A DNA stretch of 64,000 nt, taken from contig JAILDV010000046.1 in assembly GCA_024688885.1 (NCBI GenBank), positions 1 through 64,000 on the forward strand, in the 5' to 3' direction. Shown here one piece after another: positions 1 to 64,000 of the stretch. A program made the translations under genes and the position numbers. The DNA comes from Bacteroidaceae bacterium. GTDB taxonomy: Bacteria; Bacteroidota; Bacteroidia; Bacteroidales; Bacteroidaceae. Numbering within the stretch: the first letter of the stretch is position 1; every line of letters starts with the position of its first letter. Under the pieces are notes generated by a model. That model saw only the letters and a program-made list of their open reading frames with translations. It had not been told where the DNA came from and searched no databases.

Positions 1-192
1 ACCTTTTCTTCAGGCTTAATTGGGAAAGATACGAAAGGAGAATATATTGTCCTTCAGAAGAGAGATGGAATAGAGTGCATGAAAATAGAAAATCTCACAG
101 ACCACACTCTGAAAGTTGTCATAGAAGCAAGTAAGGAGACGTATAGGAGTGGTAACTTCAGTACAATCTTCACATTGAAAAGAATTCGATAA
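1..192 (+). CDS. 3' end of an unknown gene (partial)
   Basis: An open frame runs in from the left edge and stops with TAA at 190-192, giving the last 63 residues (ending FSTIFTLKRIR). It is not in the ORF track because its start lies outside the window. The piece looks like mixed beta-strand with charged turns and has no motif I recognise. It is followed by two small lipoprotein genes on the same strand, so it may belong to the same accessory cluster. Function unknown. Confidence 0.55.
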   Translation, partial: TFSSGLIGKDTKGEYIVLQKRDGIECMKIENLTDHTLKVVIEASKETYRSGNFSTIFTLKRIR

Positions 193-193
193 A

Positions 194-295
194 ATGGCCC
201 TTAATAAGTTAGACGCACTTAATAGGTATGGCTATACTGCAGAAGAATGGACATATCGAATGCTTGAAATTGTAAGTAATAGTCCTGTATTTTAG
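194..295 (+). CDS. possible 33-aa ORF or gene remnant
   Basis: An ATG one base after the preceding stop opens a 33-residue frame (MALNKLDALNRYGYTAEEW...) that ends at TAG 293-295. It is coupled closely to the upstream gene, which supports translation, but it is short and has no recognisable family. It could equally be the leftover start of a decayed gene. Weak call. Confidence 0.2.
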   Translation: MALNKLDALNRYGYTAEEWTYRMLEIVSNSPVF

Positions 296-310
296 ATGTA
301 ATTAGAGATT

Positions 311-805
311 ATGAAAACTAGTAGGTTGATATCTTTCATATTGGGATTGCTTTTATTCTATAGCTGCCAGAAGAATCCTGTTATTCACAACATTCATGTG
401 GATGCGACAGAGAATCATCAAGACACGATTGTGCTGACGAACTATACGGACTTTGATTGGGACAGGGCATTGTTCTTTAACGACTATCTCACATGTGCCT
501 ATCATGAGAAAGACTTCATAGAGAAGACTTACAACTTCAGTCTTAATGCACTCTCTCTTTCTAAATATGAATTCGCAATCCCTGTTGTCTTCATCAAGGA
601 TGGAAGGATAGTTCATGTGGAAGTGAATGGTGAGGAAACCTTCCCTGATGATGAGAAAAAGTGGGAAATGGAAACCATCGAATTCATCTATCCTCAAGGG
701 AAAGCACCTCTGATTCAGGAGGTGAAGAGGGAGAACTGCAAATTTAAGGCATGGACTGATGGCTATCAAAAGCATCATGCCATCATGCTTGAAAATATTC
801 CATGA
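311..805 (+). CDS. small lipoprotein of unknown function
   Basis: 164 residues. The N-terminus has a lysine, a hydrophobic stretch (ISFILGLLLF) and the lipobox YSC with Cys at about 19, so the product is predicted to be a lipidated envelope protein. The mature part is acidic and contains a long strand-rich segment (EFAIPVVFIKDGRIVHVEVNG). No catalytic motif is visible. It lies 117 bp upstream of a second small lipoprotein; the two do not look like close paralogs. Function unknown. Confidence 0.7.
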   Translation: MKTSRLISFILGLLLFYSCQKNPVIHNIHVDATENHQDTIVLTNYTDFDWDRALFFNDYLTCAYHEKDFIEKTYNFSLNALSLSKYEFAIPVVFIKDGRIVHVEVNGEETFPDDEKKWEMETIEFIYPQGKAPLIQEVKRENCKFKAWTDGYQKHHAIMLENIP

Positions 806-922
806 ACAGTAATAGCTTTTTTATTGTATAGAACAGATGACACGTGGAAATAAGTAATGTGATATATATATACGGGCAATGAGTCCATAAAATATTTACG
901 ATGTATAATAATTTGCAATAAA

Positions 923-1498
923 ATGAGAAGAATTTGGCCAATCTCTATTTTGTCGATCCTACTAGTTTCATGTATATATGATGCCATGTATTTTCTCTCG
1001 GATAAAGATATGGAGTGGATGGCGCCATATAGTACCAATGACACTATTATCTTTACATCTTCGAGAGGACAAGACACTATGATTGTCGAAAGCAAGACTT
1101 TGTATAACGATCATTGGCCATTTGTACAAAATGAAGGAACAGATATGTATCTGGGCAATGCTTCAATCAAATATGGCATACAGCATGATGGGGAATTGCT
1201 TAAAGGCGACATTGTGATAATAAAAAAGGAAGAGGATTGCTTATATTTGGGCATTCACTTTGGGAACAGACATTATAAATGTGAGAATGAAAAAGAATTG
1301 CACTTTGATAGTTTCACTTTTGAGGGAATCAAATACATGGATTTAATAAAAGTGGAGAATTCTAATTCCGTTCTTTATGATGATTATTATTTGAATACTG
1401 TGTACTTCATCTGGAGCAAATCCAAAGGATTGGTTGAATATAAGTACCTGAATGGTGATGTCTATACGTTTTACAAGAAAATACCACGTAAGAAATGA
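923..1498 (+). CDS. small lipoprotein of unknown function
   Basis: 191 residues with a lipoprotein signal (MRRIWPISILSILLVSC, Cys 17). The mature protein is rich in Asp, Tyr and Lys, with alternating strand-like segments (DCLYLGIHFGNRHYKCENEKELHFDSFTFEGIKYMDL). The C-terminus ends in a basic KKIPRKK. No conserved family was recognised. It follows another small lipoprotein, and the codon usage of both genes is AT-richer than in the housekeeping genes further right, consistent with accessory DNA. Confidence 0.7.
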   Translation: MRRIWPISILSILLVSCIYDAMYFLSDKDMEWMAPYSTNDTIIFTSSRGQDTMIVESKTLYNDHWPFVQNEGTDMYLGNASIKYGIQHDGELLKGDIVIIKKEEDCLYLGIHFGNRHYKCENEKELHFDSFTFEGIKYMDLIKVENSNSVLYDDYYLNTVYFIWSKSKGLVEYKYLNGDVYTFYKKIPRKK

Positions 1499-1687
1499 TA
1501 AGAACCGTAAGAACCGAGGGACTCTTTGATCCGAAAGTGACGCTTAAGACTGAAGATGTCAGAAGGTTTTGACAGTTGGTAGTTGACACCAATATCATTG
1601 GGTTCTATCTACTTTAACTCCTCTAACTCTCTTTCCGTCGTTTTCTCTCCTTCAAGACCTGCGTTGACCCTCTTCCACAACCTCCGA

Positions 1688-1754
1688 GTCGATGTCGTCG
1701 ACGTCGGTGCATCGATGTCGACGATGTCGGCAAACCGACGTCGACGATGTCGAT
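1688..1754. repeat. GTCGA/GATGTCGACG-rich palindromic cluster
   Basis: Within the 443-bp gap between the second lipoprotein and plsC, short units of the type GATGTCGACG recur, giving several overlapping GTCGAC palindromes. A hairpin GTCGG-CAAA-CCGAC sits in the middle. The stretch differs sharply in composition from its surroundings and has no convincing ORF. Confidence 0.6.
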
Positions 1755-1775
1755 TTTGAGGTTCTTACATTAACC

Positions 1776-1884
1776 TTAACGTCAGTTCGGTATAAAAGAA
1801 AGTGCTTTCTTTCGGCGCTAACGGCTCAACCTCTTATACCGACTTCTCGTTAAAAAAAATTTTGTTATATCGAACTCACGTTAA
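1776..1884. repeat. 109-bp inverted-repeat element
   Basis: The left arm TTAACGTCAGTTCGGTATA (1776-1794) and the right arm TATATCGAACTCACGTTAA (1866-1884) are reverse complements at 17 of 19 positions. A second perfect inverted repeat, AAAGAAAG-TG-CTTTCTTT (1795-1812), lies just inside the left arm. The size, terminal inverted repeats and absence of an ORF resemble a miniature non-coding mobile element. No target-site duplication was obvious. Confidence 0.5.
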
Positions 1885-1942
1885 AACCGCACGAAACGGA
1901 GCTTGCGAAAGTTGAGTTGGTGAAAAGTGATGAAGGAATGTG

Positions 1943-2686
1943 TTAGGTGCGGTATTTCTCATCCAGTCCTCCGTTGATGATGTCGAAGACTTCCTGCATG
2001 ACGACCTTGGTTTGCTTGCCTTGACGTTCTTCTGCAGTGATGGGCTTGTGGATGGTCAGGGTGACGGTGCCGAGATTGACGGATTTGTCGTTGCGGCTGA
2101 ACACGTCGAAGGAGCCGTTGATGGTCATGGGCACAATGGGTAGCCCGATTTCGTTGGCAAGCATGAAGGAGCCGCGTTTGAAGGGCGACATCTTGCCTGT
2201 GCGGGTGCGGGTGCCTTCGGGAAAGATAATCATGGACATGCCGCCTTGAAGGGTTTCACGTGCCTGCTGCACGGCTTTGGCGATGCCGGAGATGCCGTCG
2301 GGCAGGTAGATGTGTTTGGATTTCTCACAGGCATAGCCGACGAAGGGGATTTTCTTGAGGTATTCTTTCATCATCCACTTGAAGTTGTGGCCTAAGTAGC
2401 CATAGGCGAGGAAGATGTCGTAGTAGCCTTGGTGGTTGGCAAGGAACACGTAGCTTTCGTCTTTCTTGATGTTCTCCCGCCCTTCCACCTTGACGCGGAG
2501 GAAGAAGAGCCAGAAGGCGCATTTTGACCAGAACTTGGGCAGATAGTATGCCACGACATCGGTGTCGCCAAAGAAGCTGGCGATGATGACGCTGCTGGCT
2601 ACGAAAATGGTGATGACTACGAAGATGGGTAGTGCAATGGTGAAGGAGTAAACCTTGTAGAGAATGTTGAGTATGGTTTTCATCAT
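1943..2686 (-). CDS. plsC: 1-acyl-sn-glycerol-3-phosphate acyltransferase
   Basis: Adds the second acyl chain to lysophosphatidic acid in phospholipid synthesis at the inner membrane. An N-terminal hydrophobic segment (residues about 14-40) is followed by the acyltransferase motifs NHQGYYD (HX4D), FPEGTR and LPIVPM, in the right order and spacing. The ORF track starts at 2770, but the first 28 residues are the translation of an intergenic GTGAAAA repeat and of the promoter. The start is therefore set at the MM pair (2686 or 2683), giving about 247 residues, normal for the family. A TACCTTTG -7 element lies 15 bp upstream, so the gene is transcribed separately from the minus-strand genes to its right. 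Confidence 0.9.
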   Translation of the reverse strand: MMKTILNILYKVYSFTIALPIFVVITIFVASSVIIASFFGDTDVVAYYLPKFWSKCAFWLFFLRVKVEGRENIKKDESYVFLANHQGYYDIFLAYGYLGHNFKWMMKEYLKKIPFVGYACEKSKHIYLPDGISGIAKAVQQARETLQGGMSMIIFPEGTRTRTGKMSPFKRGSFMLANEIGLPIVPMTINGSFDVFSRNDKSVNLGTVTLTIHKPITAEERQGKQTKVVMQEVFDIINGGLDEKYRT

Positions 2687-2700
2687 GCTATATTTTTGTG

Positions 2701-2708
2701 CAAAGGTA
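2701..2708 (-). promoter_or_regulatory. -7 promoter element for plsC
   Basis: TACCTTTG on the minus strand matches the Bacteroidetes -7 consensus TAnnTTTG and lies 15 bp before the chosen plsC start. It helps exclude the longer ORF-track start. Confidence 0.65.
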
Positions 2709-2718
2709 AGGAAAATAA

Positions 2719-2847
2719 GTGAAAAGTGAAAAGTGAAGAGTGAAAAATCTAAGTTACTTGTTGCTAACAAGGAACACTCCGGATGGCAGGTAATATAGAT
2801 TTTTCACTTTTCACTTTTCACTTTTCACTCCTCACTTTTCACTCCTT
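2719..2847. repeat. dispersed GTGAAAA-flanked inverted element, copy 1
   Basis: Heptamers GTGAAAA/GTGAAGA on the left are mirrored by TTTCACT heptamers on the right around a 50-60-bp core. Read on the minus strand the core begins GTGAAAAATCTATATTACC and continues with CTGCCATCCGGAGTGT. It shares this core with copies at 11413 and 30658. Its right edge supplies the last codons and stop (SEK-stop) of the metallophosphoesterase gene. Confidence 0.7.
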
Positions 2848-4040
2848 CTGAGCGTAATCACATTGACTTCTGGCCATGCACCGAATCGGAAGGGGAACAT
2901 GACGGCTCCGATGCCATCGCTGACGTTGAGGATTTGGTTGCCTTCGGTGTAGGCGCCTGACCATTCGCGATAGACGTAGGAGACGGGTGACCAGCCAAAG
3001 ACTTTGAACTGCCCTGCGTGGGTGTGACCTGAGAGGGTGAGTTGGATGTTTGTCTGTGGGATGATGTTGCGTCGCCAATGGGTGGGGTCGTGGCTGAGGA
3101 GCACGGTGAAGCAACTGCGTTTGAGTCCTTTCATGGTTTTGGGCAGGTCGCCATAGGCAGGGAAGGGTGGACGCCCATCGTTTTCGACTCCTGCGATGAT
3201 GAGCGAGTCGGTGCCGCGTCGGATGACTCGGTGTTCGTTGAGGAGAAGTGTCCAACCGTAGCTGCGGATGCGGTGTTGCAGTTCTTTCACATCGGCTGCC
3301 CGTTCTTCTTCTTTTGGGTAGCGGATGTACATGCTGTAGTCGTGATTGCCCATGACGGCATAGACGCCGTCGGGTGCGTGGAGTTTGTTGAGGTCACGTC
3401 GGAACCCGTCGAGTTCTGCGCTCTGGTGGTTGACGAGGTCGCCTGTGAAGAGGATGGCGTCGCACTTCTGGGCGTTGATGAGGTCAACGATGGTGCGTGC
3501 GTCTTCTTCATGCCCGTCGCGCAGGGTGCCGATGTGCATGTCGGAGAACTGTGCGATGCGGTAGCCGTCGAACTGTTTGGGCAGGTCGGCGAAGTAGAAG
3601 GTTTGCTGATGGACGACATAGTGGTTGCGTCCGATGAAGTAGCCGAAGGAGAGGAGTGCGATGGTAAAGAGTGCGATGGCCATGGCGATGATGCGGATGA
3701 TGCGCACGAAGAGGCAGTCGTAGCCGTCGCGGGTTTTCATTCCTCCTGTGACCATCCAGTTGATGCCTTGTCCGATGCCGTCGATGACCATGAAGAGGGC
3801 TTTGGGGGCACAGAAGAGGAGGAAGGTGTACATGTAGATGCTGACCCATGCCTGATGCTCCGGAAGCATGTCGTTACTGGCGATGATGACGGCGGTGGCG
3901 ATGGTGATTCCGATGGACGGCAGGAACCAAAGGAACCGCAGCCATTTTTTCTGTGTCCAATGACGTATGTAAACCAGATAGATGTAGATATCTGGCAGAA
4001 TCAACAGGAGGATGATGAGTAGAAGTATTCTTAACAACAT
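2832..4040 (-). CDS. membrane-anchored calcineurin-like metallophosphoesterase
   Basis: 402 residues. Four hydrophobic segments in the first 145 residues anchor the protein in the inner membrane. The rest is a metallophosphoesterase domain with all the metal-ligand blocks: FSDMHIG, FTGDLVNH, MGNHDY, LSHDP and LSGHTHAGQ. It resembles the YkuE/YaeI-type group, some members of which act on lipid-linked phosphates; the substrate here is not known. Its start overlaps the end of the upstream MetH activation-domain gene by 10 bp, so the two are co-translated. The last three codons come from a dispersed repeat. Confidence 0.85.
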   Translation of the reverse strand: MLLRILLLIILLLILPDIYIYLVYIRHWTQKKWLRFLWFLPSIGITIATAVIIASNDMLPEHQAWVSIYMYTFLLFCAPKALFMVIDGIGQGINWMVTGGMKTRDGYDCLFVRIIRIIAMAIALFTIALLSFGYFIGRNHYVVHQQTFYFADLPKQFDGYRIAQFSDMHIGTLRDGHEEDARTIVDLINAQKCDAILFTGDLVNHQSAELDGFRRDLNKLHAPDGVYAVMGNHDYSMYIRYPKEEERAADVKELQHRIRSYGWTLLLNEHRVIRRGTDSLIIAGVENDGRPPFPAYGDLPKTMKGLKRSCFTVLLSHDPTHWRRNIIPQTNIQLTLSGHTHAGQFKVFGWSPVSYVYREWSGAYTEGNQILNVSDGIGAVMFPFRFGAWPEVNVITLRRSEK

Positions 4041-4870
4041 TGGATGTATTTGTTGATTTCGTCAAGTGTCATGTGGCGCCGTTGGGCGTAGTCGGCGAGT
4101 TGTTCTTTGTCTATCTTACCGACGGAGAAGTAGTGTGCCTGTGGAAGGCTGATCATGAGTCCGCTCACGGAGGCGTGGGGTTGCATCATGGCGGAGGTGG
4201 TGAGGGTGACTCCGATGCTTTTGAATCCTATCAATTGGTCGATGAGGAAGTTGATGGAGATGTCGGGCAGACTGGGGTAACCCACAGCGGGACGGATGCC
4301 CTGAAACTTCTCTTGGTGCAGCTCGGCAATGGATAGCTGCTCGTTGGGTGCATAGCCCCAGATGGTTTTGCGCACTTCTTCGTGAAGCCGTTCTGCTCCT
4401 GCTTCTGCCAAGCGGTCGGCAAGGGTTTGGAGGAGCATTTGGTTGTAGTTGTCGTCGGGGAAGGTTTTTCCCACGTCGATGCTGGTGGAGGTGGCGAAGA
4501 TGCCTATCTGGTCTTTCCTTATGGCGGAATGGGGACGCACGAAGTCGCTCAGACATAGGCATACCCCTTCTTGATTGGGCACTTGCTGCCGCAGCATGGG
4601 CAAATGGACGGGTTCTCCGCAGGGATGACTCTGTCCGCACTCGCAGGGACGCATGGGTTGCACCACGATATCATCACCTTCGCTCCATGCAGGGAGGATT
4701 TCCACGACGGTCTTCACTTTGAGGTAGGGCTGGAGACGCTGAAGCATGTGTTGTGCCTCGTCGTAGAGCCGTTGTCCTTCTTCCGACTGCTGTGGTAAGG
4801 ACCATGCATGGAAGAAATACACCCAATTGATGTAGTCTTTCAGGTCGCTGATGCGATAGTTCCGTCTCAT
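4031..4870 (-). CDS. separate methionine synthase (MetH) activation-domain protein
   Basis: 279 residues matching the C-terminal reactivation domain of cobalamin-dependent methionine synthase. It has the SAM-binding signature RPAVGYPSLPD and the block SVSGLMISLPQAHYFSVGKI. In the full enzyme this domain binds S-adenosylmethionine and remethylates oxidised cob(II)alamin. No homocysteine, folate or cobalamin-binding modules are present, so the protein must act in trans on a MetH encoded elsewhere. Residues 65-95 contain a Cys/His cluster (PCECGQSHPCGEP) that is not part of the usual domain and could be a metal site or an insertion. It is in a row with pyrC and a metallophosphoesterase. Confidence 0.85.
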   Translation of the reverse strand: MRRNYRISDLKDYINWVYFFHAWSLPQQSEEGQRLYDEAQHMLQRLQPYLKVKTVVEILPAWSEGDDIVVQPMRPCECGQSHPCGEPVHLPMLRQQVPNQEGVCLCLSDFVRPHSAIRKDQIGIFATSTSIDVGKTFPDDNYNQMLLQTLADRLAEAGAERLHEEVRKTIWGYAPNEQLSIAELHQEKFQGIRPAVGYPSLPDISINFLIDQLIGFKSIGVTLTTSAMMQPHASVSGLMISLPQAHYFSVGKIDKEQLADYAQRRHMTLDEINKYIQCC

Positions 4871-4877
4871 CCCTCAC

Positions 4878-4959
4878 AACTCTAAACTCTAAGCCCTAAA
4901 CTCTAAGCCCTAAACCCTAAACTCTCAACTCTCAACTGTCAACTGTCAACTGTCAACTG
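4878..4959. repeat. 7-bp tandem repeat array
   Basis: About eleven units with strict 7-bp phase fill the gap between pyrC and the MetH activation gene. They begin as AACTCTA/AGCCCTA and grade into AACTCTC and AACTGTC. The array runs into the stop codon of pyrC. Confidence 0.8.
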
Positions 4960-6290
4960 AATCTCAACTCCTTGCCTCTGACGCCATCTACGACAACTCC
5001 GTCGCTGAAGACGGTGATGCCATTGATGATGGTGCGTCGCACACGCCATTTGAAGAACCGCTCATCCATAGGTGTCCAACCGCACTTGGTGTAGTAGCGT
5101 CCTTCTCTCACCTGCCAGTTGGCTTCGGGGTCAACGAGTGTCAGGTCGGCATAGTAGCCAGGACGGATGAATCCGCGCTTCTCGATGCGGAAGAGCTTGG
5201 CAGGGTTGTGTGACATGAGGTCGGGAATGCGCTCGATGGGTAAGACCTCCATCTCACTCAGTTCGAGCATGGACACGAGTGAGAACTGAATCATGGGCAT
5301 GCCAGAAGCGGCTTTGAGCGCACCACCCAGTTTCTCGTTTTCGAGATGAGGCGCATGGTCGGTTGCCACCACGTCGATGAGCCCGTTGGTGAGTGCTTCA
5401 CGCAGGGCTGCTCGGTCTTCGGGGGTTTTGACGGCAGGGTTACACTTGATGCGTGTGCCGAGGGTGTCGTAGTCTTCGGTGCTGAACATCAGGTGGGCAA
5501 TGACTGCCTCTGCCGTTATCTTTTTCTCTTCAATGGGTTTCTTCTCAAACAACTCCAGTTCTTTGGCGGTGGAGATGTGGGCGATGTGCAGACGTGCGCC
5601 TGTCTCCTTTGCCATCTGCACGGCTAAGGAAGAGGACTCGTAGCAGGCTTCCACACTGCGGATGCGAGAGTGGTAGCGCACGGGGAAGTCGTTCTGTCCT
5701 TTGTATCTCTTCTTGAATGCCCGTATGTTGGCTTCGATAACGTTGGTGCTTTCGCAGTGTGCCATCAGCAATAGGGGAGAGGTGGCGAAGATGCGGTAGA
5801 GGGATTCCTGACGGTCAACGAGCATATTGCCTGTGCTGCTTCCCATAAACACCTTGACACCTGGCACCCGCGTGCGGTCGAGGATGGGTAACGTGTCCAC
5901 ATTGTCGTTGGTGGCTCCGAAATAGAAGGAGTAGTTGACACGGCTGTCTTGTGATGCTATCTGGAATTTCTCTTCCAACAGGTCGAGTGTGGTGGTGGGA
6001 GGATTGGTGTTGGGCATCTCCATATAGGAGGTCACACCTCCAGCGGCTGCTGCACGGCTCTCGCTGCCAATGTCTGCCTTGTAGGTCATGCCTGGCTCGC
6101 GGAAATGCACGTGGTCATCAATGACTCCTGGGAACAGGTACAAGCCTGTCGCGTCAATCTCAAGGTCATAGGCTTGAGTGGAATCATCACCTTCTATCAC
6201 TTGCTGGATATATTCACCTTCTATCACGACGGAGCCGACGAACTGGCGTCCCTCGTTCACGATGGTTGCGTTTCTGATGATTGTCTTCAT
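4953..6290 (-). CDS. pyrC: dihydroorotase
   Basis: 445 residues. Catalyses cyclisation of carbamoyl-aspartate to dihydroorotate in pyrimidine synthesis. Amidohydrolase features: the metal-binding motif DDHVHFREPG near residue 60, the region LMAHCES, HIAHISTAKE, and the late Asp motif VVATDHAPH. Length and motifs fit the class I dihydroorotase/allantoinase group; an allantoinase is less likely given the lack of purine-degradation neighbours. The start lies 20 bp after the end of the GT2 gene, suggesting co-transcription from the promoter at 7115. Confidence 0.9.
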   Translation of the reverse strand: MKTIIRNATIVNEGRQFVGSVVIEGEYIQQVIEGDDSTQAYDLEIDATGLYLFPGVIDDHVHFREPGMTYKADIGSESRAAAAGGVTSYMEMPNTNPPTTTLDLLEEKFQIASQDSRVNYSFYFGATNDNVDTLPILDRTRVPGVKVFMGSSTGNMLVDRQESLYRIFATSPLLLMAHCESTNVIEANIRAFKKRYKGQNDFPVRYHSRIRSVEACYESSSLAVQMAKETGARLHIAHISTAKELELFEKKPIEEKKITAEAVIAHLMFSTEDYDTLGTRIKCNPAVKTPEDRAALREALTNGLIDVVATDHAPHLENEKLGGALKAASGMPMIQFSLVSMLELSEMEVLPIERIPDLMSHNPAKLFRIEKRGFIRPGYYADLTLVDPEANWQVREGRYYTKCGWTPMDERFFKWRVRRTIINGITVFSDGVVVDGVRGKELRFS

Positions 6291-6310
6291 AGGTTTTCGT
6301 TCGGGTAGCC

Positions 6311-7087
6311 TTATTTTGTGGTTTGTTGCTCAGGTTGGGTGTCTATGGGTTTGGGGTATTTCCTGAACCAGCCATCCCAACGCAGCTTCATCACACCAAA
6401 GAATGCCTCGCCAAAAATGCTGCCATTCATCTTCGACACACCTTCGACACGATTGACAAAGATGACGGGCACTTCCTTGATTTTGAAGCCACACTTGTAG
6501 GTGGTGAATTTCATCTCAATCTGGAAAGCATAGCCCTTGAAACGGATGGCATCGAGGTCGATGGTCTCCAACACTCGGCGCTTGTAACACTTGAATCCGG
6601 CTGTGGTGTCGTGTACCTTGAACCCTGTGATGAACCGCACATATTTGGAGGCGAAATAAGACATCAGCACTCTGCCGATAGGCCAGTTGACCACATTGAC
6701 GCCTGAGACATAACGGCTTCCGATGGCGAGGTCAAAGCCTTCGTCGGCACAGGCGGAGTATAATCGTGGCAAGTCGCTTGGAGCATGGGAGAAGTCAGCG
6801 TCCATCTCAAAAATGTAGTCGTAGCCATGTGATAACCCCCATTTGAATCCTGCAATATAAGCCGTTCCCAAGCCGAGTTTGCCCGTACGCTCCATGATGA
6901 ATAATCTGTCTGGAAACTCCGTCTGAATCAGCCCCTTCACGATGGTTGCAGTGCCATCGGGAGAACCATCATCAATCACGAGAATATGGAAGCACTTTTC
7001 TAAAGCAAACACTGCACGGATAATCTTCTCGATATTCTCTTTCTCGTTATAGGTTGGTATAATAACTATGCTGTCGCTTTCGTTCAT
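6311..7087 (-). CDS. GT2 polyprenol-phosphate mannosyltransferase-like protein
   Basis: 258 residues from the chosen start MNESDSIVIIPTYNE. It has a GT-A fold with PTYNEKENI, the nucleotide/metal motif DDGSPDGT, and the acceptor region EMDADFSHAP, as in dolichyl/polyprenyl-phosphate mannose synthases. No C-terminal membrane segments are visible, so it resembles the soluble DPM1-type. It likely loads a sugar onto a lipid carrier for envelope glycosylation; the sugar is not certain. The ORF track begins at 7144, but a TAACTTTG promoter lies within that extension, which rules it out. Confidence 0.85.
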   Translation of the reverse strand: MNESDSIVIIPTYNEKENIEKIIRAVFALEKCFHILVIDDGSPDGTATIVKGLIQTEFPDRLFIMERTGKLGLGTAYIAGFKWGLSHGYDYIFEMDADFSHAPSDLPRLYSACADEGFDLAIGSRYVSGVNVVNWPIGRVLMSYFASKYVRFITGFKVHDTTAGFKCYKRRVLETIDLDAIRFKGYAFQIEMKFTTYKCGFKIKEVPVIFVNRVEGVSKMNGSIFGEAFFGVMKLRWDGWFRKYPKPIDTQPEQQTTK

Positions 7088-7114
7088 GTACGATACTAAT
7101 TGGTCTTTACGTTG

Positions 7115-7122
7115 CAAAGTTA
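7115..7122 (-). promoter_or_regulatory. -7 promoter element for the GT2-pyrC operon
   Basis: TAACTTTG on the minus strand, 27 bp before the GT2 start at 7087. It probably drives GT2, pyrC, the MetH activation gene and the metallophosphoesterase. Confidence 0.6.
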
Positions 7123-7280
7123 GCACAAACCATTCATTCATCAAAATAAAAGCACTTATTTTTTGTTAAAGCGGCAACTTTTTGTATTTTAAGGTAAAAT
7201 GGGCGGTTAAACATTGTTAAATGCGAGAAATGAAGAAGAAATGTGGTGTATTGGAAGGCTCTTATTTGTCTGATTTTACT

Positions 7281-7288
7281 TAACTTTG
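7281..7288 (+). promoter_or_regulatory. -7 promoter element for inositol-phosphate synthase
   Basis: TAACTTTG lies 119 bp upstream of the gene at 7408, predicting a leader of roughly 110 nt. I see no known riboswitch in the leader. The rest of the 7145-7407 gap shows nothing else definite. Confidence 0.55.
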
Positions 7289-7407
7289 TAGCCGATATGT
7301 TTTTCTGAGTAAAAGCATCAATGGCAAAATGAAATTCGTGGAATTTTTATTTTGTGGTATGGTGTGTTTGCTAAAAATGGCATATAAGTAAAATCAAGAA
7401 AATAGAA

Positions 7408-8736
7408 ATGGAAAATCAAAATGTAAAGCCTGCTGAAGGTAAATTGGGCATCATGGTCGTGGGCCTTGGTGCCGTTTCTTCCACCTTTATGACAGGCGTG
7501 TTGATGGCTCGCAAGGGACTTGCCAAGCCTGTGGGGTCAATGACTCAGTATGACAAAATCCGCGTCGGTCGTGGTGCCGACAAGAAGTATCTCTCTTATG
7601 GCGAAATTGTGCCGATGGCAAAACTGGACGACATCGTGTTTGGTGCATGGGATGTGTATCCCGGCAACGCTTTCCAGAGTGCCATGTATGCAGAGGTGCT
7701 GCAAGAGAAAGACATCCTGCCCGTGAAGGATGAGTTGGAAAAGATAGTTCCGATGAAGGCTGCTTTCGACAAGAACTTTGCCAAGCGGCTGACGGGTGAC
7801 AACGTGAAGGACTGCAAGACGCGTTGGGACATGGTGGAGCAGATTCGTCAGGACATCCGCCAGTTCAAGGTCGACCACAACTGCGCCCGCATCGTGGTGG
7901 CTTGGGCGGCTTCCACCGAGATATATGTGGAGCCGAACATGCAGGTGCATGACACGCTGGCACATCTGGAGGCTGCCATGAAGGCTGATGACCGTGTGAA
8001 CATCGCTCCTTCCATGTGCTACGCATACGCAGCTCTGGCTGAAGGCGCACCTTTCATCATGGGTGCTCCTAACACCACGGTCGATATTCCTGCCATGTGG
8101 GAGATGTCGGAGAAATTGGGTTTGCCAATCGCTGGTAAGGATTTCAAGACTGGTCAGACACTGGTGAAGTCAGGCTTTGCCCCCATCATCGGCACTCGCT
8201 GTTTGGGTCTCAGTGGTTGGTTCTCGACCAACATCCTCGGCAACCGCGACGGACTTGTGCTCGACGAACCAGCCAACTTCCGCACGAAGGAGGTCAGCAA
8301 ACTCTCCACTCTCGAAACCATCCTCAAGCCCGATGCACAGCCCGACCTCTACGGCCACGGCAACGACACCGACGACCAGTACTACCACAAGGTGCGCATC
8401 AACTACTATCCTCCGCGCAACGACAATAAGGAGGGATGGGACAACATCGACATCTTCGGCTGGATGAACTATCCCATGCAGATTAAGATTAACTTCCTCT
8501 GCCGCGACTCCATCCTTGCCGCACCTTTGTTGCTCGACCTCTGCTTGCTCAGCGACCTGGCCGCCCGTGCCGGCCGCAGTGGCATCCAGCGTTTCCTCTC
8601 CTTTTTCCTCAAGGCTCCTATGCACGACTACACCAAGGGCGAGGAACCTGTCAACCACCTCTTCCAACAGTACACCATGCTGAAGAACGCTATCCGCGAA
8701 ATGGGCGGCTACGAGGCTGACGAGGAGATTGATTAA
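7408..8736 (+). CDS. ino1: myo-inositol-3-phosphate synthase
   Basis: 442 residues. Converts glucose 6-phosphate to inositol phosphate using NAD. The dinucleotide motif VVGLGAVSST is at residues about 16-25, and the family's conserved blocks follow (FGAWDVYPGNAF, SMCYAYAALAEGAPFIMGAP, KTGQTLVKSGFAP, LGLSGWFSTNILGN, IRINYYPPR-like and GWMNYPMQIKINFLCRDSILAAPL). Bacteroides species use such an enzyme to make inositol phospholipids and sphingolipids. Here the lipid-assembly genes are not adjacent and the gene stands alone, with its own promoter and a strong terminator. Confidence 0.88.
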   Translation: MENQNVKPAEGKLGIMVVGLGAVSSTFMTGVLMARKGLAKPVGSMTQYDKIRVGRGADKKYLSYGEIVPMAKLDDIVFGAWDVYPGNAFQSAMYAEVLQEKDILPVKDELEKIVPMKAAFDKNFAKRLTGDNVKDCKTRWDMVEQIRQDIRQFKVDHNCARIVVAWAASTEIYVEPNMQVHDTLAHLEAAMKADDRVNIAPSMCYAYAALAEGAPFIMGAPNTTVDIPAMWEMSEKLGLPIAGKDFKTGQTLVKSGFAPIIGTRCLGLSGWFSTNILGNRDGLVLDEPANFRTKEVSKLSTLETILKPDAQPDLYGHGNDTDDQYYHKVRINYYPPRNDNKEGWDNIDIFGWMNYPMQIKINFLCRDSILAAPLLLDLCLLSDLAARAGRSGIQRFLSFFLKAPMHDYTKGEEPVNHLFQQYTMLKNAIREMGGYEADEEID

Positions 8737-8755
8737 CCAGCCCACGCGCTGGGCG
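8737..8755. repeat. 19-bp palindromic repeat, also present inside a GT2 gene
   Basis: CCAGCCCACGCGCTGGGCG directly follows the ino1 stop. Its exact reverse complement occurs at 19183-19201 inside a glycosyltransferase gene. The sequence is nearly self-complementary. Confidence 0.7.
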
Positions 8756-8782
8756 ATTCTCTTCGGAAAGCAAATACAAAAC

Positions 8783-8818
8783 AAGAGAGGGACGCGAGTA
8801 ATCGTGTCCCTCTCTTTT
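8783..8818 (+). terminator. intrinsic terminator after ino1
   Basis: A 15-bp stem (AAGAGAGGGAC...GTCCCTCTCTT) with a four-base loop and one G-U pair is followed by a short T run. It separates ino1 from the convergent secreted-protein gene and could work in both directions. Confidence 0.75.
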
Positions 8819-8937
8819 CGACGTTACGGCAATGCAGAACTTCACAGTCCTGCATGCCCAATGATGAAGTCTTCATCTCCTATACTATTTGTTATGAAAT
8901 TATAATGAAAAATCTGTCTTTATGCCTTGTTTGTATG

Positions 8938-9930
8938 TCACTTCTTCTCCACCTTCCTCGCAGCCAGTGTCAGCATGTCGTAGATGTACGAGTCTTCGTT
9001 GATGTCGAAACATTCAGCCACTTGATAAAGGCGGTTGGCGACTATCTTGCGCTCGTCTTCGTCCAGAGGGGCATTCTTGCAGAGGTCGAGGATGATGCCT
9101 GCTGCCACCACCATATCCTCCTTTGATTGCTTGTTGGCCTTGTCCATCATCTGCTGCGTCAGGAGTCCAAAGAAGCGGTGCCAGTCGGTGTTGCTCAGAT
9201 TGGAAACTCCACGTTGCAAAGCCAAAGCCATCCAAGAATCCTTATTCCCATCGAAGGGGATGTCTTCCTTTTGATGTCCGAATGCATCCTCCAACTGCTT
9301 CTTAAAGATATCCTTGCCCAGAACGTCGGGCATCGACACCGTAGCGAAATGGTTCGGAGGCCCAACTGATGCAATGCCATGTGCGGTTTTGGGCTGCTGG
9401 CCATAGACATAGACGAGCTTTACCGTATAGACCTCAGGGTTGTCGGCGTTGCTCCACTCGGCAGCATAACAGGTGCGATAGCCTTTGTGCTTCTTGTCGT
9501 TGAAGTTGGCAATGTAGTAGGTGCTGTTCTTCATGCTTCCGATGAGGACAGCGTCGTCTTCATCCCTCCAGATGCTCCACATGCGACGCAGACCGAGGTC
9601 GTGGACGAGCGCTGAATCAAGTTCGAGTTTTTCGCCGCTCATCTCTTCCTCAAACATCGATGTTTTGCTGGCCTCGTTCCTGAAAGCATCCCTCAGTGTT
9701 TCGGACACGGAATGCTGATACCTTCTCTCCACCTTGACAGTGATGACTTTGCTCTCGATGGCAATGCCGTTCGTGTCCACTTTTTCGGTATTATGCTCTC
9801 CTACTTTGGTGACGCCCGCAAGTTCGTCGGTCACTTCCTGAAACGCCTTCTTGATTTGCTCCTGTGCCGAGGCGGTTGGCACGATGGCCATCAGGACGAT
9901 GGCTGCGATGATAATACTCTTTGCTTTCAT
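8938..9930 (-). CDS. secreted protein of unknown function, third gene of an ECF sigma operon
   Basis: 330 residues with a signal peptide (MKAKSIIIAAIVLMAIVPTASAQ). The mature protein is alpha/beta with many charged residues and no motif I recognise. It starts 18 bp after the anti-sigma-like gene, so it is probably made from the same transcript and could be an output or a modulator of the sigma pathway. The middle region (EDDAVLIGSMKNSTYYIANF...) looks like a beta-rich domain and the C-terminal 100 residues are helical. Function unknown. Confidence 0.75.
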   Translation of the reverse strand: MKAKSIIIAAIVLMAIVPTASAQEQIKKAFQEVTDELAGVTKVGEHNTEKVDTNGIAIESKVITVKVERRYQHSVSETLRDAFRNEASKTSMFEEEMSGEKLELDSALVHDLGLRRMWSIWRDEDDAVLIGSMKNSTYYIANFNDKKHKGYRTCYAAEWSNADNPEVYTVKLVYVYGQQPKTAHGIASVGPPNHFATVSMPDVLGKDIFKKQLEDAFGHQKEDIPFDGNKDSWMALALQRGVSNLSNTDWHRFFGLLTQQMMDKANKQSKEDMVVAAGIILDLCKNAPLDEDERKIVANRLYQVAECFDINEDSYIYDMLTLAARKVEKK

Positions 9931-9948
9931 AAATGAATAGTTTTAGAT

Positions 9949-10611
9949 TTATATCTCGATGATTGTTTTGGTCTCAATCACTTCATAGTCGCCCGCCTCG
10001 TTGGTCACGAGCACCACATTGGCAGGTTGCGGCGTGGCGTTGAAGGTGGCTTGGATGATGTGGTTGCGCATCTCCTGCTCCTCGCGCAGGATGGTTTCCT
10101 CGCACTCGCTCAGCATCTGAATGGCAATCGCCACGTTCCGTTCCGAACGCCAGATGCCGTTGCCGAGCGTGTCGGAAATCTCAGTCGAGCGTGCCCGATT
10201 GCTTGATTGGTGCGCCCCGATTGCTCGATTGGTGCGCCCCGATGGCTTAGTTGGTGCGCCCCGATTGCTTAGTCGGTGCGCCCCGATGGCTTGATTGGTG
10301 CGCCCCGATTGCCTGATTGGTGCGCCCCGATTGCTCAATTGGGTGCACTCAGTTTTATTATCGGGTGCACTCAGTTTGGCAATCGAGTGGGGAGCCTTAT
10401 TGAACTCATAGTACACTCCTACGCCTATCGCTATCAACAGACAGGCAGCGGCAGCAGACATCCAGCCCCACCAATGTCTCCGATGGCTGGCAGCAGGCTT
10501 CGTGTCCATCCGCTCCCTCAGACGTTCTGTGAAGTCCGTAGGCAGTGACGGCGTATTGGCATATCGGCGTCGCAGCGCTTCGCGCAAGTCGGTGTCTTTA
10601 TTTGTTTTCAT
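9949..10611 (-). CDS. single-pass anti-sigma-factor-like protein with a 22-bp repeat region
   Basis: 220 residues. A charged cytoplasmic N-terminus of about 46 residues, one membrane segment (MSAAAACLLIAIGVGVYY, about 50-67) and a periplasmic C-terminus. Position directly after an ECF sigma factor, with ATGA start/stop overlap, marks it as the likely anti-sigma factor, although no ZAS zinc motif is visible. Residues about 88-138 are coded by a 22-bp tandem repeat read successively in three frames, giving a 22-residue repeat (GAPIRQSGRTNQ... then GAPTKPSGRTNR...). The repeat is hydrophilic and probably disordered. Confidence 0.75.
   Translation of the reverse strand: MKTNKDTDLREALRRRYANTPSLPTDFTERLRERMDTKPAASHRRHWWGWMSAAAACLLIAIGVGVYYEFNKAPHSIAKLSAPDNKTECTQLSNRGAPIRQSGRTNQAIGAHRLSNRGAPTKPSGRTNRAIGAHQSSNRARSTEISDTLGNGIWRSERNVAIAIQMLSECEETILREEQEMRNHIIQATFNATPQPANVVLVTNEAGDYEVIETKTIIEI
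10196..10350. repeat. 22-bp tandem repeat inside the anti-sigma-like gene
   Basis: Six full units (start positions 10196, 10218, 10240, 10262, 10284, 10306) and one diverged unit share the core GATTGGTGCGCCCCGAT. Two diverged copies of GGGTGCACTCAGTTT follow. The unit length is not a multiple of three, yet the minus-strand reading frame stays open throughout. Confidence 0.92.
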
Positions 10612-11183
10612 GTCTTTTGAAGTTGCTTGTGGAGTTTCTTACGTATTCGGTAGAGGCGGTTGGCCAATGCGTGAGGGCTTGCATCCATGATGAACGAGCA
10701 TTCGTCCAGCGGACGCTCTTCGAAGTAGTGGAGCATGAGCAGCAGACGTTCGTCGGGCGGTAGCTGGTCTATCAACTCTTCCAATCGGCTGATTCGCTCC
10801 TCATTGCCTGTCGAAAGCTCCGCCTCCAGCTGCTCGTCATTGATGTCCGTCTGCCACACCTCGGAATCTTCTATCGAAACAAGCAGTGGACGACGACGTT
10901 TCATGAAGTCGAGCGTCAGGCGGTAGGCAATGCGACAAAGCCATGTGCCGAGCGATGCCCGTTGCGGGTCGTAACTGTCCATGCAGCGGAATGCACGGAG
11001 AAACGTGTCCTGCGTCAGTTCCTCAGCATCCATCACGTCGCCCACGAGTCTCACAACCATGCCAAAGACCTCCAGCCCGTAGCGACCCACCATCAGGTCT
11101 TGCCCCTTGCGTTGGTCACTCATCACGGCATCCACTATCTGTTTGTCTGTCTTCACTATCGATGAACTTTTCTTCATTTTCAC
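10608..11183 (-). CDS. ECF-type RNA polymerase sigma factor
   Basis: 191 residues. Region 2 includes EELTQDTFLRAFRCMDSYDP and TWLCRIAYRLTLDFMKRRR. Region 4 includes LIDQLPPDERLLLMLHYFEERPLDE followed by a helix-turn-helix ending RLYRIRKKLHKQL. It directs RNA polymerase to a small regulon, probably including its own operon. The start could be Met 1 or Met 3. It overlaps the anti-sigma-like gene by four bases (ATGA), typical for sigma/anti-sigma pairs. Confidence 0.92.
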   Translation of the reverse strand: MKMKKSSSIVKTDKQIVDAVMSDQRKGQDLMVGRYGLEVFGMVVRLVGDVMDAEELTQDTFLRAFRCMDSYDPQRASLGTWLCRIAYRLTLDFMKRRRPLLVSIEDSEVWQTDINDEQLEAELSTGNEERISRLEELIDQLPPDERLLLMLHYFEERPLDECSFIMDASPHALANRLYRIRKKLHKQLQKT

Positions 11184-11239
11184 TTGTTATACGACAAAAA
11201 TCAGAAAATATCCCGCCCCTGCACGGGTTTTCTTTTTTG

Positions 11240-11247
11240 TACCTTTG
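11240..11247 (+). promoter_or_regulatory. -7 promoter element for a 38-aa ORF
   Basis: TACCTTTG lies 24 bp upstream of the small ORF at 11272 and points away from the sigma-factor operon. Confidence 0.6.
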
Positions 11248-11271
11248 CCCCCGAGAACAAAACATCATGAT

Positions 11272-11388
11272 ATGAATCCAACAATTGACACATATCGTTT
11301 GACAAGTATGGAGGAGCCTTCGGATGCCGTTCTTTCACAACTGATGAAAGAGGCTGCAGAGGAAGCTACGAGGCTGACGAGGAGATAG
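11272..11388 (+). CDS. 38-aa small protein
   Basis: MNPTIDTYRLTSMEEPSDAV then a short helix rich in Glu, Ala and Arg, stopping at TAG. It has a well-placed TACCTTTG promoter and a plausible start 24 bp after it, so it is probably expressed. Its last 22 coding bases are identical to a stretch at the 3' end of ino1 but are read in another frame, so the gene may be truncated or rearranged at its end. No known function. Confidence 0.5.
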   Translation: MNPTIDTYRLTSMEEPSDAVLSQLMKEAAEEATRLTRR

Positions 11389-11412
11389 ACTGATTTCTTC
11401 GTCATTCTTCGT

Positions 11413-11525
11413 AAGTGAAAAGTTAAAAACTAAAAGTGAAAAATATAAGTTACCCACCATACGGGATGTTGGTACCCCGTTTGCAAAGGTAACTTATATT
11501 TTTCACTTTTAGTTTTTAACTTTTA
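11413..11525. repeat. dispersed GTGAAAA-flanked inverted element, copy 2
   Basis: Left heptamers (GTGAAAA GTTAAAA ACTAAAA GTGAAAA) are mirrored by right heptamers (TTTTCAC TTTTAGT TTTTAAC). Between them is the core TAAGTTACCCACCATACGGG. The right edge contributes the TAA stop of mfd (11523-11525). Confidence 0.75.
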
Positions 11526-14500
11526 ATTTCTAAAAATCCCCTCCATCGCTTCCAGCACACTCAATCCTCCTTCCATAGTGCTGACGTTCTTGATGAGCAG
11601 CGATTTCCTCTCTCCATCTCTCAATGTGCATCCTCTTCCGTGACTGCCCACATAGTTGAGCACCTTCTCGAAGGCGCGGCTTTGGAAGTAGGCGTCTTCG
11701 AGGGCGAAATAGAGAATCATGCGTCCCATCTTGAGCACCACTTTCTCGATACCGAGACGTTGAGCCGCCCACTTGATGGGCATAACGGTGAGGAGCGATT
11801 CGCCCACGGATGGTATTTGTCCGAAGCGGTCGATGAGGCGCTTCTTGTAGTCTTCCAATTGCTTAGGCGAGGTGAGGGAGTCGAGTTCGCGGTAGAGACT
11901 CATGCGCTCACCGCTGTTGGGCACATACTCTTCAGGGAAGAAACCCTGGATGTCGCTTTCGATGTTGGTTTCCGTCACAAACTTCTCACCGCTGATTCTG
12001 CCCTCTTCATCCTTGTCCTCTTCGGCAAAGAGTTCGGTGAACTCGTTTTCCTTGAGTTCTTCTACAGCCTCATTCAGTATCTTCTGGTAGGTTTCATAGC
12101 CGAGGTCGGTGATGAAGCCGCTCTGTTCTGCTCCTAACATGTTTCCTGCACCACGGATGTCAAGGTCTTGCATGGCGATGTGGATGCCGCTGCCGAGGTC
12201 GCTGAAGTTCTCCACGGCTTGCAGACGGCGACGGGTTACATCGTTCAGGGCTGCGAGTGGGGGAGCGATGAGGTAGCAGAACGCTTTCTTGTTGCCTCGT
12301 CCCACACGTCCACGCATCTGGTGAATGTCGGAGAGCCCGTAGTTCTGTGCGCTGTTGATGATGATGGTGTTGGCGTTGGGCACGTCGATGCCGTTCTCCA
12401 CAATCGTCGTGGAGAGCATCACGTCGTAGTCGTAGTTCATGAAGTCGAGAATGATTTTCTCCAAGTCCTGCGGATTCATTTGCCCATGACCTACACACAC
12501 GCGCGCATCAGGTACATATTTGTGTATCATCTCCTCCAATTCGCGGAGGTTGCTGATTTTGTTGTTCACGATAAACACCTGTCCGTTGCGGCTCATCTCG
12601 AAGTTGATGGCTTCGGCAAAGATTTCGGGCGAGAAGGTGTGTATCTCTGTCTGAATCGGGTAGCGGTTGGGTGGGGGAGTCTGGATGATGGACAGGTCTC
12701 TGGCTCCTAATAGCGAGAACTGCAACGTGCGTGGAATAGGAGTGGCAGTCATCGTGAGGGTGTCCACATTCACTTTCATGGCTCTCAACTTCTCTTTCGT
12801 TGATACGCCAAACTTCTGTTCCTCGTCGATGATGAGCAATCCCAAGTCCTTGAACTGCACTTGTTTGCCAATCAGTTTGTGGGTGCCGATGATGATGTCC
12901 ACCTTTCCTTCCTTGAGGTCGTCCAACACCTCTTTGGTTTCTTTGGCGGTACGGGCACGGGTAAGGTATTCCACCCTGACGGGAAACTCTTTCAGACGTG
13001 ATGAGAAGGTCTGGTAGTGCTGATATGCCAACACCGTTGTGGGCACCATCACCGCCACCTGTTTGCCGTCTGTGGCTGCCTTGAATGCTGCACGTATTGC
13101 CACTTCCGTCTTGCCGAAGCCTACATCGCCGCACACCAGCCTGTCCATCGGACGCGGCTTCTCCATGTCTGCCTTCACGTCCTGAGTGGCTTTCAGTTGG
13201 TCGGGTGTGTCCTCATACACGAAACTTGCTTCCAATTCCTGTTGCAGGTAACTGTCCTTGCTGTAGGCAAACCCTTGCTCTTTCAGTCGGGCAGCATAGA
13301 GTTTGATGAGGTCACGGGCGATGTCCTTCACCTTGCTCTTCACCCGTTCCTTCATGCGTTCCCAAGCACCGCCACCAATCTTGTTCAGACGGGGAGCCTC
13401 ACCCTTCTTGCCTTTATATTTGGAGATTTTATGCAGGGAGTGGATGGACACATACACCGTGTCTTCATGCAGGTATGTAATCTTGATCATCTCCTGCATC
13501 ACATTGCCCTGTGGCACTCTCACCAGTCCTCCGAACCTTCCCACGCCGTGGTCTATATGCACCACATAATCGCCAATCTCAAACTGCTGTATCTCCTTCA
13601 GCGTCAGTGCCACCTTACCTCGATGTGCCTTGTCGCTCTTGAGGTTATATTTGTGGAAGCGGTCAAAAATTTGGTGGTCGGTGAAGAAGCACAGCTTCAG
13701 CGTATGGTCAATGAATCCCTCATGAATGGCTTTGTTGACGGGGATGATGACCGAATTAGGAATTAGGAATGAGGAATGAGGAATTGAATGTTCTGCTGAT
13801 GAATGAGTGTTAATTCCTAATTGGCTACGCCGAGCTAAAGGTTCCTCATTCCTCATTCCTAATTCCTCAAGAATGCTCTGCAGACGTGCAATCTGTTTCT
13901 CGCTGTCGGCAAAGATGCAAATCTTGTAGCCTTCGTCCATCAGTCGGTGAAACTCCTGATTCACTAACTCAAAGTTCTTGTGGAAAAGAGGTTGCGGAGA
14001 GGTGTTGAAGTGTACGGACTTCTCATCCGTTGATGTGCCTTGTTTCACTTCCAAATGCCTGAACTGCACTACCTGCTTCAGGAATGTCTCCTCATTGACG
14101 ACGAGACTTTCCCAATCAGCAAGGTCTCCCTCCCCATCACGGGGGAGGGTTGGGGAGAGGGTCTTCGCCTGACTCGAAAAGCCCTCATCGTGTATCTGCG
14201 CAATTTTGTCACACACAAACGTGAAGTCCTGTGTGATAATCAGCGTGTTCTTGGGCAAGAACTCCAAGAAGGAGATGTATTCAGCATTGTCCTTCTTGAT
14301 GTCTGGCACTATCGTCATCGTCTCCACCTTTCCCTGACTCAGCTGGCTCTGTACGTCAAACGTTCTGATGCTGTCCACTTCGTCGCCGAAGAAGTCGATT
14401 CGGTATGGCATGTCCGATGAGAATGAATACACATCCACGATGCTTCCTCTGATGGCAAACTGCCCAGGCTCATACACATAGTCCGTATGTTCAAAACCCA

Positions 14501-15083
14501 ACTCGAAGATGCGCTTCTCCAATTTGCTGATGTCAAACTCATCGCCCACCTTCACCGTCAACGTGTTTTCATCTAGTTCCTTCTTCGACACCACCCGTTC
14601 CGCCAAAGCATCGGGGTAGGTGACGATCAAAAGACCCTCTCTGTCCTGTCGGACATCTCCCCCATGATGGGGAGAGCCATCCGGCGTGTTTGTTATCGGA
14701 AAAGACTCCGCATGGCTTCCCTCCCCATGATGGGGGAGGGTCAGGGAGAGGGTCTGCATCCTCAGAATCTCATTACCTGCATCCTTCTGGTTGTATTTGA
14801 TGGCACGTTTATATGACGAAGGGAAGAACAGCACCCTTTCGTCACCCATCATCTGTGTCAAGTCGTGGTATAGGTAGCCCGCATCGTCCATATCGTTCAT
14901 CACCACCAGCATGTTGGGGTTGTTGCCCCTTCCGTTCATGATGGATGCCAACAACAGAGCAACTGACGAACCGCATAGTCCGTCAGCCCTCAATTCTTTA
15001 GCCTTGCCAGTTCTGATGCGCTTGGCAAGTTCTCTCACCTCCTCCGAGGAGGCAAGAGCAGAAAGTACCTTACTTGTTTCCAA
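11523..15083 (-). CDS. mfd: transcription-repair coupling factor
   Basis: 1186 residues. Removes RNA polymerase stalled at DNA lesions and recruits the UvrABC system. Order: UvrB-like N-terminal part, RNA polymerase interaction domain (FEIGDYVVHIDHGVGRFGG), SF2 helicase with Walker A CGDVGFGKTEV, DEEQ box IIDEEQKFGV, TATPIPRTLQFS and GRVGRG, then the TRCF C-terminal domain. The N-terminal third is lengthened by foreign segments at about residues 110-150 and 307-326 (palindromic elements) and 404-443 (a 7-bp repeat array). All keep the frame, and they lie in regions where relatives have loops. A 47-aa gene and a further palindrome lie just upstream. Confidence 0.95.
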   Translation of the reverse strand: METSKVLSALASSEEVRELAKRIRTGKAKELRADGLCGSSVALLLASIMNGRGNNPNMLVVMNDMDDAGYLYHDLTQMMGDERVLFFPSSYKRAIKYNQKDAGNEILRMQTLSLTLPHHGEGSHAESFPITNTPDGSPHHGGDVRQDREGLLIVTYPDALAERVVSKKELDENTLTVKVGDEFDISKLEKRIFELGFEHTDYVYEPGQFAIRGSIVDVYSFSSDMPYRIDFFGDEVDSIRTFDVQSQLSQGKVETMTIVPDIKKDNAEYISFLEFLPKNTLIITQDFTFVCDKIAQIHDEGFSSQAKTLSPTLPRDGEGDLADWESLVVNEETFLKQVVQFRHLEVKQGTSTDEKSVHFNTSPQPLFHKNFELVNQEFHRLMDEGYKICIFADSEKQIARLQSILEELGMRNEEPLARRSQLGINTHSSAEHSIPHSSFLIPNSVIIPVNKAIHEGFIDHTLKLCFFTDHQIFDRFHKYNLKSDKAHRGKVALTLKEIQQFEIGDYVVHIDHGVGRFGGLVRVPQGNVMQEMIKITYLHEDTVYVSIHSLHKISKYKGKKGEAPRLNKIGGGAWERMKERVKSKVKDIARDLIKLYAARLKEQGFAYSKDSYLQQELEASFVYEDTPDQLKATQDVKADMEKPRPMDRLVCGDVGFGKTEVAIRAAFKAATDGKQVAVMVPTTVLAYQHYQTFSSRLKEFPVRVEYLTRARTAKETKEVLDDLKEGKVDIIIGTHKLIGKQVQFKDLGLLIIDEEQKFGVSTKEKLRAMKVNVDTLTMTATPIPRTLQFSLLGARDLSIIQTPPPNRYPIQTEIHTFSPEIFAEAINFEMSRNGQVFIVNNKISNLRELEEMIHKYVPDARVCVGHGQMNPQDLEKIILDFMNYDYDVMLSTTIVENGIDVPNANTIIINSAQNYGLSDIHQMRGRVGRGNKKAFCYLIAPPLAALNDVTRRRLQAVENFSDLGSGIHIAMQDLDIRGAGNMLGAEQSGFITDLGYETYQKILNEAVEELKENEFTELFAEEDKDEEGRISGEKFVTETNIESDIQGFFPEEYVPNSGERMSLYRELDSLTSPKQLEDYKKRLIDRFGQIPSVGESLLTVMPIKWAAQRLGIEKVVLKMGRMILYFALEDAYFQSRAFEKVLNYVGSHGRGCTLRDGERKSLLIKNVSTMEGGLSVLEAMEGIFRN
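13753..13869. repeat. 7-bp repeat inverted array inserted in mfd
   Basis: GAATTAG/GAATGAG heptamers (13753-13790) face complementary CTCATTC/CTAATTC heptamers (13838-13869) around a spacer that contains GGCTACGCCGAGC. The same heptamer occurs between genes at 27420. The stretch is translated in frame within Mfd as a low-complexity loop. Confidence 0.8.
14106..14164 (-). repeat. in-frame palindromic element (type B, half copy) in mfd
   Basis: Read with the gene it begins AGACCCTCTCCCCAACC, contains the palindrome CCTCCCCCGTGATGGGGAGG, and codes for KTLSPTLPRDGEGDLADW. Only the left half of the full type B element is present. Confidence 0.75.
14632..14755 (-). repeat. in-frame palindromic element (type B, full copy) in mfd
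   Basis: 124 bp bounded by AGACCCTCT and AGAGGGTCT, with two inner palindromes around CCCCATCATGGGG. Read with the gene it codes for QTLSLTLPHHGEGSHAESF on the left side. It is absent in principle from the UvrB-like core of Mfd, so it interrupts an otherwise conserved gene without a frameshift. Confidence 0.8.
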
Positions 15084-15111
15084 ATGATTAAATCCTCAAA
15101 AATGTATCCTC

Positions 15112-15162
15112 GCCGCATGGCTTCCCTCCCCATTACGGGGGAGGGTCGGGGCGAGGGTCTTC
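15112..15162 (-). repeat. palindromic element (type B, half copy) between mfd and its upstream gene
   Basis: The minus strand reads AGACCCTCGCCCCGACCC, then palindrome, then GGAAGCCATGCGG. The last motif also follows the palindrome in the copy inside mfd. It lies in the 80-bp gap before mfd, showing that the family is not restricted to coding DNA. Confidence 0.75.
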
Positions 15163-15163
15163 T

Positions 15164-15307
15164 TTATGCCACGCCCATCACCATTTTGGGCTCATACACT
15201 CTTGCAAACAACTGCAGGAAGAACAGCGTGTCTTTCGATGGGCTCACCAGCTTCTTCAGTTCGGCAATCTTGGATGTCTTGTTGTCGGATGGAGTAGAAT
15301 CGTTCAT
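15164..15307 (-). CDS. 47-aa conserved-type small protein upstream of mfd
   Basis: The ORF track starts at 15400, inside the PrsW gene. The more likely start is ATG 15307, giving MNDSTPSDNKTSKIAELKKL then VSPSKDTLFFLQLFARVYEP. The PS-x-x-T-x-x-F-L-x-x-FAR-x-Y pattern is like small unnamed proteins I know to be common in Bacteroidales. There is no signal peptide. It lies 85 bp after the PrsW-like gene and 80 bp before mfd, so it is probably in the same transcript. Function unknown. Confidence 0.6.
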   Translation of the reverse strand: MNDSTPSDNKTSKIAELKKLVSPSKDTLFFLQLFARVYEPKMVMGVA

Positions 15308-15392
15308 AGGCAGATTTGCTTTTACGTTTTCTCTTTCTACAATCAATAACGAGCAGAAAAAGCGTTTATTATGCAAAACTGCATATTTATTT

Positions 15393-16106
15393 TTATGCAC
15401 TTATCTCTCCAGCCTTGTCAAGTGCCAGTTGCGCCATGATTTTCTTCTTGCACTTCTTATGCATCCAGATGCAGAAGACAATCAACAGGACGATGATGGG
15501 CAACACGAGGTAGTCGCTGATGCCTACATTCATCACGATGGAGTCGTAGATGCCGTGTGCAATCACAGGCACTGCCAAGATGCTGACACCATTCAGGAAG
15601 GAACGCTTCACGAAGTGGTATTGTGCATAGTAGAAACCCATCAGCACGGCAAAGGCATAATGTCCAGGCACAGAGAAGATGGCACGCATGATGCCGACTG
15701 ATGCCCAGTTGTCATCCAGCACCACATAACCGATGTTCTCGACGGTGGCAAAACCCAAACCCACGCACACCGCATACACGATGCCGTCGTAGTGCTCGTC
15801 GAAATACGGATTCTTCCGCAACACCAGCCACAACGCCAACAGTTTGAAACACTCCTCAGGAATGGCAGCCACAAAGAACGCATCCGCACAATGACCGATG
15901 AATGACTGTGACTCTCCACCTTCTCCAAACAAGATGGTGCTCACAAACTGTTCCACACAAATGATGGGGATGACCGTGGCAGCACCCAGCAGAATGGCTT
16001 TCCAAATCTTCCCCTTCGGTTCAGGTTTCGCATCCTTCTTGAAGATGTAAATCAACAACAGGACGGCAGGCAATACCGCAATTGCCAAAGCAATAAAAAA
16101 TGGCAT
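15393..16106 (-). CDS. prsW: PrsW-type intramembrane metalloprotease
   Basis: 237 residues with about eight hydrophobic segments. The PrsW motifs are present: PEECFK (EExxK-type) at about 100, FATVENIGY (FxxxEN) at about 138, and conserved histidines further on (PGHYAF, VIAHGIYDS). PrsW family members cut membrane proteins; the best-known one cleaves an anti-sigma factor. A link to the ECF system 4 kb away is possible but not shown. It starts 24 bp after the esterase gene and is likely co-transcribed with it. Confidence 0.85.
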   Translation of the reverse strand: MPFFIALAIAVLPAVLLLIYIFKKDAKPEPKGKIWKAILLGAATVIPIICVEQFVSTILFGEGGESQSFIGHCADAFFVAAIPEECFKLLALWLVLRKNPYFDEHYDGIVYAVCVGLGFATVENIGYVVLDDNWASVGIMRAIFSVPGHYAFAVLMGFYYAQYHFVKRSFLNGVSILAVPVIAHGIYDSIVMNVGISDYLVLPIIVLLIVFCIWMHKKCKKKIMAQLALDKAGEISA

Positions 16107-16130
16107 AATGATGAATAGTTTATTTTGTTT

Positions 16131-17258
16131 TTATTTGAAAATCATCTGTGCGAACTGATAGATGCTTTCACGCCATACAGGCCATGTGTGGCCGCCTGGG
16201 TACTCATAGTAGTCATACTTGATGCCGATTTCATCGAAACGGCGGCGCATCTCCTTGCAGTTCTCGTAGGCGATGTCTTCCTGACCTCCCATCGACATCC
16301 ACAACTTCTTGATGTTCTTATTGTAGAGGTCTTTCTTCTCTTTCAAAGTCGTGTAGTTCTTCTCGTTGTCACCACCCCTGCCAGGACCACCATTATTCTT
16401 GAACCAACCCGAACTGAACACACCTACGTAACTGACGAGGTCTGGCTGTGCGATGAGCGTGTTGAGGGTGTGGATGCCTCCCATTGAAAGACCTGCCAAT
16501 CCTCGGTTCTCCATTCCCTTTTTGGCACGGAAATTTTTCTCCACAAAAGGAATGCCTTCCTGAGTCAGTTCAGCGGTGAAGTCACGTGTGTTGCCGTCGA
16601 GCATGGCGATGATCATGGGCACAGCCTTGCCTTCAGCGATGAGGTTGTCGAGGATGATGTCGGTGAGTCCCTGCTGATTCCAGCCACGTTCATCTTCACC
16701 ACCGCCATGTTGGAGATACAACACGGGGTAGTCCCTTTTCTCTTGGTCATACATGGGTGGAGTATATACATACATGGTTTTCCATGCGTTATCTACATGC
16801 GAGTAGTAGCGTTTGCGGTGCACGTCGCCATGAGGCACATCTTTGAAGGCGAAGCGGTCTGCCTTCGTGGCATCGTATGGAATCTCCAAACCGCTCGACA
16901 TCATGCTACATCCGTAGAATGACTCGCTGTTGGGGTCTGCCACCTGCACACCGTCAATATATAGGAAATAGTAATGAAAACCTTCTGTCTGCGGGTCGGT
17001 GGTGCATGTCCACACGCCATTGTCACCCTTCTGCATGTCATAGCGTTTTCCGAGGTCTATCTGTACTTGCTGGGCATTGGGTGCCTGAATGCGGAACACA
17101 ACACGGTTGTCGGGCAGCACTCGTGGGTATTGCTTGCCACGGATGTTCCATAACGAAGGCTTGCCTGGCAGGTCTTGCTGTTGACGGGCAGGACCGAACT
17201 GTGCGCTGGCTGTGAGCGACATGACGCACAATAGGATTGCTGATAAAAGGTGTTTCAT
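16131..17258 (-). CDS. secreted CE1-type esterase (feruloyl/acetyl-xylan esterase family)
   Basis: 375 residues with a signal peptide (MKHLLSAILLCVMSLTASAQ). An N-terminal beta-sandwich (VVFRIQAPNAQQVQIDL..., E-set/CBM48-like, about 35-130) precedes an alpha/beta-hydrolase domain of the esterase D/CE1 group. The oxyanion region is LYLQHGGGEDERGW, the nucleophile elbow is GLSMGG and the catalytic His lies in PGGHTWPVWR. Such proteins remove feruloyl or acetyl groups from plant xylan. The exact ester is not predictable. It has its own TATCTTTG promoter, divergent from mtaB. Confidence 0.85.
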   Translation of the reverse strand: MKHLLSAILLCVMSLTASAQFGPARQQQDLPGKPSLWNIRGKQYPRVLPDNRVVFRIQAPNAQQVQIDLGKRYDMQKGDNGVWTCTTDPQTEGFHYYFLYIDGVQVADPNSESFYGCSMMSSGLEIPYDATKADRFAFKDVPHGDVHRKRYYSHVDNAWKTMYVYTPPMYDQEKRDYPVLYLQHGGGEDERGWNQQGLTDIILDNLIAEGKAVPMIIAMLDGNTRDFTAELTQEGIPFVEKNFRAKKGMENRGLAGLSMGGIHTLNTLIAQPDLVSYVGVFSSGWFKNNGGPGRGGDNEKNYTTLKEKKDLYNKNIKKLWMSMGGQEDIAYENCKEMRRRFDEIGIKYDYYEYPGGHTWPVWRESIYQFAQMIFK

Positions 17259-17301
17259 GTTTTTGTTATTGATAAATGAATAAATAGTAGTTTTGTTCTT
17301 G

Positions 17302-17309
17302 CAAAGATA
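17302..17309 (-). promoter_or_regulatory. -7 promoter element for the esterase operon
   Basis: TATCTTTG on the minus strand, 43 bp before the esterase start. It is back to back with the mtaB promoter, only 13 bp away. Confidence 0.6.
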
Positions 17310-17322
17310 CGATATTTTTTCT

Positions 17323-17330
17323 TACCTTTG
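17323..17330 (+). promoter_or_regulatory. -7 promoter element for mtaB
   Basis: TACCTTTG, 19 bp before the mtaB start at 17350. A TTG lies 21 bp upstream, matching the expected -33 spacing. It rules out the earlier ORF-track start at 17293. Confidence 0.7.
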
Positions 17331-17349
17331 CACACAAAGCACAACAGAA

Positions 17350-18744
17350 ATGATTGATTCGAGCATATTGCAGGGTAAGAAGGCGGCATTTTTCACGCTG
17401 GGCTGTAAATTGAACTTCGCAGAAACGAGCTCCGTGGCGCAACAGTTGGAGCGTTATGGGGTAAGGAAGGCGCAGAAAGGTGAGGTGGCTGACTTGGTGG
17501 TGGTGAATACATGCAGCGTGACGGAGGTGGCTGACCACAAGTGCAGGCAGGCGATTCATCGGTTGGTGAAAGCGCATCCGGGTGCATTTGTGGTGGTGAC
17601 AGGTTGTTATGCGCAGTTGAAGCCACAAGATATTATCGAAACGGAGGGTGTGGATTTGGTGTTGGGGAGTGAACAGAAGGGGAACATCATACCGATGATT
17701 CTCGAAGGCATGACCCAGACCCTCCCCTCACCCTCCCTACAGGGAGGGAGTGGTATCCCTATCAATGAGAATACAAACGAGCAAGGTAACTGCTCCCTCC
17801 CTGTAGGGAGGGTGAGGGGTGGGTCTGCATGGTCTTTTTCCCCTGCCTGTTCCCGTGGCGACCGCACCCGCTATTTCCTGAAGGTGCAGGACGGCTGCAA
17901 CTACTACTGCACCTATTGCACCATCCCGATTGCCCGTGGACGAAGCCGCAACGGCAGTATTGCCTCTATGGTGCAGCAGGCAGAGCAGGTGGTGCAGGAG
18001 GGTGGCAAAGAGATTGTCATCACGGGTGTGAACATCGGTGACTTCGGACGTTCCACAGGTGAGACCTTCTTCGACCTCGTCAAGGCACTCGATGGGGTGG
18101 AGGGCATCGAACGCTACCGCATCTCAAGCATCGAACCGAACTTGCTCACTGATGAAATCATTGAGTACTGTGCGCAGTCACGTGCCTTTATGCCTCACTT
18201 CCACATTCCCCTCCAGAGCGGATGCGATGAGGTGTTGAGGCTCATGCACCGCAAGTATGATACGGCACTCTTCCGCCACAAGATAGAGAAGATACGTTCC
18301 GTCATGCCCGATGCCTTCATCGGAGTCGATGTCATCGTCGGCACGCGTGGCGAGACGGAGGACTATTTCCAACAGGCATACGACTTCATGGAGAGTGTCG
18401 ATGTTTCCCAATACCATGTCTTCTCCTACTCCGAACGTCCTGGCACTAAAGCCCTCGAAATCCCCCATGTGGTCACGCCGCAGGAGAAGCACGAGCGCAG
18501 TCAGCGTGTCCTCGCTCTCTCGGCACAGAAGACCCGCGACTTCTACAGTCGATTCATCGGCACCACCCGTCCCGTCCTCCTCGAACATGCCTCCCCCCGC
18601 AAACCCTTCATGAACGGCTTCACCGACAACTACATCCGTGTCGAAGTGCCCAACCGCCCCGACCTTGACAACCAAATCGTACAGGTCATCCTCGGTGCCA
18701 TGAACAAGGAAGGCGATGCGCTGATAGGAGAACTGGTGGATTGA
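17350..18744 (+). CDS. mtaB: tRNA t6A37 methylthiotransferase MtaB
   Basis: 464 residues from ATG 17350. Radical-SAM enzyme that adds a methylthio group to t6A at position 37 of tRNAs. The N-terminal UPF0004 domain carries the three cysteines for the second cluster (TLGCKLN, NTCSVTEVADHKCR, GCYAQ). The radical-SAM motif is CNYYCTYC, and a C-terminal TRAM domain ends the protein (LLEHASPRKPFMNGFTDNYI). Between the two domains, residues 123-160 are a foreign palindromic element (QTLPSPSLQGGSGIP...). A GT2 gene follows 16 bp later. Confidence 0.93.
   Translation: MIDSSILQGKKAAFFTLGCKLNFAETSSVAQQLERYGVRKAQKGEVADLVVVNTCSVTEVADHKCRQAIHRLVKAHPGAFVVVTGCYAQLKPQDIIETEGVDLVLGSEQKGNIIPMILEGMTQTLPSPSLQGGSGIPINENTNEQGNCSLPVGRVRGGSAWSFSPACSRGDRTRYFLKVQDGCNYYCTYCTIPIARGRSRNGSIASMVQQAEQVVQEGGKEIVITGVNIGDFGRSTGETFFDLVKALDGVEGIERYRISSIEPNLLTDEIIEYCAQSRAFMPHFHIPLQSGCDEVLRLMHRKYDTALFRHKIEKIRSVMPDAFIGVDVIVGTRGETEDYFQQAYDFMESVDVSQYHVFSYSERPGTKALEIPHVVTPQEKHERSQRVLALSAQKTRDFYSRFIGTTRPVLLEHASPRKPFMNGFTDNYIRVEVPNRPDLDNQIVQVILGAMNKEGDALIGELVD
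17716..17827 (+). repeat. in-frame palindromic element (type A, full copy) in mtaB
   Basis: The core from AGACCC to GGGTCT is 110 bp. Its terminal inverted repeats match at 33 of 34 positions, each containing CCCTCCCTACAGGGAGGG. The inner part reads GGTATCCCTATCAATGAGA. It encodes QTLPSPSLQGGSGIPINE, then NTNEQGNCSLPVGRVRGG. Confidence 0.9.
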
Positions 18745-18760
18745 TGATAAAAATACAATC

Positions 18761-19855
18761 ATGAAGAAATTAGCAATTGTCATATTGAATTGGAACGGTG
18801 CTGACATGATGCGCCAGTATCTGCCTACGGTGCTGAAGAACAGCGTGGGCGATGTCATTGTGGCAGACAATGCCTCCACCGACGGAAGTGTGCAGATGCT
18901 TCAGCAGGAGTTCCTCGAAGTGCCCGTCATTGTACTCGAAGAGAACTTTGGCTTCGCCGAAGGCTACAACCGTGCCCTCGCACAACTCCCCGACTACGAA
19001 TACTACCTTCTCCTCAATTCCGATGTGGAGATACGTCAAAAGGACTGGGATGCCCCCATGATTCAGTATATGGATGCACACCCCGATTGTGCCGCTTGTC
19101 AACCCAAACTGCTAAAGCTCCAGACCCTCCCCTCACCCTCCCTAGAGGGAGGAAGTAGTATCCCCGCTAATGAGGACAAAGACGCCCAGCGCGTGGGCTG
19201 GTTCGAGTATGCAGGTGCTGCAGGTGGTTTCCTTGACAAATACGGTTACCCCTTCTGTCGTGGACGTGTGTTCGACACCATCGAGCCCGATGAAGGACAG
19301 TACGATGACATCGTTCCCCTCCTGTGGGGTACGGGAGCCGCCCTTATGGTACGTGCCTCTGATTGGTGTGAGAGTGGGGGACTCGATGCCCGTTTCTTTG
19401 CCCACATGGAGGAGATTGACCTCTGCTGGCGACTCCGCACGATGGGCAAGAGCATTGTCTGCATTAGTGAGAGTAAGGCGTACCACCTCGGAGGAGCCAC
19501 CCTCAATCAGGGCAATCCGCGCAAGACCTTCCTCAACTTCCGCAACAACCTCCTCATGCTCTACAAAAATCTTCCCGACGCAGAACTCAAGAGTGTGATG
19601 CGTACTCGCTGCTTCCTTGACTACCTCGCTGCCCTCCAGTTCCTCCTCAAGGGCGACACCAAGAATTTCTCCGCCGTATTCAAGGCACGCCGAGCCTTCT
19701 GCGACCTCCGCCCCGATTTTGAGAAAGACCGTCGCCACATTCAGCAGCTTCGCAAGAATGAGCGCGTCCCCGAACGTGTCAACTTCTCCCTCCTCTGGCA
19801 ATATTATGTGAAAGGAAAGAAAAAGTTTAGCGAGTTGACAGTTGATAGTTTATAA
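18761..19855 (+). CDS. GT2 family glycosyltransferase
   Basis: 364 residues. N-terminal GT-A domain with VILNWNGADMM, the DNASTDGS nucleotide-binding motif, LLLNSDVEI (DxD-like) and the acceptor region FAHMEEIDLCWRLR. This matches the rhamnosyltransferase-like WcaA/RfbF group of GT2 enzymes for envelope polysaccharide. A foreign segment (QTLPSPSLEGGSSIPANEDK, then DAQRVG) lies at about residues 121-147, just before the conserved FEYAGAAGGFLDKYGYPFCRG. It is 16 bp downstream of mtaB and ends at a likely terminator. Confidence 0.88.
   Translation: MKKLAIVILNWNGADMMRQYLPTVLKNSVGDVIVADNASTDGSVQMLQQEFLEVPVIVLEENFGFAEGYNRALAQLPDYEYYLLLNSDVEIRQKDWDAPMIQYMDAHPDCAACQPKLLKLQTLPSPSLEGGSSIPANEDKDAQRVGWFEYAGAAGGFLDKYGYPFCRGRVFDTIEPDEGQYDDIVPLLWGTGAALMVRASDWCESGGLDARFFAHMEEIDLCWRLRTMGKSIVCISESKAYHLGGATLNQGNPRKTFLNFRNNLLMLYKNLPDAELKSVMRTRCFLDYLAALQFLLKGDTKNFSAVFKARRAFCDLRPDFEKDRRHIQQLRKNERVPERVNFSLLWQYYVKGKKKFSELTVDSL
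19121..19201 (+). repeat. in-frame palindromic element (type A, left half) joined to a second palindrome in a GT2 gene
   Basis: The left arm CAGACCCTCCCCTCACCCTC and the inner part AGTATCCCCGCTAATGAGGA match the elements in mtaB and the helicase gene. The right arm is missing and replaced by CGCCCAGCGCGTGGGCTGG (19183-19201), an exact reverse complement of the palindrome after ino1. Confidence 0.85.
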
Positions 19856-19903
19856 TTGAAAGTTTTAGCCTGTTGAGCGGATGAGTGAAGGAGAGGTATT
19901 AAT

Positions 19904-19938
19904 GGAGCTTGCAAACTGTTTGTAAACTCCGTTTTTTG
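19904..19938 (+). terminator. probable terminator after the GT2 gene
   Basis: GGAG-c-TTGCAAAC pairs with GTTTGTAA-a-CTCC, followed by GTTTTTTGTTTC. The stem is imperfect but the T-rich tail is typical. The rest of the 19856-20039 gap holds a short AGTTGAC heptamer stretch and the promoter of the next gene. Confidence 0.5.
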
Positions 19939-20001
19939 TTTCTTTTTGTAAATGCAAAGTATTTGCAAACTGTTATTGTTGGCGAGAAATATGGAAAACT
20001 G

Positions 20002-20009
20002 TAACTTTG
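20002..20009 (+). promoter_or_regulatory. -7 promoter element for the TlpA-like pair
   Basis: TAACTTTG, 30 bp before the start at 20040. It excludes the ORF-track start at 20007. Confidence 0.6.
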
Positions 20010-20039
20010 TCGTCGAAAACCTACAACAAAAATGAAACA

Positions 20040-21128
20040 ATGAAAAAGATTCTGTTTTTATTTGCTCTGCTGCTGGCTGTGTCGGCACAGGCACAGGAGT
20101 CAGTCAAGGCTCAGCAAGTGAAGTACACCGTCAAGGGTGTCAGCAAGGAAAACGGCAAGACGGTCTATTTGGAAGACAAGTTGACCTCCCGAGTGGTAGA
20201 TAGTGCCGTCGTAGCCAAAGGCAAGTTTGTGTTCAAAGGTGTGGCAGATAAGGATGCCATCTTTGCCATCACCTTCGACAAAGACAACTGGCAGAGTTGG
20301 CACACCCTGTTTTTCAATGACGGCAAAGCCATCAGCGTCAACATGAACGACAGCACACTGAAGGGCTCGCCGCTGAACGAACGGCTGGCCTATTATAACA
20401 AGGAAATTCTAGGTCTGCCTGGTAGTTATTATCCAGAATATAAATATAAAATGGTGAAAAAGATGTTTGAAGAGGAACACGAAACGTTGCTGCCTGCTGC
20501 GCTCATTGTGGAAGGTCAAAGGACTTTTGGGTCAAAAGGATTGCTTCGTATGTTGGAAAAGAAGCCCGCCTATGCTGAGCATCCAAGGGTTAAACAATAT
20601 GCGGAGGGGATAAAGAGGATGGCTACGGCAGCAGTTGTCGTGACATCGGGCAGAACAGATGAGCAGAAAGCAGCCGACAGGGATGCGAAGGATGCCTTCA
20701 TCGGTCAGCAGTTCACCGACTTCGAGATGGCAGACACGCTGGGCACTGCGCACAAACTCAGTGAATACGTTGGCAAAGGGCGTTGGGTGCTCATCGATTT
20801 CTGGGCCTCATGGTGTGGCCCTTGTCGTGCCGAGATGCCCAATGTGGTGGCGGCATACGAGAAATACCATCCAAAAGGGCTTGACATCGTTGGCGTGTCT
20901 CTTGATGGAAACAGGATTCCGTGGGTGAAAGCCATCGCCAGTCTAAAGATGCCGTGGGTGCATCTTTCTGACCTGAAGGGAAGGGAATCGCTGGTCACTA
21001 AGGTCTATAAAATCAACGCCATCCCCGACAACCTGTTCATCGACCCGCAAGGCAAGATTGTGGCGCGTGACCTTATGGGAGAAGAATTGTACACCAAATT
21101 GACGGAAATCTTTGATGGAAAAAATTAG
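20040..21128 (+). CDS. periplasmic TlpA-like thioredoxin with N-terminal DUF4369-type domain
   Basis: 362 residues from ATG 20040. Signal peptide MKKILFLFALLLAVSAQAQ. The N-terminal 130 residues are a beta-rich domain of the DUF4369 type (YTVKGVSKENGKTVYLEDKL). The C-terminal 140 residues form an AhpC/TSA-thioredoxin fold with the redox motif WASWCGPCRAEMP and cis-Pro region INAIPDNLFID. It probably reduces or exchanges disulfides in the periplasm; the partner is unknown. It is followed 36 bp later by a second TlpA-like lipoprotein, so the two are likely one operon. Confidence 0.85.
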   Translation: MKKILFLFALLLAVSAQAQESVKAQQVKYTVKGVSKENGKTVYLEDKLTSRVVDSAVVAKGKFVFKGVADKDAIFAITFDKDNWQSWHTLFFNDGKAISVNMNDSTLKGSPLNERLAYYNKEILGLPGSYYPEYKYKMVKKMFEEEHETLLPAALIVEGQRTFGSKGLLRMLEKKPAYAEHPRVKQYAEGIKRMATAAVVVTSGRTDEQKAADRDAKDAFIGQQFTDFEMADTLGTAHKLSEYVGKGRWVLIDFWASWCGPCRAEMPNVVAAYEKYHPKGLDIVGVSLDGNRIPWVKAIASLKMPWVHLSDLKGRESLVTKVYKINAIPDNLFIDPQGKIVARDLMGEELYTKLTEIFDGKN

Positions 21129-21164
21129 ATGTTATGAACATTTTTTGTAAAGTATAAGACCGAT

Positions 21165-22223
21165 ATGAAAAAGATGATGATTGTAGCCTTGTGTCTTGGT
21201 TTGTTGTCGTGTCAGCAAACGGTACCGAGGCAGGATGTGCTGGAAGTCATTTTCCCCACGGGTACGGAAGGCTTTGTGGAGGTAACTTTCGGTGCGGAAG
21301 GAGAGCGATGTGACACGTTGCCGATAGTGGATGGACGGCTACTGATGGAAAAAGACAGTCTGCCAGTGACAGTCACATTGAAGTATCTGAAAGAACGAGA
21401 TGCCGACGACAAGGTGTGGTTGGCGGTGCAGGGCGCCCATGCACGATGGGGAAGCATCCCATTGGGGTATGGCCGCACGGAGGTTACATTCGATTCGCTT
21501 ACGCCTCAGGTGTCCGTGGGACGCATTGCAGACGAGTATGGCGATTTTGATGCCAACGATGTGTTCTTCAATGCCCCTCAACATTTTCGGAGTCAAGACT
21601 TCCTGAAAGCCCATTCTGAAAGTGTCCAGGCATTGCACCTCTTGTCGAAATCGTGGGATGCCGACACCTTGCAGATGGCTCTGGATTGTTTCTCTGAGTC
21701 TCTGCGCAATTCCCAACGAGGACAAGAACTGCAGCAACTCATTTTGGCTCGCAAAGAGCGGGGTGGGGTGGCAAGGCTTTTCCCCATGTGGGACACGGCA
21801 GGGAGAGCCCATACTTTCGAGGAGTGTCTGGATGGGAAAGAATATATGCTGCTGAACCTGTGGGCGAGTTGGTGTGGCCCCTGTCGTGCCGAGATACCCG
21901 AACTGATAGCATACGAGGAAGAATGTCGTGACCGTGTGGCATTTGTCAGCGTGACCATCGACGAAGACAGAGACGCTTGGCTGAAAGCGGTGGATGAACT
22001 GCCGAAATGCACATGGGCAAACCTCTCTACGAAGTTTGATGGCAGCCCAAAAGGACGACCACGTCCCCCTCTCTTCAACAATGGCTTCGTTCCTTTCTTC
22101 TATATTCTCGACCACGACGGAAAGACGGTGTATAGCTCGCTCGAAGCGGATGGAGATGAGAAGCCATTGGATGGTGCTAAGAAACGGCTCAAAGAACTGC
22201 TGACAAAGTCAAATGGGCTTTGA
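21165..22223 (+). CDS. TlpA-like thioredoxin lipoprotein
   Basis: 352 residues with a lipobox (LGLLSC, Cys 16). A beta-rich N-terminal half is followed by a thioredoxin-like domain with WASWCGPCRAEIPEL. An insertion rich in Pro, Arg and Gly (FDGSPKGRPRPPLFNNGF) comes just before the cis-Pro strand. Likely a membrane-anchored periplasmic thiol-disulfide protein acting with the gene upstream. It ends 190 bp before the next gene. Confidence 0.8.
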   Translation: MKKMMIVALCLGLLSCQQTVPRQDVLEVIFPTGTEGFVEVTFGAEGERCDTLPIVDGRLLMEKDSLPVTVTLKYLKERDADDKVWLAVQGAHARWGSIPLGYGRTEVTFDSLTPQVSVGRIADEYGDFDANDVFFNAPQHFRSQDFLKAHSESVQALHLLSKSWDADTLQMALDCFSESLRNSQRGQELQQLILARKERGGVARLFPMWDTAGRAHTFEECLDGKEYMLLNLWASWCGPCRAEIPELIAYEEECRDRVAFVSVTIDEDRDAWLKAVDELPKCTWANLSTKFDGSPKGRPRPPLFNNGFVPFFYILDHDGKTVYSSLEADGDEKPLDGAKKRLKELLTKSNGL

Positions 22224-22385
22224 TAAAAGCCGATGCTTTTGCGAGTTGACAGTTGATGTTCTTCTCGTTGTCAGGTATCATCGTAAACTCCCTTAACTTC
22301 GATTACTTCGAGCGGAGCGATAACTTCAGCCAATAGAAAGTTGAAAATTTCTTCTCAAAAGTTTGTTAATGTGAAAGAAAAGCCC

Positions 22386-22393
22386 TACCTTTG
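22386..22393 (+). promoter_or_regulatory. -7 promoter element for the Reg_prop/Y_Y_Y gene
   Basis: TACCTTTG, 20 bp before the start at 22414. The rest of the gap (22224-22385) contains AGTTGAC heptamers and the motif TCGAGCGGAGCGATAAC, similar to motifs at 28585 and 58785. Confidence 0.65.
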
Positions 22394-22413
22394 CGAAAGT
22401 TAACAATCTTATT

Positions 22414-24183
22414 ATGAAGAAACCCTGTCGCTCTATACTCCTTTCGGTGATGTTCATCACCTTTTTGACGTGTGGCATGAAGGCACAAGAACGCGTGGTG
22501 CAGATGCCTAATCGCGACCAACTCATGTCTGCCCATATCCGGGTACTTTTCCAAGATAAAGAAGGCTATATGTGGTACGGTATGAAGTCCGACGGACTCT
22601 ACCGCGACGACGGCTACAACCTCGTCTCCTTCCGTGCCGACTACCTCCATCCCGAGTTGCAGATGAACAACAACATCATGTCACTCTGCGAAGACCAATC
22701 CAACCGACTCTGGATAGGTACCAAACGCGGACTCTATGTGCTCGACAAGCATGACTACAACATCCGTCCCACAGGTGACCAAAAACTGCAGATATGGACG
22801 ATGGATGCCCTCAAGGCAAGCACCGGCGATTCCATTTGGGCATTCGCCAACAACCATCTGCTTACCTATGACCGCGACGGAAACTGCACCACTCAGACAC
22901 CCGTTGAGTCCAACCCCCTCATCACCCCCGACCGCAAGCAAATCACCGACCTTCGTGGCAACGTGTGGCAGATTGACGACTATGGAATGGCAACCGTGCG
23001 CACACGCCCATTCGTCATCTGTGAAGAAGTGAACCTCGACACAGTTCCCCTGCGTCATTTGGTGCCCGTCAGTCGTGCAGGCACTCTGCCGCCCGACACG
23101 AAAGTACATGCCGTCTGGCATGCCACCGACGATACCAAGTGGATAGGCACCAGCATCGGAATCATGAAAGTGGCGCCCGGCGCTGAACCCGAAGAGGTGG
23201 GTCCCCACTTCGGAGTGGTCAACACCCTCTCCCCCTCCGATGACGGCACCATCTACCTGAACACCGAATGGCAAGGACTCATCAGCTACAAGAATGGCGT
23301 CATCGCCAAGCTCGACTCCACCATCCGCAACGCCTCCGCCCTCTGCCTCGACAACCGTAACCTCTGGATTACCACCTCCGACGGCAGATTGCTCGTCTAT
23401 GATGTGGTGGAAAAGACCATGGAGGATAAATCAGCCGACTGCCGTCTGCGTGGCGATACACCTTGGGGCATCGTGGTCATTAACAGCTACGTGTGGGTGC
23501 TCTTTAACCAGTACATCATCCTCTATTCTCCCTGTCAGAACTTGCTGCAATACGTCTTTCCAGCCGACCTCGACCCCCACCCCCTCTTCTTCCGGGGCAT
23601 CTATACCGACGGTGACAGGCGCATCTTTATTGAGTGTGAAGAAAAGGCCTACGAACTCAAATGGGCATTCAGCGAGGAAAAGCCTGTCATGCAGGAGAAA
23701 GTAACCCTCTCCGCCTACGAGACCATCCACGGAACCTTCTGCTTGGGCTTAGGTCAACGTGAGCTACACTTGGCAGCCAACGAACGTGTGGTACACCTCT
23801 TCTTCACCACCTTCGACCACCTCCACACCAGTCACATCCGCTTCGCCTACCGCCGTGGCGGCGAAGAAGACGGTGGAGAATGGCAATACCTCGAACCCGG
23901 TCAGAACGATGCCCGCATCACCCAGCTCACCCAAGGCGAAAACATCATTCAGGTGAAAGCCACCGATGCCTTTGGCGAATGGAGCGACCAAATTACCACC
24001 ATCACCATCCACGTCGAAGCCTACTGGTACGAAACCGTCTGGGCATTCATCACCTACGGCGTCCTCGCTGCCATCCTCATCGGTTGCATCATCTGGTGGA
24101 GAAATAAGGTGGTAAAGAAAAAAGCCCAAAAGAAAAAGGAATTGGAGGAAAAAATGAAGAAGGTGGAAATTGTGGAAGAGTAG
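22414..24183 (+). CDS. hybrid-two-component-like sensor without kinase (Reg_prop/Y_Y_Y domains)
   Basis: 589 residues. Signal peptide (MKKPCRSILLSVMFITFLTCGMKAQ), then a beta-propeller with repeats such as LFQDKEGYMWYGMKSDGL and LCEDQSNRLWIGTKRGLYV. A Y_Y_Y domain (about 450-535: VHLFFTTFDHLHTSHIRFAY) comes next, followed by one membrane helix (AFITYGVLAAILIGCIIWW) and a 30-residue Lys/Glu coiled coil. Full hybrid systems continue with a histidine kinase, receiver and AraC domain; here the protein stops cleanly after the coiled coil. It may signal through a partner. Ligand unknown. Confidence 0.85.
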   Translation: MKKPCRSILLSVMFITFLTCGMKAQERVVQMPNRDQLMSAHIRVLFQDKEGYMWYGMKSDGLYRDDGYNLVSFRADYLHPELQMNNNIMSLCEDQSNRLWIGTKRGLYVLDKHDYNIRPTGDQKLQIWTMDALKASTGDSIWAFANNHLLTYDRDGNCTTQTPVESNPLITPDRKQITDLRGNVWQIDDYGMATVRTRPFVICEEVNLDTVPLRHLVPVSRAGTLPPDTKVHAVWHATDDTKWIGTSIGIMKVAPGAEPEEVGPHFGVVNTLSPSDDGTIYLNTEWQGLISYKNGVIAKLDSTIRNASALCLDNRNLWITTSDGRLLVYDVVEKTMEDKSADCRLRGDTPWGIVVINSYVWVLFNQYIILYSPCQNLLQYVFPADLDPHPLFFRGIYTDGDRRIFIECEEKAYELKWAFSEEKPVMQEKVTLSAYETIHGTFCLGLGQRELHLAANERVVHLFFTTFDHLHTSHIRFAYRRGGEEDGGEWQYLEPGQNDARITQLTQGENIIQVKATDAFGEWSDQITTITIHVEAYWYETVWAFITYGVLAAILIGCIIWWRNKVVKKKAQKKKELEEKMKKVEIVEE

Positions 24184-24187
24184 GAAA

Positions 24188-24270
24188 CTTCCACTCGCGC
24201 ATGTTTGTGTTCCCCACTCGTGAACGTAAGTGTTCCCCACTCGCGAACGTAAGTGTCCCTCACAAACGAG
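24188..24270. repeat. 23-bp-period tandem array A
   Basis: Two near-identical 23-bp units (24210-24232 and 24233-24255) with the core CCCCACTCGTGAACGTAAG are flanked by diverged partial units. The array fills the gap between two convergent genes and forms the last codons of comEC. Confidence 0.8.
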
Positions 24271-25768
24271 TTGCAAACTGTTTGTGTCGTGTAAAGAAAT
24301 AGGTTAAGGTCAGCAGGAGAGTATAGCAGAGGATGGTCGTGAGTGTGTTGGGATGCCATTCAATTGTTGCGAAAGGAAATGAGGCTATGGCTTCGGTGAT
24401 ACTGTTCATGGTGGTGGCTGTCCAGTTGAGCAGGTCGGTGAGGAAACTATTGATGGGGGCGCACCAGAGAAATGCCCACCAGAGGATGGAACTCCACATG
24501 AGGAGATAGACAAAGAGGGTGAGGACAAGGTTGCTGAAGATGGAGAGAGTGGAGAAACTGCCGAAGTGGTAGGCTACGAGTGGTGCTGTGAAAAGGGTGC
24601 AGATAAATGTGATGGCAATGATTTGGAGAATAAAAGGCGTTCTGGCGTTGATGAAGTGCTGGCTTAAAAGACCGATGCCGAGAATGGAGGCAAAAGATAG
24701 CTGGAAACCGATGTCATACAAATAGAAAGGATTGATGCAAAGCATGACGAAGAAGGCAATGGCGCAGGGGTTGAGGGATATGGCTTCTCGGGAGAAGCTT
24801 TGGCAGAGCAGGAGAATGGTGAACATAAGGCTGGCTCGAATGAGCGAGGGTGATGCACCCGCTATGAAGGCATAGAGCCAGAGGACTGCAATGATGAAGA
24901 GGTTGCTGACCCATTGCCAACGAAGGGGAAGCAAGGGCTTGAGGAAGAAAAACTGTATGATGAGGATGATGATGCCGACGTGGAAACCTGAAAGGGCAAG
25001 TACGTGACTGACACCCGCATGGGCATAAGCCGTGCGGGTGTCTTTGGAGAGGTGGGACTTCTGCCCGATGGTCATGGCTTCGATGATGTTGCCAGCTTCT
25101 CCGTTGATACCATGCTCATCATAGATGGTGTGCAGTTTTCCTTGCAAAGATTTTGCTATGGAGAAGAGCGACGGGGATGATTGGCAAGAATGAACAAACC
25201 ATTGGTTGGGTGGAGTATAAGCAGTAGCGCAGATTCCTCGATGGAAAAGATAAGTGTTGTAGGTTTTGAAGGTGTCGTTCTCGCAGGTGTTGGTGGCGTT
25301 GAGGTGACGAATGTTGGCAAAAATGGTGTCACCAATATGAATGGTGGAGAACGTGATGCTGTCATGCTGGGGCGCTACCTTGTCTTTTCCAATATATAAA
25401 AGAAGTTGCACCCCATTTTCTTGTTCCAACAATAGTGCCCACGAACGGGCTTTTTCTATTGGTGCTTCTGTCAGGACACCTTGACAGAAGGTGGTATCTT
25501 GGGGCGTTCCTTGTTCTATGTGTCGATATTTTTCCGTGTGAAACGTCATGCCGATGAGGAAGAAGAGGAACATGACAATCACTCCGAACTTACTATCTCT
25601 ATAAATATCGGAGGTCTTGATGAAGAAAAAGGAGAAGGCGAGTACGGCACAACAAAGAATGAACAAAACCACCAAGTCCATGTGGCTAACAAATAGATTC
25701 GCCCCAATCATTCCCAAGGTGAAAGGAATGATGAGGCGAATAAGAGGGTACAGTTCCCACTTCATCAC
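24260..25768 (-). CDS. ComEC/Rec2-type DNA-uptake channel protein, short form
   Basis: 502 residues with many membrane segments. The N-terminal DUF4131-type region (first about 190 residues) contains a small soluble beta domain. The competence domain carries the family signature HVLALSGFHVGIIILI. The C-terminal metallo-beta-lactamase-like nuclease domain found in the long forms is missing; the protein ends in a hydrophobic segment and RHKQFATRL. ComEC forms the inner-membrane channel for single-stranded DNA in natural transformation. The start overlaps the rpe stop by four bases. Confidence 0.85.
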   Translation of the reverse strand: MMKWELYPLIRLIIPFTLGMIGANLFVSHMDLVVLFILCCAVLAFSFFFIKTSDIYRDSKFGVIVMFLFFLIGMTFHTEKYRHIEQGTPQDTTFCQGVLTEAPIEKARSWALLLEQENGVQLLLYIGKDKVAPQHDSITFSTIHIGDTIFANIRHLNATNTCENDTFKTYNTYLFHRGICATAYTPPNQWFVHSCQSSPSLFSIAKSLQGKLHTIYDEHGINGEAGNIIEAMTIGQKSHLSKDTRTAYAHAGVSHVLALSGFHVGIIILIIQFFFLKPLLPLRWQWVSNLFIIAVLWLYAFIAGASPSLIRASLMFTILLLCQSFSREAISLNPCAIAFFVMLCINPFYLYDIGFQLSFASILGIGLLSQHFINARTPFILQIIAITFICTLFTAPLVAYHFGSFSTLSIFSNLVLTLFVYLLMWSSILWWAFLWCAPINSFLTDLLNWTATTMNSITEAIASFPFATIEWHPNTLTTILCYTLLLTLTYFFTRHKQFATRL

Positions 25769-26412
25769 AACCCCTTTAATTCTTTGATGCGTTCTTCTGG
25801 GTTTTCGGCTCCGAAGACGTAGCTGCCGGCTACGAGGACATCGACGCCTGCGGCGACGAGCCGGGGGGCGGTGTCGTGGTTGACGCCACCATCCACTTGG
25901 ATGAGGGCATGGCTGCCGCTGCTCTGTATAAGCTGCTTGAGTTTCTTGACTTTCTCGATGGAGTGTTCGATGAATTTCTGTCCTCCAAAACCGGGGTTGA
26001 CGGTCATGAGGAGCACCATGTCAACGTCTTGGATGATGTCGTCGAGCACACTCACGGGTGTGTGGGGGTTGAGGGTGACGCCTGCCTTCATGCCGGCATC
26101 GTGTATCTGCTGGATGGTGCGGTGAAGGTGGGGACAAGCTTCGTAGTGCACGTTCATCATGTAAGCTCCGAGTGCCTTGACCTGCTCGGTGAATTTGCCG
26201 GGGTCAACAATCATCAGGTGTACGTCGAGGGGCTTCTTGCATATCTTGGCGACGGCTTGGAGAACAGGGAACCCGAAACTGATGTTGGGCACGAAGACGC
26301 CGTCCATCACGTCGAGGTGGAGCCAGTCGGCTTCACTGCGGTTAAGCATGTCGATATCTTTTGTCAAATTGGCAAAGTCGGCTGCGAGGAGGGAGGGGGA
26401 GAGAGTTATCAT
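25765..26412 (-). CDS. rpe: ribulose-phosphate 3-epimerase
   Basis: 215 residues. Interconverts ribulose 5-phosphate and xylulose 5-phosphate in the pentose phosphate pathway. It has the TIM-barrel motifs SPSLLAADFANL, HLDVMDGVFVPNISFG, HLMIVDPG, MTVNPGFGGQKFI and QVDGGVNHDTAPRLVAAG. Full length. It sits between a coiled-coil membrane protein (39 bp upstream) and comEC (ATGA overlap). Confidence 0.95.
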   Translation of the reverse strand: MITLSPSLLAADFANLTKDIDMLNRSEADWLHLDVMDGVFVPNISFGFPVLQAVAKICKKPLDVHLMIVDPGKFTEQVKALGAYMMNVHYEACPHLHRTIQQIHDAGMKAGVTLNPHTPVSVLDDIIQDVDMVLLMTVNPGFGGQKFIEHSIEKVKKLKQLIQSSGSHALIQVDGGVNHDTAPRLVAAGVDVLVAGSYVFGAENPEERIKELKGL

Positions 26413-26451
26413 TATATTTAGTTAGGAATTTGGAGTTTTTAACATCAACTT

Positions 26452-27375
26452 TCATTTCAGGGTGAAAGTGGTTTGTCCTATCATCTGTTTGTCACAGAAG
26501 AGGAAGAGTTTGTAGGTGCCGGCTTCGAGGAATTCGGTGACGTCGGTGTACATGGTCACTTTCTCTTCTTCGCCTGTGTAGTCAATGTATTTCTTTTCGG
26601 TGTACTCAAGGGTGGTGTTCTCATAGGGGAACGTGCCTTTATTGCCCATGACGGAGTTGTCGGGCTTGAGAATGCGGGCGTAGAGGGTGCGCTGTCCGTT
26701 CTGTGCGGTGACGTTCTTGACGATGGTGAAGCCGAAGGCGAGTTTCTTGACGTCCTTGACTTTCTTGGCGTCTTTGCTTTTCTTGTCTTTGGGAGTGACC
26801 CAGAATCCAGTGGCATCGAGTTGGGCGGCGATGTTCACCTTGTCCTTGAGTTGGTTGCGCTCGGTGGAGAGGTTGGTGATCTGGGTGTTTGCCACGCTGA
26901 TCTGTTCCTTGATTTGGGTGTTCTCTTCGTGGAGCGACTGGTTGATGCGGTTGAGGGAATCAACCTGCATGATGTAGCTGCGGAGGACTTCGCGCAGAGA
27001 GGCGATTTCGGCTTTGAGCCGTTTGATTTCAGCAGCGTCTGTGGCTTTGGTGCGTTCGAGCTCTTCAAGCAACTGTTGGGTGTGGCGACGCTCGTTTTCT
27101 ATCTGCGCGATGAGGCTGTCGTTGCTGAGCTGGCTCTGCAGCATCTCATATTGGAGGTCGAAGTCGCGGTATTGGGTTTCCATCTCCTGCTTTTCGAGTT
27201 CGGCAAGTTCCTTGAGGTCTTCGTTCTCCTGCAGGAGGGGTTTGGTGTAGAAGTGGTGGTAGGTGAGCACAGCGGCGGCGATGGCGATGAGTGCCACGAC
27301 GACTCCGATGATGATGAGGAGGGTGCTGTGCTTCTTTCCCTGTTGTTCTGTCTGTATGTTTGTTTGTTCGTCCAT
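26452..27375 (-). CDS. single-pass membrane protein with long coiled coil
   Basis: 307 residues. One membrane helix (TLLIIIGVVVALIAIAAAVL, about 18-37) is followed by about 140 residues of heptad-rich coiled coil (QLLEELERTKATDAAEIKRLKAEIASL). The C-terminal domain is beta-rich and about 110 residues long (KLAFGFTIVKNVTAQNGQRT...). A lysine/aspartate linker (PKDKKSKDAKKVKDVKK) joins them. Probably an envelope scaffold; no catalytic motif. It is the first gene of the operon with rpe and comEC and has its own promoter. Confidence 0.75.
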   Translation of the reverse strand: MDEQTNIQTEQQGKKHSTLLIIIGVVVALIAIAAAVLTYHHFYTKPLLQENEDLKELAELEKQEMETQYRDFDLQYEMLQSQLSNDSLIAQIENERRHTQQLLEELERTKATDAAEIKRLKAEIASLREVLRSYIMQVDSLNRINQSLHEENTQIKEQISVANTQITNLSTERNQLKDKVNIAAQLDATGFWVTPKDKKSKDAKKVKDVKKLAFGFTIVKNVTAQNGQRTLYARILKPDNSVMGNKGTFPYENTTLEYTEKKYIDYTGEEEKVTMYTDVTEFLEAGTYKLFLFCDKQMIGQTTFTLK

Positions 27376-27406
27376 GTCTTTTGGGTGGTAATTGCTATAT
27401 TCTTTG

Positions 27407-27414
27407 CAAAGGTA
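27407..27414 (-). promoter_or_regulatory. -7 promoter element for the coiled-coil-rpe-comEC operon
   Basis: TACCTTTG on the minus strand, 31 bp before the start at 27375. Confidence 0.65.
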
Positions 27415-27419
27415 GTAAA

Positions 27420-27452
27420 GAATTAGGAATTAGGAATTAGGAATTAGGAATT
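27420..27452. repeat. GAATTAG 7-bp tandem repeat between divergent promoters
   Basis: Four-plus exact units of GAATTAG lie between the divergent -7 elements at 27414 and 27460. Changes in unit number would alter the spacing upstream of both promoters. The same heptamer builds the array inside mfd. Confidence 0.85.
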
Positions 27453-27459
27453 ATTTTCA

Positions 27460-27467
27460 TACCTTTG
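27460..27467 (+). promoter_or_regulatory. -7 promoter element for the DHH phosphoesterase gene
   Basis: TACCTTTG, 20 bp before the start at 27488. The region where a -33 element would lie is the GAATTAG array. Confidence 0.65.
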
Positions 27468-27487
27468 CAAAAAATAAGTGGAAGTAC

Positions 27488-28525
27488 ATGCTGAAAAGAG
27501 TGATTACGCCGCAGGAAGTGGCGATGGCGAAGAAGGATTTTGATGAGTGCAGGAACGTGGTGGCGGTGTGCCACACGTCGCCTGATGGTGATGCGATTGG
27601 CTCGTCGTTGGGCTTGTATGAGTATCTGAAGCGGAAGGGAAAGCAGGTGACGGTGATTGTTCCGAACTATTTCCCCGATTTTCTGCACTGGATGAAGGAT
27701 GCGGACAAGATTGTGCGTTTTGACCGTCAGAAGGCGGCTTCGTATGCGGCGCTGAAGTTGGCTGACTTGATTTGCTGTATGGACTTCAACGATATGAGGA
27801 GGATTGACGAGCTGGGTGTGGCTGTGGGGAGGATGCGCTGCAAGCGGTTGCTGATTGACCACCATCTTGACCCTGTGCGTGAGCAGTTTGGTCATATCAT
27901 CTCGCACCCGGAAATGAGCAGCACGAGTGAACTGCTGTTCCGTCTGCTGGATGCGATGGGGGAGACGAAGAACCTGACCTTCGCGGCGGCGGAGGATTTG
28001 TATGCGGGCATTGCGACGGACACGGGCTTCTTCTCGTTCAACAGCAATGACCCCGACTTGTTTGTCATTGTGAGTGAACTGATGAGGAAGGGTATAGACA
28101 AGGACCGCATCAACCGCAACATCCAGAATAACTACTCGGCTGACCGACTGAAGTTCATCGGGTATGTGCTGTATGAGAAGCTGCAGGTGTTTCCCGACCT
28201 GCACGCTTCGGTGTTTGCCATCAAGAAGGAGGAGCTGGCGCAGTTCCACTATGTGAAGGGTGATATGGAGGGTGTGGTGAACATGCCGCTGCAAATCAAG
28301 GGGCACAAGCTGAGCATCGCTTTGCGGGAGGATACGGAACGTCCGCTCATTAGGGTGTCAACACGTTCGGTGGATGACCTGCCTTGCAACGAGTTCTGTG
28401 AACAGTTCTTTAATGGTGGCGGTCACAAGAATGCGGCTGGCGGCACACTGGAGTGCTCGATGGAGGAGGCGGTTGAGCTTACGATGAAGGCGCTGGAGGA
28501 ATGGAGAGAAAGGCTGGAGAATTAG
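27488..28525 (+). CDS. nrnA: DHH/DHHA1 phosphoesterase, NrnA-like (oligoribonuclease / pAp phosphatase)
   Basis: 345 residues. The DHH domain has the metal motifs HTSPDGDAIGS, MDFND and LIDHHLDP. The C-terminal DHHA1 domain ends in FFNGGGHKNAAGG, which binds the substrate. NrnA-type enzymes finish degrading short RNA pieces and dephosphorylate 3'-phosphoadenosine 5'-phosphate. Activity on cyclic dinucleotides (GdpP-like) is less likely because the PAS/GGDEF and membrane parts of GdpP are absent. Confidence 0.85.
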   Translation: MLKRVITPQEVAMAKKDFDECRNVVAVCHTSPDGDAIGSSLGLYEYLKRKGKQVTVIVPNYFPDFLHWMKDADKIVRFDRQKAASYAALKLADLICCMDFNDMRRIDELGVAVGRMRCKRLLIDHHLDPVREQFGHIISHPEMSSTSELLFRLLDAMGETKNLTFAAAEDLYAGIATDTGFFSFNSNDPDLFVIVSELMRKGIDKDRINRNIQNNYSADRLKFIGYVLYEKLQVFPDLHASVFAIKKEELAQFHYVKGDMEGVVNMPLQIKGHKLSIALREDTERPLIRVSTRSVDDLPCNEFCEQFFNGGGHKNAAGGTLECSMEEAVELTMKALEEWRERLEN

Positions 28526-28656
28526 GAATTGAATCCCTGAACTTTAACTAAGCAAACGTCGATAACTCCGAGCGAAGCGCTCACTTTTATAACTCTATAA
28601 CTCCCATAGAAGTCGAGTTTGCGAACTTATATGAAATAAATAAAATTCTATATGAT

Positions 28657-30663
28657 ATGAAGAAAAAGGTTGTGTTTTTAATGACGATGCTGGCTGCGTT
28701 GGGTGTGAGTGCTCAGGTGGCGAGTGTGGCAAGTCCTGACGGACGACTGAAAGTGAATGTGGATGTGAAAGGTGGAAAGCCTGTGTATGAGGTGACGTAT
28801 GACGGAAAGCAGATGCTGGATGAGAGTCCCCTGGGTTTTGTGGCAGACAATGGTGACTTCTCGCAAGGGGTGAGCTTTGTGGAGAAGAAGGAGGCGCATC
28901 TGGCGTTTGATTATGACCTCTCGCGCTCGAAGTTCAGCAAGGTGCATGTTGATGCGAACCAGCTGGTGGTGACGCTGAAGAATGCGCAAGGCAATCCGTA
29001 TGACGTGGATTTCCGCGTGAGCAACAATGACGTGGCGTTCCGCTATGCCATTCCGAACCATCCGAGCCGCCGCAACGAGAAGAAGTTCTCCATCCGTATC
29101 ATGAAGGAGGCGACGGGCTTTGATTTCCCAAGTCAGACGACGACGTTCCTCACGCCCCAATCTGATGCAATGATTGGTTGGAAGGGCACGAAGCCCAGTT
29201 ATGAGGAGGGTTATGGCTATGACGAGCCGATGAACAAGCGGAGCCAGTATGGACATGGATATACGTTCCCAGGGTTGTTCCATATCGGGAACGCGTGGGT
29301 GCTGGTGTCGGAGACGGGTGTGGATTCACGCTATTGTGCTTCACGTCTCAGCGACATGAAGGGTGACGGTCTCTACACCTTGGAGTTCCCCATGCCGGAG
29401 GAGAACAACGGTAACGGTACGGTGGAGCCAGCGTTTGCCCTGCCCGGTGCAACTCCTTGGCGCACTATTACGGTGGGTACATCGCTGAAGCCTATCGTGG
29501 AGACAACGATTCCTTGGGACTATGTAGAGGCTCGTTATGACACGCCTCATCATTATGAGTTTGGTAAGGGTACATGGAGCTGGATTGTGTGGCAGGACAA
29601 CTCCATCAACTACGACGATCAGGTGAAGTACATCCAGCTGTCGAAGGCGATGGGCTTCAAGTATGTGCTGATTGACAACTGGTGGGACACGAACATCGGT
29701 GAAGAGAAGATGACGGAGCTGGTGAAGTATGCGCAGAGCCAAGGTGTGGATGTGTTCCTATGGTACAGCTCCAGCGGTTGGTGGAACGATATTGAGCAGG
29801 GACCTATCAATGTGATGAGCGACCCCATCAAGCGTAAGCAGTATATGCGTTGGATGAATCTGATTGGTGTGAAGGGCATCAAGGTGGATTTCTTTGGTGG
29901 TGACAAGCAGGAGACGATGCGCCATTATGAGCAGATTCTTTCTGACGCTGATGACAACCACATCATGGTCATCTTCCACGGATGCACGATTCCCCGTGGA
30001 TGGGAAAGGATGTACCCCAACTATGTGGGCAGTGAGGCGGTGCTGGCTTCGGAAAACATCTATTTCAGTCAGGGCGCTGCGGACAAGGAGGCTAAAGATG
30101 CTGCCACGCATCCGTTCATCCGTAATGCCATTGGTTGCATGGAGTTCGGTGGCTGTTTCATGAACCGCCACATCCGCAAGGGTAACCGTGGGGGCAACAC
30201 CCGCAAGACTTCGGATTGCCACGAACTTGCCACTTGCATCCTTTTCCAGAATCCTATCCAGAACTTCGCCATCACGCCCGAGAATCTCCCAGCTGACGGT
30301 ACTGACATGTCAACCATCGACTACAACGCCCCCGGTGCTCCTGCTCCTGCCATCAGCATGGACTTCCTCAGAGATGTGCCGACCACATGGGACGAAACGG
30401 TGTTCATAGATGGTTACCCGGGCAAGTATTGTGTGCTTGCCCGCAGGAATGGTGACACGTGGTATATAGCAGGCAATAATGCCACGGGCGCACCGCTTAC
30501 TCTCAAACTGAATCTTCCCATGCTGCAGAAGGGTGACAAGGCAACACTCTATAGCGACAACCTCAAAGACCGTGAGCCTCAGAAGACGGAACTGAAAGTG
30601 AGCAACCCGAAAGCTGTCAGTGTCACGATGGTGGATCAGGGAGGATTTGTGATTATTAAGTGA
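28657..30663 (+). CDS. glycoside hydrolase family 97 protein (likely retaining alpha-glycosidase)
   Basis: 668 residues with a signal peptide (MKKKVVFLMTMLAALGVSAQ). The N-terminal beta-sandwich (about 22-280) is followed by a TIM barrel and a small C-terminal beta domain, as in SusB relatives. The block GIKVDFFGGDKQ at about 407-418 has an Asp where retaining GH97 alpha-galactosidases have their nucleophile. The block WERMYPNYVGSEAV near 460 supplies the likely acid/base Glu. A retaining alpha-galactosidase-like activity is therefore more likely than the inverting SusB glucosidase type; this is inferred from motifs only. No SusC/D pair is nearby. Confidence 0.88.
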   Translation: MKKKVVFLMTMLAALGVSAQVASVASPDGRLKVNVDVKGGKPVYEVTYDGKQMLDESPLGFVADNGDFSQGVSFVEKKEAHLAFDYDLSRSKFSKVHVDANQLVVTLKNAQGNPYDVDFRVSNNDVAFRYAIPNHPSRRNEKKFSIRIMKEATGFDFPSQTTTFLTPQSDAMIGWKGTKPSYEEGYGYDEPMNKRSQYGHGYTFPGLFHIGNAWVLVSETGVDSRYCASRLSDMKGDGLYTLEFPMPEENNGNGTVEPAFALPGATPWRTITVGTSLKPIVETTIPWDYVEARYDTPHHYEFGKGTWSWIVWQDNSINYDDQVKYIQLSKAMGFKYVLIDNWWDTNIGEEKMTELVKYAQSQGVDVFLWYSSSGWWNDIEQGPINVMSDPIKRKQYMRWMNLIGVKGIKVDFFGGDKQETMRHYEQILSDADDNHIMVIFHGCTIPRGWERMYPNYVGSEAVLASENIYFSQGAADKEAKDAATHPFIRNAIGCMEFGGCFMNRHIRKGNRGGNTRKTSDCHELATCILFQNPIQNFAITPENLPADGTDMSTIDYNAPGAPAPAISMDFLRDVPTTWDETVFIDGYPGKYCVLARRNGDTWYIAGNNATGAPLTLKLNLPMLQKGDKATLYSDNLKDREPQKTELKVSNPKAVSVTMVDQGGFVIIK

Positions 30664-30765
30664 AAAGTGAAGAGTGAAAAGTGAAAAATCTAAGTCACCT
30701 GCCATGTGGGGTGTAGGCGTCGCATTAGCCTAATTTTCAACTGTCAACTGTCAATTATCAACTTA
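30658..30765. repeat. dispersed GTGAAAA-flanked element, copy 3
   Basis: GTGAAAA/GTGAAGA heptamers are followed by the core GTGAAAAATCTAAGTCACC and CTGCCATGTGGGGTGTAGG. The mirrored GTGAAAA side is missing; AACTGTC heptamers follow instead (30738-30765). The TGA stop of the GH97 gene is the first TGA of the repeat. This occupies nearly all of the gap before aroB. Confidence 0.7.
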
Positions 30766-30772
30766 AAATTTC

Positions 30773-31819
30773 ATGGCAAATAAGGTAGTTATTTCGACGA
30801 ATATAGCGCAAGCACTGACGGAGGCTGTGGGAGAGGTGAAGCACGACAGGCTGTTTCTCCTGATGGATGAAACCACCCATCAATTGTGTCTGCCTGTGGT
30901 CAAGGACATCCCCTGCCTCAGTGAGGCTATACATATCATTATTGGTGCCACTGACACCCACAAGACATTGGACACGCTGGCAAAGGTGTGGACAGAACTG
31001 GGCAATGGAGGTGGTACCCGCCACTCACTGATGGTGAATCTCGGTGGAGGTATGGTCACCGACCTCGGTGGCTTTGCTGCCAGCACGTTCAAGCGTGGCA
31101 TCAAATACATCAACATCCCCACCACACTCCTCAGTATGGTGGATGCCAGTGTGGGTGGAAAGACGGGCATCAACTTCAATGGTCTGAAAAATGAAATCGG
31201 CGTGTTCAATGCTCCTGAGACCGTGATTCTCGACGCGGAGTTCCTGAAGACGCTCGACCATGAGAATATCCTTTCAGGCTATGCCGAGATGTTGAAGCAT
31301 GGACTCATCTCCAATAACGAGCACTTTGCGGAACTTCTTAATTTTGACCTCAACTCCATTGACTATCAGCACCTTGCTCAAATGGTGGGCACCTCCGTTG
31401 CTGTGAAGGAGCGCATTGTGGAGGAAGACCCGCTGGAACATGGCATCCGTAAGGCTCTGAACCTCGGACATACAGCAGGTCACGCTTTCGAGAGTTGGGC
31501 ACTGAGCCGCAAACCCTATCTGCATGGTTATGCGGTGGCTTGGGGACTCATCTGCGAACTCTATTTTTCTTGCATCAAGACTGGATTCCCCACTGACAAG
31601 ATGCGCCAGACGGTGCGTTTCATCAAGGAGCATTATGGCATCTTGCCCGTCACCTGCGATGACTACGAGGAGTTGTATGGCTACATGACGCACGACAAGA
31701 AGAACACTGCTGGTATCATCAACTTCACCCTTTTGGGAAACATTGGAGACATCCGCATCAACCAGACAGCCAATAAAGAGGAGATCTTTGAAATGCTGGA
31801 CTTCTTTAGGGAAAGTTGA
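30773..31819 (+). CDS. aroB: 3-dehydroquinate synthase
   Basis: 348 residues. Second step of the shikimate pathway: DAHP to 3-dehydroquinate, using NAD and a divalent metal. Signatures: NLGGGMVTDLGGFAASTFKRGI, NIPTTLLSMVDASVGGKTGIN, the metal-binding Glu region SGYAEMLKHGL and LNLGHTAGHAFE with metal-binding histidines. Full length, with the start at 30773 immediately after an AACTGTC repeat. It is 28 bp upstream of rfbC. Confidence 0.95.
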   Translation: MANKVVISTNIAQALTEAVGEVKHDRLFLLMDETTHQLCLPVVKDIPCLSEAIHIIIGATDTHKTLDTLAKVWTELGNGGGTRHSLMVNLGGGMVTDLGGFAASTFKRGIKYINIPTTLLSMVDASVGGKTGINFNGLKNEIGVFNAPETVILDAEFLKTLDHENILSGYAEMLKHGLISNNEHFAELLNFDLNSIDYQHLAQMVGTSVAVKERIVEEDPLEHGIRKALNLGHTAGHAFESWALSRKPYLHGYAVAWGLICELYFSCIKTGFPTDKMRQTVRFIKEHYGILPVTCDDYEELYGYMTHDKKNTAGIINFTLLGNIGDIRINQTANKEEIFEMLDFFRES

Positions 31820-31847
31820 ATGTTATTATATTTAATAAGGAATAGTT

Positions 31848-32417
31848 ATGATTAACGTGATTGACACTGAGATAGAGGGTGTGAAGATTATTGAGCCTAA
31901 GCTCTTTGGCGATGCTCGGGGATACTTCTTCGAGTCGTTCTCGCAGCGTGAGTTTGAAGAGAAGGTGTGCAAGACGGTGTTTGTGCAGGACAACGAGAGC
32001 CAGTCGGTGGCTGGTGTGGTGAGAGGCTTGCACTTTCAGAAACCTCCGTTCACACAGGCGAAATTAGTGCGTGTGGTGAAGGGCGCTGTGCTGGATGTGG
32101 CTGTGGACATTCGCAAGGGAAGTCCTACGTTTGGCAAGCATGTGGCATGTCTGCTTTCAGCGGAGAATCATCGTCAGTTCTTTGTGCCTCGTGGTTTTGC
32201 ACACGGATTCGCTGTGTTGAGCGATGAGGCTGTATTCCAATATAAATGTGATAATTACTATGCCCCTCAGAGTGAGGGCGCCATTGCGTGGGATGACCCA
32301 GATTTGGGCATAGACTGGCAAGTGCCTACGGAGAACCGCATCCTCTCGGAGAAAGATGCGCATCACCCACGACTGAAGGATGCCGAACTGGTGTTCGACA
32401 TCAACGTGCCTATTTGA
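31848..32417 (+). CDS. rfbC: dTDP-4-dehydrorhamnose 3,5-epimerase
   Basis: 189 residues. Third enzyme of dTDP-L-rhamnose synthesis. Cupin fold with the family signatures GDARGYFFESF, VVRGLHFQKPPFTQAKLVRVVKGAVLDVAVDIR, the catalytic His/Tyr regions GLHFQ and FQYKCDNYY, and FFVPRGFAHGF. rfbA, rfbB and rfbD are not in the window. It converges with a GT2 gene with a 12-bp gap. Confidence 0.93.
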   Translation: MINVIDTEIEGVKIIEPKLFGDARGYFFESFSQREFEEKVCKTVFVQDNESQSVAGVVRGLHFQKPPFTQAKLVRVVKGAVLDVAVDIRKGSPTFGKHVACLLSAENHRQFFVPRGFAHGFAVLSDEAVFQYKCDNYYAPQSEGAIAWDDPDLGIDWQVPTENRILSEKDAHHPRLKDAELVFDINVPI

Positions 32418-32429
32418 TTCAGATTGTAA

Positions 32430-33434
32430 TTATGCTTTTCTGGAAGATTTGTCCAATGCAATTCTAAGGGCAATCTTCCAAGCATCCTTACCTCCCAACA
32501 TCGTGTAGAAGCGGAGGAGGTTGCCGATGAACTTTTGACTGGCAGTCGGGTTGAAGTTGTCTTTTCTGAAAAGGGTTAATGACTTGACCGCCAATTTGTA
32601 GTTGTTGGACTTACCCCTTGACTTTTCACGTTGCATGTGTCCTAACAGGATGCTGGTGCGCAGATAGAGTGGATACATCAGCAGGTCGAGATGTGGATAG
32701 AGGCATGACAAATGCTGTGCGTGATAGTGAGAGAGGGGTTGAAGTATAGAAGACTGCATATCGTTGATGGCCGCCATCAAGGTGCGGTTGAAGTTCTTGT
32801 AGTTCAGAGAATAATTGTCACTCAGCACACTGTCCTTGCTGGCAATGATTTCGTGGAAAGCTTTCTCCTTGAACCACAAAATTTTGGGCTGATGCAACAT
32901 CACACGTAAGCCCAGTTCCCAGTCTTCCCAAGCACGACAAGCCGTGTTCCAAGCACCGATGGACTTCAAGAAATCTGTACGGAACAGCATGTTTGCAGTA
33001 CCTAACACATCACCCAAAATCTGCACACGTGGGTCTTCGGTAGGGATGTAGGTGCGGATGAAGGACTTGCCGTTGACCACCCGTTTGGTGGGGACTGCAA
33101 TCATGTCATAACCTTCGACGTTGGCATTGTAGAAAGTGGACATGAAGTTGTAGTCGAAGATATCATCGCTGTCAAAGAAATACACCCATTCGGTCTTGCA
33201 AGACTTGAGTCCCTTGTTGCGTGCAGCGGCAGCACCGGGGAAGGTCTCTCGGAGAAGCGTGGTGTTGGGACGGTTCTTGATGTATTGTTCGCAGAACTGG
33301 TATGTGCCGTCCGTGCTTTCGTTGTCCACAATGATGACCTCCTTGGGAGCGATGCCCGATTTCAGAATGCTGTCGAGCGTCTTTCCTATGTGATCTCGTC
33401 TGTCTTTTACAGGGATGATAACGGTGATGTCCAT
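32430..33434 (-). CDS. GT2 family glycosyltransferase
   Basis: 334 residues. GT-A domain with VIIPVKDRRDHI, VDNESTDGT and the DxD-type motif YFFDSDDIFDYNFM, plus the acceptor-side block AWEDWELGLRVMLH. The C-terminal 110 residues are helical and basic, without a clear membrane segment. Envelope or surface glycan synthesis is likely; donor and acceptor are unknown. Its TATCTTTG promoter is back to back with that of the glycosyltransferase at 33587. Confidence 0.85.
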   Translation of the reverse strand: MDITVIIPVKDRRDHIGKTLDSILKSGIAPKEVIIVDNESTDGTYQFCEQYIKNRPNTTLLRETFPGAAAARNKGLKSCKTEWVYFFDSDDIFDYNFMSTFYNANVEGYDMIAVPTKRVVNGKSFIRTYIPTEDPRVQILGDVLGTANMLFRTDFLKSIGAWNTACRAWEDWELGLRVMLHQPKILWFKEKAFHEIIASKDSVLSDNYSLNYKNFNRTLMAAINDMQSSILQPLSHYHAQHLSCLYPHLDLLMYPLYLRTSILLGHMQREKSRGKSNNYKLAVKSLTLFRKDNFNPTASQKFIGNLLRFYTMLGGKDAWKIALRIALDKSSRKA

Positions 33435-33456
33435 GTTGATAGAATTATTTTGGTTG

Positions 33457-33464
33457 CAAAGATA
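33457..33464 (-). promoter_or_regulatory. -7 promoter element for the GT2 gene
   Basis: TATCTTTG on the minus strand, 22 bp before the start at 33434. Confidence 0.6.
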
Positions 33465-33471
33465 AGTAATT

Positions 33472-33504
33472 TAAACTAAAAACTAAAAACTAAAAACTAA
33501 AAGT
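33472..33504. repeat. ACTAAAA 7-bp tandem repeat between divergent promoters
   Basis: About four units of ACTAAAA lie between the two divergent -7 elements. This is the same arrangement as at 27420, with a different heptamer. Confidence 0.8.
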
Positions 33505-33559
33505 TTTAATAACTGGTCTTTTTTTGTAGGTGCAAGTATACTTTTACGTTTAGTTTTCC

Positions 33560-33567
33560 TACCTTTG
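33560..33567 (+). promoter_or_regulatory. -7 promoter element for the glycosyltransferase at 33587
   Basis: TACCTTTG, 19 bp before the start codon. Confidence 0.65.
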
Positions 33568-33586
33568 CAAAAATTATAGGAAAAAG

Positions 33587-34681
33587 ATGCGGATTCTTCT
33601 GTTAGGTGATTATTCCAATGTGCATGCAACACTTGCCGAGGGTTTCAAAGCCTTGGGGCATGAGTGTGTGGTGGCCAGCGATGGTGACGGATGGAAGGAT
33701 TATCCGCGTGATATTGATTTGAAACGTGCATATGGTTTGAAGGGCAATGCCAGTTACTTGTGGCGACTGGTGAAGGCTTTGCCACAGATGAAAGGATTCG
33801 ATGTGGTGCAGCTCATCAACCCGATGTTTCTGGAACTGAAAGCAGAACGCATCTTCCCCATATACAAGTATTTGCGCCGTAATAACAAGAAGGTGGTGTT
33901 GGGCTCTTTCGGCATGGATTATTATTGGGTGTATGTAAACTCCTATCAGCGCCCTCTCCGATACAGCGATTTCAACTTCGGCGACACTGTCCGAACGGAT
34001 GAAGAGGCGGAACTGTATCGCCGTGAATGGGTTGGCACTGCAAAAGAAAGGCTCAATAGGATGATTGCCGACGACTGTGACGGCATCACTGCGGAACTTT
34101 ACGAATATTGGGTGACTTATCAACAGTTTAAGGACAAGATGAGGTTCATCCCAGCCCCCATCAAGATGCCACATGCGAGGGCAGAAGGTTCTTACAGGAA
34201 GAATGGGGTGGTGAAGCTATTTGTGGGCATCAGTAAGAATCGAAGTGCCTACAAGGGTACGGACATTATGCTGAAAGCAGCGCAAGCTGTGCAGGAGAAG
34301 TATCCTGAGCGGGTGCAGTTGCAAGTGGCTGAGGGTGTTCCTTTTGCCCAATATCAGGAGATGCTGAATGGCTCAGATGCCATTCTCGACCAACTCTACA
34401 GCTACACTCCAGCCATGAATTCCCTTTTGGCGATGTCGAAAGGTATCATCAACATCGGAGGTGGAGAACCTGAAAACTACGAGATTCTGGGTGAGGAGGA
34501 ACTGCGCCCCATTGTCAATGTGCAACCCACCTACGAAAGCTGCTACGAGGAAATTGAGCAATTGGTGCTTCACCCTGAGCGTATTCCTCAACTTCAAGAA
34601 CAGAGCATCGCCTATGTGAAGAAGCACCATGATTACATCAAAGTGGCGCAGCAGTACTTAGACTTCTACACCACTTTGTAA
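33587..34681 (+). CDS. GT-B fold glycosyltransferase-like protein
   Basis: 364 residues. The N-terminus MRILLLGDYSNVHATLAEGFKALGH is typical of GT-B transferases. A Rossmann-like second half contains KLFVGISKNRSAYKGTDIMLKAA and the donor-site-like segment GSDAILDQLYSYTPAMNSLLAMSKG, with EPENYEILGEEELRPI near the end. It resembles GT4-type enzymes in layout, but the usual EX7E motif is altered, so the donor cannot be called. Probably envelope glycan synthesis. Confidence 0.72.
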   Translation: MRILLLGDYSNVHATLAEGFKALGHECVVASDGDGWKDYPRDIDLKRAYGLKGNASYLWRLVKALPQMKGFDVVQLINPMFLELKAERIFPIYKYLRRNNKKVVLGSFGMDYYWVYVNSYQRPLRYSDFNFGDTVRTDEEAELYRREWVGTAKERLNRMIADDCDGITAELYEYWVTYQQFKDKMRFIPAPIKMPHARAEGSYRKNGVVKLFVGISKNRSAYKGTDIMLKAAQAVQEKYPERVQLQVAEGVPFAQYQEMLNGSDAILDQLYSYTPAMNSLLAMSKGIINIGGGEPENYEILGEEELRPIVNVQPTYESCYEEIEQLVLHPERIPQLQEQSIAYVKKHHDYIKVAQQYLDFYTTL

Positions 34682-34709
34682 CGTATCCGAATAATATATG
34701 ATGCGTTTT

Positions 34710-34741
34710 CCCTCGCTCCATCATCACTGACAGGGCGAGGG
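34710..34741. terminator. possible bidirectional hairpin between convergent genes
   Basis: CCCTCGC (34710-34716) pairs exactly with GCGAGGG (34735-34741), and a TTTT tract precedes it. It lies between the converging glycosyltransferase and M56 genes. The loop is long and there is no strong T tract on the right, so support is moderate. Confidence 0.4.
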
Positions 34742-34792
34742 GTGTACACTTAGAGCTTAACTAATCTTTGATAAATTACTAACACGTGTATG

Positions 34793-36820
34793 CTATTGTA
34801 GACGGAAAGTAACCGGGAGGGTGTACTTCAACCGAACCACCTGACCACGTTGCTTGGCGGGTGTCCAGTTGGGCATTCCGCGAAGGACTCTGAGGGCTTC
34901 TATGTTCAGCGCACCATAGGCTTCCTGTGGAATATCGTTTCCTTCAGCTGTTGTGCCCTGTGCATTGACAGCGATGCCATCTGATACGGGTTTCGCGTCC
35001 TTGACGACCTTGAAGTTGCTGAGTGAACCGTCTTTCTCGATGACGAATTGTACGAGGATACGTCCCTGAACACCATGCTCTGCGGAAATCTTAGGATAGC
35101 GGATGTTCTGGGCAAGGTACTGCATGAGGGCTGCCGGACCGCCGGGATACTGCGCTGGCTCTTCAACGACTTCGAAGATGGGATCATCGTGGATGGCGTT
35201 CTGGATGGTAGGTGGTTCAACATTCCATGTGGCAAGTTTTTCCTGATCATCTCCTACTGCTTTGTAGTATTCCCTGCCGTTCACAAGGATTTTCTGAACC
35301 TTCTTGCCGTTGATGGAGTAAGAGCCGTCCTCGTTCTTCTGAACGCCTGGGAGCCTATCCACAAATGAGGATTTCACCTTGATCTCAATCACTCCATTCT
35401 TGCCTTTCTCGCCATAGACGGCTGTGGCGGCTCCATCCTTGAGGACGGTGATGCTCTCAACATCATCTTCCTTAATGTTAAGGGCTTTGGAGATGGCTTC
35501 ATTGTCGAGCGTCCTGATGTCGGCAGGAAGATTGATTTCGACACCATTGACGATCACGAGTGGGTTGTCGTCATCAGGAGCTGTTGATGCTTCTTGGGTG
35601 TGGATGACGATGATGCCGTGCTTTTCCTTGTAGTTGTACTTTGCCGTTCCTTTCTCGGTCTTCAGCATTTCAAACTTGGAATTGGCGAGCAACGTCTTGT
35701 AGTTTCTCAGTTCGGCTTCAGTGGCTTGTCGCCCATCGATGAACACATATTCAGCGGTGCACTCGAAGAAGCCGTCGGCAGGCTTTCCTTCATGAGTGAA
35801 GCCAGTGATTCTGCCATACTGGTCAACGACGGGATGGATGGCGAAAGGCGTTTCGTCAACACTTTCCACGGTCGTGAGCACATTCTCTGTCACCTCGTTG
35901 ATGGTTGGCACGTTGGTGGTTTCCAATGTCTTCACCATATCTTCCACGGGGTCGGTCTCAATAGGTGTGGCGAAGGTATTGATCGTCAATGCCGCCACGG
36001 GGATGGCGCAAAGTGCTTTGAGCATGAGCCATCGGTTAGAAGGTTTCTGGTACATCATAATAATACGTTTTTTGAGTGAGCCGTGATTCAGATTGTTGGT
36101 GAAAGGCTGCAGTCGATTCCCGACCACCTTCATCACGAGAAGTTGTTGATATGATTTTGCATCGATGCCTTGATTGATAACAGCCTGGTCTGCCTCATAT
36201 TCATGCACCGCCTTGAGGTCGCGACTGAGGAACCAGATGAAAGGGTTGAACCACATGAGGGTCTTCATGCCTTGGAGCAGCAGGAGGTCGTAGGTGTGTC
36301 CCAAGCGGATATGCTCCTGCTCGTGGGTGAGGATATACTGACGACTACTCTCATAGTCCTTCACACTCATAACGATGTAGCGGAAGATGCTGAAGGGAGG
36401 TACGTCGTTGTTGTGCAGAATGACGGTGTTGCCTTGTGAGTCGGTGTGTCGCACGCCGCTGCTCATGAAGCGGATGAGTGAGGTGGCTTGCACCAATGTG
36501 AGGATGAGTATGATGGTGACTCCAGCCAAGTAGATCCACGTGAGTGCTTGAATCCACGTGATGCCTTGTGCTTGCTGTGCTGTGACGATAATGGGGGTCG
36601 TGTCGTGCTCAATGTAGTTCTGCACGATGTACACCTCTTCGTTCAGGGTAGTGGGGTGGGAGGTGGTGAAGTGGAACATCGGCATGACGATCGACACGAG
36701 CATGATGCCCACCAGCATGCAACGGTTGAACCGATGGAAGGTTTCTTTGCTTAGAAAGATAAAGAAACAACTGTATAGGAGTGCCAGCGTGATGGCGGCT
36801 TTGATAACGTACAACATCAT
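34793..36820 (-). CDS. BlaR1-like M56 metallopeptidase with TonB-type C-terminus
   Basis: 675 residues. Four membrane segments in the first 120 and at about 265-285 enclose a cytoplasmic zinc protease domain with HEQEH at 166-170. The periplasmic part contains a TonB-receptor plug-like piece (VVIVNGVEINLP... DDVESITVLKDGAATAVYG). The protein ends in a TonB C-terminal domain (IRYPKISAEHGVQGRILVQFVIEKDGSLSNFKVV ... MPNWTPAKQRGQVV). With the BlaI-type repressor 30 bp upstream it forms a sensor/antirepressor pair: a signal should trigger proteolysis and derepression. The inducer is unknown and no beta-lactamase is nearby. Confidence 0.88.
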   Translation of the reverse strand: MMLYVIKAAITLALLYSCFFIFLSKETFHRFNRCMLVGIMLVSIVMPMFHFTTSHPTTLNEEVYIVQNYIEHDTTPIIVTAQQAQGITWIQALTWIYLAGVTIILILTLVQATSLIRFMSSGVRHTDSQGNTVILHNNDVPPFSIFRYIVMSVKDYESSRQYILTHEQEHIRLGHTYDLLLLQGMKTLMWFNPFIWFLSRDLKAVHEYEADQAVINQGIDAKSYQQLLVMKVVGNRLQPFTNNLNHGSLKKRIIMMYQKPSNRWLMLKALCAIPVAALTINTFATPIETDPVEDMVKTLETTNVPTINEVTENVLTTVESVDETPFAIHPVVDQYGRITGFTHEGKPADGFFECTAEYVFIDGRQATEAELRNYKTLLANSKFEMLKTEKGTAKYNYKEKHGIIVIHTQEASTAPDDDNPLVIVNGVEINLPADIRTLDNEAISKALNIKEDDVESITVLKDGAATAVYGEKGKNGVIEIKVKSSFVDRLPGVQKNEDGSYSINGKKVQKILVNGREYYKAVGDDQEKLATWNVEPPTIQNAIHDDPIFEVVEEPAQYPGGPAALMQYLAQNIRYPKISAEHGVQGRILVQFVIEKDGSLSNFKVVKDAKPVSDGIAVNAQGTTAEGNDIPQEAYGALNIEALRVLRGMPNWTPAKQRGQVVRLKYTLPVTFRLQ

Positions 36821-36850
36821 GGGATTGACAATTTAACGATTTACAATGTA

Positions 36851-37237
36851 CTATTTGCTTTTAATCATTTCCATGATTTCCTGCAAATCCTTTTCCGACA
36901 CTTCTTCCTGTTTGGCGAAGAAGGAGAGCATGGATTTGAGAGAGTTTCCGAAGAAGGTGCTCTTCACTTCTTTCATCACGCGGTTGGTGTATGCCTCCCT
37001 GCTGATGGTGGGTGTGAACACGAAGGTCTTGCCGCCTCCTTCCTGCTTACGCGACTGGATGAAGCCTTTGTTGGTTAATATCTTCAGGAATGTGGCGATG
37101 GTGGAGTAGGCGGGTTTGGGTTCAGGGTACTCTTCGATGATTTCGTGGGTGGTCATCCCTTCCGCTTTCTCCCAAAGCACATTCATGATTTCCATCTCGG
37201 CTTTGGTCAGTTGTCTTTCTTCCTCGTTTCGTTTCAT
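36851..37237 (-). CDS. BlaI/MecI/CopY-family transcriptional repressor
   Basis: 128 residues. Winged helix with QLTKAEMEIMNVLWEKAEGMTTHEI and the recognition-helix region YSTIATFLKILTNKGFI. A C-terminal dimerisation region follows (residues 75-128). Relatives bind dyads as dimers and are inactivated by cleavage through an M56 partner; that partner is the next gene. Candidate binding sites with the core TTTAGAT overlap its promoter and continue towards the divergent gene at 37465. Confidence 0.9.
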   Translation of the reverse strand: MKRNEEERQLTKAEMEIMNVLWEKAEGMTTHEIIEEYPEPKPAYSTIATFLKILTNKGFIQSRKQEGGGKTFVFTPTISREAYTNRVMKEVKSTFFGNSLKSMLSFFAKQEEVSEKDLQEIMEMIKSK

Positions 37238-37288
37238 GTTTATTTAATGTTTTAGATATTTTTATTTAAGTTTTTAGATTTTCTGTGG

Positions 37289-37296
37289 CAAAGGTA
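37289..37296 (-). promoter_or_regulatory. -7 promoter element for the BlaI-M56 operon
   Basis: TACCTTTG on the minus strand, 51 bp before the repressor start. It abuts the dyad at 37297. Confidence 0.65.
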
Positions 37297-37312
37297 ATCT
37301 AAACTTTTAGAT
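37297..37312. promoter_or_regulatory. candidate BlaI-type operator dyad and related half-sites
   Basis: ATCTAAACTTTTAGAT is a 16-bp palindrome with one mismatched pair, placed directly upstream of the -7 element of the repressor gene. Related half-sites are TTTAGATATT at 37251, TTTTAGATT at 37272, and two TTAGATATT direct repeats at 37370 and 37391, 21 bp apart, upstream of the divergent gene. The spacing fits binding on one DNA face. Confidence 0.55.
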
Positions 37313-37423
37313 AACTCCAAATAAAAAGATGGAAAAATGCACATTAAACGAGAAGTTTAACTTTTTTTGTTAGATATTCAGCGACTTTTATTAGATATTA
37401 AGAAGGGTATTGGGATTTTTTTG

Positions 37424-37431
37424 TACCTTTG
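37424..37431 (+). promoter_or_regulatory. -7 promoter element for the divergent secreted-protein gene
   Basis: TACCTTTG, 33 bp before the start at 37465. The two TTAGATATT sites lie 25-55 bp upstream, where a repressor would interfere. Confidence 0.65.
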
Positions 37432-37464
37432 ACGCGCAAAAAATGAACTATAAATAGTAGATAT

Positions 37465-38361
37465 ATGAATACAAGGAAATTCTTTGGGGCGGTGCTGCTG
37501 TTGCTGTGCACCGTAACCCTCCAGATGAGTGGTCAGAATGCGAATGAGACTCTGCGCCAGAAGTATGAGCGTTTGGAAAAAGATGCTGATGCCAACCCGA
37601 CTGATTGGCAGAAACAGTATGCTGTGGCACAGATGCTGATACAGAAGGACAGCGAACTGCATGATCAGGAGAAGGCGAATAAGTTCTATGAACGCATCTA
37701 TCATATAGTGAGTGATATCAACGATGTTGTGCCTGATTCTGTGTACAATGAAGGCTGTTACATCCTGATGCTGAATGCCATGACTAAGAGTGACATAGAA
37801 AAAACGGTCTTCTATGCAGATGAACTCATTCGCCATGCTAAGCTGAAGAATGACATACAAAACTCATTTTATATTGGTGCTAATGCCCTTATGGCTCCTA
37901 TCATGATCATGCTTGAGCGTTCGGCTGGTGGATTAGATAAACTACTGGAGTTGCGCAAAATTATGGAAGAACGAAACTACAATGGTGTGGAAAACACCGA
38001 TGCGATGCTGGCGTTCTTCTATGACCAGACGTATAGTGAGTATCGTGAATGGGTGGCAGACAAATTGATGGAAGTCACCATCGAGGGGAAACCTTATGTG
38101 CTGATTGCCATGGGTGACTGGAATGTAGGGCAGCCCCTTATGGGATGGTCGGTAGACAAGCCTGATAGCAAGGTGGTGCTCGTTGATGAGAATCTGAAGG
38201 TGTATGACAATCTGCATGGCGCCATGCAGTTCAACTTCAGTTGGGACGGACAAAATACTGCCATCGTGAAGGCAGAAAACACCACGGTACGTCTCATCAC
38301 CGTCACGCCAGAACGGCGCCAGCAAATGGTTGAGGCATACAAAAAGTATCTCATGAAGTAA
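37465..38361 (+). CDS. secreted helical-repeat protein, putative target of the BlaI-type repressor
   Basis: 298 residues. Signal peptide (MNTRKFFGAVLLLLCTVTLQMSGQ). The first 190 mature residues are helical with a TPR-like look (LRQKYERLEKDADANPTDWQKQYAVAQML). The last 90 are beta-rich (KPYVLIAMGDWNVGQPLMGWSVDKPDSKVVLVDENLKVY). No catalytic motif. It is divergent from the BlaI-M56 operon with shared candidate operators, so it may be part of that regulon. Confidence 0.72.
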   Translation: MNTRKFFGAVLLLLCTVTLQMSGQNANETLRQKYERLEKDADANPTDWQKQYAVAQMLIQKDSELHDQEKANKFYERIYHIVSDINDVVPDSVYNEGCYILMLNAMTKSDIEKTVFYADELIRHAKLKNDIQNSFYIGANALMAPIMIMLERSAGGLDKLLELRKIMEERNYNGVENTDAMLAFFYDQTYSEYREWVADKLMEVTIEGKPYVLIAMGDWNVGQPLMGWSVDKPDSKVVLVDENLKVYDNLHGAMQFNFSWDGQNTAIVKAENTTVRLITVTPERRQQMVEAYKKYLMK

Positions 38362-38383
38362 AATCGCTTCAAGTTTCGGATAT

Positions 38384-38520
38384 TTTTCACAACGGATTAC
38401 ACTGATTTCACGGATTTTTCGTCGCAGGGGCGACGATGGCCGGGTGCAGAAAATCCGAATGGCAGGAGCCGCCGAGGCTCAAAAAAAGCCGTATAATCCG
38501 TGCAATCCGTTGTGGAAAAA
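38384..38520. repeat. 137-bp inverted-repeat intergenic element
   Basis: The left arm reads CACAACGGATTACACTGATT and the right arm AATCCGTGCAATCCGTTGTG; the outer 10-12 bp are exact complements. The middle is GC-rich with small hairpins (CGTCGCAGGGGCGACG). It fills the gap between two convergent genes. Similar 'AATCCGTGTAATCCGTTGTG' repeats are, as I recall, common in Bacteroidales genomes. Confidence 0.65.
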
Positions 38521-38545
38521 CACTTGCGAGAGTTGAGTAAATCGC

Positions 38546-40591
38546 TTACTTCAGGAATTCTTTCATTGATTCGTGATAGATGTTGCCATAGCCTGCTACA
38601 TTATAGAGTGTCACGTGGCTACCTACCGTGTTGATGAAGAGACGGTAGTAGAGGTCGCGCAGTGGGATTTCAGGTGAATTGATGATGCAGTCGTGCAAGG
38701 TGGCAGTGTAACGGTTGGTCATCCATACGTGGAGGTCGGTGTTGTAGATGTCTGCCTTCGATGTCTCGTAAGGATTGGCTGCTGTGATGGCGAGGATGCC
38801 AGGGATTCCTTCTGTAGCACTCATCACACTACCTGAATAGCAAGCTTCAGTGAGGCAGAGGAGTTTGCGGTATTTTTGTCCCTGATGCATTGCCTCGAAG
38901 GTTTCTTTGGCGAGTTGGGTGGTGAACCCCTCTTCTCGTTCGAGCCAAACCATTTGTCCGGGAACACCGTGACCGCTCCAGAAGACAAGCACGTTATCAT
39001 CTTTGTCAGCTTGAATGACAGCTGGCAATTTATCACTTTTTTCTCCACAGAGGATGTGCTTGATGTCGGAAGGCTCCAACTGGCTTGTATGGTAGTCAAT
39101 GTTCACATTCTGGTAGAGGTTATCACCATTCGGGCGCACCTGCACGATTCCCTTTTGGGGGTTGCTGGCATTGTTGGCGATGTCATCCTCTATGATAAGC
39201 ACGATATGGTCATCGTCATAACCCTGTTTGCGCAGGATTTGATACATCTGCAGCACATCTGCCTGATGGCGGTAATTGCTCCATCCATTGCTTCCAGCTA
39301 CCAACAATGCCCACTTTTGGTCAAGGGCAGGGTAGGTCATACCCGAATCATCCTCATCTTTGAATTCCTGCATGAGCTGCGTTTTCCAGTTCCATGCACC
39401 TAAAGTCGCATCGGTACGGTGAGAACCCGTAGAGGAGATGTAGTCGAGGATGATGTAACGTCCTTGATAGAGCAGATAATGATAATATGTGGTGGAAAGC
39501 ACGGTGGTGTAAACATTGCGGTCAAATGCAATAGGACCACAAGCACCGGCAATGTGTGCATCGGCAACTATCTTCAATGAATTGTTCAGCGACTCATTGC
39601 CCGAAGCGGAGAGTTGGTTAATGAGTGCCCAATTGAGCATGACCACTGCATCGTAGATTTGTGCAGCACCTAAGGTGGGCTGCTGACCGTATTTGATTTC
39701 GTAGAGAATGTCGAAGCCAGACTCTGGTGCTGCTCCGAAGGTGATGCCCTCGATGCCTTCTGCTTTGGCACCAAACCGGTCAAGTACATCCACTCCATAG
39801 GCGGTGTCACTGTAAAGTCTGCGCGATTGGCTGTTGGCACGCTTGAACGCTCCTTCGATGGTTTCGATTTCTTTCGACACACAAATCACCACGTCTGCAT
39901 TCTCTTCAGCTGCCTTCTGGCTTTCTTCTGCAAGTGTCTCGGGACGGAAATCATGGATGCCTTTCACCTCCAACCCCAATTCTTCTGCTTGGAAACCGAA
40001 CCACTCCACGAAGGTTCTGCCATAGAGGGTTTCACGATTGGCAAGCAAAGACACAGTCTTGGCACCATAATAGAGGGCGCGGCTGAGTAGAATTTCACAC
40101 TGTGTGATGTCACTTTCCACCATTGCCCAAAGGGAACCTGTGGATGCATAAGCGCGTGTCAGTTCTTCGGCAGTGGCAATGGTGAGGAAAGGTTTGTGGG
40201 CAGGGCAGAGCGAAGCAGCGAGTGTGGGTGCGTCAGCGCTGTATTTGCCGCCTATCACAGCCACAATGTCGTCACGTTGAGCCAATTTTTCAGCCAGTTC
40301 CTCTATGTTCTCCTCTTCTTCGTCATACCACTCAAATTCCATCTTCACCATCTGTTTCTCCTTCTTGTTGGGCGTGTTGAGGATGTTCTGTTTTTGTACT
40401 TCATTCACGCCATTGACAGCCATTTCGATGGTTTGTTCCCAATGTTTCTGCTGCTCATGGTTCATTGGAAGCACCACAGCCACTTTACGCACCTGCCAAT
40501 CAATGTGCTCGTCAGATGCAACGTCGTTTTTGTCGGTGCATGCCATCAGCAGCAATGCCACCAACCCTATCAGCCATTTATTTCGCTCCAT
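38546..40591 (-). CDS. lipoprotein: periplasmic-binding-protein fold fused to a legumain (C13) cysteine peptidase
   Basis: 681 residues. Lipobox LLMAC with Cys 18. Residues about 35-385 form a type-1 periplasmic-binding-protein/ANF-receptor-like domain (VAVVLPMNHEQQKHWEQTIEMAVNGV; VIGGKYSADAPTLA; VSLLANRETLYGRTFVEWF). Residues about 425-665 are a peptidase C13 domain that looks strikingly like eukaryotic legumain: LLVAGSNGWSNYRHQAD at 430-445, DDIANN at 469-474, RPNGDNLYQ at 486-494, the catalytic His in SGHG (His 541) and the catalytic Cys in TEACYSGS (Cys 584). Legumains cleave after Asn (or Asp). The layout suggests a surface or periplasmic ligand-controlled protease. Last gene of the minus-strand row; its start overlaps the BMP-type lipoprotein gene by 14 bp. 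Confidence 0.9.
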   Translation of the reverse strand: MERNKWLIGLVALLLMACTDKNDVASDEHIDWQVRKVAVVLPMNHEQQKHWEQTIEMAVNGVNEVQKQNILNTPNKKEKQMVKMEFEWYDEEEENIEELAEKLAQRDDIVAVIGGKYSADAPTLAASLCPAHKPFLTIATAEELTRAYASTGSLWAMVESDITQCEILLSRALYYGAKTVSLLANRETLYGRTFVEWFGFQAEELGLEVKGIHDFRPETLAEESQKAAEENADVVICVSKEIETIEGAFKRANSQSRRLYSDTAYGVDVLDRFGAKAEGIEGITFGAAPESGFDILYEIKYGQQPTLGAAQIYDAVVMLNWALINQLSASGNESLNNSLKIVADAHIAGACGPIAFDRNVYTTVLSTTYYHYLLYQGRYIILDYISSTGSHRTDATLGAWNWKTQLMQEFKDEDDSGMTYPALDQKWALLVAGSNGWSNYRHQADVLQMYQILRKQGYDDDHIVLIIEDDIANNASNPQKGIVQVRPNGDNLYQNVNIDYHTSQLEPSDIKHILCGEKSDKLPAVIQADKDDNVLVFWSGHGVPGQMVWLEREEGFTTQLAKETFEAMHQGQKYRKLLCLTEACYSGSVMSATEGIPGILAITAANPYETSKADIYNTDLHVWMTNRYTATLHDCIINSPEIPLRDLYYRLFINTVGSHVTLYNVAGYGNIYHESMKEFLK

Positions 40592-41648
40592 ATTCTACCT
40601 CCTTCTTGATGGCTTCCTGCCGGTTGGCTTCCACACCCGCTTTCAGCTGTGGGTAGCGGTCAGCAATCTGCCAATTGATGTAGCCACTCTCCAACCCGTA
40701 GTGCTGATAGCGAGGCAAATCTTTTTGGTTATACCAATTGGTGAGATGGTCATAGAGTACGAGGTCAATACGTTTCACCATCGAACCGACAATCAGCGTT
40801 GAATAGGCACTTTGGTCTGTATCCATTCCCGCTGTGTAGATGCCACAATCGGGGTTTTCACGCAAGTAGCGGTAGGCTCCCATGTTAGAGCCTCCTGCTA
40901 CTGCGTAAATAAAATCGTATTGACCATCGTAGTCATACATTTTCTTATACAATTCTGTAGGCATGCCATATCCTGTCCAATCGTCGGCAATTGCACCGAC
41001 AACAGCCACAGAGCCGTCTTCTGCCTTTCCGAAACCTTCCACAAAACCGTCTCGGGCATCGTAGGTGGTGGTGTTCTGTCCGTTGCCGAGTAAAACGAGC
41101 GGATGTTTGCAGCCCAATTCCCGTGCTGTCTTACCAGCCAGCCACGAGGCACCATACATGCTGATGCCAAATGTCCTGATCTGTTCCGTTTCGTCTCCGC
41201 TGTCTTCAGCTTCGAAAGCCAACACACAGCGATTGATGTTCATCTCGGCATTAGCAAACACCTGTCGGGCAATGTCAACATAGTCGGAAGACGCAAGCAC
41301 CAACAGACGACGAGGAACAGTACCTTTATCGTCAATGGGCTTGTCAATATTCTCCCACCACGACTTGCAGGCAGACTCCACATCTTCCAAACTGGTGGGG
41401 GTGATGAATCGGATGGTCATGCCCTGACTGTGCTCATTCTCCATCAGTTTGATGCCACGCAGAATCTGGTCGTTGTAACTGCCGTCACCTAATCCGTCAA
41501 TCGAGAACAGCACAAGCACTTCAGCTTGCACAGTTGGTGTCTCTGTGTTGGATGCGTCATCGTCTTTATTGCAGGAGGTAACACAGTGACCTATCGTCAG
41601 CAGCATGACTGCTGCCAGCAGCTTGGTGAGGATATAGCTTGTCTTCAT
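40578..41648 (-). CDS. BMP/PnrA-type ligand-binding lipoprotein
   Basis: 356 residues with lipobox VTSC (Cys 26). The fold is that of basic membrane proteins/PnrA-like binding proteins: LFSIDGLGDGSYNDQILRGI at the start, FGISMYGASWLAGKTA, and the ligand-site region FIYAVAGGSNMGAYRYL and GIYTAGMDTDQSAYS. Classical members bind nucleosides for ABC import; no ABC permease or ATPase is nearby. Translationally coupled to the legumain fusion, which carries its own binding-protein domain, so the two probably work together in sensing. Confidence 0.82.
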   Translation of the reverse strand: MKTSYILTKLLAAVMLLTIGHCVTSCNKDDDASNTETPTVQAEVLVLFSIDGLGDGSYNDQILRGIKLMENEHSQGMTIRFITPTSLEDVESACKSWWENIDKPIDDKGTVPRRLLVLASSDYVDIARQVFANAEMNINRCVLAFEAEDSGDETEQIRTFGISMYGASWLAGKTARELGCKHPLVLLGNGQNTTTYDARDGFVEGFGKAEDGSVAVVGAIADDWTGYGMPTELYKKMYDYDGQYDFIYAVAGGSNMGAYRYLRENPDCGIYTAGMDTDQSAYSTLIVGSMVKRIDLVLYDHLTNWYNQKDLPRYQHYGLESGYINWQIADRYPQLKAGVEANRQEAIKKEVEYGAK

Positions 41649-41654
41649 GCTTTA

Positions 41655-42851
41655 TTATAATCTTACTCCGAATGCTGCATTTGCGAACCAGTCATTCAGT
41701 CGTCCGCTATTACCTTTGTGATGATAACCGAAGTTGTAGAACTGACCGTTCAAGTTCACGAAGTAGCGGCTCCAACTATAGGTGAGCGAAAGGCGTGCAT
41801 TGAAATTCAGTCTGATGCGGTTGTTGTGTGCATCAGTACCCATTGCTTGAATACGGTAATCCTCAGGTTCCAATTCGTCTGCATCATGTTCCTCTTCATC
41901 TATTGCCAACTGACGCAAATTTGAGTCAAAGTTATATGCCTTCACTCGGTTGTAAAGCGTGACCATTGGCATTGCCATTGCGCTGATGAGCCAACCTTTG
42001 GCAGGCACATAGTTGTAGCCGTATCCGGCTCCTACATTCGCTTCCCACTGCTTGATGCGTCCTACATCATTCATGAATAGAATCATGTCTGCATTAGTGT
42101 TGTCATCGAAGCGGAAGTCCGAATAGTAGAACATGGCACCAGCCAGCCAGGAACCAGCCGACCGTTTCTGAATCACACTTTGGCGATAGGCAGCTTTATA
42201 GGAAAAACGTCGTTTGTTGAAGATGTAGTAACCGTCCAGCACCATCGTCTTGGCTTTGATGGGGGAGGCGAGAATCCATTTGTGGGTTTGGCTCTCCCAT
42301 TCAGGGTCACCACCATCTTCAGGATAAAAATTTCCCTCTAATTTCACTTGAGGCTCTTTCGTCTTAAACTCGTGTAGGCGAAAGTGCACGCAGTACCACG
42401 TGCCCGAACTACTCAACGAAAAGTCTCTACCTTTGTCACCTGCAACGTTGAAGGCATAGTGTGCTGCAAGTCCCTTGTATCCTACACGTACACCTACAGA
42501 GGTGGATACATCGGTGCGGATACGCGGCTGGCATTTCACATCACCTTCGGCACCGAAGTTTGCACCATCGATAGTCGATTTCATCTGAAGGTCGGATTGG
42601 CTGAGGTAGCTGTCCAAACTGATGCGCCAGACTTGTTTTGGGTTCTGGATATAGAGCGTATCTACATTCTTTACCCACTTTTTATCAACAAAATCTTTGG
42701 CCTTGTTGAAGAGCTTGTTCTTGTTTGTACTCTCAACAGGCTGCGTTTGCGCCTCTTGGCGAGTGTTCCCCGCGTCCACATCCACGTCCAGTTGGGCATA
42801 CCCCATCAGGGATGTCAGTGTCAGACAACTGTAAATGAGTAATTTTTTCAT
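41655..42851 (-). CDS. DUF4421-type outer-membrane beta-barrel protein
   Basis: 398 residues with a signal peptide (MKKLLIYSCLTLTSLMGYAQ). The sequence alternates aromatic and polar residues with turns every 10-15 residues (AAHYAFNVAGDKGRDFSLSSSGTWYCVHFRLHEF) and ends in a barrel-type C-terminal strand (NAAFGVRL). It matches my memory of DUF4421 proteins. Six bp separate it from the BMP lipoprotein gene. It may be the outer-membrane partner of the two ligand-binding lipoproteins. Confidence 0.78.
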   Translation of the reverse strand: MKKLLIYSCLTLTSLMGYAQLDVDVDAGNTRQEAQTQPVESTNKNKLFNKAKDFVDKKWVKNVDTLYIQNPKQVWRISLDSYLSQSDLQMKSTIDGANFGAEGDVKCQPRIRTDVSTSVGVRVGYKGLAAHYAFNVAGDKGRDFSLSSSGTWYCVHFRLHEFKTKEPQVKLEGNFYPEDGGDPEWESQTHKWILASPIKAKTMVLDGYYIFNKRRFSYKAAYRQSVIQKRSAGSWLAGAMFYYSDFRFDDNTNADMILFMNDVGRIKQWEANVGAGYGYNYVPAKGWLISAMAMPMVTLYNRVKAYNFDSNLRQLAIDEEEHDADELEPEDYRIQAMGTDAHNNRIRLNFNARLSLTYSWSRYFVNLNGQFYNFGYHHKGNSGRLNDWFANAAFGVRL

Positions 42852-42900
42852 GGTCTCTCTATTTTTTGTGGTTACTCTATTTATGGTTACAGTTTCTTTA

Positions 42901-43449
42901 TTATTGTGGCTTTTCTATGTTAGTTTTGCCACAACTTGGACAAACTTTTGCCGCTTTATTAGGGAGTTTGAAAGAGGCGCTGCAATCGTTACATACGTAA
43001 GTGGACAGAATCTTGATTTTGTTCTCGCCTTCCATATAGTTGGGCTCGACCACCTGCAGTGTCATTTGAGGAATGCCCGTCACTGCAAATTTCACGTTGT
43101 AGTAAACACCGGCTACGTCGCCTTTGTCCACATGCACTGTTCCACGTGCGTCGGGCAACGTATAAGTGTAAGTGGCTGCGTTGCCATCATAGTTCTTTGC
43201 ATATTGGCCAACTAACTTCTGAGCATCAGTCTGAGTCTCAATGCCAATCTCGTAGCAGCCCTGCTCGTTGAGTTCACCGAACACAACAGCGCCGTCCTCA
43301 TCAATCAGTCGGGTCTTCAATTCCTTTACAGCCTTGTCGCCCAGTTCCTTACTGTTGTTGTCATCGTCATCGCTGCTGCATGAGATGAACGCACTTGTTG
43401 CACATACCATTAAGGTTGCCAAAGAAAGAAAAAATTTGTTTGTTTTCAT
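42901..43449 (-). CDS. lipoprotein with C-terminal zinc-ribbon/rubredoxin-like motif
   Basis: 182 residues from ATG 43449. The ORF-track start at 43695 would add 82 residues from intergenic DNA and the next gene and lacks a signal. The chosen start gives MKTNKFFLSLATLMVCATSAFISC with lipobox Cys 24 and an acidic tether (SSDDDDNNS). The middle is beta-rich. The C-terminus has two CxxC pairs (CNDCSASF...CPSCGK), a metal knuckle unusual for an exported lipoprotein. It lies 49 bp upstream of the DUF4421 gene. Confidence 0.78.
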   Translation of the reverse strand: MKTNKFFLSLATLMVCATSAFISCSSDDDDNNSKELGDKAVKELKTRLIDEDGAVVFGELNEQGCYEIGIETQTDAQKLVGQYAKNYDGNAATYTYTLPDARGTVHVDKGDVAGVYYNVKFAVTGIPQMTLQVVEPNYMEGENKIKILSTYVCNDCSASFKLPNKAAKVCPSCGKTNIEKPQ

Positions 43450-43504
43450 TTGTTTTTGATTTTTAGGTTTGACATTAATATAAATAATTGATAAATAATT
43501 GTTG

Positions 43505-44506
43505 TTAAAATTGCTCAAGGATTCTGATTCGCTCTGCAGTGCTCGGATGGGTGCTGAAAAGCGATTGTAGTTTGTCGAAAAAACTCTGTGTCGTTTTCTT
43601 TGGATGAATGATGTAGAGTTGGGCAATGTCTTCACGTTGGATGTGCCCAAGTCCAGGATAAGCAGAAATCTTTCGGAGGGCAGAAGCAAGGGCAAGAGGG
43701 TTGCGTGTCAGTTCTGCACCACCTGCATCTGCCATGAATTCACGTTTGCGTGAAATGGCAAAACGTGTGAGGAGTGTGAGGAAATAAGCAATGGCAGCAC
43801 AGACGATGGCTGCTATAATGACCACGATGATGGCAACACCACCACCTCCCTTACCATTGGAACGGCGTGAAGAGCCTCCACTCCAAAGGAAAACACGAAG
43901 TACACCACGAGTCAGGACAGTCAGCACAGTGGAGAGGATGCCCACAAACACGATGCTGACAATAAGTACACGGGTATCACGATTGCGGATATGAGTCAAT
44001 TCATGTGCAATCACCCCTTCTAGTTCTGCATCATCCAGATATTCGATGATGCCTCGAGTCAAGGTCACTGTGTAACTCTTCTGATTGATGCCCGAGGCAA
44101 AGGCATTGAGTTGAGGATCCTCAATGATGTTCACTTTTGGCATTGGCATACCGCAACTCATGCAGAGATTCTCCACTAGGTTATACACACGTGGATTCTC
44201 CTTGCGCTCGAGTGGCTTTGCTCCTGTAGCATGCTGAATCATCTGGGCATTGAACGTGTAGGCAATAGCGAGCCAGATAGCCACAATGATAACTGCCCAG
44301 GGTGCCCACCCGAGCCACATCTCATTGATGATGCTGGTGTCGAGGTAGAACTGTTCATTGCCGTACATGTCGTAGGTGCTCTGCACACCAAAAATGCAGC
44401 AGAACACCCACAACATGCCGAGGATGATGCATGGGAACATCAGGAGCAACATCATGCTGTTCCAGTTGTTCCTTACAATTTGAGATTGTATGCCGACGTA
44501 TTGCAT
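43505..44506 (-). CDS. M48-family (HtpX-like) membrane metalloprotease
   Basis: 333 residues. Two N-terminal membrane helices, a zinc protease domain with HELTH in GVIAHELTHIRNRDTRVL, two more membrane helices (VFVGILSTVLTVLT and VAIIVVIIAAIVCAAIAYFL) and the third ligand region REFMADAGGAELT. HtpX-like enzymes degrade misfolded membrane proteins. A Gly/Ser-rich loop (GGSSRRSNGKGGGG) precedes the last helices. It follows lemA by 9 bp; LemA-M48 pairs are common in bacteria. Confidence 0.9.
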   Translation of the reverse strand: MQYVGIQSQIVRNNWNSMMLLLMFPCIILGMLWVFCCIFGVQSTYDMYGNEQFYLDTSIINEMWLGWAPWAVIIVAIWLAIAYTFNAQMIQHATGAKPLERKENPRVYNLVENLCMSCGMPMPKVNIIEDPQLNAFASGINQKSYTVTLTRGIIEYLDDAELEGVIAHELTHIRNRDTRVLIVSIVFVGILSTVLTVLTRGVLRVFLWSGGSSRRSNGKGGGGVAIIVVIIAAIVCAAIAYFLTLLTRFAISRKREFMADAGGAELTRNPLALASALRKISAYPGLGHIQREDIAQLYIIHPKKTTQSFFDKLQSLFSTHPSTAERIRILEQF

Positions 44507-44515
44507 TCGGGGCTT

Positions 44516-45079
44516 TTAGAACTTGATTTCAGGTGCCTTCTCCACTTCTGCACGCTGAGAAGCCTCGATTTCGTACATGGCTTCCTTGTGGAATCCGAAC
44601 ATGCCAGCAAAGATGTTGCTTGGGAAACTCTGCACAGCGTTGTTCAGTTCACGGGTAGCAGAGTTGAAGAAGCGACGAACAGCAGCCAACTTGTTCTCGA
44701 TGTCTGCCAATTCGCCTTGCAACTGCATGAAGTTCTGGTTTGCCTTCAGGTCAGGATAAGCCTCCACCTGCACCTTCAAGCCAGCCAGAGCAGAAGTCAA
44801 CTGCTGGTCAGCCTTGATCTTGTCATCGATGCTTGATGCATTCACACCCGCTGTACGTGCAGCAGTGATGTTCTCCAGAAGTTCCTTCTCATGAGTGGCA
44901 TAGCCTTTCACCGTAGCCACCAACTGGGGCACAAGGTCAAAACGCTGCTTCAACTGCACATCGATGTCAGCGAAAGCATTCTCACGATTGTTACGCAGTC
45001 TCACAAGGTTGTTGTACATGCCGATGATGGCAAGGATAATCACAACAACAACCGCAATAATGATAATAGTTGTAACCAT
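44516..45079 (-). CDS. lemA: LemA family protein
   Basis: 187 residues. One N-terminal membrane helix (TIIIIAVVVVIILAIIGMY) is followed by a long helical domain. It has the family signatures YNNLVRLRNNRENAFADIDVQLKQRFDLVPQLV and VEAYPDLKANQNFMQLQGELADIENKLAAVRRFFNSATRELN. Function is not firmly known; LemA proteins are often next to M48 proteases. It is the first gene of the row that runs to the legumain fusion and has its own TACCTTTG promoter. Confidence 0.93.
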   Translation of the reverse strand: MVTTIIIIAVVVVIILAIIGMYNNLVRLRNNRENAFADIDVQLKQRFDLVPQLVATVKGYATHEKELLENITAARTAGVNASSIDDKIKADQQLTSALAGLKVQVEAYPDLKANQNFMQLQGELADIENKLAAVRRFFNSATRELNNAVQSFPSNIFAGMFGFHKEAMYEIEASQRAEVEKAPEIKF

Positions 45080-45149
45080 AGTTGTTTGATAGTTTAGTAG
45101 TATATAGTTATTAGTAATGATGTTCTTTACGATTCATCATATTTGGTTG

Positions 45150-45157
45150 CAAAGGTA
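45150..45157 (-). promoter_or_regulatory. -7 promoter element for lemA and possibly the whole 38.5-45 kb row
   Basis: TACCTTTG on the minus strand, 70 bp before lemA. I find no convincing TAnnTTTG element before the genes at 43449, 42851, 41648 or 40591, so the row may be one transcript. Confidence 0.6.
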
Positions 45158-45248
45158 GTGTAAAAATGGTAACCGACCAAATTTTTAACGAATTTATATA
45201 AAACTCGCCTATGGGGTGTTCTGTTTTTGTTTTTTGTGACAATGCCTC

Positions 45249-45386
45249 AATATTCCACAAACGAAACAAAGCATCACGAATACACATACTCGCGCAACAC
45301 GAAGTCATAAGGGAGTCCATGTGGAAGTCACAAGGCGGGGCATCATGAAGTCACACGTTAGAGAGTACGAAGCAGCCTGTTGTGGA
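45249..45386. repeat. 23-bp-period tandem array B
   Basis: Six diverged units keep an exact 23-bp step (unit starts 45249, 45272, 45295, 45318, 45341, 45364), with the shared core CACGAAGTCACA. It lies in the gap between the lemA promoter and the protease gene at 45435. Confidence 0.75.
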
Positions 45387-45434
45387 ATAAGATAGTTATG
45401 TCACAGCCTTCTAATTATATGAAAATCATTTTCT

Positions 45435-47291
45435 TCATTTTATCTTAATACCATAGAATTTCCAACTACTATCCTCGGACTCTATTAAATCTATTGAAGT
45501 CGTAGAGGCAGGAATAGGTGGAAAATATAATGTGAAGGTTATATCATTCGTAAAGGTAGTTCTTTCAGGTGCAATTTTTATCCCTTCTGCCTTTGTCATG
45601 GTATATGTAATCCCATCTACCATTATATAGGTTTTTCCATCTATATTACACCACTGATTCTGACCGATGTATGGGATTTCGAGGGTTACGGATGTGTAAT
45701 CATTTCCCGTATAGACGCTTTTAATTTTCACTCTTTCTGCTGTAGTACTTCTTACTGTAGGAGAATTAACCGTAGTGACCGAAGGTGTGGAATTCCCAGA
45801 AGAAGATAAACTTTCATCACTTGTATTTGAACATTTTATCAGATAGACAAAGTTCTTTATTTGTTTCACCTGTTCTTTTAATTCCTTTCCATTAATAGTG
45901 GAAATTGTAGGAAGAATGGCGGAAGACGCCACACTCTCTACCAAGTTTTTTAGGTAGGACGTTTTTATAGCATAATTAGCATTCTCTGCATCTGCATGTT
46001 TTGCACACACAATGCCTACTAAATTACCTTTCATGTCAAACATAGGGCCACCACTATTACCAGGCTGCACTGGCACAGAAATCTGATAAGTGGTAACATT
46101 TCCTTCATATCCACTTCGCGAACTTACAATTCCATTTGTTAACTTAACTTCTTCACCCATCGTTTGAGTTAACGGATAACCTAAGACATACACATTTTCA
46201 CCAACATCTACCATTGAAGATTTGAAGGCATATGGGGGATTGCCAAAGCCAGAAAAATCTTTATCCGAAATTTTAAGTAATGACAAATCACTTACTTTGT
46301 CTACACCAACAATGGTTGCTTTATACCCTTTTGAGAAATCTCCTTTTACACCAAAAATCTCTATCGTTTTAGCCTCTCCTGCAACATGATAGTTTGTGAC
46401 AACATAACCATCTTTCAAAGCAAAACCACTTCCAGACCATTGCGTTATACTCTCTGTCGTCGCATTTGAAGTATTTCTACCCTCCATTCTTATATATTGA
46501 GATTCCCCATCCTCTTCTTTTATGGTCATAACTCCATCATCAAAAGCAACAGTAATATTCTTTTGTGTTCGATTACTAATAATTCTTCTCCCTTTGAATA
46601 TATTGGGATATGCCGTGGGGGTTAATGTAGCCCAAACACTCATGATGTCCCAACCTACAAGTTTCTCTCTATTAAGAAGAGCATAATGACCCTCACTTTC
46701 CACAAACGCCAATTTCCAAGGGTCATCAAGACCCTCATATTTTCCTGCATAAATACTTTTTGCACCTTCAATAATCTCTTGTAAAATCTCATTTGCTTCT
46801 TTCTCATCTTCTGGATATAGGCATTCTTCTATTTGAATACCATACCAATAGGGATCAGATGTACTTTCACCCATAATAGATATTTCTCGTACTCCTACTG
46901 GAATCGGAGGGAAAAACACACGCATCATCCAACGTACAGGACGACCTCCAAAATCGGTAGAATAATCGTATTTTACATCAAACACTGATTCTTCATATCG
47001 CCCTTGATTATTTATTAAGCGTTCAACACCTATTGCCTTCTCCTTCATAATTTCCCCACTATCGGGGTCTGTATATTGAAGAAAAGTGTTCGATTTGATA
47101 CGTATCCAAGATTTCCCTCCTGACAAGATATAATCTTGGAAATCTATATTTACTGCAGTGCATTCACTATTAACGGATACAGCATATATGCTAATAGCAT
47201 TCTTTTGTTGCTTAACATAAGGAGTTTCCGAGATTTGAGAATACAAATTTACAGATATACAAACCATTAATAGGAATAAAATCTTTCTCAT
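45435..47291 (-). CDS. secreted trypsin/HtrA-like serine protease flanked by duplicated beta domains
   Basis: 618 residues. Signal peptide MRKILFLLMVCISVNLYSQ. N-terminal beta domain (about 30-160), linker region, then a chymotrypsin-fold protease (about 275-455) with the triad His in VVTNYHVAG, Asp in VSDLSLLKI and Ser in VQPGNSGGPMF. No PDZ domain follows. The last 110 residues repeat the N-terminal domain, with matching endings FFPPIPVGVREISIMGES and YFPPIPASTTSIDLIESE, each followed by a Trp/Tyr-Gly-Ile-x-Ile segment. The gene is clearly more AT-rich than its neighbours, suggesting transfer. Confidence 0.85.
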   Translation of the reverse strand: MRKILFLLMVCISVNLYSQISETPYVKQQKNAISIYAVSVNSECTAVNIDFQDYILSGGKSWIRIKSNTFLQYTDPDSGEIMKEKAIGVERLINNQGRYEESVFDVKYDYSTDFGGRPVRWMMRVFFPPIPVGVREISIMGESTSDPYWYGIQIEECLYPEDEKEANEILQEIIEGAKSIYAGKYEGLDDPWKLAFVESEGHYALLNREKLVGWDIMSVWATLTPTAYPNIFKGRRIISNRTQKNITVAFDDGVMTIKEEDGESQYIRMEGRNTSNATTESITQWSGSGFALKDGYVVTNYHVAGEAKTIEIFGVKGDFSKGYKATIVGVDKVSDLSLLKISDKDFSGFGNPPYAFKSSMVDVGENVYVLGYPLTQTMGEEVKLTNGIVSSRSGYEGNVTTYQISVPVQPGNSGGPMFDMKGNLVGIVCAKHADAENANYAIKTSYLKNLVESVASSAILPTISTINGKELKEQVKQIKNFVYLIKCSNTSDESLSSSGNSTPSVTTVNSPTVRSTTAERVKIKSVYTGNDYTSVTLEIPYIGQNQWCNIDGKTYIMVDGITYTMTKAEGIKIAPERTTFTNDITFTLYFPPIPASTTSIDLIESEDSSWKFYGIKIK

Positions 47292-48079
47292 AATAAAGTA
47301 TATTTAATTCTAATTTTTGACATATTTACTTTTCCTTTCAAATTCATATTGTCTTCCAAAATCCTTTTCTGGATTATAGTTGCACCTTTGTGCATAAAAG
47401 GAAACAACGTTACAGTTTTTATTGAAGCATGAGGGCTTATTTTAAATTAACACCAATTTTTCTTTCATTTTCATGCTTTCTTCTGCTGCAAATTCTTTAT
47501 TATGTTGAAAATAAAATCGAAATTCACGTTTGTCCGTGTAATACTTCTCTTTAGAGTTGATCACACATGCAAAGATACAGTCATTTATACGCTTTACCAA
47601 ATAATATTACACAAAAACTTATTTTTTCTCTCAATATTAACCTTTTTTGTTGCATTTTTCTCTTTCACATGCTCTTCCTTCTCTCTTCCACACTCGTATT
47701 TACGTCCCTTTCGTGCTCATTTATATCACTCCTGCGTATTAAATTTGTAGTGTTGCCGTATCGCGTTTTATTTTGAAAGTTGCAAATTTATTTTTGAAAG
47801 TTTCAAATATTTTTTTGCAACTTTCAAATTATTTTTTCAAAGTTTCAAATTATATTCGATGTGGGCAAGACATAAAAATGGATGCGCAGGAGGCTTGTAA
47901 ATGGGTGTGGGGGAGCAGTTGAAAGGGGCGTGTCGAAGACATGAATAGGGGAGTGGAGGAGATGTTTTTTCATGTGTTAGTTTCGTTTTTTCCGTACCGT
48001 TGGCTTCGCCGAAGGTACTTGCGTTCGACAATAAAAGTGAAAAAAGGCTTTTTCCCTTTGTATTGTGCTCACTTATTCG
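47292..48079. other. 850-bp AT-rich intergenic region
   Basis: No convincing gene. The 82-residue plus-strand ORF at 47502 is Phe/Leu-rich low-complexity and looks like chance. The region holds a cluster of TTTGAAA palindromes (47772-47850) and the hairpin-like TTGGCTTCGCCGAAGG near 48000. Composition matches the AT-rich protease gene beside it, so both may have arrived together. Confidence 0.5.
47772..47851. repeat. TTTGAAA palindrome cluster
   Basis: TTTGAAAGTTGCAAA (47772-47786) and its exact reverse complement (47814-47828) flank TTTGAAAGTTTCAAA (47793-47807), itself palindromic. A further TCAAAGTTTCAAA follows. It may be a cruciform-forming element or a set of binding sites. Confidence 0.7.
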
Positions 48080-48087
48080 TACCTTTG
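48080..48087 (+). promoter_or_regulatory. -7 promoter element for alaS
   Basis: TACCTTTG, 53 bp before the alaS start. Confidence 0.65.
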
Positions 48088-48140
48088 CAGTCGTTTTTGT
48101 AAAATAGTGAATTGTAAATTGTCAAATAGTCAATAAATCG

Positions 48141-50867
48141 ATGACAGCAAAAGAAATACGTGAGTCTTTCAAGAAGTTTTTTGAAAGCAAGGAGCACTTG
48201 ATTGTGCCATCGGCTCCGATGGTGGTGAAGGATGACCCCACACTGATGTTCACCAATGCGGGTATGAATCAGTTTAAGGATATCATTCTGGGTAATGCCA
48301 CTCCGAAATGCAGGCGTCAGGCTGACTCGCAGAAATGTCTGCGTGTGAGCGGTAAGCATAACGACTTGGAGGAGGTGGGACACGACACCTACCACCACAC
48401 CATGTTTGAGATGTTGGGTAACTGGTCGTTTGGCGACTACTTCAAGAAGGAGGCCATCTCGTGGGCTTGGGAGTACATCGTAGATGTGCTGAAAATTGAC
48501 CCGAAAGACCTCTATGCGACGGTGTTTGAGGGCAGTCCAGAGGAGGGTCTGTCCCGTGATGATGAGGCTGCCAGCATCTGGGAACAGTTCTTGCCGAAAG
48601 ACCACATCATCAATGGCAATAAGCACGACAACTTCTGGGAGATGGGCGACACGGGTCCTTGTGGCCCTTGTTCTGAGATTCATGTGGATTCTCGTTCGGA
48701 GGAAGAGAAGGCAAAGGTGCCTGGTCGTGAACTGGTGAATAAAGACCACCCGCAGGTGATTGAGATATGGAACCTCGTGTTCATGCAGTATAACCGCAAG
48801 GCTGACGGTTCGCTTGAAGGACTTCCTGCCAAGGTGATTGACACGGGTATGGGCTTTGAGCGTCTGGTGCGCACGCTGCAAGGTAAGACTTCTAACTATG
48901 ATACTGACGTTTTCCAACCGCTCATTAAGGTGCTGGGTGATATGGCGGGATGCAAGTATGGTGAGGATGAGAAGACGGACATTGCCATGCGTGTGGTGGT
49001 GGATCACTTACGTGCCATCGCTTTTGCTATTGCTGACGGTCAATTACCATCCAACGCTAAGGCTGGCTATGTGATTCGCCGCATTCTTCGTCGTGCTGTC
49101 CGCTATGGTTACACGTTCCTTGGTCAGAAAGAGGCATTCATCTATAAACTTGTGCCCACGCTCGTGGACGAGATGGGTGAGGCATTCCCCGAAATCGCTG
49201 CTCAACAGAAACTGGTGATGAAGGTGATGCAGGAGGAGGAGAGTTCGTTCCTCCGTACACTGGAAAACGGTATCAAACTCTTGCAAGGTGTCATTGACGA
49301 GACGAAGGCTGCTGGCAAGACGGAAATTGCGGGCGACAAGGCTTTCACCCTCTTCGATACATTCGGTTTCCCGCTCGACCTCACCGAACTCATTTGCCGC
49401 GAACAAGGTCTCACCGTCGATGAGAAAGGCTTCGACGTGTGCATGCAGGAGCAGAAAAACCGTGCCCGTAATGCCGCCGAAGTGAAACTGGGTGACTGGG
49501 TAAGCCCCCTCCCAACCTCCCCCAAGGGGGAGGAGTCTTTTACCTCCCCATCCCTCCCAACCTCCCCCAAGGGGGAGGAGTCCCGTCCGGATGGCAGTCT
49601 CTCCCCCTTGGGGGAGGCGGAAGGGGCTGAGTCCGTCTTTGTGGGTTACGATTTTACCGAACATCCTGCCCACATCGTCAAGTACCGTGAGGTTCAGCAG
49701 AAGAAGCGCACAGCCTATGAGGTCATCCTCGACAAGACTCCATTCTACGGAGAGATGGGTGGTGAAGTCGGCGATTCGGGTGTGCTTGTGAGCGAGAACG
49801 AGGAAATCAAGGTGCTTGACACGAAGAAGGAGAATGGTCTTTCCATCCATATTGTTGACAAACTGCCAGAGCACCCTGAGGCTGAGTTCATGGCGTGTGT
49901 GGATGTAGAACGTCGTCGTGCTATCGAGGCGAACCACACTTGTACACACTTGCTTGACGAGGCGCTGCGTGAGGTGCTGGGCACTCATGTGGAACAGAAG
50001 GGTTCGCTCGTCACAGCAGATGGTCTTCGTTTCGACTTCTCTCACTTCGAGAAGGTGACACCCGAGCAGTTGCGTGAGGTGGAACATATCGTCAATGCCA
50101 AGATTCGTGAGGACATCCCGTTGAAGGAGTATCGCGACTACCCGATAGAGAAAGCCAAGGAATTGGGTGCCATTGCCCTCTTTGGTGAGAAATATGGTGA
50201 CAAGGTGCGCGTGGTGCAGTTCGGCACCAGTGTGGAGTTCTGTGGTGGTTGTCATGCACAGAGCACTGGTCGCTTGGGTATGGTTCGTATCACAAGCGAA
50301 AGCAGCATTGCTGCAGGTGTGCGCCGCATCGAGGCCATCACGGGTAAGGCAGTGGAAGAAACCCTCGACAAGATGCAGGACTTCATGACAGACTTGAAGG
50401 GCTTGCTCAACAATGCGCCAGACTTGATGGCAACCATTCAGAAAGCCATTGCAGAGAACAAGGAACTGCAGGCACAGGTGGATGAGTTCAAGGCTCAGAA
50501 GGCTCAGCAGTTGAAGCAGGTGCTCATTGAGAAGGCACGTGAGGTGAATGGCGTGAAAGTCATCGCTGGTGTGCTCCCGATGGAGGCTCAGCACGTGAAG
50601 GACATCGCCTTCCAGCTTCGTGGTCAGTTCCCGGAACACCTGTTGGTGGTTATTGGCAGTGAGGCAGCTGGCAAACCCGCACTCACCGTGTCCCTCTCCG
50701 ATGACCTGGTGGCTGAGGGCAAGAATGCAGGTCAGTATGTTCGCGAGGCAGGCAAGCTGATTCAAGGTGGTGGTGGTGGACAACCTCACTTCGCTACAGC
50801 AGGCGGTAAGAACCCTGAAGGCTTGAAGGCTGCTGTTGACAAGATTGTAGAACTTGCCATCGGATAA
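48141..50867 (+). CDS. alaS: alanyl-tRNA synthetase
   Basis: 908 residues. Charges tRNA-Ala. The class II catalytic core starts with [16 protein letters not shown] and [10 protein letters not shown]; the editing domain has the zinc motif HTCTHLLDE (HxxxH) and [10 protein letters not shown]; the C-terminal C-Ala region ends with [14 protein letters not shown]. At residues about 454-496, in the linker before the editing domain, lies a foreign insertion ([20 protein letters not shown]...) made of palindromic type C elements. The gene ends at a strong terminator. Confidence 0.96.
49502..49628 (+). repeat. in-frame palindromic elements (type C) in alaS
   Basis: 127 bp bounded by AGCCCC and GGGGCT. 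It holds a tandem pair of left arms (CCTCCCCCAAGGGGGAGG at about 49516 and 49560) and one right arm (CTCCCCCTTGGGGGAGG). It encodes [27 protein letters not shown] and [13 protein letters not shown], without frameshift. Confidence 0.88.
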
Positions 50868-50884
50868 GACTAACATGATTGAAT

Positions 50885-50921
50885 GCGGCAAGCTGCGACT
50901 CTGCGGCTTGCCGCTTTTTTT
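50885..50921 (+). terminator. intrinsic terminator after alaS
   Basis: GCGGCAAGC pairs with GCTTGCCGC across a 12-base loop and is followed by seven T residues. It lies 18 bp after the stop codon. Confidence 0.85.
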
Positions 50922-51068
50922 GTTTTTGTAAACAGCTATCATTGAGCAAGTTGTTATATAATGGGGTGCGGTAGGCATGCCGAATGAAAGGATAGCATTC
51001 ACCGAACTTACATTAAAATTCACAGGGACGCCTCTTAACTTTAGGATAGTTTGTAGGTCTATATCAAT

Positions 51069-54000
51069 ATGAAACAGCCTTTATTTTTACGCCATATTTG
51101 TATAATCCTTGTCCTCCTTGTGGCTGGGGTGCTACCTGTCTTGGCTCAACAGAATAAGAATGAGTCCATTAGTGGTCGCATCATCGACAATGCAACAGGA
51201 GATCCGCTTCCAAGCACCACGTTGCAACTCTATGAAATCACAACCCGACGCAACAGGAAGGACACCACTTTTGTCAAAGGAGTTTATTCTGAACAGAACG
51301 GACATTTTGGCTTTTCTTCAGTCGGGGCTGGTTCCTATTTGCTGAAGTTGACATTCCTCGGCTATCAGGAAAGACAGATTCCATTTGAAAGGAAAGGACG
51401 TCAGAACACGTCTTTGGGCACCATCTCCATGTTCCCTGAAATCAAGGAGCTTGACGAAACGATTGTTACAGCAAATATCCCCAAGATGGTGGTCAAGGAT
51501 GACACCTTGATTTATAATGCCGATGCGTTCACATTGCCCGAGGGCTCTGTCATTGAGGCGCTGGTGGAAGCGTTGCCTGGCGCTCAAATTGACGAGAATG
51601 GAGGCATCACCATCAATGGTAAGAATGTGAAGCGATTCAAACTGGATGGTCGTGACTTCATGACAGGCAACAACAGTGCCGTGATGAAGAACCTGCCTTC
51701 GTATGTCATCGAAAAGGTGAAAGCGTATGACGAGAAGAGTGACCTTTCACGACTGACAGGCATTGATGATGGAGAAGATGATTTCGTGCTGGAATTCACC
51801 ACCAAGCGAAGTGCCCGAAGAGGTCTGCAGGCCAACCCCGATTTCGGTTATGGAACAGACAATCGTTATGGCATCCGACTGACGGCGATGAAGCCCTTCG
51901 GAGCGATGCGCTACACGTTCATGGGCAATGCCAACAATGTGAATGACCGCAACTTCTCTGGACGTGGAGGACGAGGAAGGGGTAACCGCAATGGACAAAG
52001 GCATACGCAGACGGCTGCTTTGGATGTGAGCTATGAGAACAATAAAGACATCAAATTGAGCGGACGTGTGACTTGGACTCATGGTACGGCTGACAACTGG
52101 AACCGTACAGGCTCTGAAAACTTTGTCAATACACGTGGCGGCTCTTTCTCCAACAGTGTCAACCAGAGCTATTCACGCAACAACAGCTGGACGGGAAACA
52201 TGAACTTGCAATGGGCCATCGACTCGGTCACCACACTCTCGTTCCGTCCCAACCTGTCTTTCTCGACCAACGACAGCCGCAGCCATTCTTCTTCAGCTTC
52301 CTTCAATGCCGATCCCTTTGAGCATACGGAGCAACCTCTGAGCAATGAGGGTAGGGACTTGATGAATAGGCTTGGACTGATTGTGAATGGCAGGCAAAAC
52401 AAGTCGATGAGCTATGGCGAGAGCAAAGACCTCAGCACGCAGTTGCAGCTGCATCGCCGTTTTAGCAATAGTGGACGCAATATGGCGGTCAACGGAAGCA
52501 TCAGCTATCGTGACAACAGTAACCGAAACGCCAACCTCTCACAAGTGCATCTTTACAAGACACAAACGCGTGCGGGCAATGACTCGACTTATCAGACCAA
52601 CCGATACACCTCTTCGCCCAACAATAGCTTCAACTATAATGTGAGCATCACCTATACAGAACCGCTTTACATCTTCAAGCCTAAGCCTGTGCCTGTGGAT
52701 ACTTTGAGCACTGACAGCATCCCGACTCCTGACAATCGTGGAGGTAATGGACGAGGTAATATGGCAGGCGGTCGTGGAGGTGGCAGAGGAGGTGCTGGCG
52801 GGGGCAACCAACGCAATTCGGGTTCGCAAGGCATCTTCCTGCAGGTGAACTACAATTTCCGCTATAGCTATCAGAAGAATGACCCGTCGACTTACGACTT
52901 CCCCGATTTGGGTGAAGAGGCATTCGATGCTGTGTTGCGGGACTACCGCGATTGGAACCGTTTGTTTGGTTTCTTGGAAAATCCTTATGAAGAATATCTC
53001 TCCACTCGTCTGAGCCGCTACTCGGAACGTAAGGAGTATGGACACAACATCAATGTGCAGCTGCGATTGGTGCGCAACAAGCTCAACATGAATGTGGGTG
53101 TGTCTGCCCAACCTCAGCGTTCGCACTACATTCAGCAATATCTGGGACGTCCAGTTGACACTATTCGCTCGGTTGTCAACTATTCGCCTACGCTCAATAT
53201 GCGCTATCGCTTCACTCAGCAGACCAATCTGCAGGTGACACTGCGTGGACAAACCCAACAACCATCCATCACTCAACTTCTGAACATCTACGACGACACC
53301 AACCCACTCAACATCACGATGGGTAATCCGGGCTTGAAGCCTTCCTTCACCACCAGCATGGATGTCACTTTCCAGAAACAACGCACACCGAAATACGTGA
53401 CTGACAGTTTGGGCAACAATATCCCTAAGGCTTATCGTCACGGGAGTTTCAGCACCAACGCAAGTGTACGCCGCACCACCAATTCGGTGGGCAACATTGT
53501 CACCTATGATGAGGATACGGGTGGGCGCATCTCACGACCAGAAAACTTTGACGGTAACTGGAGCACCAGCGGAGGCATCACATACAACACGGCTCTTGAC
53601 ACCTTGAACCGCTGGGATGTCAGTGGCTCCATCCGAGGCAGCTACAACCACCATGTCTCGTATGTGAATCTGAACCGAAGCGCATCGTCAGAACGCAATG
53701 TCACGCATACCTACAATCTCACCCCTTCGACTTCGCTCAGCTTTCGCAACAAGTGGCTCAGCGTCTCCCTGAATGCCAATGTCACTTTTGCCCGAACGGA
53801 GAACGAACTGCAGGCTTCGCGCAATCTGTCCACGTGGAATTTCCAGTATGGCGGCAACACCCGAATCACCTTCCCTTGGGGTTCCAGTCTTTCAACCGAC
53901 TTCCACATGTACAGTAAACGTGGTTACAGCGACAAGTCGCTCAATACGAATGAGTTGCTTTGGAATGCACAGCTGTCACATTCCTTCCTGCGTGGCAAGA

Positions 54001-54194
54001 AATTGACGGTGATGTTCCAATGGTATGACATCCTTCATGAAGAGTCAAACTTCACCCGAACCGTCAATGCCAACGGTTGGACGGATCGTGAGGTGAATGC
54101 CATCACCAGTTATGCGATGCTACATGTCAGCTATCGCCTCAATGTCTTTGGAGGTCGCAATAGCGCAAGAGGTGGGGGTGGCGGAAGATTTTAG
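51069..54194 (+). CDS. TonB-receptor-like outer-membrane beta-barrel protein, Gly-rich tail
   Basis: 1041 residues. Signal peptide, a carboxypeptidase-regulatory-like domain (SISGRIIDNATGDPLPSTTLQLYE), then a plug-like domain (YNADAFTLPEGSVIEALVEALPGAQIDENGGITINGKNVKRFKLDGRDFM). A large barrel follows with Asn/Arg-rich strands (TLSFRPNLSFSTNDSRSH). A Gly/Arg-rich loop (GGNGRGNMAGGRGGGRGGAG) lies mid-barrel, and the protein ends FGGRNSARGGGGGRF rather than with the usual barrel-closing aromatic. It is a paralog of the gene at 59025. Substrate unknown; no SusD partner. Confidence 0.85.
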   Translation: MKQPLFLRHICIILVLLVAGVLPVLAQQNKNESISGRIIDNATGDPLPSTTLQLYEITTRRNRKDTTFVKGVYSEQNGHFGFSSVGAGSYLLKLTFLGYQERQIPFERKGRQNTSLGTISMFPEIKELDETIVTANIPKMVVKDDTLIYNADAFTLPEGSVIEALVEALPGAQIDENGGITINGKNVKRFKLDGRDFMTGNNSAVMKNLPSYVIEKVKAYDEKSDLSRLTGIDDGEDDFVLEFTTKRSARRGLQANPDFGYGTDNRYGIRLTAMKPFGAMRYTFMGNANNVNDRNFSGRGGRGRGNRNGQRHTQTAALDVSYENNKDIKLSGRVTWTHGTADNWNRTGSENFVNTRGGSFSNSVNQSYSRNNSWTGNMNLQWAIDSVTTLSFRPNLSFSTNDSRSHSSSASFNADPFEHTEQPLSNEGRDLMNRLGLIVNGRQNKSMSYGESKDLSTQLQLHRRFSNSGRNMAVNGSISYRDNSNRNANLSQVHLYKTQTRAGNDSTYQTNRYTSSPNNSFNYNVSITYTEPLYIFKPKPVPVDTLSTDSIPTPDNRGGNGRGNMAGGRGGGRGGAGGGNQRNSGSQGIFLQVNYNFRYSYQKNDPSTYDFPDLGEEAFDAVLRDYRDWNRLFGFLENPYEEYLSTRLSRYSERKEYGHNINVQLRLVRNKLNMNVGVSAQPQRSHYIQQYLGRPVDTIRSVVNYSPTLNMRYRFTQQTNLQVTLRGQTQQPSITQLLNIYDDTNPLNITMGNPGLKPSFTTSMDVTFQKQRTPKYVTDSLGNNIPKAYRHGSFSTNASVRRTTNSVGNIVTYDEDTGGRISRPENFDGNWSTSGGITYNTALDTLNRWDVSGSIRGSYNHHVSYVNLNRSASSERNVTHTYNLTPSTSLSFRNKWLSVSLNANVTFARTENELQASRNLSTWNFQYGGNTRITFPWGSSLSTDFHMYSKRGYSDKSLNTNELLWNAQLSHSFLRGKKLTVMFQWYDILHEESNFTRTVNANGWTDREVNAITSYAMLHVSYRLNVFGGRNSARGGGGGRF

Positions 54195-54213
54195 ACGGTA
54201 AACTTCAAATCAT

Positions 54214-54708
54214 TTAAGCGTCAGCAAACACTTTTCCGTCTTCAAGCGTGATTTTCAGTTTGGTGTATTCACTGTGGAAATCGTGTTCCAGACGATTCAG
54301 ATAGCGGGCGCTTTCCCATTTGCACATCGGGAGGTCATGTAGCAGATAGTTGCCGCAAGCCTCAGGTCGTGTGGCAGGTATTTCAGTCTGTGTGAGAATC
54401 CATTGGAGGCACTCGATGGTCAAGCGTCGCATGTCCTCCACAGTGTAGGTTCCTGTCATGATGATATACATGCCCGTGAGACACCCCATGGGACCTACAT
54501 ACACCACATCCTCTTTTACGTCAGAATTACGGAACCATGTTGCCATCAGGTGTTCCAGACTATGTATGGCTGCTGGAGCTACAGCTGGCTCTTTGTTGGG
54601 TTCTGTGATACGTAGGTCAAAAGTGGTGAAACCCTTATCCTCACGTGACACGTAGATGCCGGGTTTCAAGTGGGTGTGGTCGATGGTGAAACTTTGTACG
54701 ACTTCCAT
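54214..54708 (-). CDS. luxS: S-ribosylhomocysteine lyase
   Basis: 164 residues. Splits S-ribosylhomocysteine into homocysteine and DPD, the precursor of autoinducer-2; part of the activated methyl cycle. Zinc ligands in HSLEH (residues 49-53) and the Cys of EACGNYLLH, with the catalytic Cys 76 in VGPMGCLTGMYII. Normal length. It converges with the receptor gene at 51069 and has its own promoter. The homocysteine it makes is the substrate of the methionine synthase whose activation domain is at 4031. Confidence 0.95.
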   Translation of the reverse strand: MEVVQSFTIDHTHLKPGIYVSREDKGFTTFDLRITEPNKEPAVAPAAIHSLEHLMATWFRNSDVKEDVVYVGPMGCLTGMYIIMTGTYTVEDMRRLTIECLQWILTQTEIPATRPEACGNYLLHDLPMCKWESARYLNRLEHDFHSEYTKLKITLEDGKVFADA

Positions 54709-54746
54709 AATGATGCTTCTTTAGGATGATAGAATGATTTGCGGTG

Positions 54747-54754
54747 CAAAGGTA
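54747..54754 (-). promoter_or_regulatory. -7 promoter element for luxS
   Basis: TACCTTTG on the minus strand, 38 bp before luxS. It lies just after the stop of the helicase gene at 54766. Confidence 0.65.
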
Positions 54755-54765
54755 CAAATTTCTTT

Positions 54766-56403
54766 TCAACCCTCCAACATTTTCTCCATCACTTGTTCTT
54801 TCGGCCAGTTGACAAAAAACACCCGTGTCGTGGCTCGTGTGATGGCTGTGTAGAGCCAACGGAAATACTCAGGAGTGAGCATGTCTTCTGTGATGTAGCC
54901 TTGGTCGATGAAGACGTTGATCCATTGTCCGCCTTGGGCTTTGTGGCAAGTGACGGCATAGGCATACTTGATTTGCAGGGCGTTGTAGTAAGGGTCTTGA
55001 CGCAGAGCTTTGAGCCTGTCTTGCTTGGAGCGTAGGGTAGGGTCGCCAGCGTAGTCTTCCATGATATTATTATATAATGTGTCCTGCTGCTCTTTGTTGA
55101 GGGCTGGTGCTTCGGATTGGAGGGTGTCAGTGAGAACAGTCAGTTCCATCTGGAAGTTGTCGAAGTCGGGAAACTCCAAAGTGGCATCAACGAAAGTGAA
55201 ACCATAGAAGTTGCGCTCGTTACGCACTCTTTTGATGATGGCTGTGTCACCATTGGCAATGAAGTCCATAACAGACCCCTTTCCCGTTTCCCCTTGAGGG
55301 GAAAGGCGGTTACCTTGCTCGTCTGTTTTCTCATTAGCAGGGATACTATTCTCTCCCTGTAGGGAGGGTGAGGGGAGGGTCTGGTTGTACTTCTCCACCC
55401 AATAATAATTGTTTTTTGCCACCATGAGCATGTCGCCACCTTCAAGTGGTTCTTCTCTCCACAGGATTCTGGAGCGGATGCCGTTGTTGTAGAGATTGGC
55501 GCGTTTGTTGCTGCGGGTGACGACGATGGTTTCATCCTCTCCGTCACGTTGGTAGCACTCCTCGAGAACTTCAATCAGGTCGTTGCCAGAGATGTTTTTC
55601 ACGTCTGGAAAGCCTTTGAAAAGAATCTGGGGTAAAGACCCTCCCAAATGGAGGGGGCGATTTCTTGGTTCGTTAGTTGTTCTATCGGCAAAGATGCTAC
55701 TCCCTCCATATAGGGAGGGTGAGGGGAGGGTCTGTCTCAAATGTGTGGCATTCCAGAGGATGCCAGAGGCATTGGCTTGTCTGACCACTTGAGTGAGGGT
55801 GTGGCTGATGACATGGAAACCATAACCACCCATATATTCATCGCTGAGGGCAGGACTTTCATCATCACCCACAGGGGGCAGCTGGGCAGTGTCACCCATC
55901 AGAATGAGTCTGCATCCTTTACCTCCATAGACAAAGTGAACGAGGTCGTCAAGCAAACGTCCAGTGCCGTAGCTCATCCCTCCTTGGGGGGACAGGAGGG
56001 GGGCTTCATTGGCTATCATGGAGGCTTCATCACAAATGAAGAGGAGGTTCTGCCGCATGTTGAAATTCAGGGTGAAGATGGAATCCTTGTCAATGGATTT
56101 CTGACGGTAGATGCGCTTGTGAATGGTGAACGAGGGATGGTCTGCATATAAGGAAAAGACCTTGGCGGCACGCCCTGTTGGTGCCATCAGCACACATTCT
56201 CGTTCAAGTTGCTCCATCGTCTTGACGAGGGCACTGACGAGCGATGTTTTTCCTGTGCCTGCAAAACCTCGGAGAATGAACACCGAATCAGCATCGGGCG
56301 TGAGGATGAATTGGCAAAGCGAGTCAATGACTTTTTTCTGGTCGTTGGTCGGTTTATGCCCGAAATGGTGCAAAATAAGGTCTTTTAAGTAGTCTTTTAT
56401 CAT
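54766..56403 (-). CDS. RecD-like SF1 helicase (AAA_30/UvrD-C2 type) with three in-frame palindromic insertions
   Basis: 545 residues from Met at 56403 (MIKDYLKDLILHHFGHKPTNDQ). The longer ORF-track start adds 17 residues of AT-rich upstream DNA. Motifs: Walker A RGFAGTGKTSL, motif Ia MAPTGRAAKV, Walker B FICDEASMI, motif III LMGDTAQLPPVGDD, and late motifs AYAVTCHKAQGGQW and LYTAITRATTRV. Likely a 5'-3' DNA helicase in repair. Foreign palindromic segments lie at about residues 132-143, 224-256 and 341-377, all in frame, enlarging it beyond the roughly 470 residues I would expect. Confidence 0.88.
   Translation of the reverse strand: MIKDYLKDLILHHFGHKPTNDQKKVIDSLCQFILTPDADSVFILRGFAGTGKTSLVSALVKTMEQLERECVLMAPTGRAAKVFSLYADHPSFTIHKRIYRQKSIDKDSIFTLNFNMRQNLLFICDEASMIANEAPLLSPQGGMSYGTGRLLDDLVHFVYGGKGCRLILMGDTAQLPPVGDDESPALSDEYMGGYGFHVISHTLTQVVRQANASGILWNATHLRQTLPSPSLYGGSSIFADRTTNEPRNRPLHLGGSLPQILFKGFPDVKNISGNDLIEVLEECYQRDGEDETIVVTRSNKRANLYNNGIRSRILWREEPLEGGDMLMVAKNNYYWVEKYNQTLPSPSLQGENSIPANEKTDEQGNRLSPQGETGKGSVMDFIANGDTAIIKRVRNERNFYGFTFVDATLEFPDFDNFQMELTVLTDTLQSEAPALNKEQQDTLYNNIMEDYAGDPTLRSKQDRLKALRQDPYYNALQIKYAYAVTCHKAQGGQWINVFIDQGYITEDMLTPEYFRWLYTAITRATTRVFFVNWPKEQVMEKMLEG
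55273..55382 (-). repeat. in-frame palindromic element (type A, full copy) in the helicase gene
   Basis: 110 bp, the same span as the mtaB copy. Read with the gene: AGACCCTCCCCTCACCCTCC, then palindrome, then AGTATCCCTGCTAATGAGAA. It ends in a right arm with TTTCCCCTCAAGGGGAAA. Encodes QTLPSPSLQGENSIPANEK then TDEQGNRLSPQGETGKG. Confidence 0.9.
55636..55733 (-). repeat. in-frame palindromic element (type A, shorter copy) in the helicase gene
   Basis: 98 bp, 12 bp (four codons) less than the full copies, mostly due to shorter right-arm sequence. The left arm is again AGACCCTCCCCTCACCCTCC. Encodes QTLPSPSLYGGSSIFADRT then TNEPRNRPLHLGGSL. Confidence 0.88.
55974..56008 (-). repeat. in-frame palindromic remnant (type C-like) in the helicase gene
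   Basis: Read with the gene: GCCCCCCTCCTGTCCCCCCA then AGGAGGG, encoding APLLSPQGG. It resembles the alaS insert ([10 protein letters not shown]) but is shorter and more diverged. It sits directly after the Walker B motif. Confidence 0.5.
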
Positions 56404-56454
56404 CTTTTTTGAAAAAAATGCGGAAAGTTGTGGGTGCAATTCAAAATTTTGCAC

Positions 56455-56462
56455 TATTTTTG
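56455..56462 (+). promoter_or_regulatory. -7 promoter element for the 249-aa membrane protein operon
   Basis: TATTTTTG fits TAnnTTTG and lies 107 bp before the start at 56570, implying a leader of about 100 nt. Confidence 0.45.
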
Positions 56463-56569
56463 CAACGAATATAGTGATTATTCATGAACTGGACTATAAG
56501 CGAGGCGAAAAACTTGCTTTTAGAACGGTAAAAAAGCGTGGAAACAATAAAAAATTAACAAAACATATC

Positions 56570-57319
56570 ATGAAAAAAAGTGTAATAAATGGACTTCTTG
56601 TCGTTTGTACATTAGGTCTGGTCGCTGCATGCATCTTTAGCATCTACAGCGATATTGCCTTTGATGAGGAGAAGGCAGAACGTGAGAAACTGGTTATTGC
56701 CCGTCTGATGCAGATTCGCGATGCAGAGGAGCAGTACAAGATGACGTTTGGTGAATACTGCGGCACCATCGACTCTCTGATTGATTTTGTGAAGAACGGC
56801 AAGACTGTTGACAAGATCATCAAGGAAGGTGAGCTGACAGATGACCAGTTGGAAGCCGGTATGACCGAAAGAGAAGCTGTCGCTCAAGGTCTCATCAAGC
56901 GTGACACCATTTGGATGACTGCTGCAGAGAAGTTGGGCATCGCTAATCCAGACTCTATGAAGTATGTGCCAGTTGGTCGTCCTGCTGATGGCACATTCTT
57001 CGTGGTTCACTCCACTTTTGACCCCTCTTTGTACGACACCATTTATCAGGGTGTGATCGAATTGCGTAAGAAGGCTCAGTTCAACATGAAGTCCAATGAG
57101 TTCGACATGCTGGTTGAGTTCCGTGCTCGTCTGGAAGATTACATGGACGGCATGAACGAGAAGAAGGTCAAGAGCGTGAAGGCTGACTTGAAGAAGCGTC
57201 ACAGAAACCGTGCTGAACTGATGCTCGACAATGAGGACCAGACTGATGGTGAATGGTACGGACTCCGTATCGGTGACCTTGAGGATACGAACAACAAGAT
57301 GGCTGGTAACTGGGAATAA
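56570..57319 (+). CDS. single-pass membrane protein of unknown function
   Basis: 249 residues from ATG 56570. The ORF-track extension to 56474 is charged and precedes the signal/membrane segment, so it is not used. One N-terminal membrane helix (VINGLLVVCTLGLVAACIFSIYS) is followed by a charged helical region (EREKLVIARLMQIRDAEEQYKMTFGEYCGTIDSLIDFV) and a C-terminal GEWYGLRIGDLEDTNNKMAGNWE. It precedes DUF3822 and rsmD genes, a grouping I associate with Bacteroidales. Role unknown. Confidence 0.78.
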   Translation: MKKSVINGLLVVCTLGLVAACIFSIYSDIAFDEEKAEREKLVIARLMQIRDAEEQYKMTFGEYCGTIDSLIDFVKNGKTVDKIIKEGELTDDQLEAGMTEREAVAQGLIKRDTIWMTAAEKLGIANPDSMKYVPVGRPADGTFFVVHSTFDPSLYDTIYQGVIELRKKAQFNMKSNEFDMLVEFRARLEDYMDGMNEKKVKSVKADLKKRHRNRAELMLDNEDQTDGEWYGLRIGDLEDTNNKMAGNWE

Positions 57320-57348
57320 TCAAGTTGACAAATGATAGTTGACAATTG

Positions 57349-58161
57349 ATGGCAGATATTCAGATTAACAATAAAAGTTTGTCCATTCGGGTCTGCTCGA
57401 ATGGACTTTCTTTTTGTACTTATACGCCCGGTCAGGAAAATCCGTTCGAATATAAAGTGTGGGATGTAAACCACACCATCTCGCTGACAGCGAACCTGAA
57501 GGATGCGCTGATGAATGAGCTGATGCTGAAACAGGAGTATCAGCGAGTGAATGTGCTCATCACCACTCCTCACTTCACAACGGTGCCTGTTGCCGCATTC
57601 AAGAAGGAGGACATTCATGCTGTGTATCAGTTCACTTTCCCGAAGGATAAGCCCCAGCATGTCAGTTACAATGTGTTGCGCCGTTCGGGCATTGCCATTG
57701 TGTTCGGGTTGGAGCGAAGCATCTATCAGCTCTTGCTCGATGACTTCCCTCGTGCTCGTTTCTATGCCTCTGCCAGCACGCTGATAGAGTTTTTCAGCGA
57801 GAAGAGTTTGTTCGGTCCCGGAAAAAAGATGTTTGTCTATCTGCACGAGAAAGAGATTACTCTTTATGCCTTTGAACAAGGACGTATGCTCTTTGTCAAT
57901 AATTTCGAATGCACCAGTGTGGCAGATATGCAGTACTACACCCTCAATGTATGGAAAGAACTGGGTTTCGACCAGGTGGACGATGCTCTTTGCGTGGTGG
58001 GTGATATGGAGAAACGCACTGTTGAACTGTCTGAGAAAATCAAGTATTTCCTGCAGAATGTCTCTGTCATTGACCGCAGCGAAGATTTCAAAGACCGTCT
58101 GACGATGGGCAACAGCTTTATTCCTTATGATTTGCAGACCTTGCTCATCTGCGGTTTCTGA
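57349..58161 (+). CDS. DUF3822 family protein
   Basis: 270 residues. The ORF track begins one codon earlier at a TTG; ATG 57349 is preferred. Conserved features fit DUF3822: an N-terminal strand pair (LSIRVCSNGLSFCTY), a middle VNVLITTPHFTTVPVAAFKKED and a second Rossmann-like half (MFVYLHEKEITLYAFEQGRMLFVNNF). The two-lobed pattern suggests an actin/ASKHA-like fold without obvious ATP-site residues. Function unknown; linked to rsmD, 23 bp downstream. Confidence 0.82.
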   Translation: MADIQINNKSLSIRVCSNGLSFCTYTPGQENPFEYKVWDVNHTISLTANLKDALMNELMLKQEYQRVNVLITTPHFTTVPVAAFKKEDIHAVYQFTFPKDKPQHVSYNVLRRSGIAIVFGLERSIYQLLLDDFPRARFYASASTLIEFFSEKSLFGPGKKMFVYLHEKEITLYAFEQGRMLFVNNFECTSVADMQYYTLNVWKELGFDQVDDALCVVGDMEKRTVELSEKIKYFLQNVSVIDRSEDFKDRLTMGNSFIPYDLQTLLICGF

Positions 58162-58184
58162 GTTCTTTAACTTCTATCATCTTC

Positions 58185-58715
58185 ATGCGAATCATTCGAG
58201 GAAAATATAAGGGACGTCATGTCCCTACACCGACAGGTTTCAAGGCACGCCCCACCACAGACTTTGCCAAGGAGGGACTGTTTAATATCTTGGAGAATGT
58301 CTATGTGGATTTTGAATCGTCACCCACAGCTCTTGATCTCTTTGCTGGCACAGGCTCAATCGGTTTGGAATTGGCATCGCGTGGATGCAGAAAGGTGGTG
58401 TCAGTGGAGAAGGATTTCAAGCATTGGCAGTTCCTGATGCGTGTGCAGAAAGAGTTGCAAGTGCAGGAATGGCTGCCGCTGAAAGGTGATGTATTTAAAT
58501 ATGTACAGACGTGCAAAGAACATTACGACATCATCTTTGCCGACCCTCCTTACGCATTGGAGAACCTGAAAGACATTCCTGATGTGGCTTTGCCGTTATT
58601 GGCGGAAGACGGATTGCTTGTTCTGGAACATGGCAGCAACGATGATTTCTCTGCTCATCCCCGTTTTGTTGAGCATCGTAACTACGGAAGTGTAAACTTC
58701 TCATTCTTCCAATAA
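58185..58715 (+). CDS. rsmD: 16S rRNA (guanine-966-N2)-methyltransferase
   Basis: 176 residues. Methylates G966 of 16S rRNA. N-terminal MRIIRGKYKGR and RPTTDFAKEGLFNIL, SAM-binding LDLFAGTGSIGLELASRG and the catalytic motif DIIFADPPY. Normal length. It ends the operon with DUF3822, and its transcripts probably stop at the terminator at 58916. Confidence 0.93.
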   Translation: MRIIRGKYKGRHVPTPTGFKARPTTDFAKEGLFNILENVYVDFESSPTALDLFAGTGSIGLELASRGCRKVVSVEKDFKHWQFLMRVQKELQVQEWLPLKGDVFKYVQTCKEHYDIIFADPPYALENLKDIPDVALPLLAEDGLLVLEHGSNDDFSAHPRFVEHRNYGSVNFSFFQ

Positions 58716-58759
58716 CTCCTTTATATTAAATGATTGAAGGTTCGTATATTTTATTGGGG

Positions 58760-58875
58760 GGAGTTAAAGGAGTTAAGGAGTTATCGCTACGCTCAGGAGT
58801 TAAAGCCGTTACCTTGCACAAGAGGAGTTTCCACCTGCCAAAGTATCGGCTCTAACTCCTTAACTCCTTAACTCC
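58760..58875. repeat. GGAGTTAA inverted-repeat element
   Basis: The left arm of three GGAGTTAA-type units (58760-58783) is mirrored by TAACTCCT units (58853-58875). Between them is ATCGCTACGCTCAGG. Units are 7-8 bp. It occupies the gap between the convergent rsmD and receptor genes. Confidence 0.75.
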
Positions 58876-58915
58876 ACAATAAATAGCGTTAAGCTTAAAG
58901 CGAAAGTGTCAAACA

Positions 58916-58944
58916 AAAGGCTCGACCGGTTTGGTCGAGCCTTT
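58916..58944. terminator. bidirectional intrinsic terminator
   Basis: A perfect 12-bp stem AAAGGCTCGACC/GGTCGAGCCTTT with a five-base loop. The A/T ends allow use by both the rsmD operon and the opposing receptor gene. Confidence 0.8.
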
Positions 58945-59024
58945 CTTGTGTTCTTTGTAATTGAGAACAGAAGTTATATAATAATTTAAGTTTAGTAATC
59001 TTGGGATGTTGATGGAGTAGGGGA

Positions 59025-62000
59025 TTATCTCATGCCTCCGAAGCCTCCACCGAAGCCACCGCCTCCGAAGCCACCGCCGAAGCCTCCACCGAAGCCACCG
59101 CCTCCGAAGCCGCCTCTACCGCCGCCACCGCCGAAGATGTTCAGCTTGTAGATGACGTGTATCATACCGTAAGAGTAGATGGCGTTGTAGCGTGAGTCGC
59201 TTTGCTGGTAAGCGCTGATTTGACGGCTGATGTTGCTGCGGTTGTGCAGGATATCATTCCACTGGAGTGTGACGGTCAATGCGTTACCCTTGAGGAAGGA
59301 CTTACCGATTTGAGCGTTCCAAAGCAATTCGTTGGTGTTCATGTTTGCAGAGGAGAAACCGCGACGGCTGCTCTGGCTGATGTCTGTCGAGAAGGTAAGA
59401 CCGTTGTTGAAGACAAGGTTCATGTCAGCACCGTAGCTGAATGTCCAAGTTTCCATGTTACCAGTTGTCAAGACTGAGTTCTTAGAGCTGTTGTAGTTCA
59501 TGCTACCGTTGATACCCATTTCGAACCAATCCTTGCGGAAGTCGAAACCGAGGTTCTCGTTCACACCGACAGTGTTAGTGGTTGACTTGTCCTCTGTGTA
59601 CTGTTGAGGGTCGAGGTAGCTGACCTGATGGTTGTAGTTGAAGCTTGTGAAGGTGTTCATTGTGAAGTAGCCTTCTCTGTCGAGTGCTGTGTTGAAACCT
59701 GCACCGAGGTTACCGCTCCAGTTACCGTTGATATTCTCAGGCTTAGTTGTTCTAACACCAGTTTCTTCGTTATAGCTGGTACGATTCGCTGTGCTATTTC
59801 TTGTGAAGTTAACACCACCCCAACCGAAGATGCTTCGCTGATGATCCATCTGGAATGTGTTGAAGTTCAAGTTGATGTTGTGGGTGATTGAAGGCTTCAA
59901 ACCTGGGTTACCCTTTGTGATGTTCAGTGGGTTAGAGTCATCCGTGATGTCCAACAAGTTGGTCATGCTTGGCTGCTGAGTACGAGCGCGATAGTTCAGA
60001 CGCAGGTTTGTCTGCTGGGTGAAGTTATAGCGGAAGTCAAGGCTTGGAGCAAAGTTGAACACGTTGCGGGTAATGGTTGGGTACTTGGTGCCCATATACT
60101 TGTAGTCCAACACGCTGCGCTGTGGCAAGAAGTCCAGACCAATGCTGAGGTTAAAGTAGTCAGAAATCTTGCGGAAGCTGATGCTTGCCGTGTGGTTGTA
60201 GTTTTTATATTCTGAGAACTGGCTCAGTTTTTCTGCCTCTTCGTTCTCGTCAGCGCCCATCATCTCGTTACCATTGCTCAACAGATAGTCAATGGCACCG
60301 TTGATGTTGTAACGATAGTTGTTCAGAGCGTATGCCAAGTCTGTGTAAGCAGTTGGGCTCATGACGAATGCCTGGCGGTCTGACTTGTTGTAGCTGAAGT
60401 CATATCTGTAAGAGAACTGCAGATAAGTTCTGTTGGCAATAGGCTCAGAATAGGTCAACTGTGCGCCATAAGACCTGTTTCTGCCAGGAGTAGTGTAGTA
60501 ACGGTTGTTCTTAGTGTCAGTACCCGTCTTCTTATATTCGATGTTAGCAGCAGAGAGCTGTTTGCTTTCAGAGCTTCCGAAGTTACCTGTAGCACGGAGG
60601 GTGATGTTACGTCCGTAGTCGTTCAGACGGCGGTTTGCCTGCAATTCACCAGCCAGACGTTTGTTTTCGCTGTAAGTCTGCTGAGTGTTCACGTTCGTGT
60701 TGACAATCATGGCCATCAAATCTTCAGGGATAGTAGCACCTTCTCCCTTAGGAATTGCATCCTCCAATGGGTCATTGCTCACCGAATTCGGATCATCGCT
60801 GAAGTTGGCAGATTCGTTGTCGCTGTAGCCCTTATTCTTGGTAAGGTTTCCTGATGGACGGAAGATGATGTTAGTCAGTGAGTCAGGAGTCCATTCAAAA
60901 CGGAACTGTGCGTTCCAGTTGTGGGCGCTGCTGCGGCTCAAGCTTTCGCTGTTGCTAAATGCACCCTGTGAGGTGACGAAGCTCTTGGTGGATGACCAGT
61001 TTCTGGTGTCATTACCATTATACTGATAACGTGCGCTACCACCCATTTCCAGATTCTTAACCTCTGTGGCGAAGTTGAAGCCGATGTTCTTAGAGTTGCG
61101 CAGGCCACCGCCCATGCCGCCACCGCCAGCGAAACGGCCGCCACCGCCGCCGAAGCCCATGTCACCGGTGTTATTGGCACCACCCATCAAGGTGTACTGG
61201 TTGCTGTTGTTGAAGCGGTTGATAGTTGCACGACTAGACCAGCGGTCTTTTGTACCATAACCTAAATCGATGTTACCGAACCAACCATTGTTCATACCCT
61301 TCTTCACAGTCAGGTCGAGCACAGTTTCGTCTTCACCATCGTCAATACCTGTCACACGTGCAAAATCACTCTTGCGGTCGTATGCTTTGAGCTTGTCAAT
61401 CATGTTGGTTGGGATGTTCTTCATTGCTGCACTTGCGTCATCGAAGAAGAATTCCTTACCATCCACAAGAATCTTGTTCACTTTCTTACCATTGATGGTC
61501 ACACCACCATTCTCATCCACCTGTGCACCAGGGAGCTTCTTCACGAGGTCTTCCAGTACCGAACCTTCTGGCACGCGGTATGCGTCTGCATTATACACGA
61601 TGGAGTCACCGCTCACCTGCACTTTCGCAACATTGGCGGTCACTGTCACGTCGTTCATCAGCTTAGAGTCTGGTGAGATGTGAAGATAACCCACATTGAC
61701 ATTCTTGTCTTTCTTGTTGGTCAGGTCAAGTGGAAGCACCTTTGTCTGAAAACCCACATACGTGATTTTCATGGCATACTTTCCAGCCTTCACGTTCTTG
61801 ATGTTGAAACTGCCGTCAAACCCAGTAGCTGCACCGGCAACCATGCTGCTGTCGGGCAAGTTAAGGATACGTACTGTGGCTGAGATGACAACTTCGTTTG
61901 TTTCTTCTTCGAGGATTGTTCCCGAAACATTAAATTTGGACTGAGCCATTGCGCTGAGTCCCACAAAAGTGAGAAACAAAGCGATGAGTGATTTTTTCAT
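59025..62000 (-). CDS. TonB-receptor-like outer-membrane beta-barrel protein with Gly-Phe repeat tail
   Basis: 991 residues. Signal peptide MKKSLIALFLTFVGLSAMAQ, regulatory-like beta domain (FNVSGTILEEETNEVVISATVRI), plug-like domain (YNADAYRVPEGSVLEDLVKKLPGAQVDENGGVTINGKKVNKILVDGKEFFF) and barrel. The plug is nearly the same as in the protein at 51069, so they are paralogs. A Gly-rich loop (FGGGGGRFAGGGGMGGG) follows the plug. The last 45 residues are GGGGF/GGGFGG repeats, an unusual flexible tail after the final strand. Ligand unknown. Confidence 0.86.
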   Translation of the reverse strand: MKKSLIALFLTFVGLSAMAQSKFNVSGTILEEETNEVVISATVRILNLPDSSMVAGAATGFDGSFNIKNVKAGKYAMKITYVGFQTKVLPLDLTNKKDKNVNVGYLHISPDSKLMNDVTVTANVAKVQVSGDSIVYNADAYRVPEGSVLEDLVKKLPGAQVDENGGVTINGKKVNKILVDGKEFFFDDASAAMKNIPTNMIDKLKAYDRKSDFARVTGIDDGEDETVLDLTVKKGMNNGWFGNIDLGYGTKDRWSSRATINRFNNSNQYTLMGGANNTGDMGFGGGGGRFAGGGGMGGGLRNSKNIGFNFATEVKNLEMGGSARYQYNGNDTRNWSSTKSFVTSQGAFSNSESLSRSSAHNWNAQFRFEWTPDSLTNIIFRPSGNLTKNKGYSDNESANFSDDPNSVSNDPLEDAIPKGEGATIPEDLMAMIVNTNVNTQQTYSENKRLAGELQANRRLNDYGRNITLRATGNFGSSESKQLSAANIEYKKTGTDTKNNRYYTTPGRNRSYGAQLTYSEPIANRTYLQFSYRYDFSYNKSDRQAFVMSPTAYTDLAYALNNYRYNINGAIDYLLSNGNEMMGADENEEAEKLSQFSEYKNYNHTASISFRKISDYFNLSIGLDFLPQRSVLDYKYMGTKYPTITRNVFNFAPSLDFRYNFTQQTNLRLNYRARTQQPSMTNLLDITDDSNPLNITKGNPGLKPSITHNINLNFNTFQMDHQRSIFGWGGVNFTRNSTANRTSYNEETGVRTTKPENINGNWSGNLGAGFNTALDREGYFTMNTFTSFNYNHQVSYLDPQQYTEDKSTTNTVGVNENLGFDFRKDWFEMGINGSMNYNSSKNSVLTTGNMETWTFSYGADMNLVFNNGLTFSTDISQSSRRGFSSANMNTNELLWNAQIGKSFLKGNALTVTLQWNDILHNRSNISRQISAYQQSDSRYNAIYSYGMIHVIYKLNIFGGGGGRGGFGGGGFGGGFGGGFGGGGFGGGFGGMR

Positions 62001-62102
62001 ATTGTGATGTTATTGATTGATTTTTCTTCGCTATTGTACTCAAATTGACTATAAAGTGGAGAAAAGGTTTAATGGAATGCTGAAAATTTGAGTTTTTATG
62101 TG

Positions 62103-62110
62103 TAATTTTG
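62103..62110 (+). promoter_or_regulatory. -7 promoter element for the MORN-menA pair
   Basis: TAATTTTG fits TAnnTTTG and lies 42 bp before the start at 62153. Confidence 0.5.
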
Positions 62111-62152
62111 CAGCGATTTTAAGAGGTTCAATCAGTTAAAGCCCCCTGATTC

Positions 62153-62782
62153 ATGAGAAAAGTATTACTGTTATTCCTTTTTTTGCAGACATCCTTCATC
62201 CTCTCCGTGCAAGCTCAGTTCGCACGTTTGGAGAAATACCCCAACATACCCGGTCAGTACGATGCGGCATTTGTTGATTATGTAAAAGACTTTGCCAGTG
62301 GAGTCGCCAAATCCTCCTATGGTCAGTATTTTGGACAAATCACCAAAGAACGTAACATCTACGGCTTTGGTGCCTATTACACTGACAACGACGGTGTCAT
62401 CTACGGACAATATCGTCTTGGCAATTTCCTTTTTGGCATCAAGATGGGCACGCAGATTGCCAAGGTGGGCAGTAATGACCACTATATCTGCTACGACCTC
62501 ACGACGGGTAACCCGCTTTACATCATGAAGGATGGTGACAAGTATTCTCTCCCTGCCGACTACGAGAAGACCTACCGCTTCGAGTCGCTCACCTATCAGA
62601 ATGGTGATAAATATGTAGGCGAGACCGTCAACGGCAAGCGTGAAGGTGTCGGTCTATACTATTATAATAATGGTAACTACTATTATGGTCGCTACAAGAA
62701 CAACGACCGTCAAGGTTTCGGTGCCATGTTCTACACTAACAACACCCTGACCATCCAATATTGGAAGAGCGAAGACGAGTGA
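62153..62782 (+). CDS. secreted MORN-repeat protein
   Basis: 209 residues with a signal peptide (MRKVLLLFLFLQTSFILSVQAQ). At least two clear MORN repeats are near the C-terminus (YVGETVNGKREGVGLYYY and YYGRYKNNDRQGFGAMFY), with weaker ones earlier (IYGFGAYYTDNDGVIYGQYRLGN). MORN repeats form extended beta sheets that bind lipids or proteins. Its stop overlaps the menA start (TGATG), so the two are translationally coupled; why is unclear. Confidence 0.82.
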   Translation: MRKVLLLFLFLQTSFILSVQAQFARLEKYPNIPGQYDAAFVDYVKDFASGVAKSSYGQYFGQITKERNIYGFGAYYTDNDGVIYGQYRLGNFLFGIKMGTQIAKVGSNDHYICYDLTTGNPLYIMKDGDKYSLPADYEKTYRFESLTYQNGDKYVGETVNGKREGVGLYYYNNGNYYYGRYKNNDRQGFGAMFYTNNTLTIQYWKSEDE

Positions 62783-63801
62783 TGGTCAAGACAAATTCTT
62801 TGAAAGCGTGGTTTCTTGCAGCACGCCCCAAGACACTCACAGGAGCCATTGCTCCCGTTCTTGTCGGTGCTGCCTTTGCCTTTGCTTCCTCCAACTCCCA
62901 ACCCCCAACTTTCAACCCCCAACTCTCAACTTTCAACTTTCAACTTTCAACTTTCAACTTTCAACTCCTCCTCCTTCTTCTCTGTCTGCTGTTTGCCATC
63001 TTCATGCAGATTGATGCCAATTTCATCAACGACTATTTCGATTTCAAGAAAGGAACAGACCGTGAAGACCGTCTGGGACCCGAACGTGCCTGTGCACAAG
63101 GTTGGATAACGCCGCGTGCCATGCAATGGGGCATAGGAGTGATGACAGTCCTCTCCTGTCTGGTGGGACTTGCCATCCTGTTCATTCACATGCAGTGGGA
63201 GCTGCTCCTTGTGGGCATCTTATGTGTGGTCTTCTGTTTTCTCTACACCACAAAGCTTTCCTATCTCGGTTGGGGCGATGTGCTTGTGCTCATCTTTTTC
63301 GGATTTGTACCCGTGGTGTTTACCCACTATGTCATGACCGATGGTGGATGGAATGTTCCTCTGCTCATTGCCAGTCTTGCCATGGGACTTGCCACCGACA
63401 ACCTCCTGATGGTCAACAACTATCGTGACCGCAATCAAGACAGGGTGAGTGGCAAGCGCACCATCATCGTGCACATCATCGAGGCACAAATTCGCAAATA
63501 TGGTGATGAGGAAGGTCAGAAGAAAGCTAAAAACATTTGTCTCGACATCTATCTATGGATAGGCATTGCAGCCACGTTTCTCGCCTTCACCGCACTTTTC
63601 CTGTTCTCTCCAATCAGCATTCGGCATCCGTTGATGTTCCTCTACCTCATCCTCCACTTTCGTGCCTTCCAACAGCTCAAGACACTCGATGGGCGTGACC
63701 TCAACCAAGTGCTTGGCACCACAGCCCGCAACATCTTCCTTTTCGGTGTCCTCCTCGCCTTTGGAGTGCTGCTACATAGTGGCTTAGTTCTTTCGGAATA
63801 A
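62782..63801 (+). CDS. menA: 1,4-dihydroxy-2-naphthoate polyprenyltransferase
   Basis: 339 residues from ATG 62782, which overlaps the upstream stop by one base. The ORF-track start at 62761 lies inside the preceding gene. UbiA-type enzyme that attaches the prenyl chain in menaquinone synthesis at the membrane. N-terminal AWFLAARPKTLTGAIAPVLVG, the first Asp-rich motif ANFINDYFDFKKGTDREDR, and NNYRDRNQDRVSGKRT as the second. Residues about 37-62 (NSQPPTFNPQLSTFNFQ...) come from an 11-unit 7-bp repeat placed in a loop before the second membrane helix, and have no counterpart I know in the family. Confidence 0.92.
   Translation: MVKTNSLKAWFLAARPKTLTGAIAPVLVGAAFAFASSNSQPPTFNPQLSTFNFQLSTFNFQLLLLLLCLLFAIFMQIDANFINDYFDFKKGTDREDRLGPERACAQGWITPRAMQWGIGVMTVLSCLVGLAILFIHMQWELLLVGILCVVFCFLYTTKLSYLGWGDVLVLIFFGFVPVVFTHYVMTDGGWNVPLLIASLAMGLATDNLLMVNNYRDRNQDRVSGKRTIIVHIIEAQIRKYGDEEGQKKAKNICLDIYLWIGIAATFLAFTALFLFSPISIRHPLMFLYLILHFRAFQQLKTLDGRDLNQVLGTTARNIFLFGVLLAFGVLLHSGLVLSE
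62892..62968 (+). repeat. 11-unit 7-bp tandem repeat inside menA
   Basis: Eleven units in exact 7-bp phase, from CAACTCC through CAACCCC and CAACTCT to a run of CAACTTT, including five identical consecutive units (62927-62961). 77 bp is not divisible by three; a gain or loss of one unit would shift the menA frame. Confidence 0.93.
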
Positions 63802-63892
63802 GATTACTCACCTTTCATTCCTTCATTTCAGCGTAGCGCATTTCATTCTTTCATTTTCTCATTTTTTCATTCTTAAAACATACCCTTCGAGG

Positions 63893-64000
63893 ATAGCCCT
63901 TACACAGACTTGAGAATGCCCCTTAAGCAGAAGTGAGAATAGCCCTTAAGCACGAGCGAGTATAGCCTTGACACAGAATCGAGTATGTTAGTGACATCGA
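63893..64000. repeat. 23-bp-period tandem array C
   Basis: Four units with an exact 23-bp step (63893, 63916, 63939, 63962) and a partial fifth run to the window edge. Shared parts are ATAGCCCTTA and GAGCGAGT. It follows menA after a TTTCATTC-type short repeat (63811-63875). No gene is seen from 63802 to the edge. Confidence 0.8.

Follow-up and report, generated by a model that had tools for sequence, protein, structure and literature searches.

The patterns described here suggest that the 22-bp tandem array inside a putative anti-sigma factor gene of this Bacteroidaceae genome is, quite likely, a dispersed and fast-turnover minisatellite that the protein tolerates in a disordered and probably periplasmic linker, its reading frame being held by selection for the C-terminal module. 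If only frame-preserving net changes are retained, the locus would be frame-locked, not phase-variable. A non-triplet minisatellite inside a gene amounts to a natural experiment: units turn over between sister species and the frame is kept, so selection on the frame can be read from unit order. Literature searches found no publication on this 22-bp repeat.

We propose that the array represents one local instance of a 22-bp minisatellite dispersed in the ruminant-gut Bacteroidaceae/Prevotella-like lineage, and that it encodes a disordered tether joining the membrane helix to the folded C-terminal module. Units would be gained, lost and homogenised, presumably by slippage or unequal recombination, and selection for the C-terminal module would keep frame-preserving alleles only, with whole units changing in multiples of three (66 bp, 22 residues). 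What may vary is the tether, in its sequence and in its length.

The array and its host gene

Tandem Repeats Finder (TRF) reported a period-22 array at 10194-10342 of the window (the whole 64,000-nucleotide stretch analysed), with 6.8 copies of rather degenerate units (87% matches) and a score of 221, and a second, diverged period-22 stretch adjoining it at 10336-10389. On the coding (minus) strand there are six core GGGGCGCACC... units, and a diverged GAGTGCACCC unit lies at 10329-10350, which agrees with the six full units and a diverged one described in the first-pass annotation. Weaker 22-bp periodicity flanks the core on both sides, out to 10394 and 10175 (Table 1), and exact runs of 19-21 bp are present in the array at lags of 22-66. 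The lag-22 self-identity of the linker is 0.69, a value reached by 0 of 2000 shuffles; together with the TRF score, this shuffle test rules out a chance repeat. Periods near two helical turns recur over the window, and TRF found other arrays with periods of 21-23 bp and unrelated units at 24191-24263, 47767-47856, 62892-62967 and 63889-63967.

Table 1. Features of the array locus, in window coordinates.
Feature	Position	Strand	Basis
Third gene downstream, 330 aa, function not assigned by family match	8938..9930	-	ORF; conserved in relatives
Putative anti-sigma factor gene, 220 aa	9949..10611	-	ORF, orthologues, sigma pairing
Conserved C-terminal module DTLGNGIW...EEQEMRN...GDYEVIETK, residues 147-220	9952..10173	-	65-99% identity in 10 relatives; folded in model
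Linker, residues 72-147, predicted disordered	10171..10398	-	AlphaFold2 pLDDT <50
Diverged downstream unit GGGCACGCTCGACTGAGATTTC	10175..10196	-	Unit listing; identical unit type in G016
Core array: six 22-bp units, consensus GGGGCGCACCAATCAAGCAATC	10197..10328	-	TRF and unit listing
Three further units upstream, diverged (GAGTGCACCC type, plus a weaker one), 22-bp period kept	10329..10394	-	TRF, unit listing, lag identity
ECF sigma factor gene, stop overlapping anti-sigma gene start	10608..11183	-	Pfam Sigma70_r2 and Sigma70_r4_2

The host gene encodes a 220-aa protein laid out as an N-terminal region, a membrane helix, the repeat linker and the C-terminal module. Its ATG overlaps the stop codon of the ECF sigma factor gene (ATGA), and an ECF-like sigma ORF, recognised by reading translations, lies directly upstream in 10/10 relatives checked. 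This conserved pairing supports the anti-sigma assignment made in the first-pass annotation, which curated profiles back only weakly: no curated anti-sigma family and nothing in Pfam scored above cut-off, and the best curated profile, NF052375, reached 26 bits against a cut-off of 100. We therefore treat the product as a putative anti-sigma factor, on the basis of gene order and conserved sigma pairing. The third gene gave no family match in Pfam or the curated profiles.

An AlphaFold2 prediction built on nine orthologues gave a weak model overall (mean pLDDT 58.8, pTM 0.28). Helices were predicted at residues 5-18, 25-36 and 43-71, the last spanning the membrane segment, and the topology inferred for the protein places the linker probably in the periplasm. 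The C-terminal module was predicted as helices 149-155 and 157-192 plus two strands, with pLDDT of ~83-92 over residues 161-210, and in orthologue alignments it is the best conserved part of the protein. A fold search of the model against the PDB returned nothing at E <= 0.001, and no relative of solved structure was found with the C-terminal profile (best E 0.49). At loci L050-L053 the module is joined to different N-terminal regions. The module (alignment A2) also occurs beside different ECF-like sigma factors.

Reading frame within the array and among orthologues

Since 22 is not a multiple of three, neighbouring units are read in different frames and three-unit steps are frame-neutral, an arithmetic point that the first-pass annotation had right. 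Translation in the gene frame confirmed its reading of successive units, with three units giving 22-residue peptide repeats of the type SNRGAPIRQSGRTNQAIGAHR. Its statement that all frames are open did not hold for the real sequence. None of the three sense frames of the ideal unit contains a stop, as is also true of 47% of shuffled units; stop words occur in 3/7 real units at 10197-10350 (TGA, TAA and TAA, all off frame), and the whole window linker has 0 in-frame stops and 3 + 6 = 9 off-frame stops, 3 of them inside the array. Owing to these off-frame stops, many variants with one or two units gained or lost would end inside the repeat. We also considered a conserved function of the alternative frames and rejected it, as the off-frame stops differ among orthologues.

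We simulated alleles of the window gene and of eight relatives with one or two units added or removed. As had been predicted for such changes, the downstream part was removed: the C-terminal module was lost at every simulated position. Sample products with odd unit numbers were 106-137 aa long and often ended within the array. The simulated variants show that a change of one or two units shifts the frame, as expected of a phase-variable repeat.

We then turn to the orthologues, which came from species-representative genomes, mostly metagenome-assembled, with each species counted once. Counted in this way, a 22-bp-periodic linker occurs in eight genes (the window genome, G016, G044, G022, L048, L049, L051 and L052), with lag-22 identities of 0.48-0.70 in all eight, values that 0 of 2000 shuffles reached. 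In each of the eight, the reading frame runs uninterrupted from the start to the conserved C-terminal end, and stops summed over their linkers number 0 in frame versus 55 off frame. The four closest genes have distances of 84, 84, 84 and 106 aa from the transmembrane segment to the DTLG motif, and the L048 linker (243 nt) is as in the 84-aa class. Unit number is nearly constant between species in this set: linker lengths of the five closest orthologues differ by 0 or by exactly 66 bp (three units), G044 having three extra units and being otherwise intact. Length differences in the linkers of L049, L051 and L052 do not correspond to whole numbers of 22-bp units, yet these genes remain in frame. 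The G022 array is described a little better by a 66-bp higher-order repeat than by the 22-bp period (92% vs 88% matches). Three further orthologues (L050, L053 and L067) have ordinary, non-periodic linkers, which indicates that the repeat as such is not required. We rejected the notion of an element confined to one gene and species, given that the site is common to the orthologues and that related arrays occur between genes in other species.

Further support for a preserved frame comes from a profile of the C-terminal module (alignment A2) searched in 399 family genomes, a search independent of the upstream frame. All loci found (18/18) lie inside open frames of at least 200 aa. Thus, no frame-off allele was seen between species among the eight array-bearing orthologues or the 18 C-terminal loci. 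Under free drift, the chance of a full-length frame in all eight would be very roughly (1/3)^7, a figure that ignores relatedness and the way in which orthologues were ascertained; the orthologues are related and so do not represent eight independent trials. The in-frame state of all eight is unlikely under drift, which argues for purifying selection on the frame, a cause suggested here by comparison of species representatives.

The first-pass annotation had proposed that changes in copy number switch the sigma regulon on or off. As a contingency locus, the array would gain or lose one or two units in a small share of cells, throwing the anti-sigma gene out of frame, removing the C-terminal module and reversibly altering sigma activity. 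That every such change truncates the protein, and that units turn over between sister species, would suit this reading; the exact 19-21 bp runs could support slippage, and their degenerate setting (87% matches) should slow it. There is also a precedent in the mucA G5 repeat of Pseudomonas aeruginosa, where repeat-borne frameshifts in the periplasmic part of MucA switch on a regulon (PMC2781719). The two cases share a repeat within an anti-sigma gene (here a putative one) and frameshifts that remove part of a periplasmic region (here probably so), but the mucA repeat is a mononucleotide run giving selected loss-of-function mutants, whereas the array here is a minisatellite (PMC2781719). Against a switch stand the full-length, in-frame state of 8/8 array-bearing orthologues, the absence of frame-off alleles among the 18 C-terminal loci, length changes of 0 or 66 bp only in the five closest orthologues, and three close relatives without any linker repeat. 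Given no frame-broken allele among the species representatives, a phase switch is not supported, and we regard it as unlikely. Similarly doubtful, to us, is a latent version: within populations, slips of one or two units would cut the anti-sigma factor short, leaving the sigma factor released or locked in a few cells until the slip reverts, and the species representatives would always display the favoured full-length state. If frame-off alleles occurred in populations, the locus would be a sigma-factor switch with an unusually long unit.

Established repeat systems offer two further comparisons. The tetranucleotide genes of Haemophilus influenzae are simple-sequence contingency loci (PMC2651432). 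Our array resembles them in being a coding repeat with a non-triplet unit in which one- or two-unit changes shift the frame, and differs in its long, degenerate 22-bp unit, the lack of any frame-off allele found and a between-species length that is constant modulo 3 (PMC2651432). For Mycobacterium tuberculosis, most structural changes in the coding repeats of pe/ppe genes (17/25) were found to keep the frame, a bias that the authors put down to mechanism (PMC12817950). The array shares this in-frame bias of repeat-length changes (PMC12817950). Here, a 22-bp unit needs three-unit steps to keep the frame, making selection a simpler cause than mechanism (PMC12817950).

Unit turnover and related arrays in the genus

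Sequence identity between the window genome and G016 is ~97% across the sigma gene, the N-terminal part of the array gene and the third gene. Despite these near-identical flanks, the unit types of their arrays differ. With mild gap costs, the two arrays align as three matches, +3 units, one match, -3 units and three matches, an arrangement that gives way to the ungapped alignment (40 mismatches) at the heaviest gap costs tried. Among the unit alignments, the result was clear for this pair only. For G044 against the window genome, the best placement divides the net change of +3 units into +2 and +1 and hence does not demonstrate one 66-bp event.

Three-unit steps might also serve to adjust tether length and signal sensing, with selection acting on length itself. 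The three added units of the otherwise intact G044 gene and a spread of linkers from ~57 to 98 aa across orthologues would be consistent with such tuning. The same length is found in four of the five closest species, however, and neutrality explains the variation equally well; we consider tuning very unlikely.

Unit searches with a sequence-only model used a 36-bp unit alignment; the 44-bp version was gapped by MAFFT. The model found a single array in the window genome, the one in the anti-sigma gene, and related 22-bp arrays in other species of the genus, mostly at intergenic sites. Intergenic arrays were present in G016, G026, G006 and G012, with weaker ones elsewhere, as expected of a dispersed minisatellite. 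The G016 array lies between two genes resembling chromate-transporter halves and the G012 array between rimM and dxr, both named from translation; another lies upstream of a MAQLKLKIKKAG gene in G026 and of its relative in G006. Arrays of G026 and G016 that occupy different loci share 87% identity over ~127 bp, suggesting copying between loci.

Comparison of the same sites in sister species suggests that several kinds of satellite DNA are gained and lost at shared positions. The chromate-transporter site has 22-bp arrays in G016 (L108, 1575-1781) and G022 (L121), heptamer repeats (GAATTAG and TCAACTG) in the window genome (L123) and a short TTCAA-rich stretch in G044 (L122). At the rimM-dxr site, there is no spacer in the window genome and a different repeat in G016. 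Comparison by eye of occupied and empty sites showed no common flanking inverted repeat. In this respect the arrays seem to differ from BrickBuilt of Porphyromonas gingivalis, a minisatellite-containing MITE with leader and tail segments and terminal inverted repeats (PMC4596501). Dispersed minisatellite arrays in a Bacteroidales genome are common to both, but a leader and tail with terminal inverted repeats were not seen by eye here, and the array is coding (PMC4596501).

Some intergenic arrays stand just upstream of genes. The occurrence of the unit type outside genes would fit an element acting in DNA or RNA, in which quasi-palindromic 22-bp units (~two helical turns) serve as protein-binding sites or form folded structures in the transcript, coding being incidental. 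Such an element would hardly be expected to diverge freely between species within the gene while the frame is kept, to be lacking from several orthologues, or to be lost or replaced at intergenic sites, and we consider this reading very improbable.

Other repeats of the window genome are also translated. Its mfd gene, on the minus strand, has in-frame repeat-derived peptides at 14634-14753, 14106-14168 and 13746-13856. The gene carries two copies of a dispersed CCCTCCCC...GGGGAGGG palindrome together with a stretch of GAATTAG heptamers, and a third copy of the palindrome lies just upstream, at 15113-15158. Residues 114-147, which include a palindrome, and ~410-446, which coincide with the heptamer array, are skipped in alignments to mfd of three sister species. 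In those species, tblastn did not find mfd in the contig pieces nearby, and a whole-genome search located it on other contigs. The array in the anti-sigma gene suggests that, in these rumen Bacteroidaceae, protein linkers are made from the same kinds of satellite repeat as fill the spaces between genes. At ~1037-1200 of L049, the N-terminus of the orthologue has an extra HPSPSLRGRGRS-type stretch that resembles another translated dispersed repeat.
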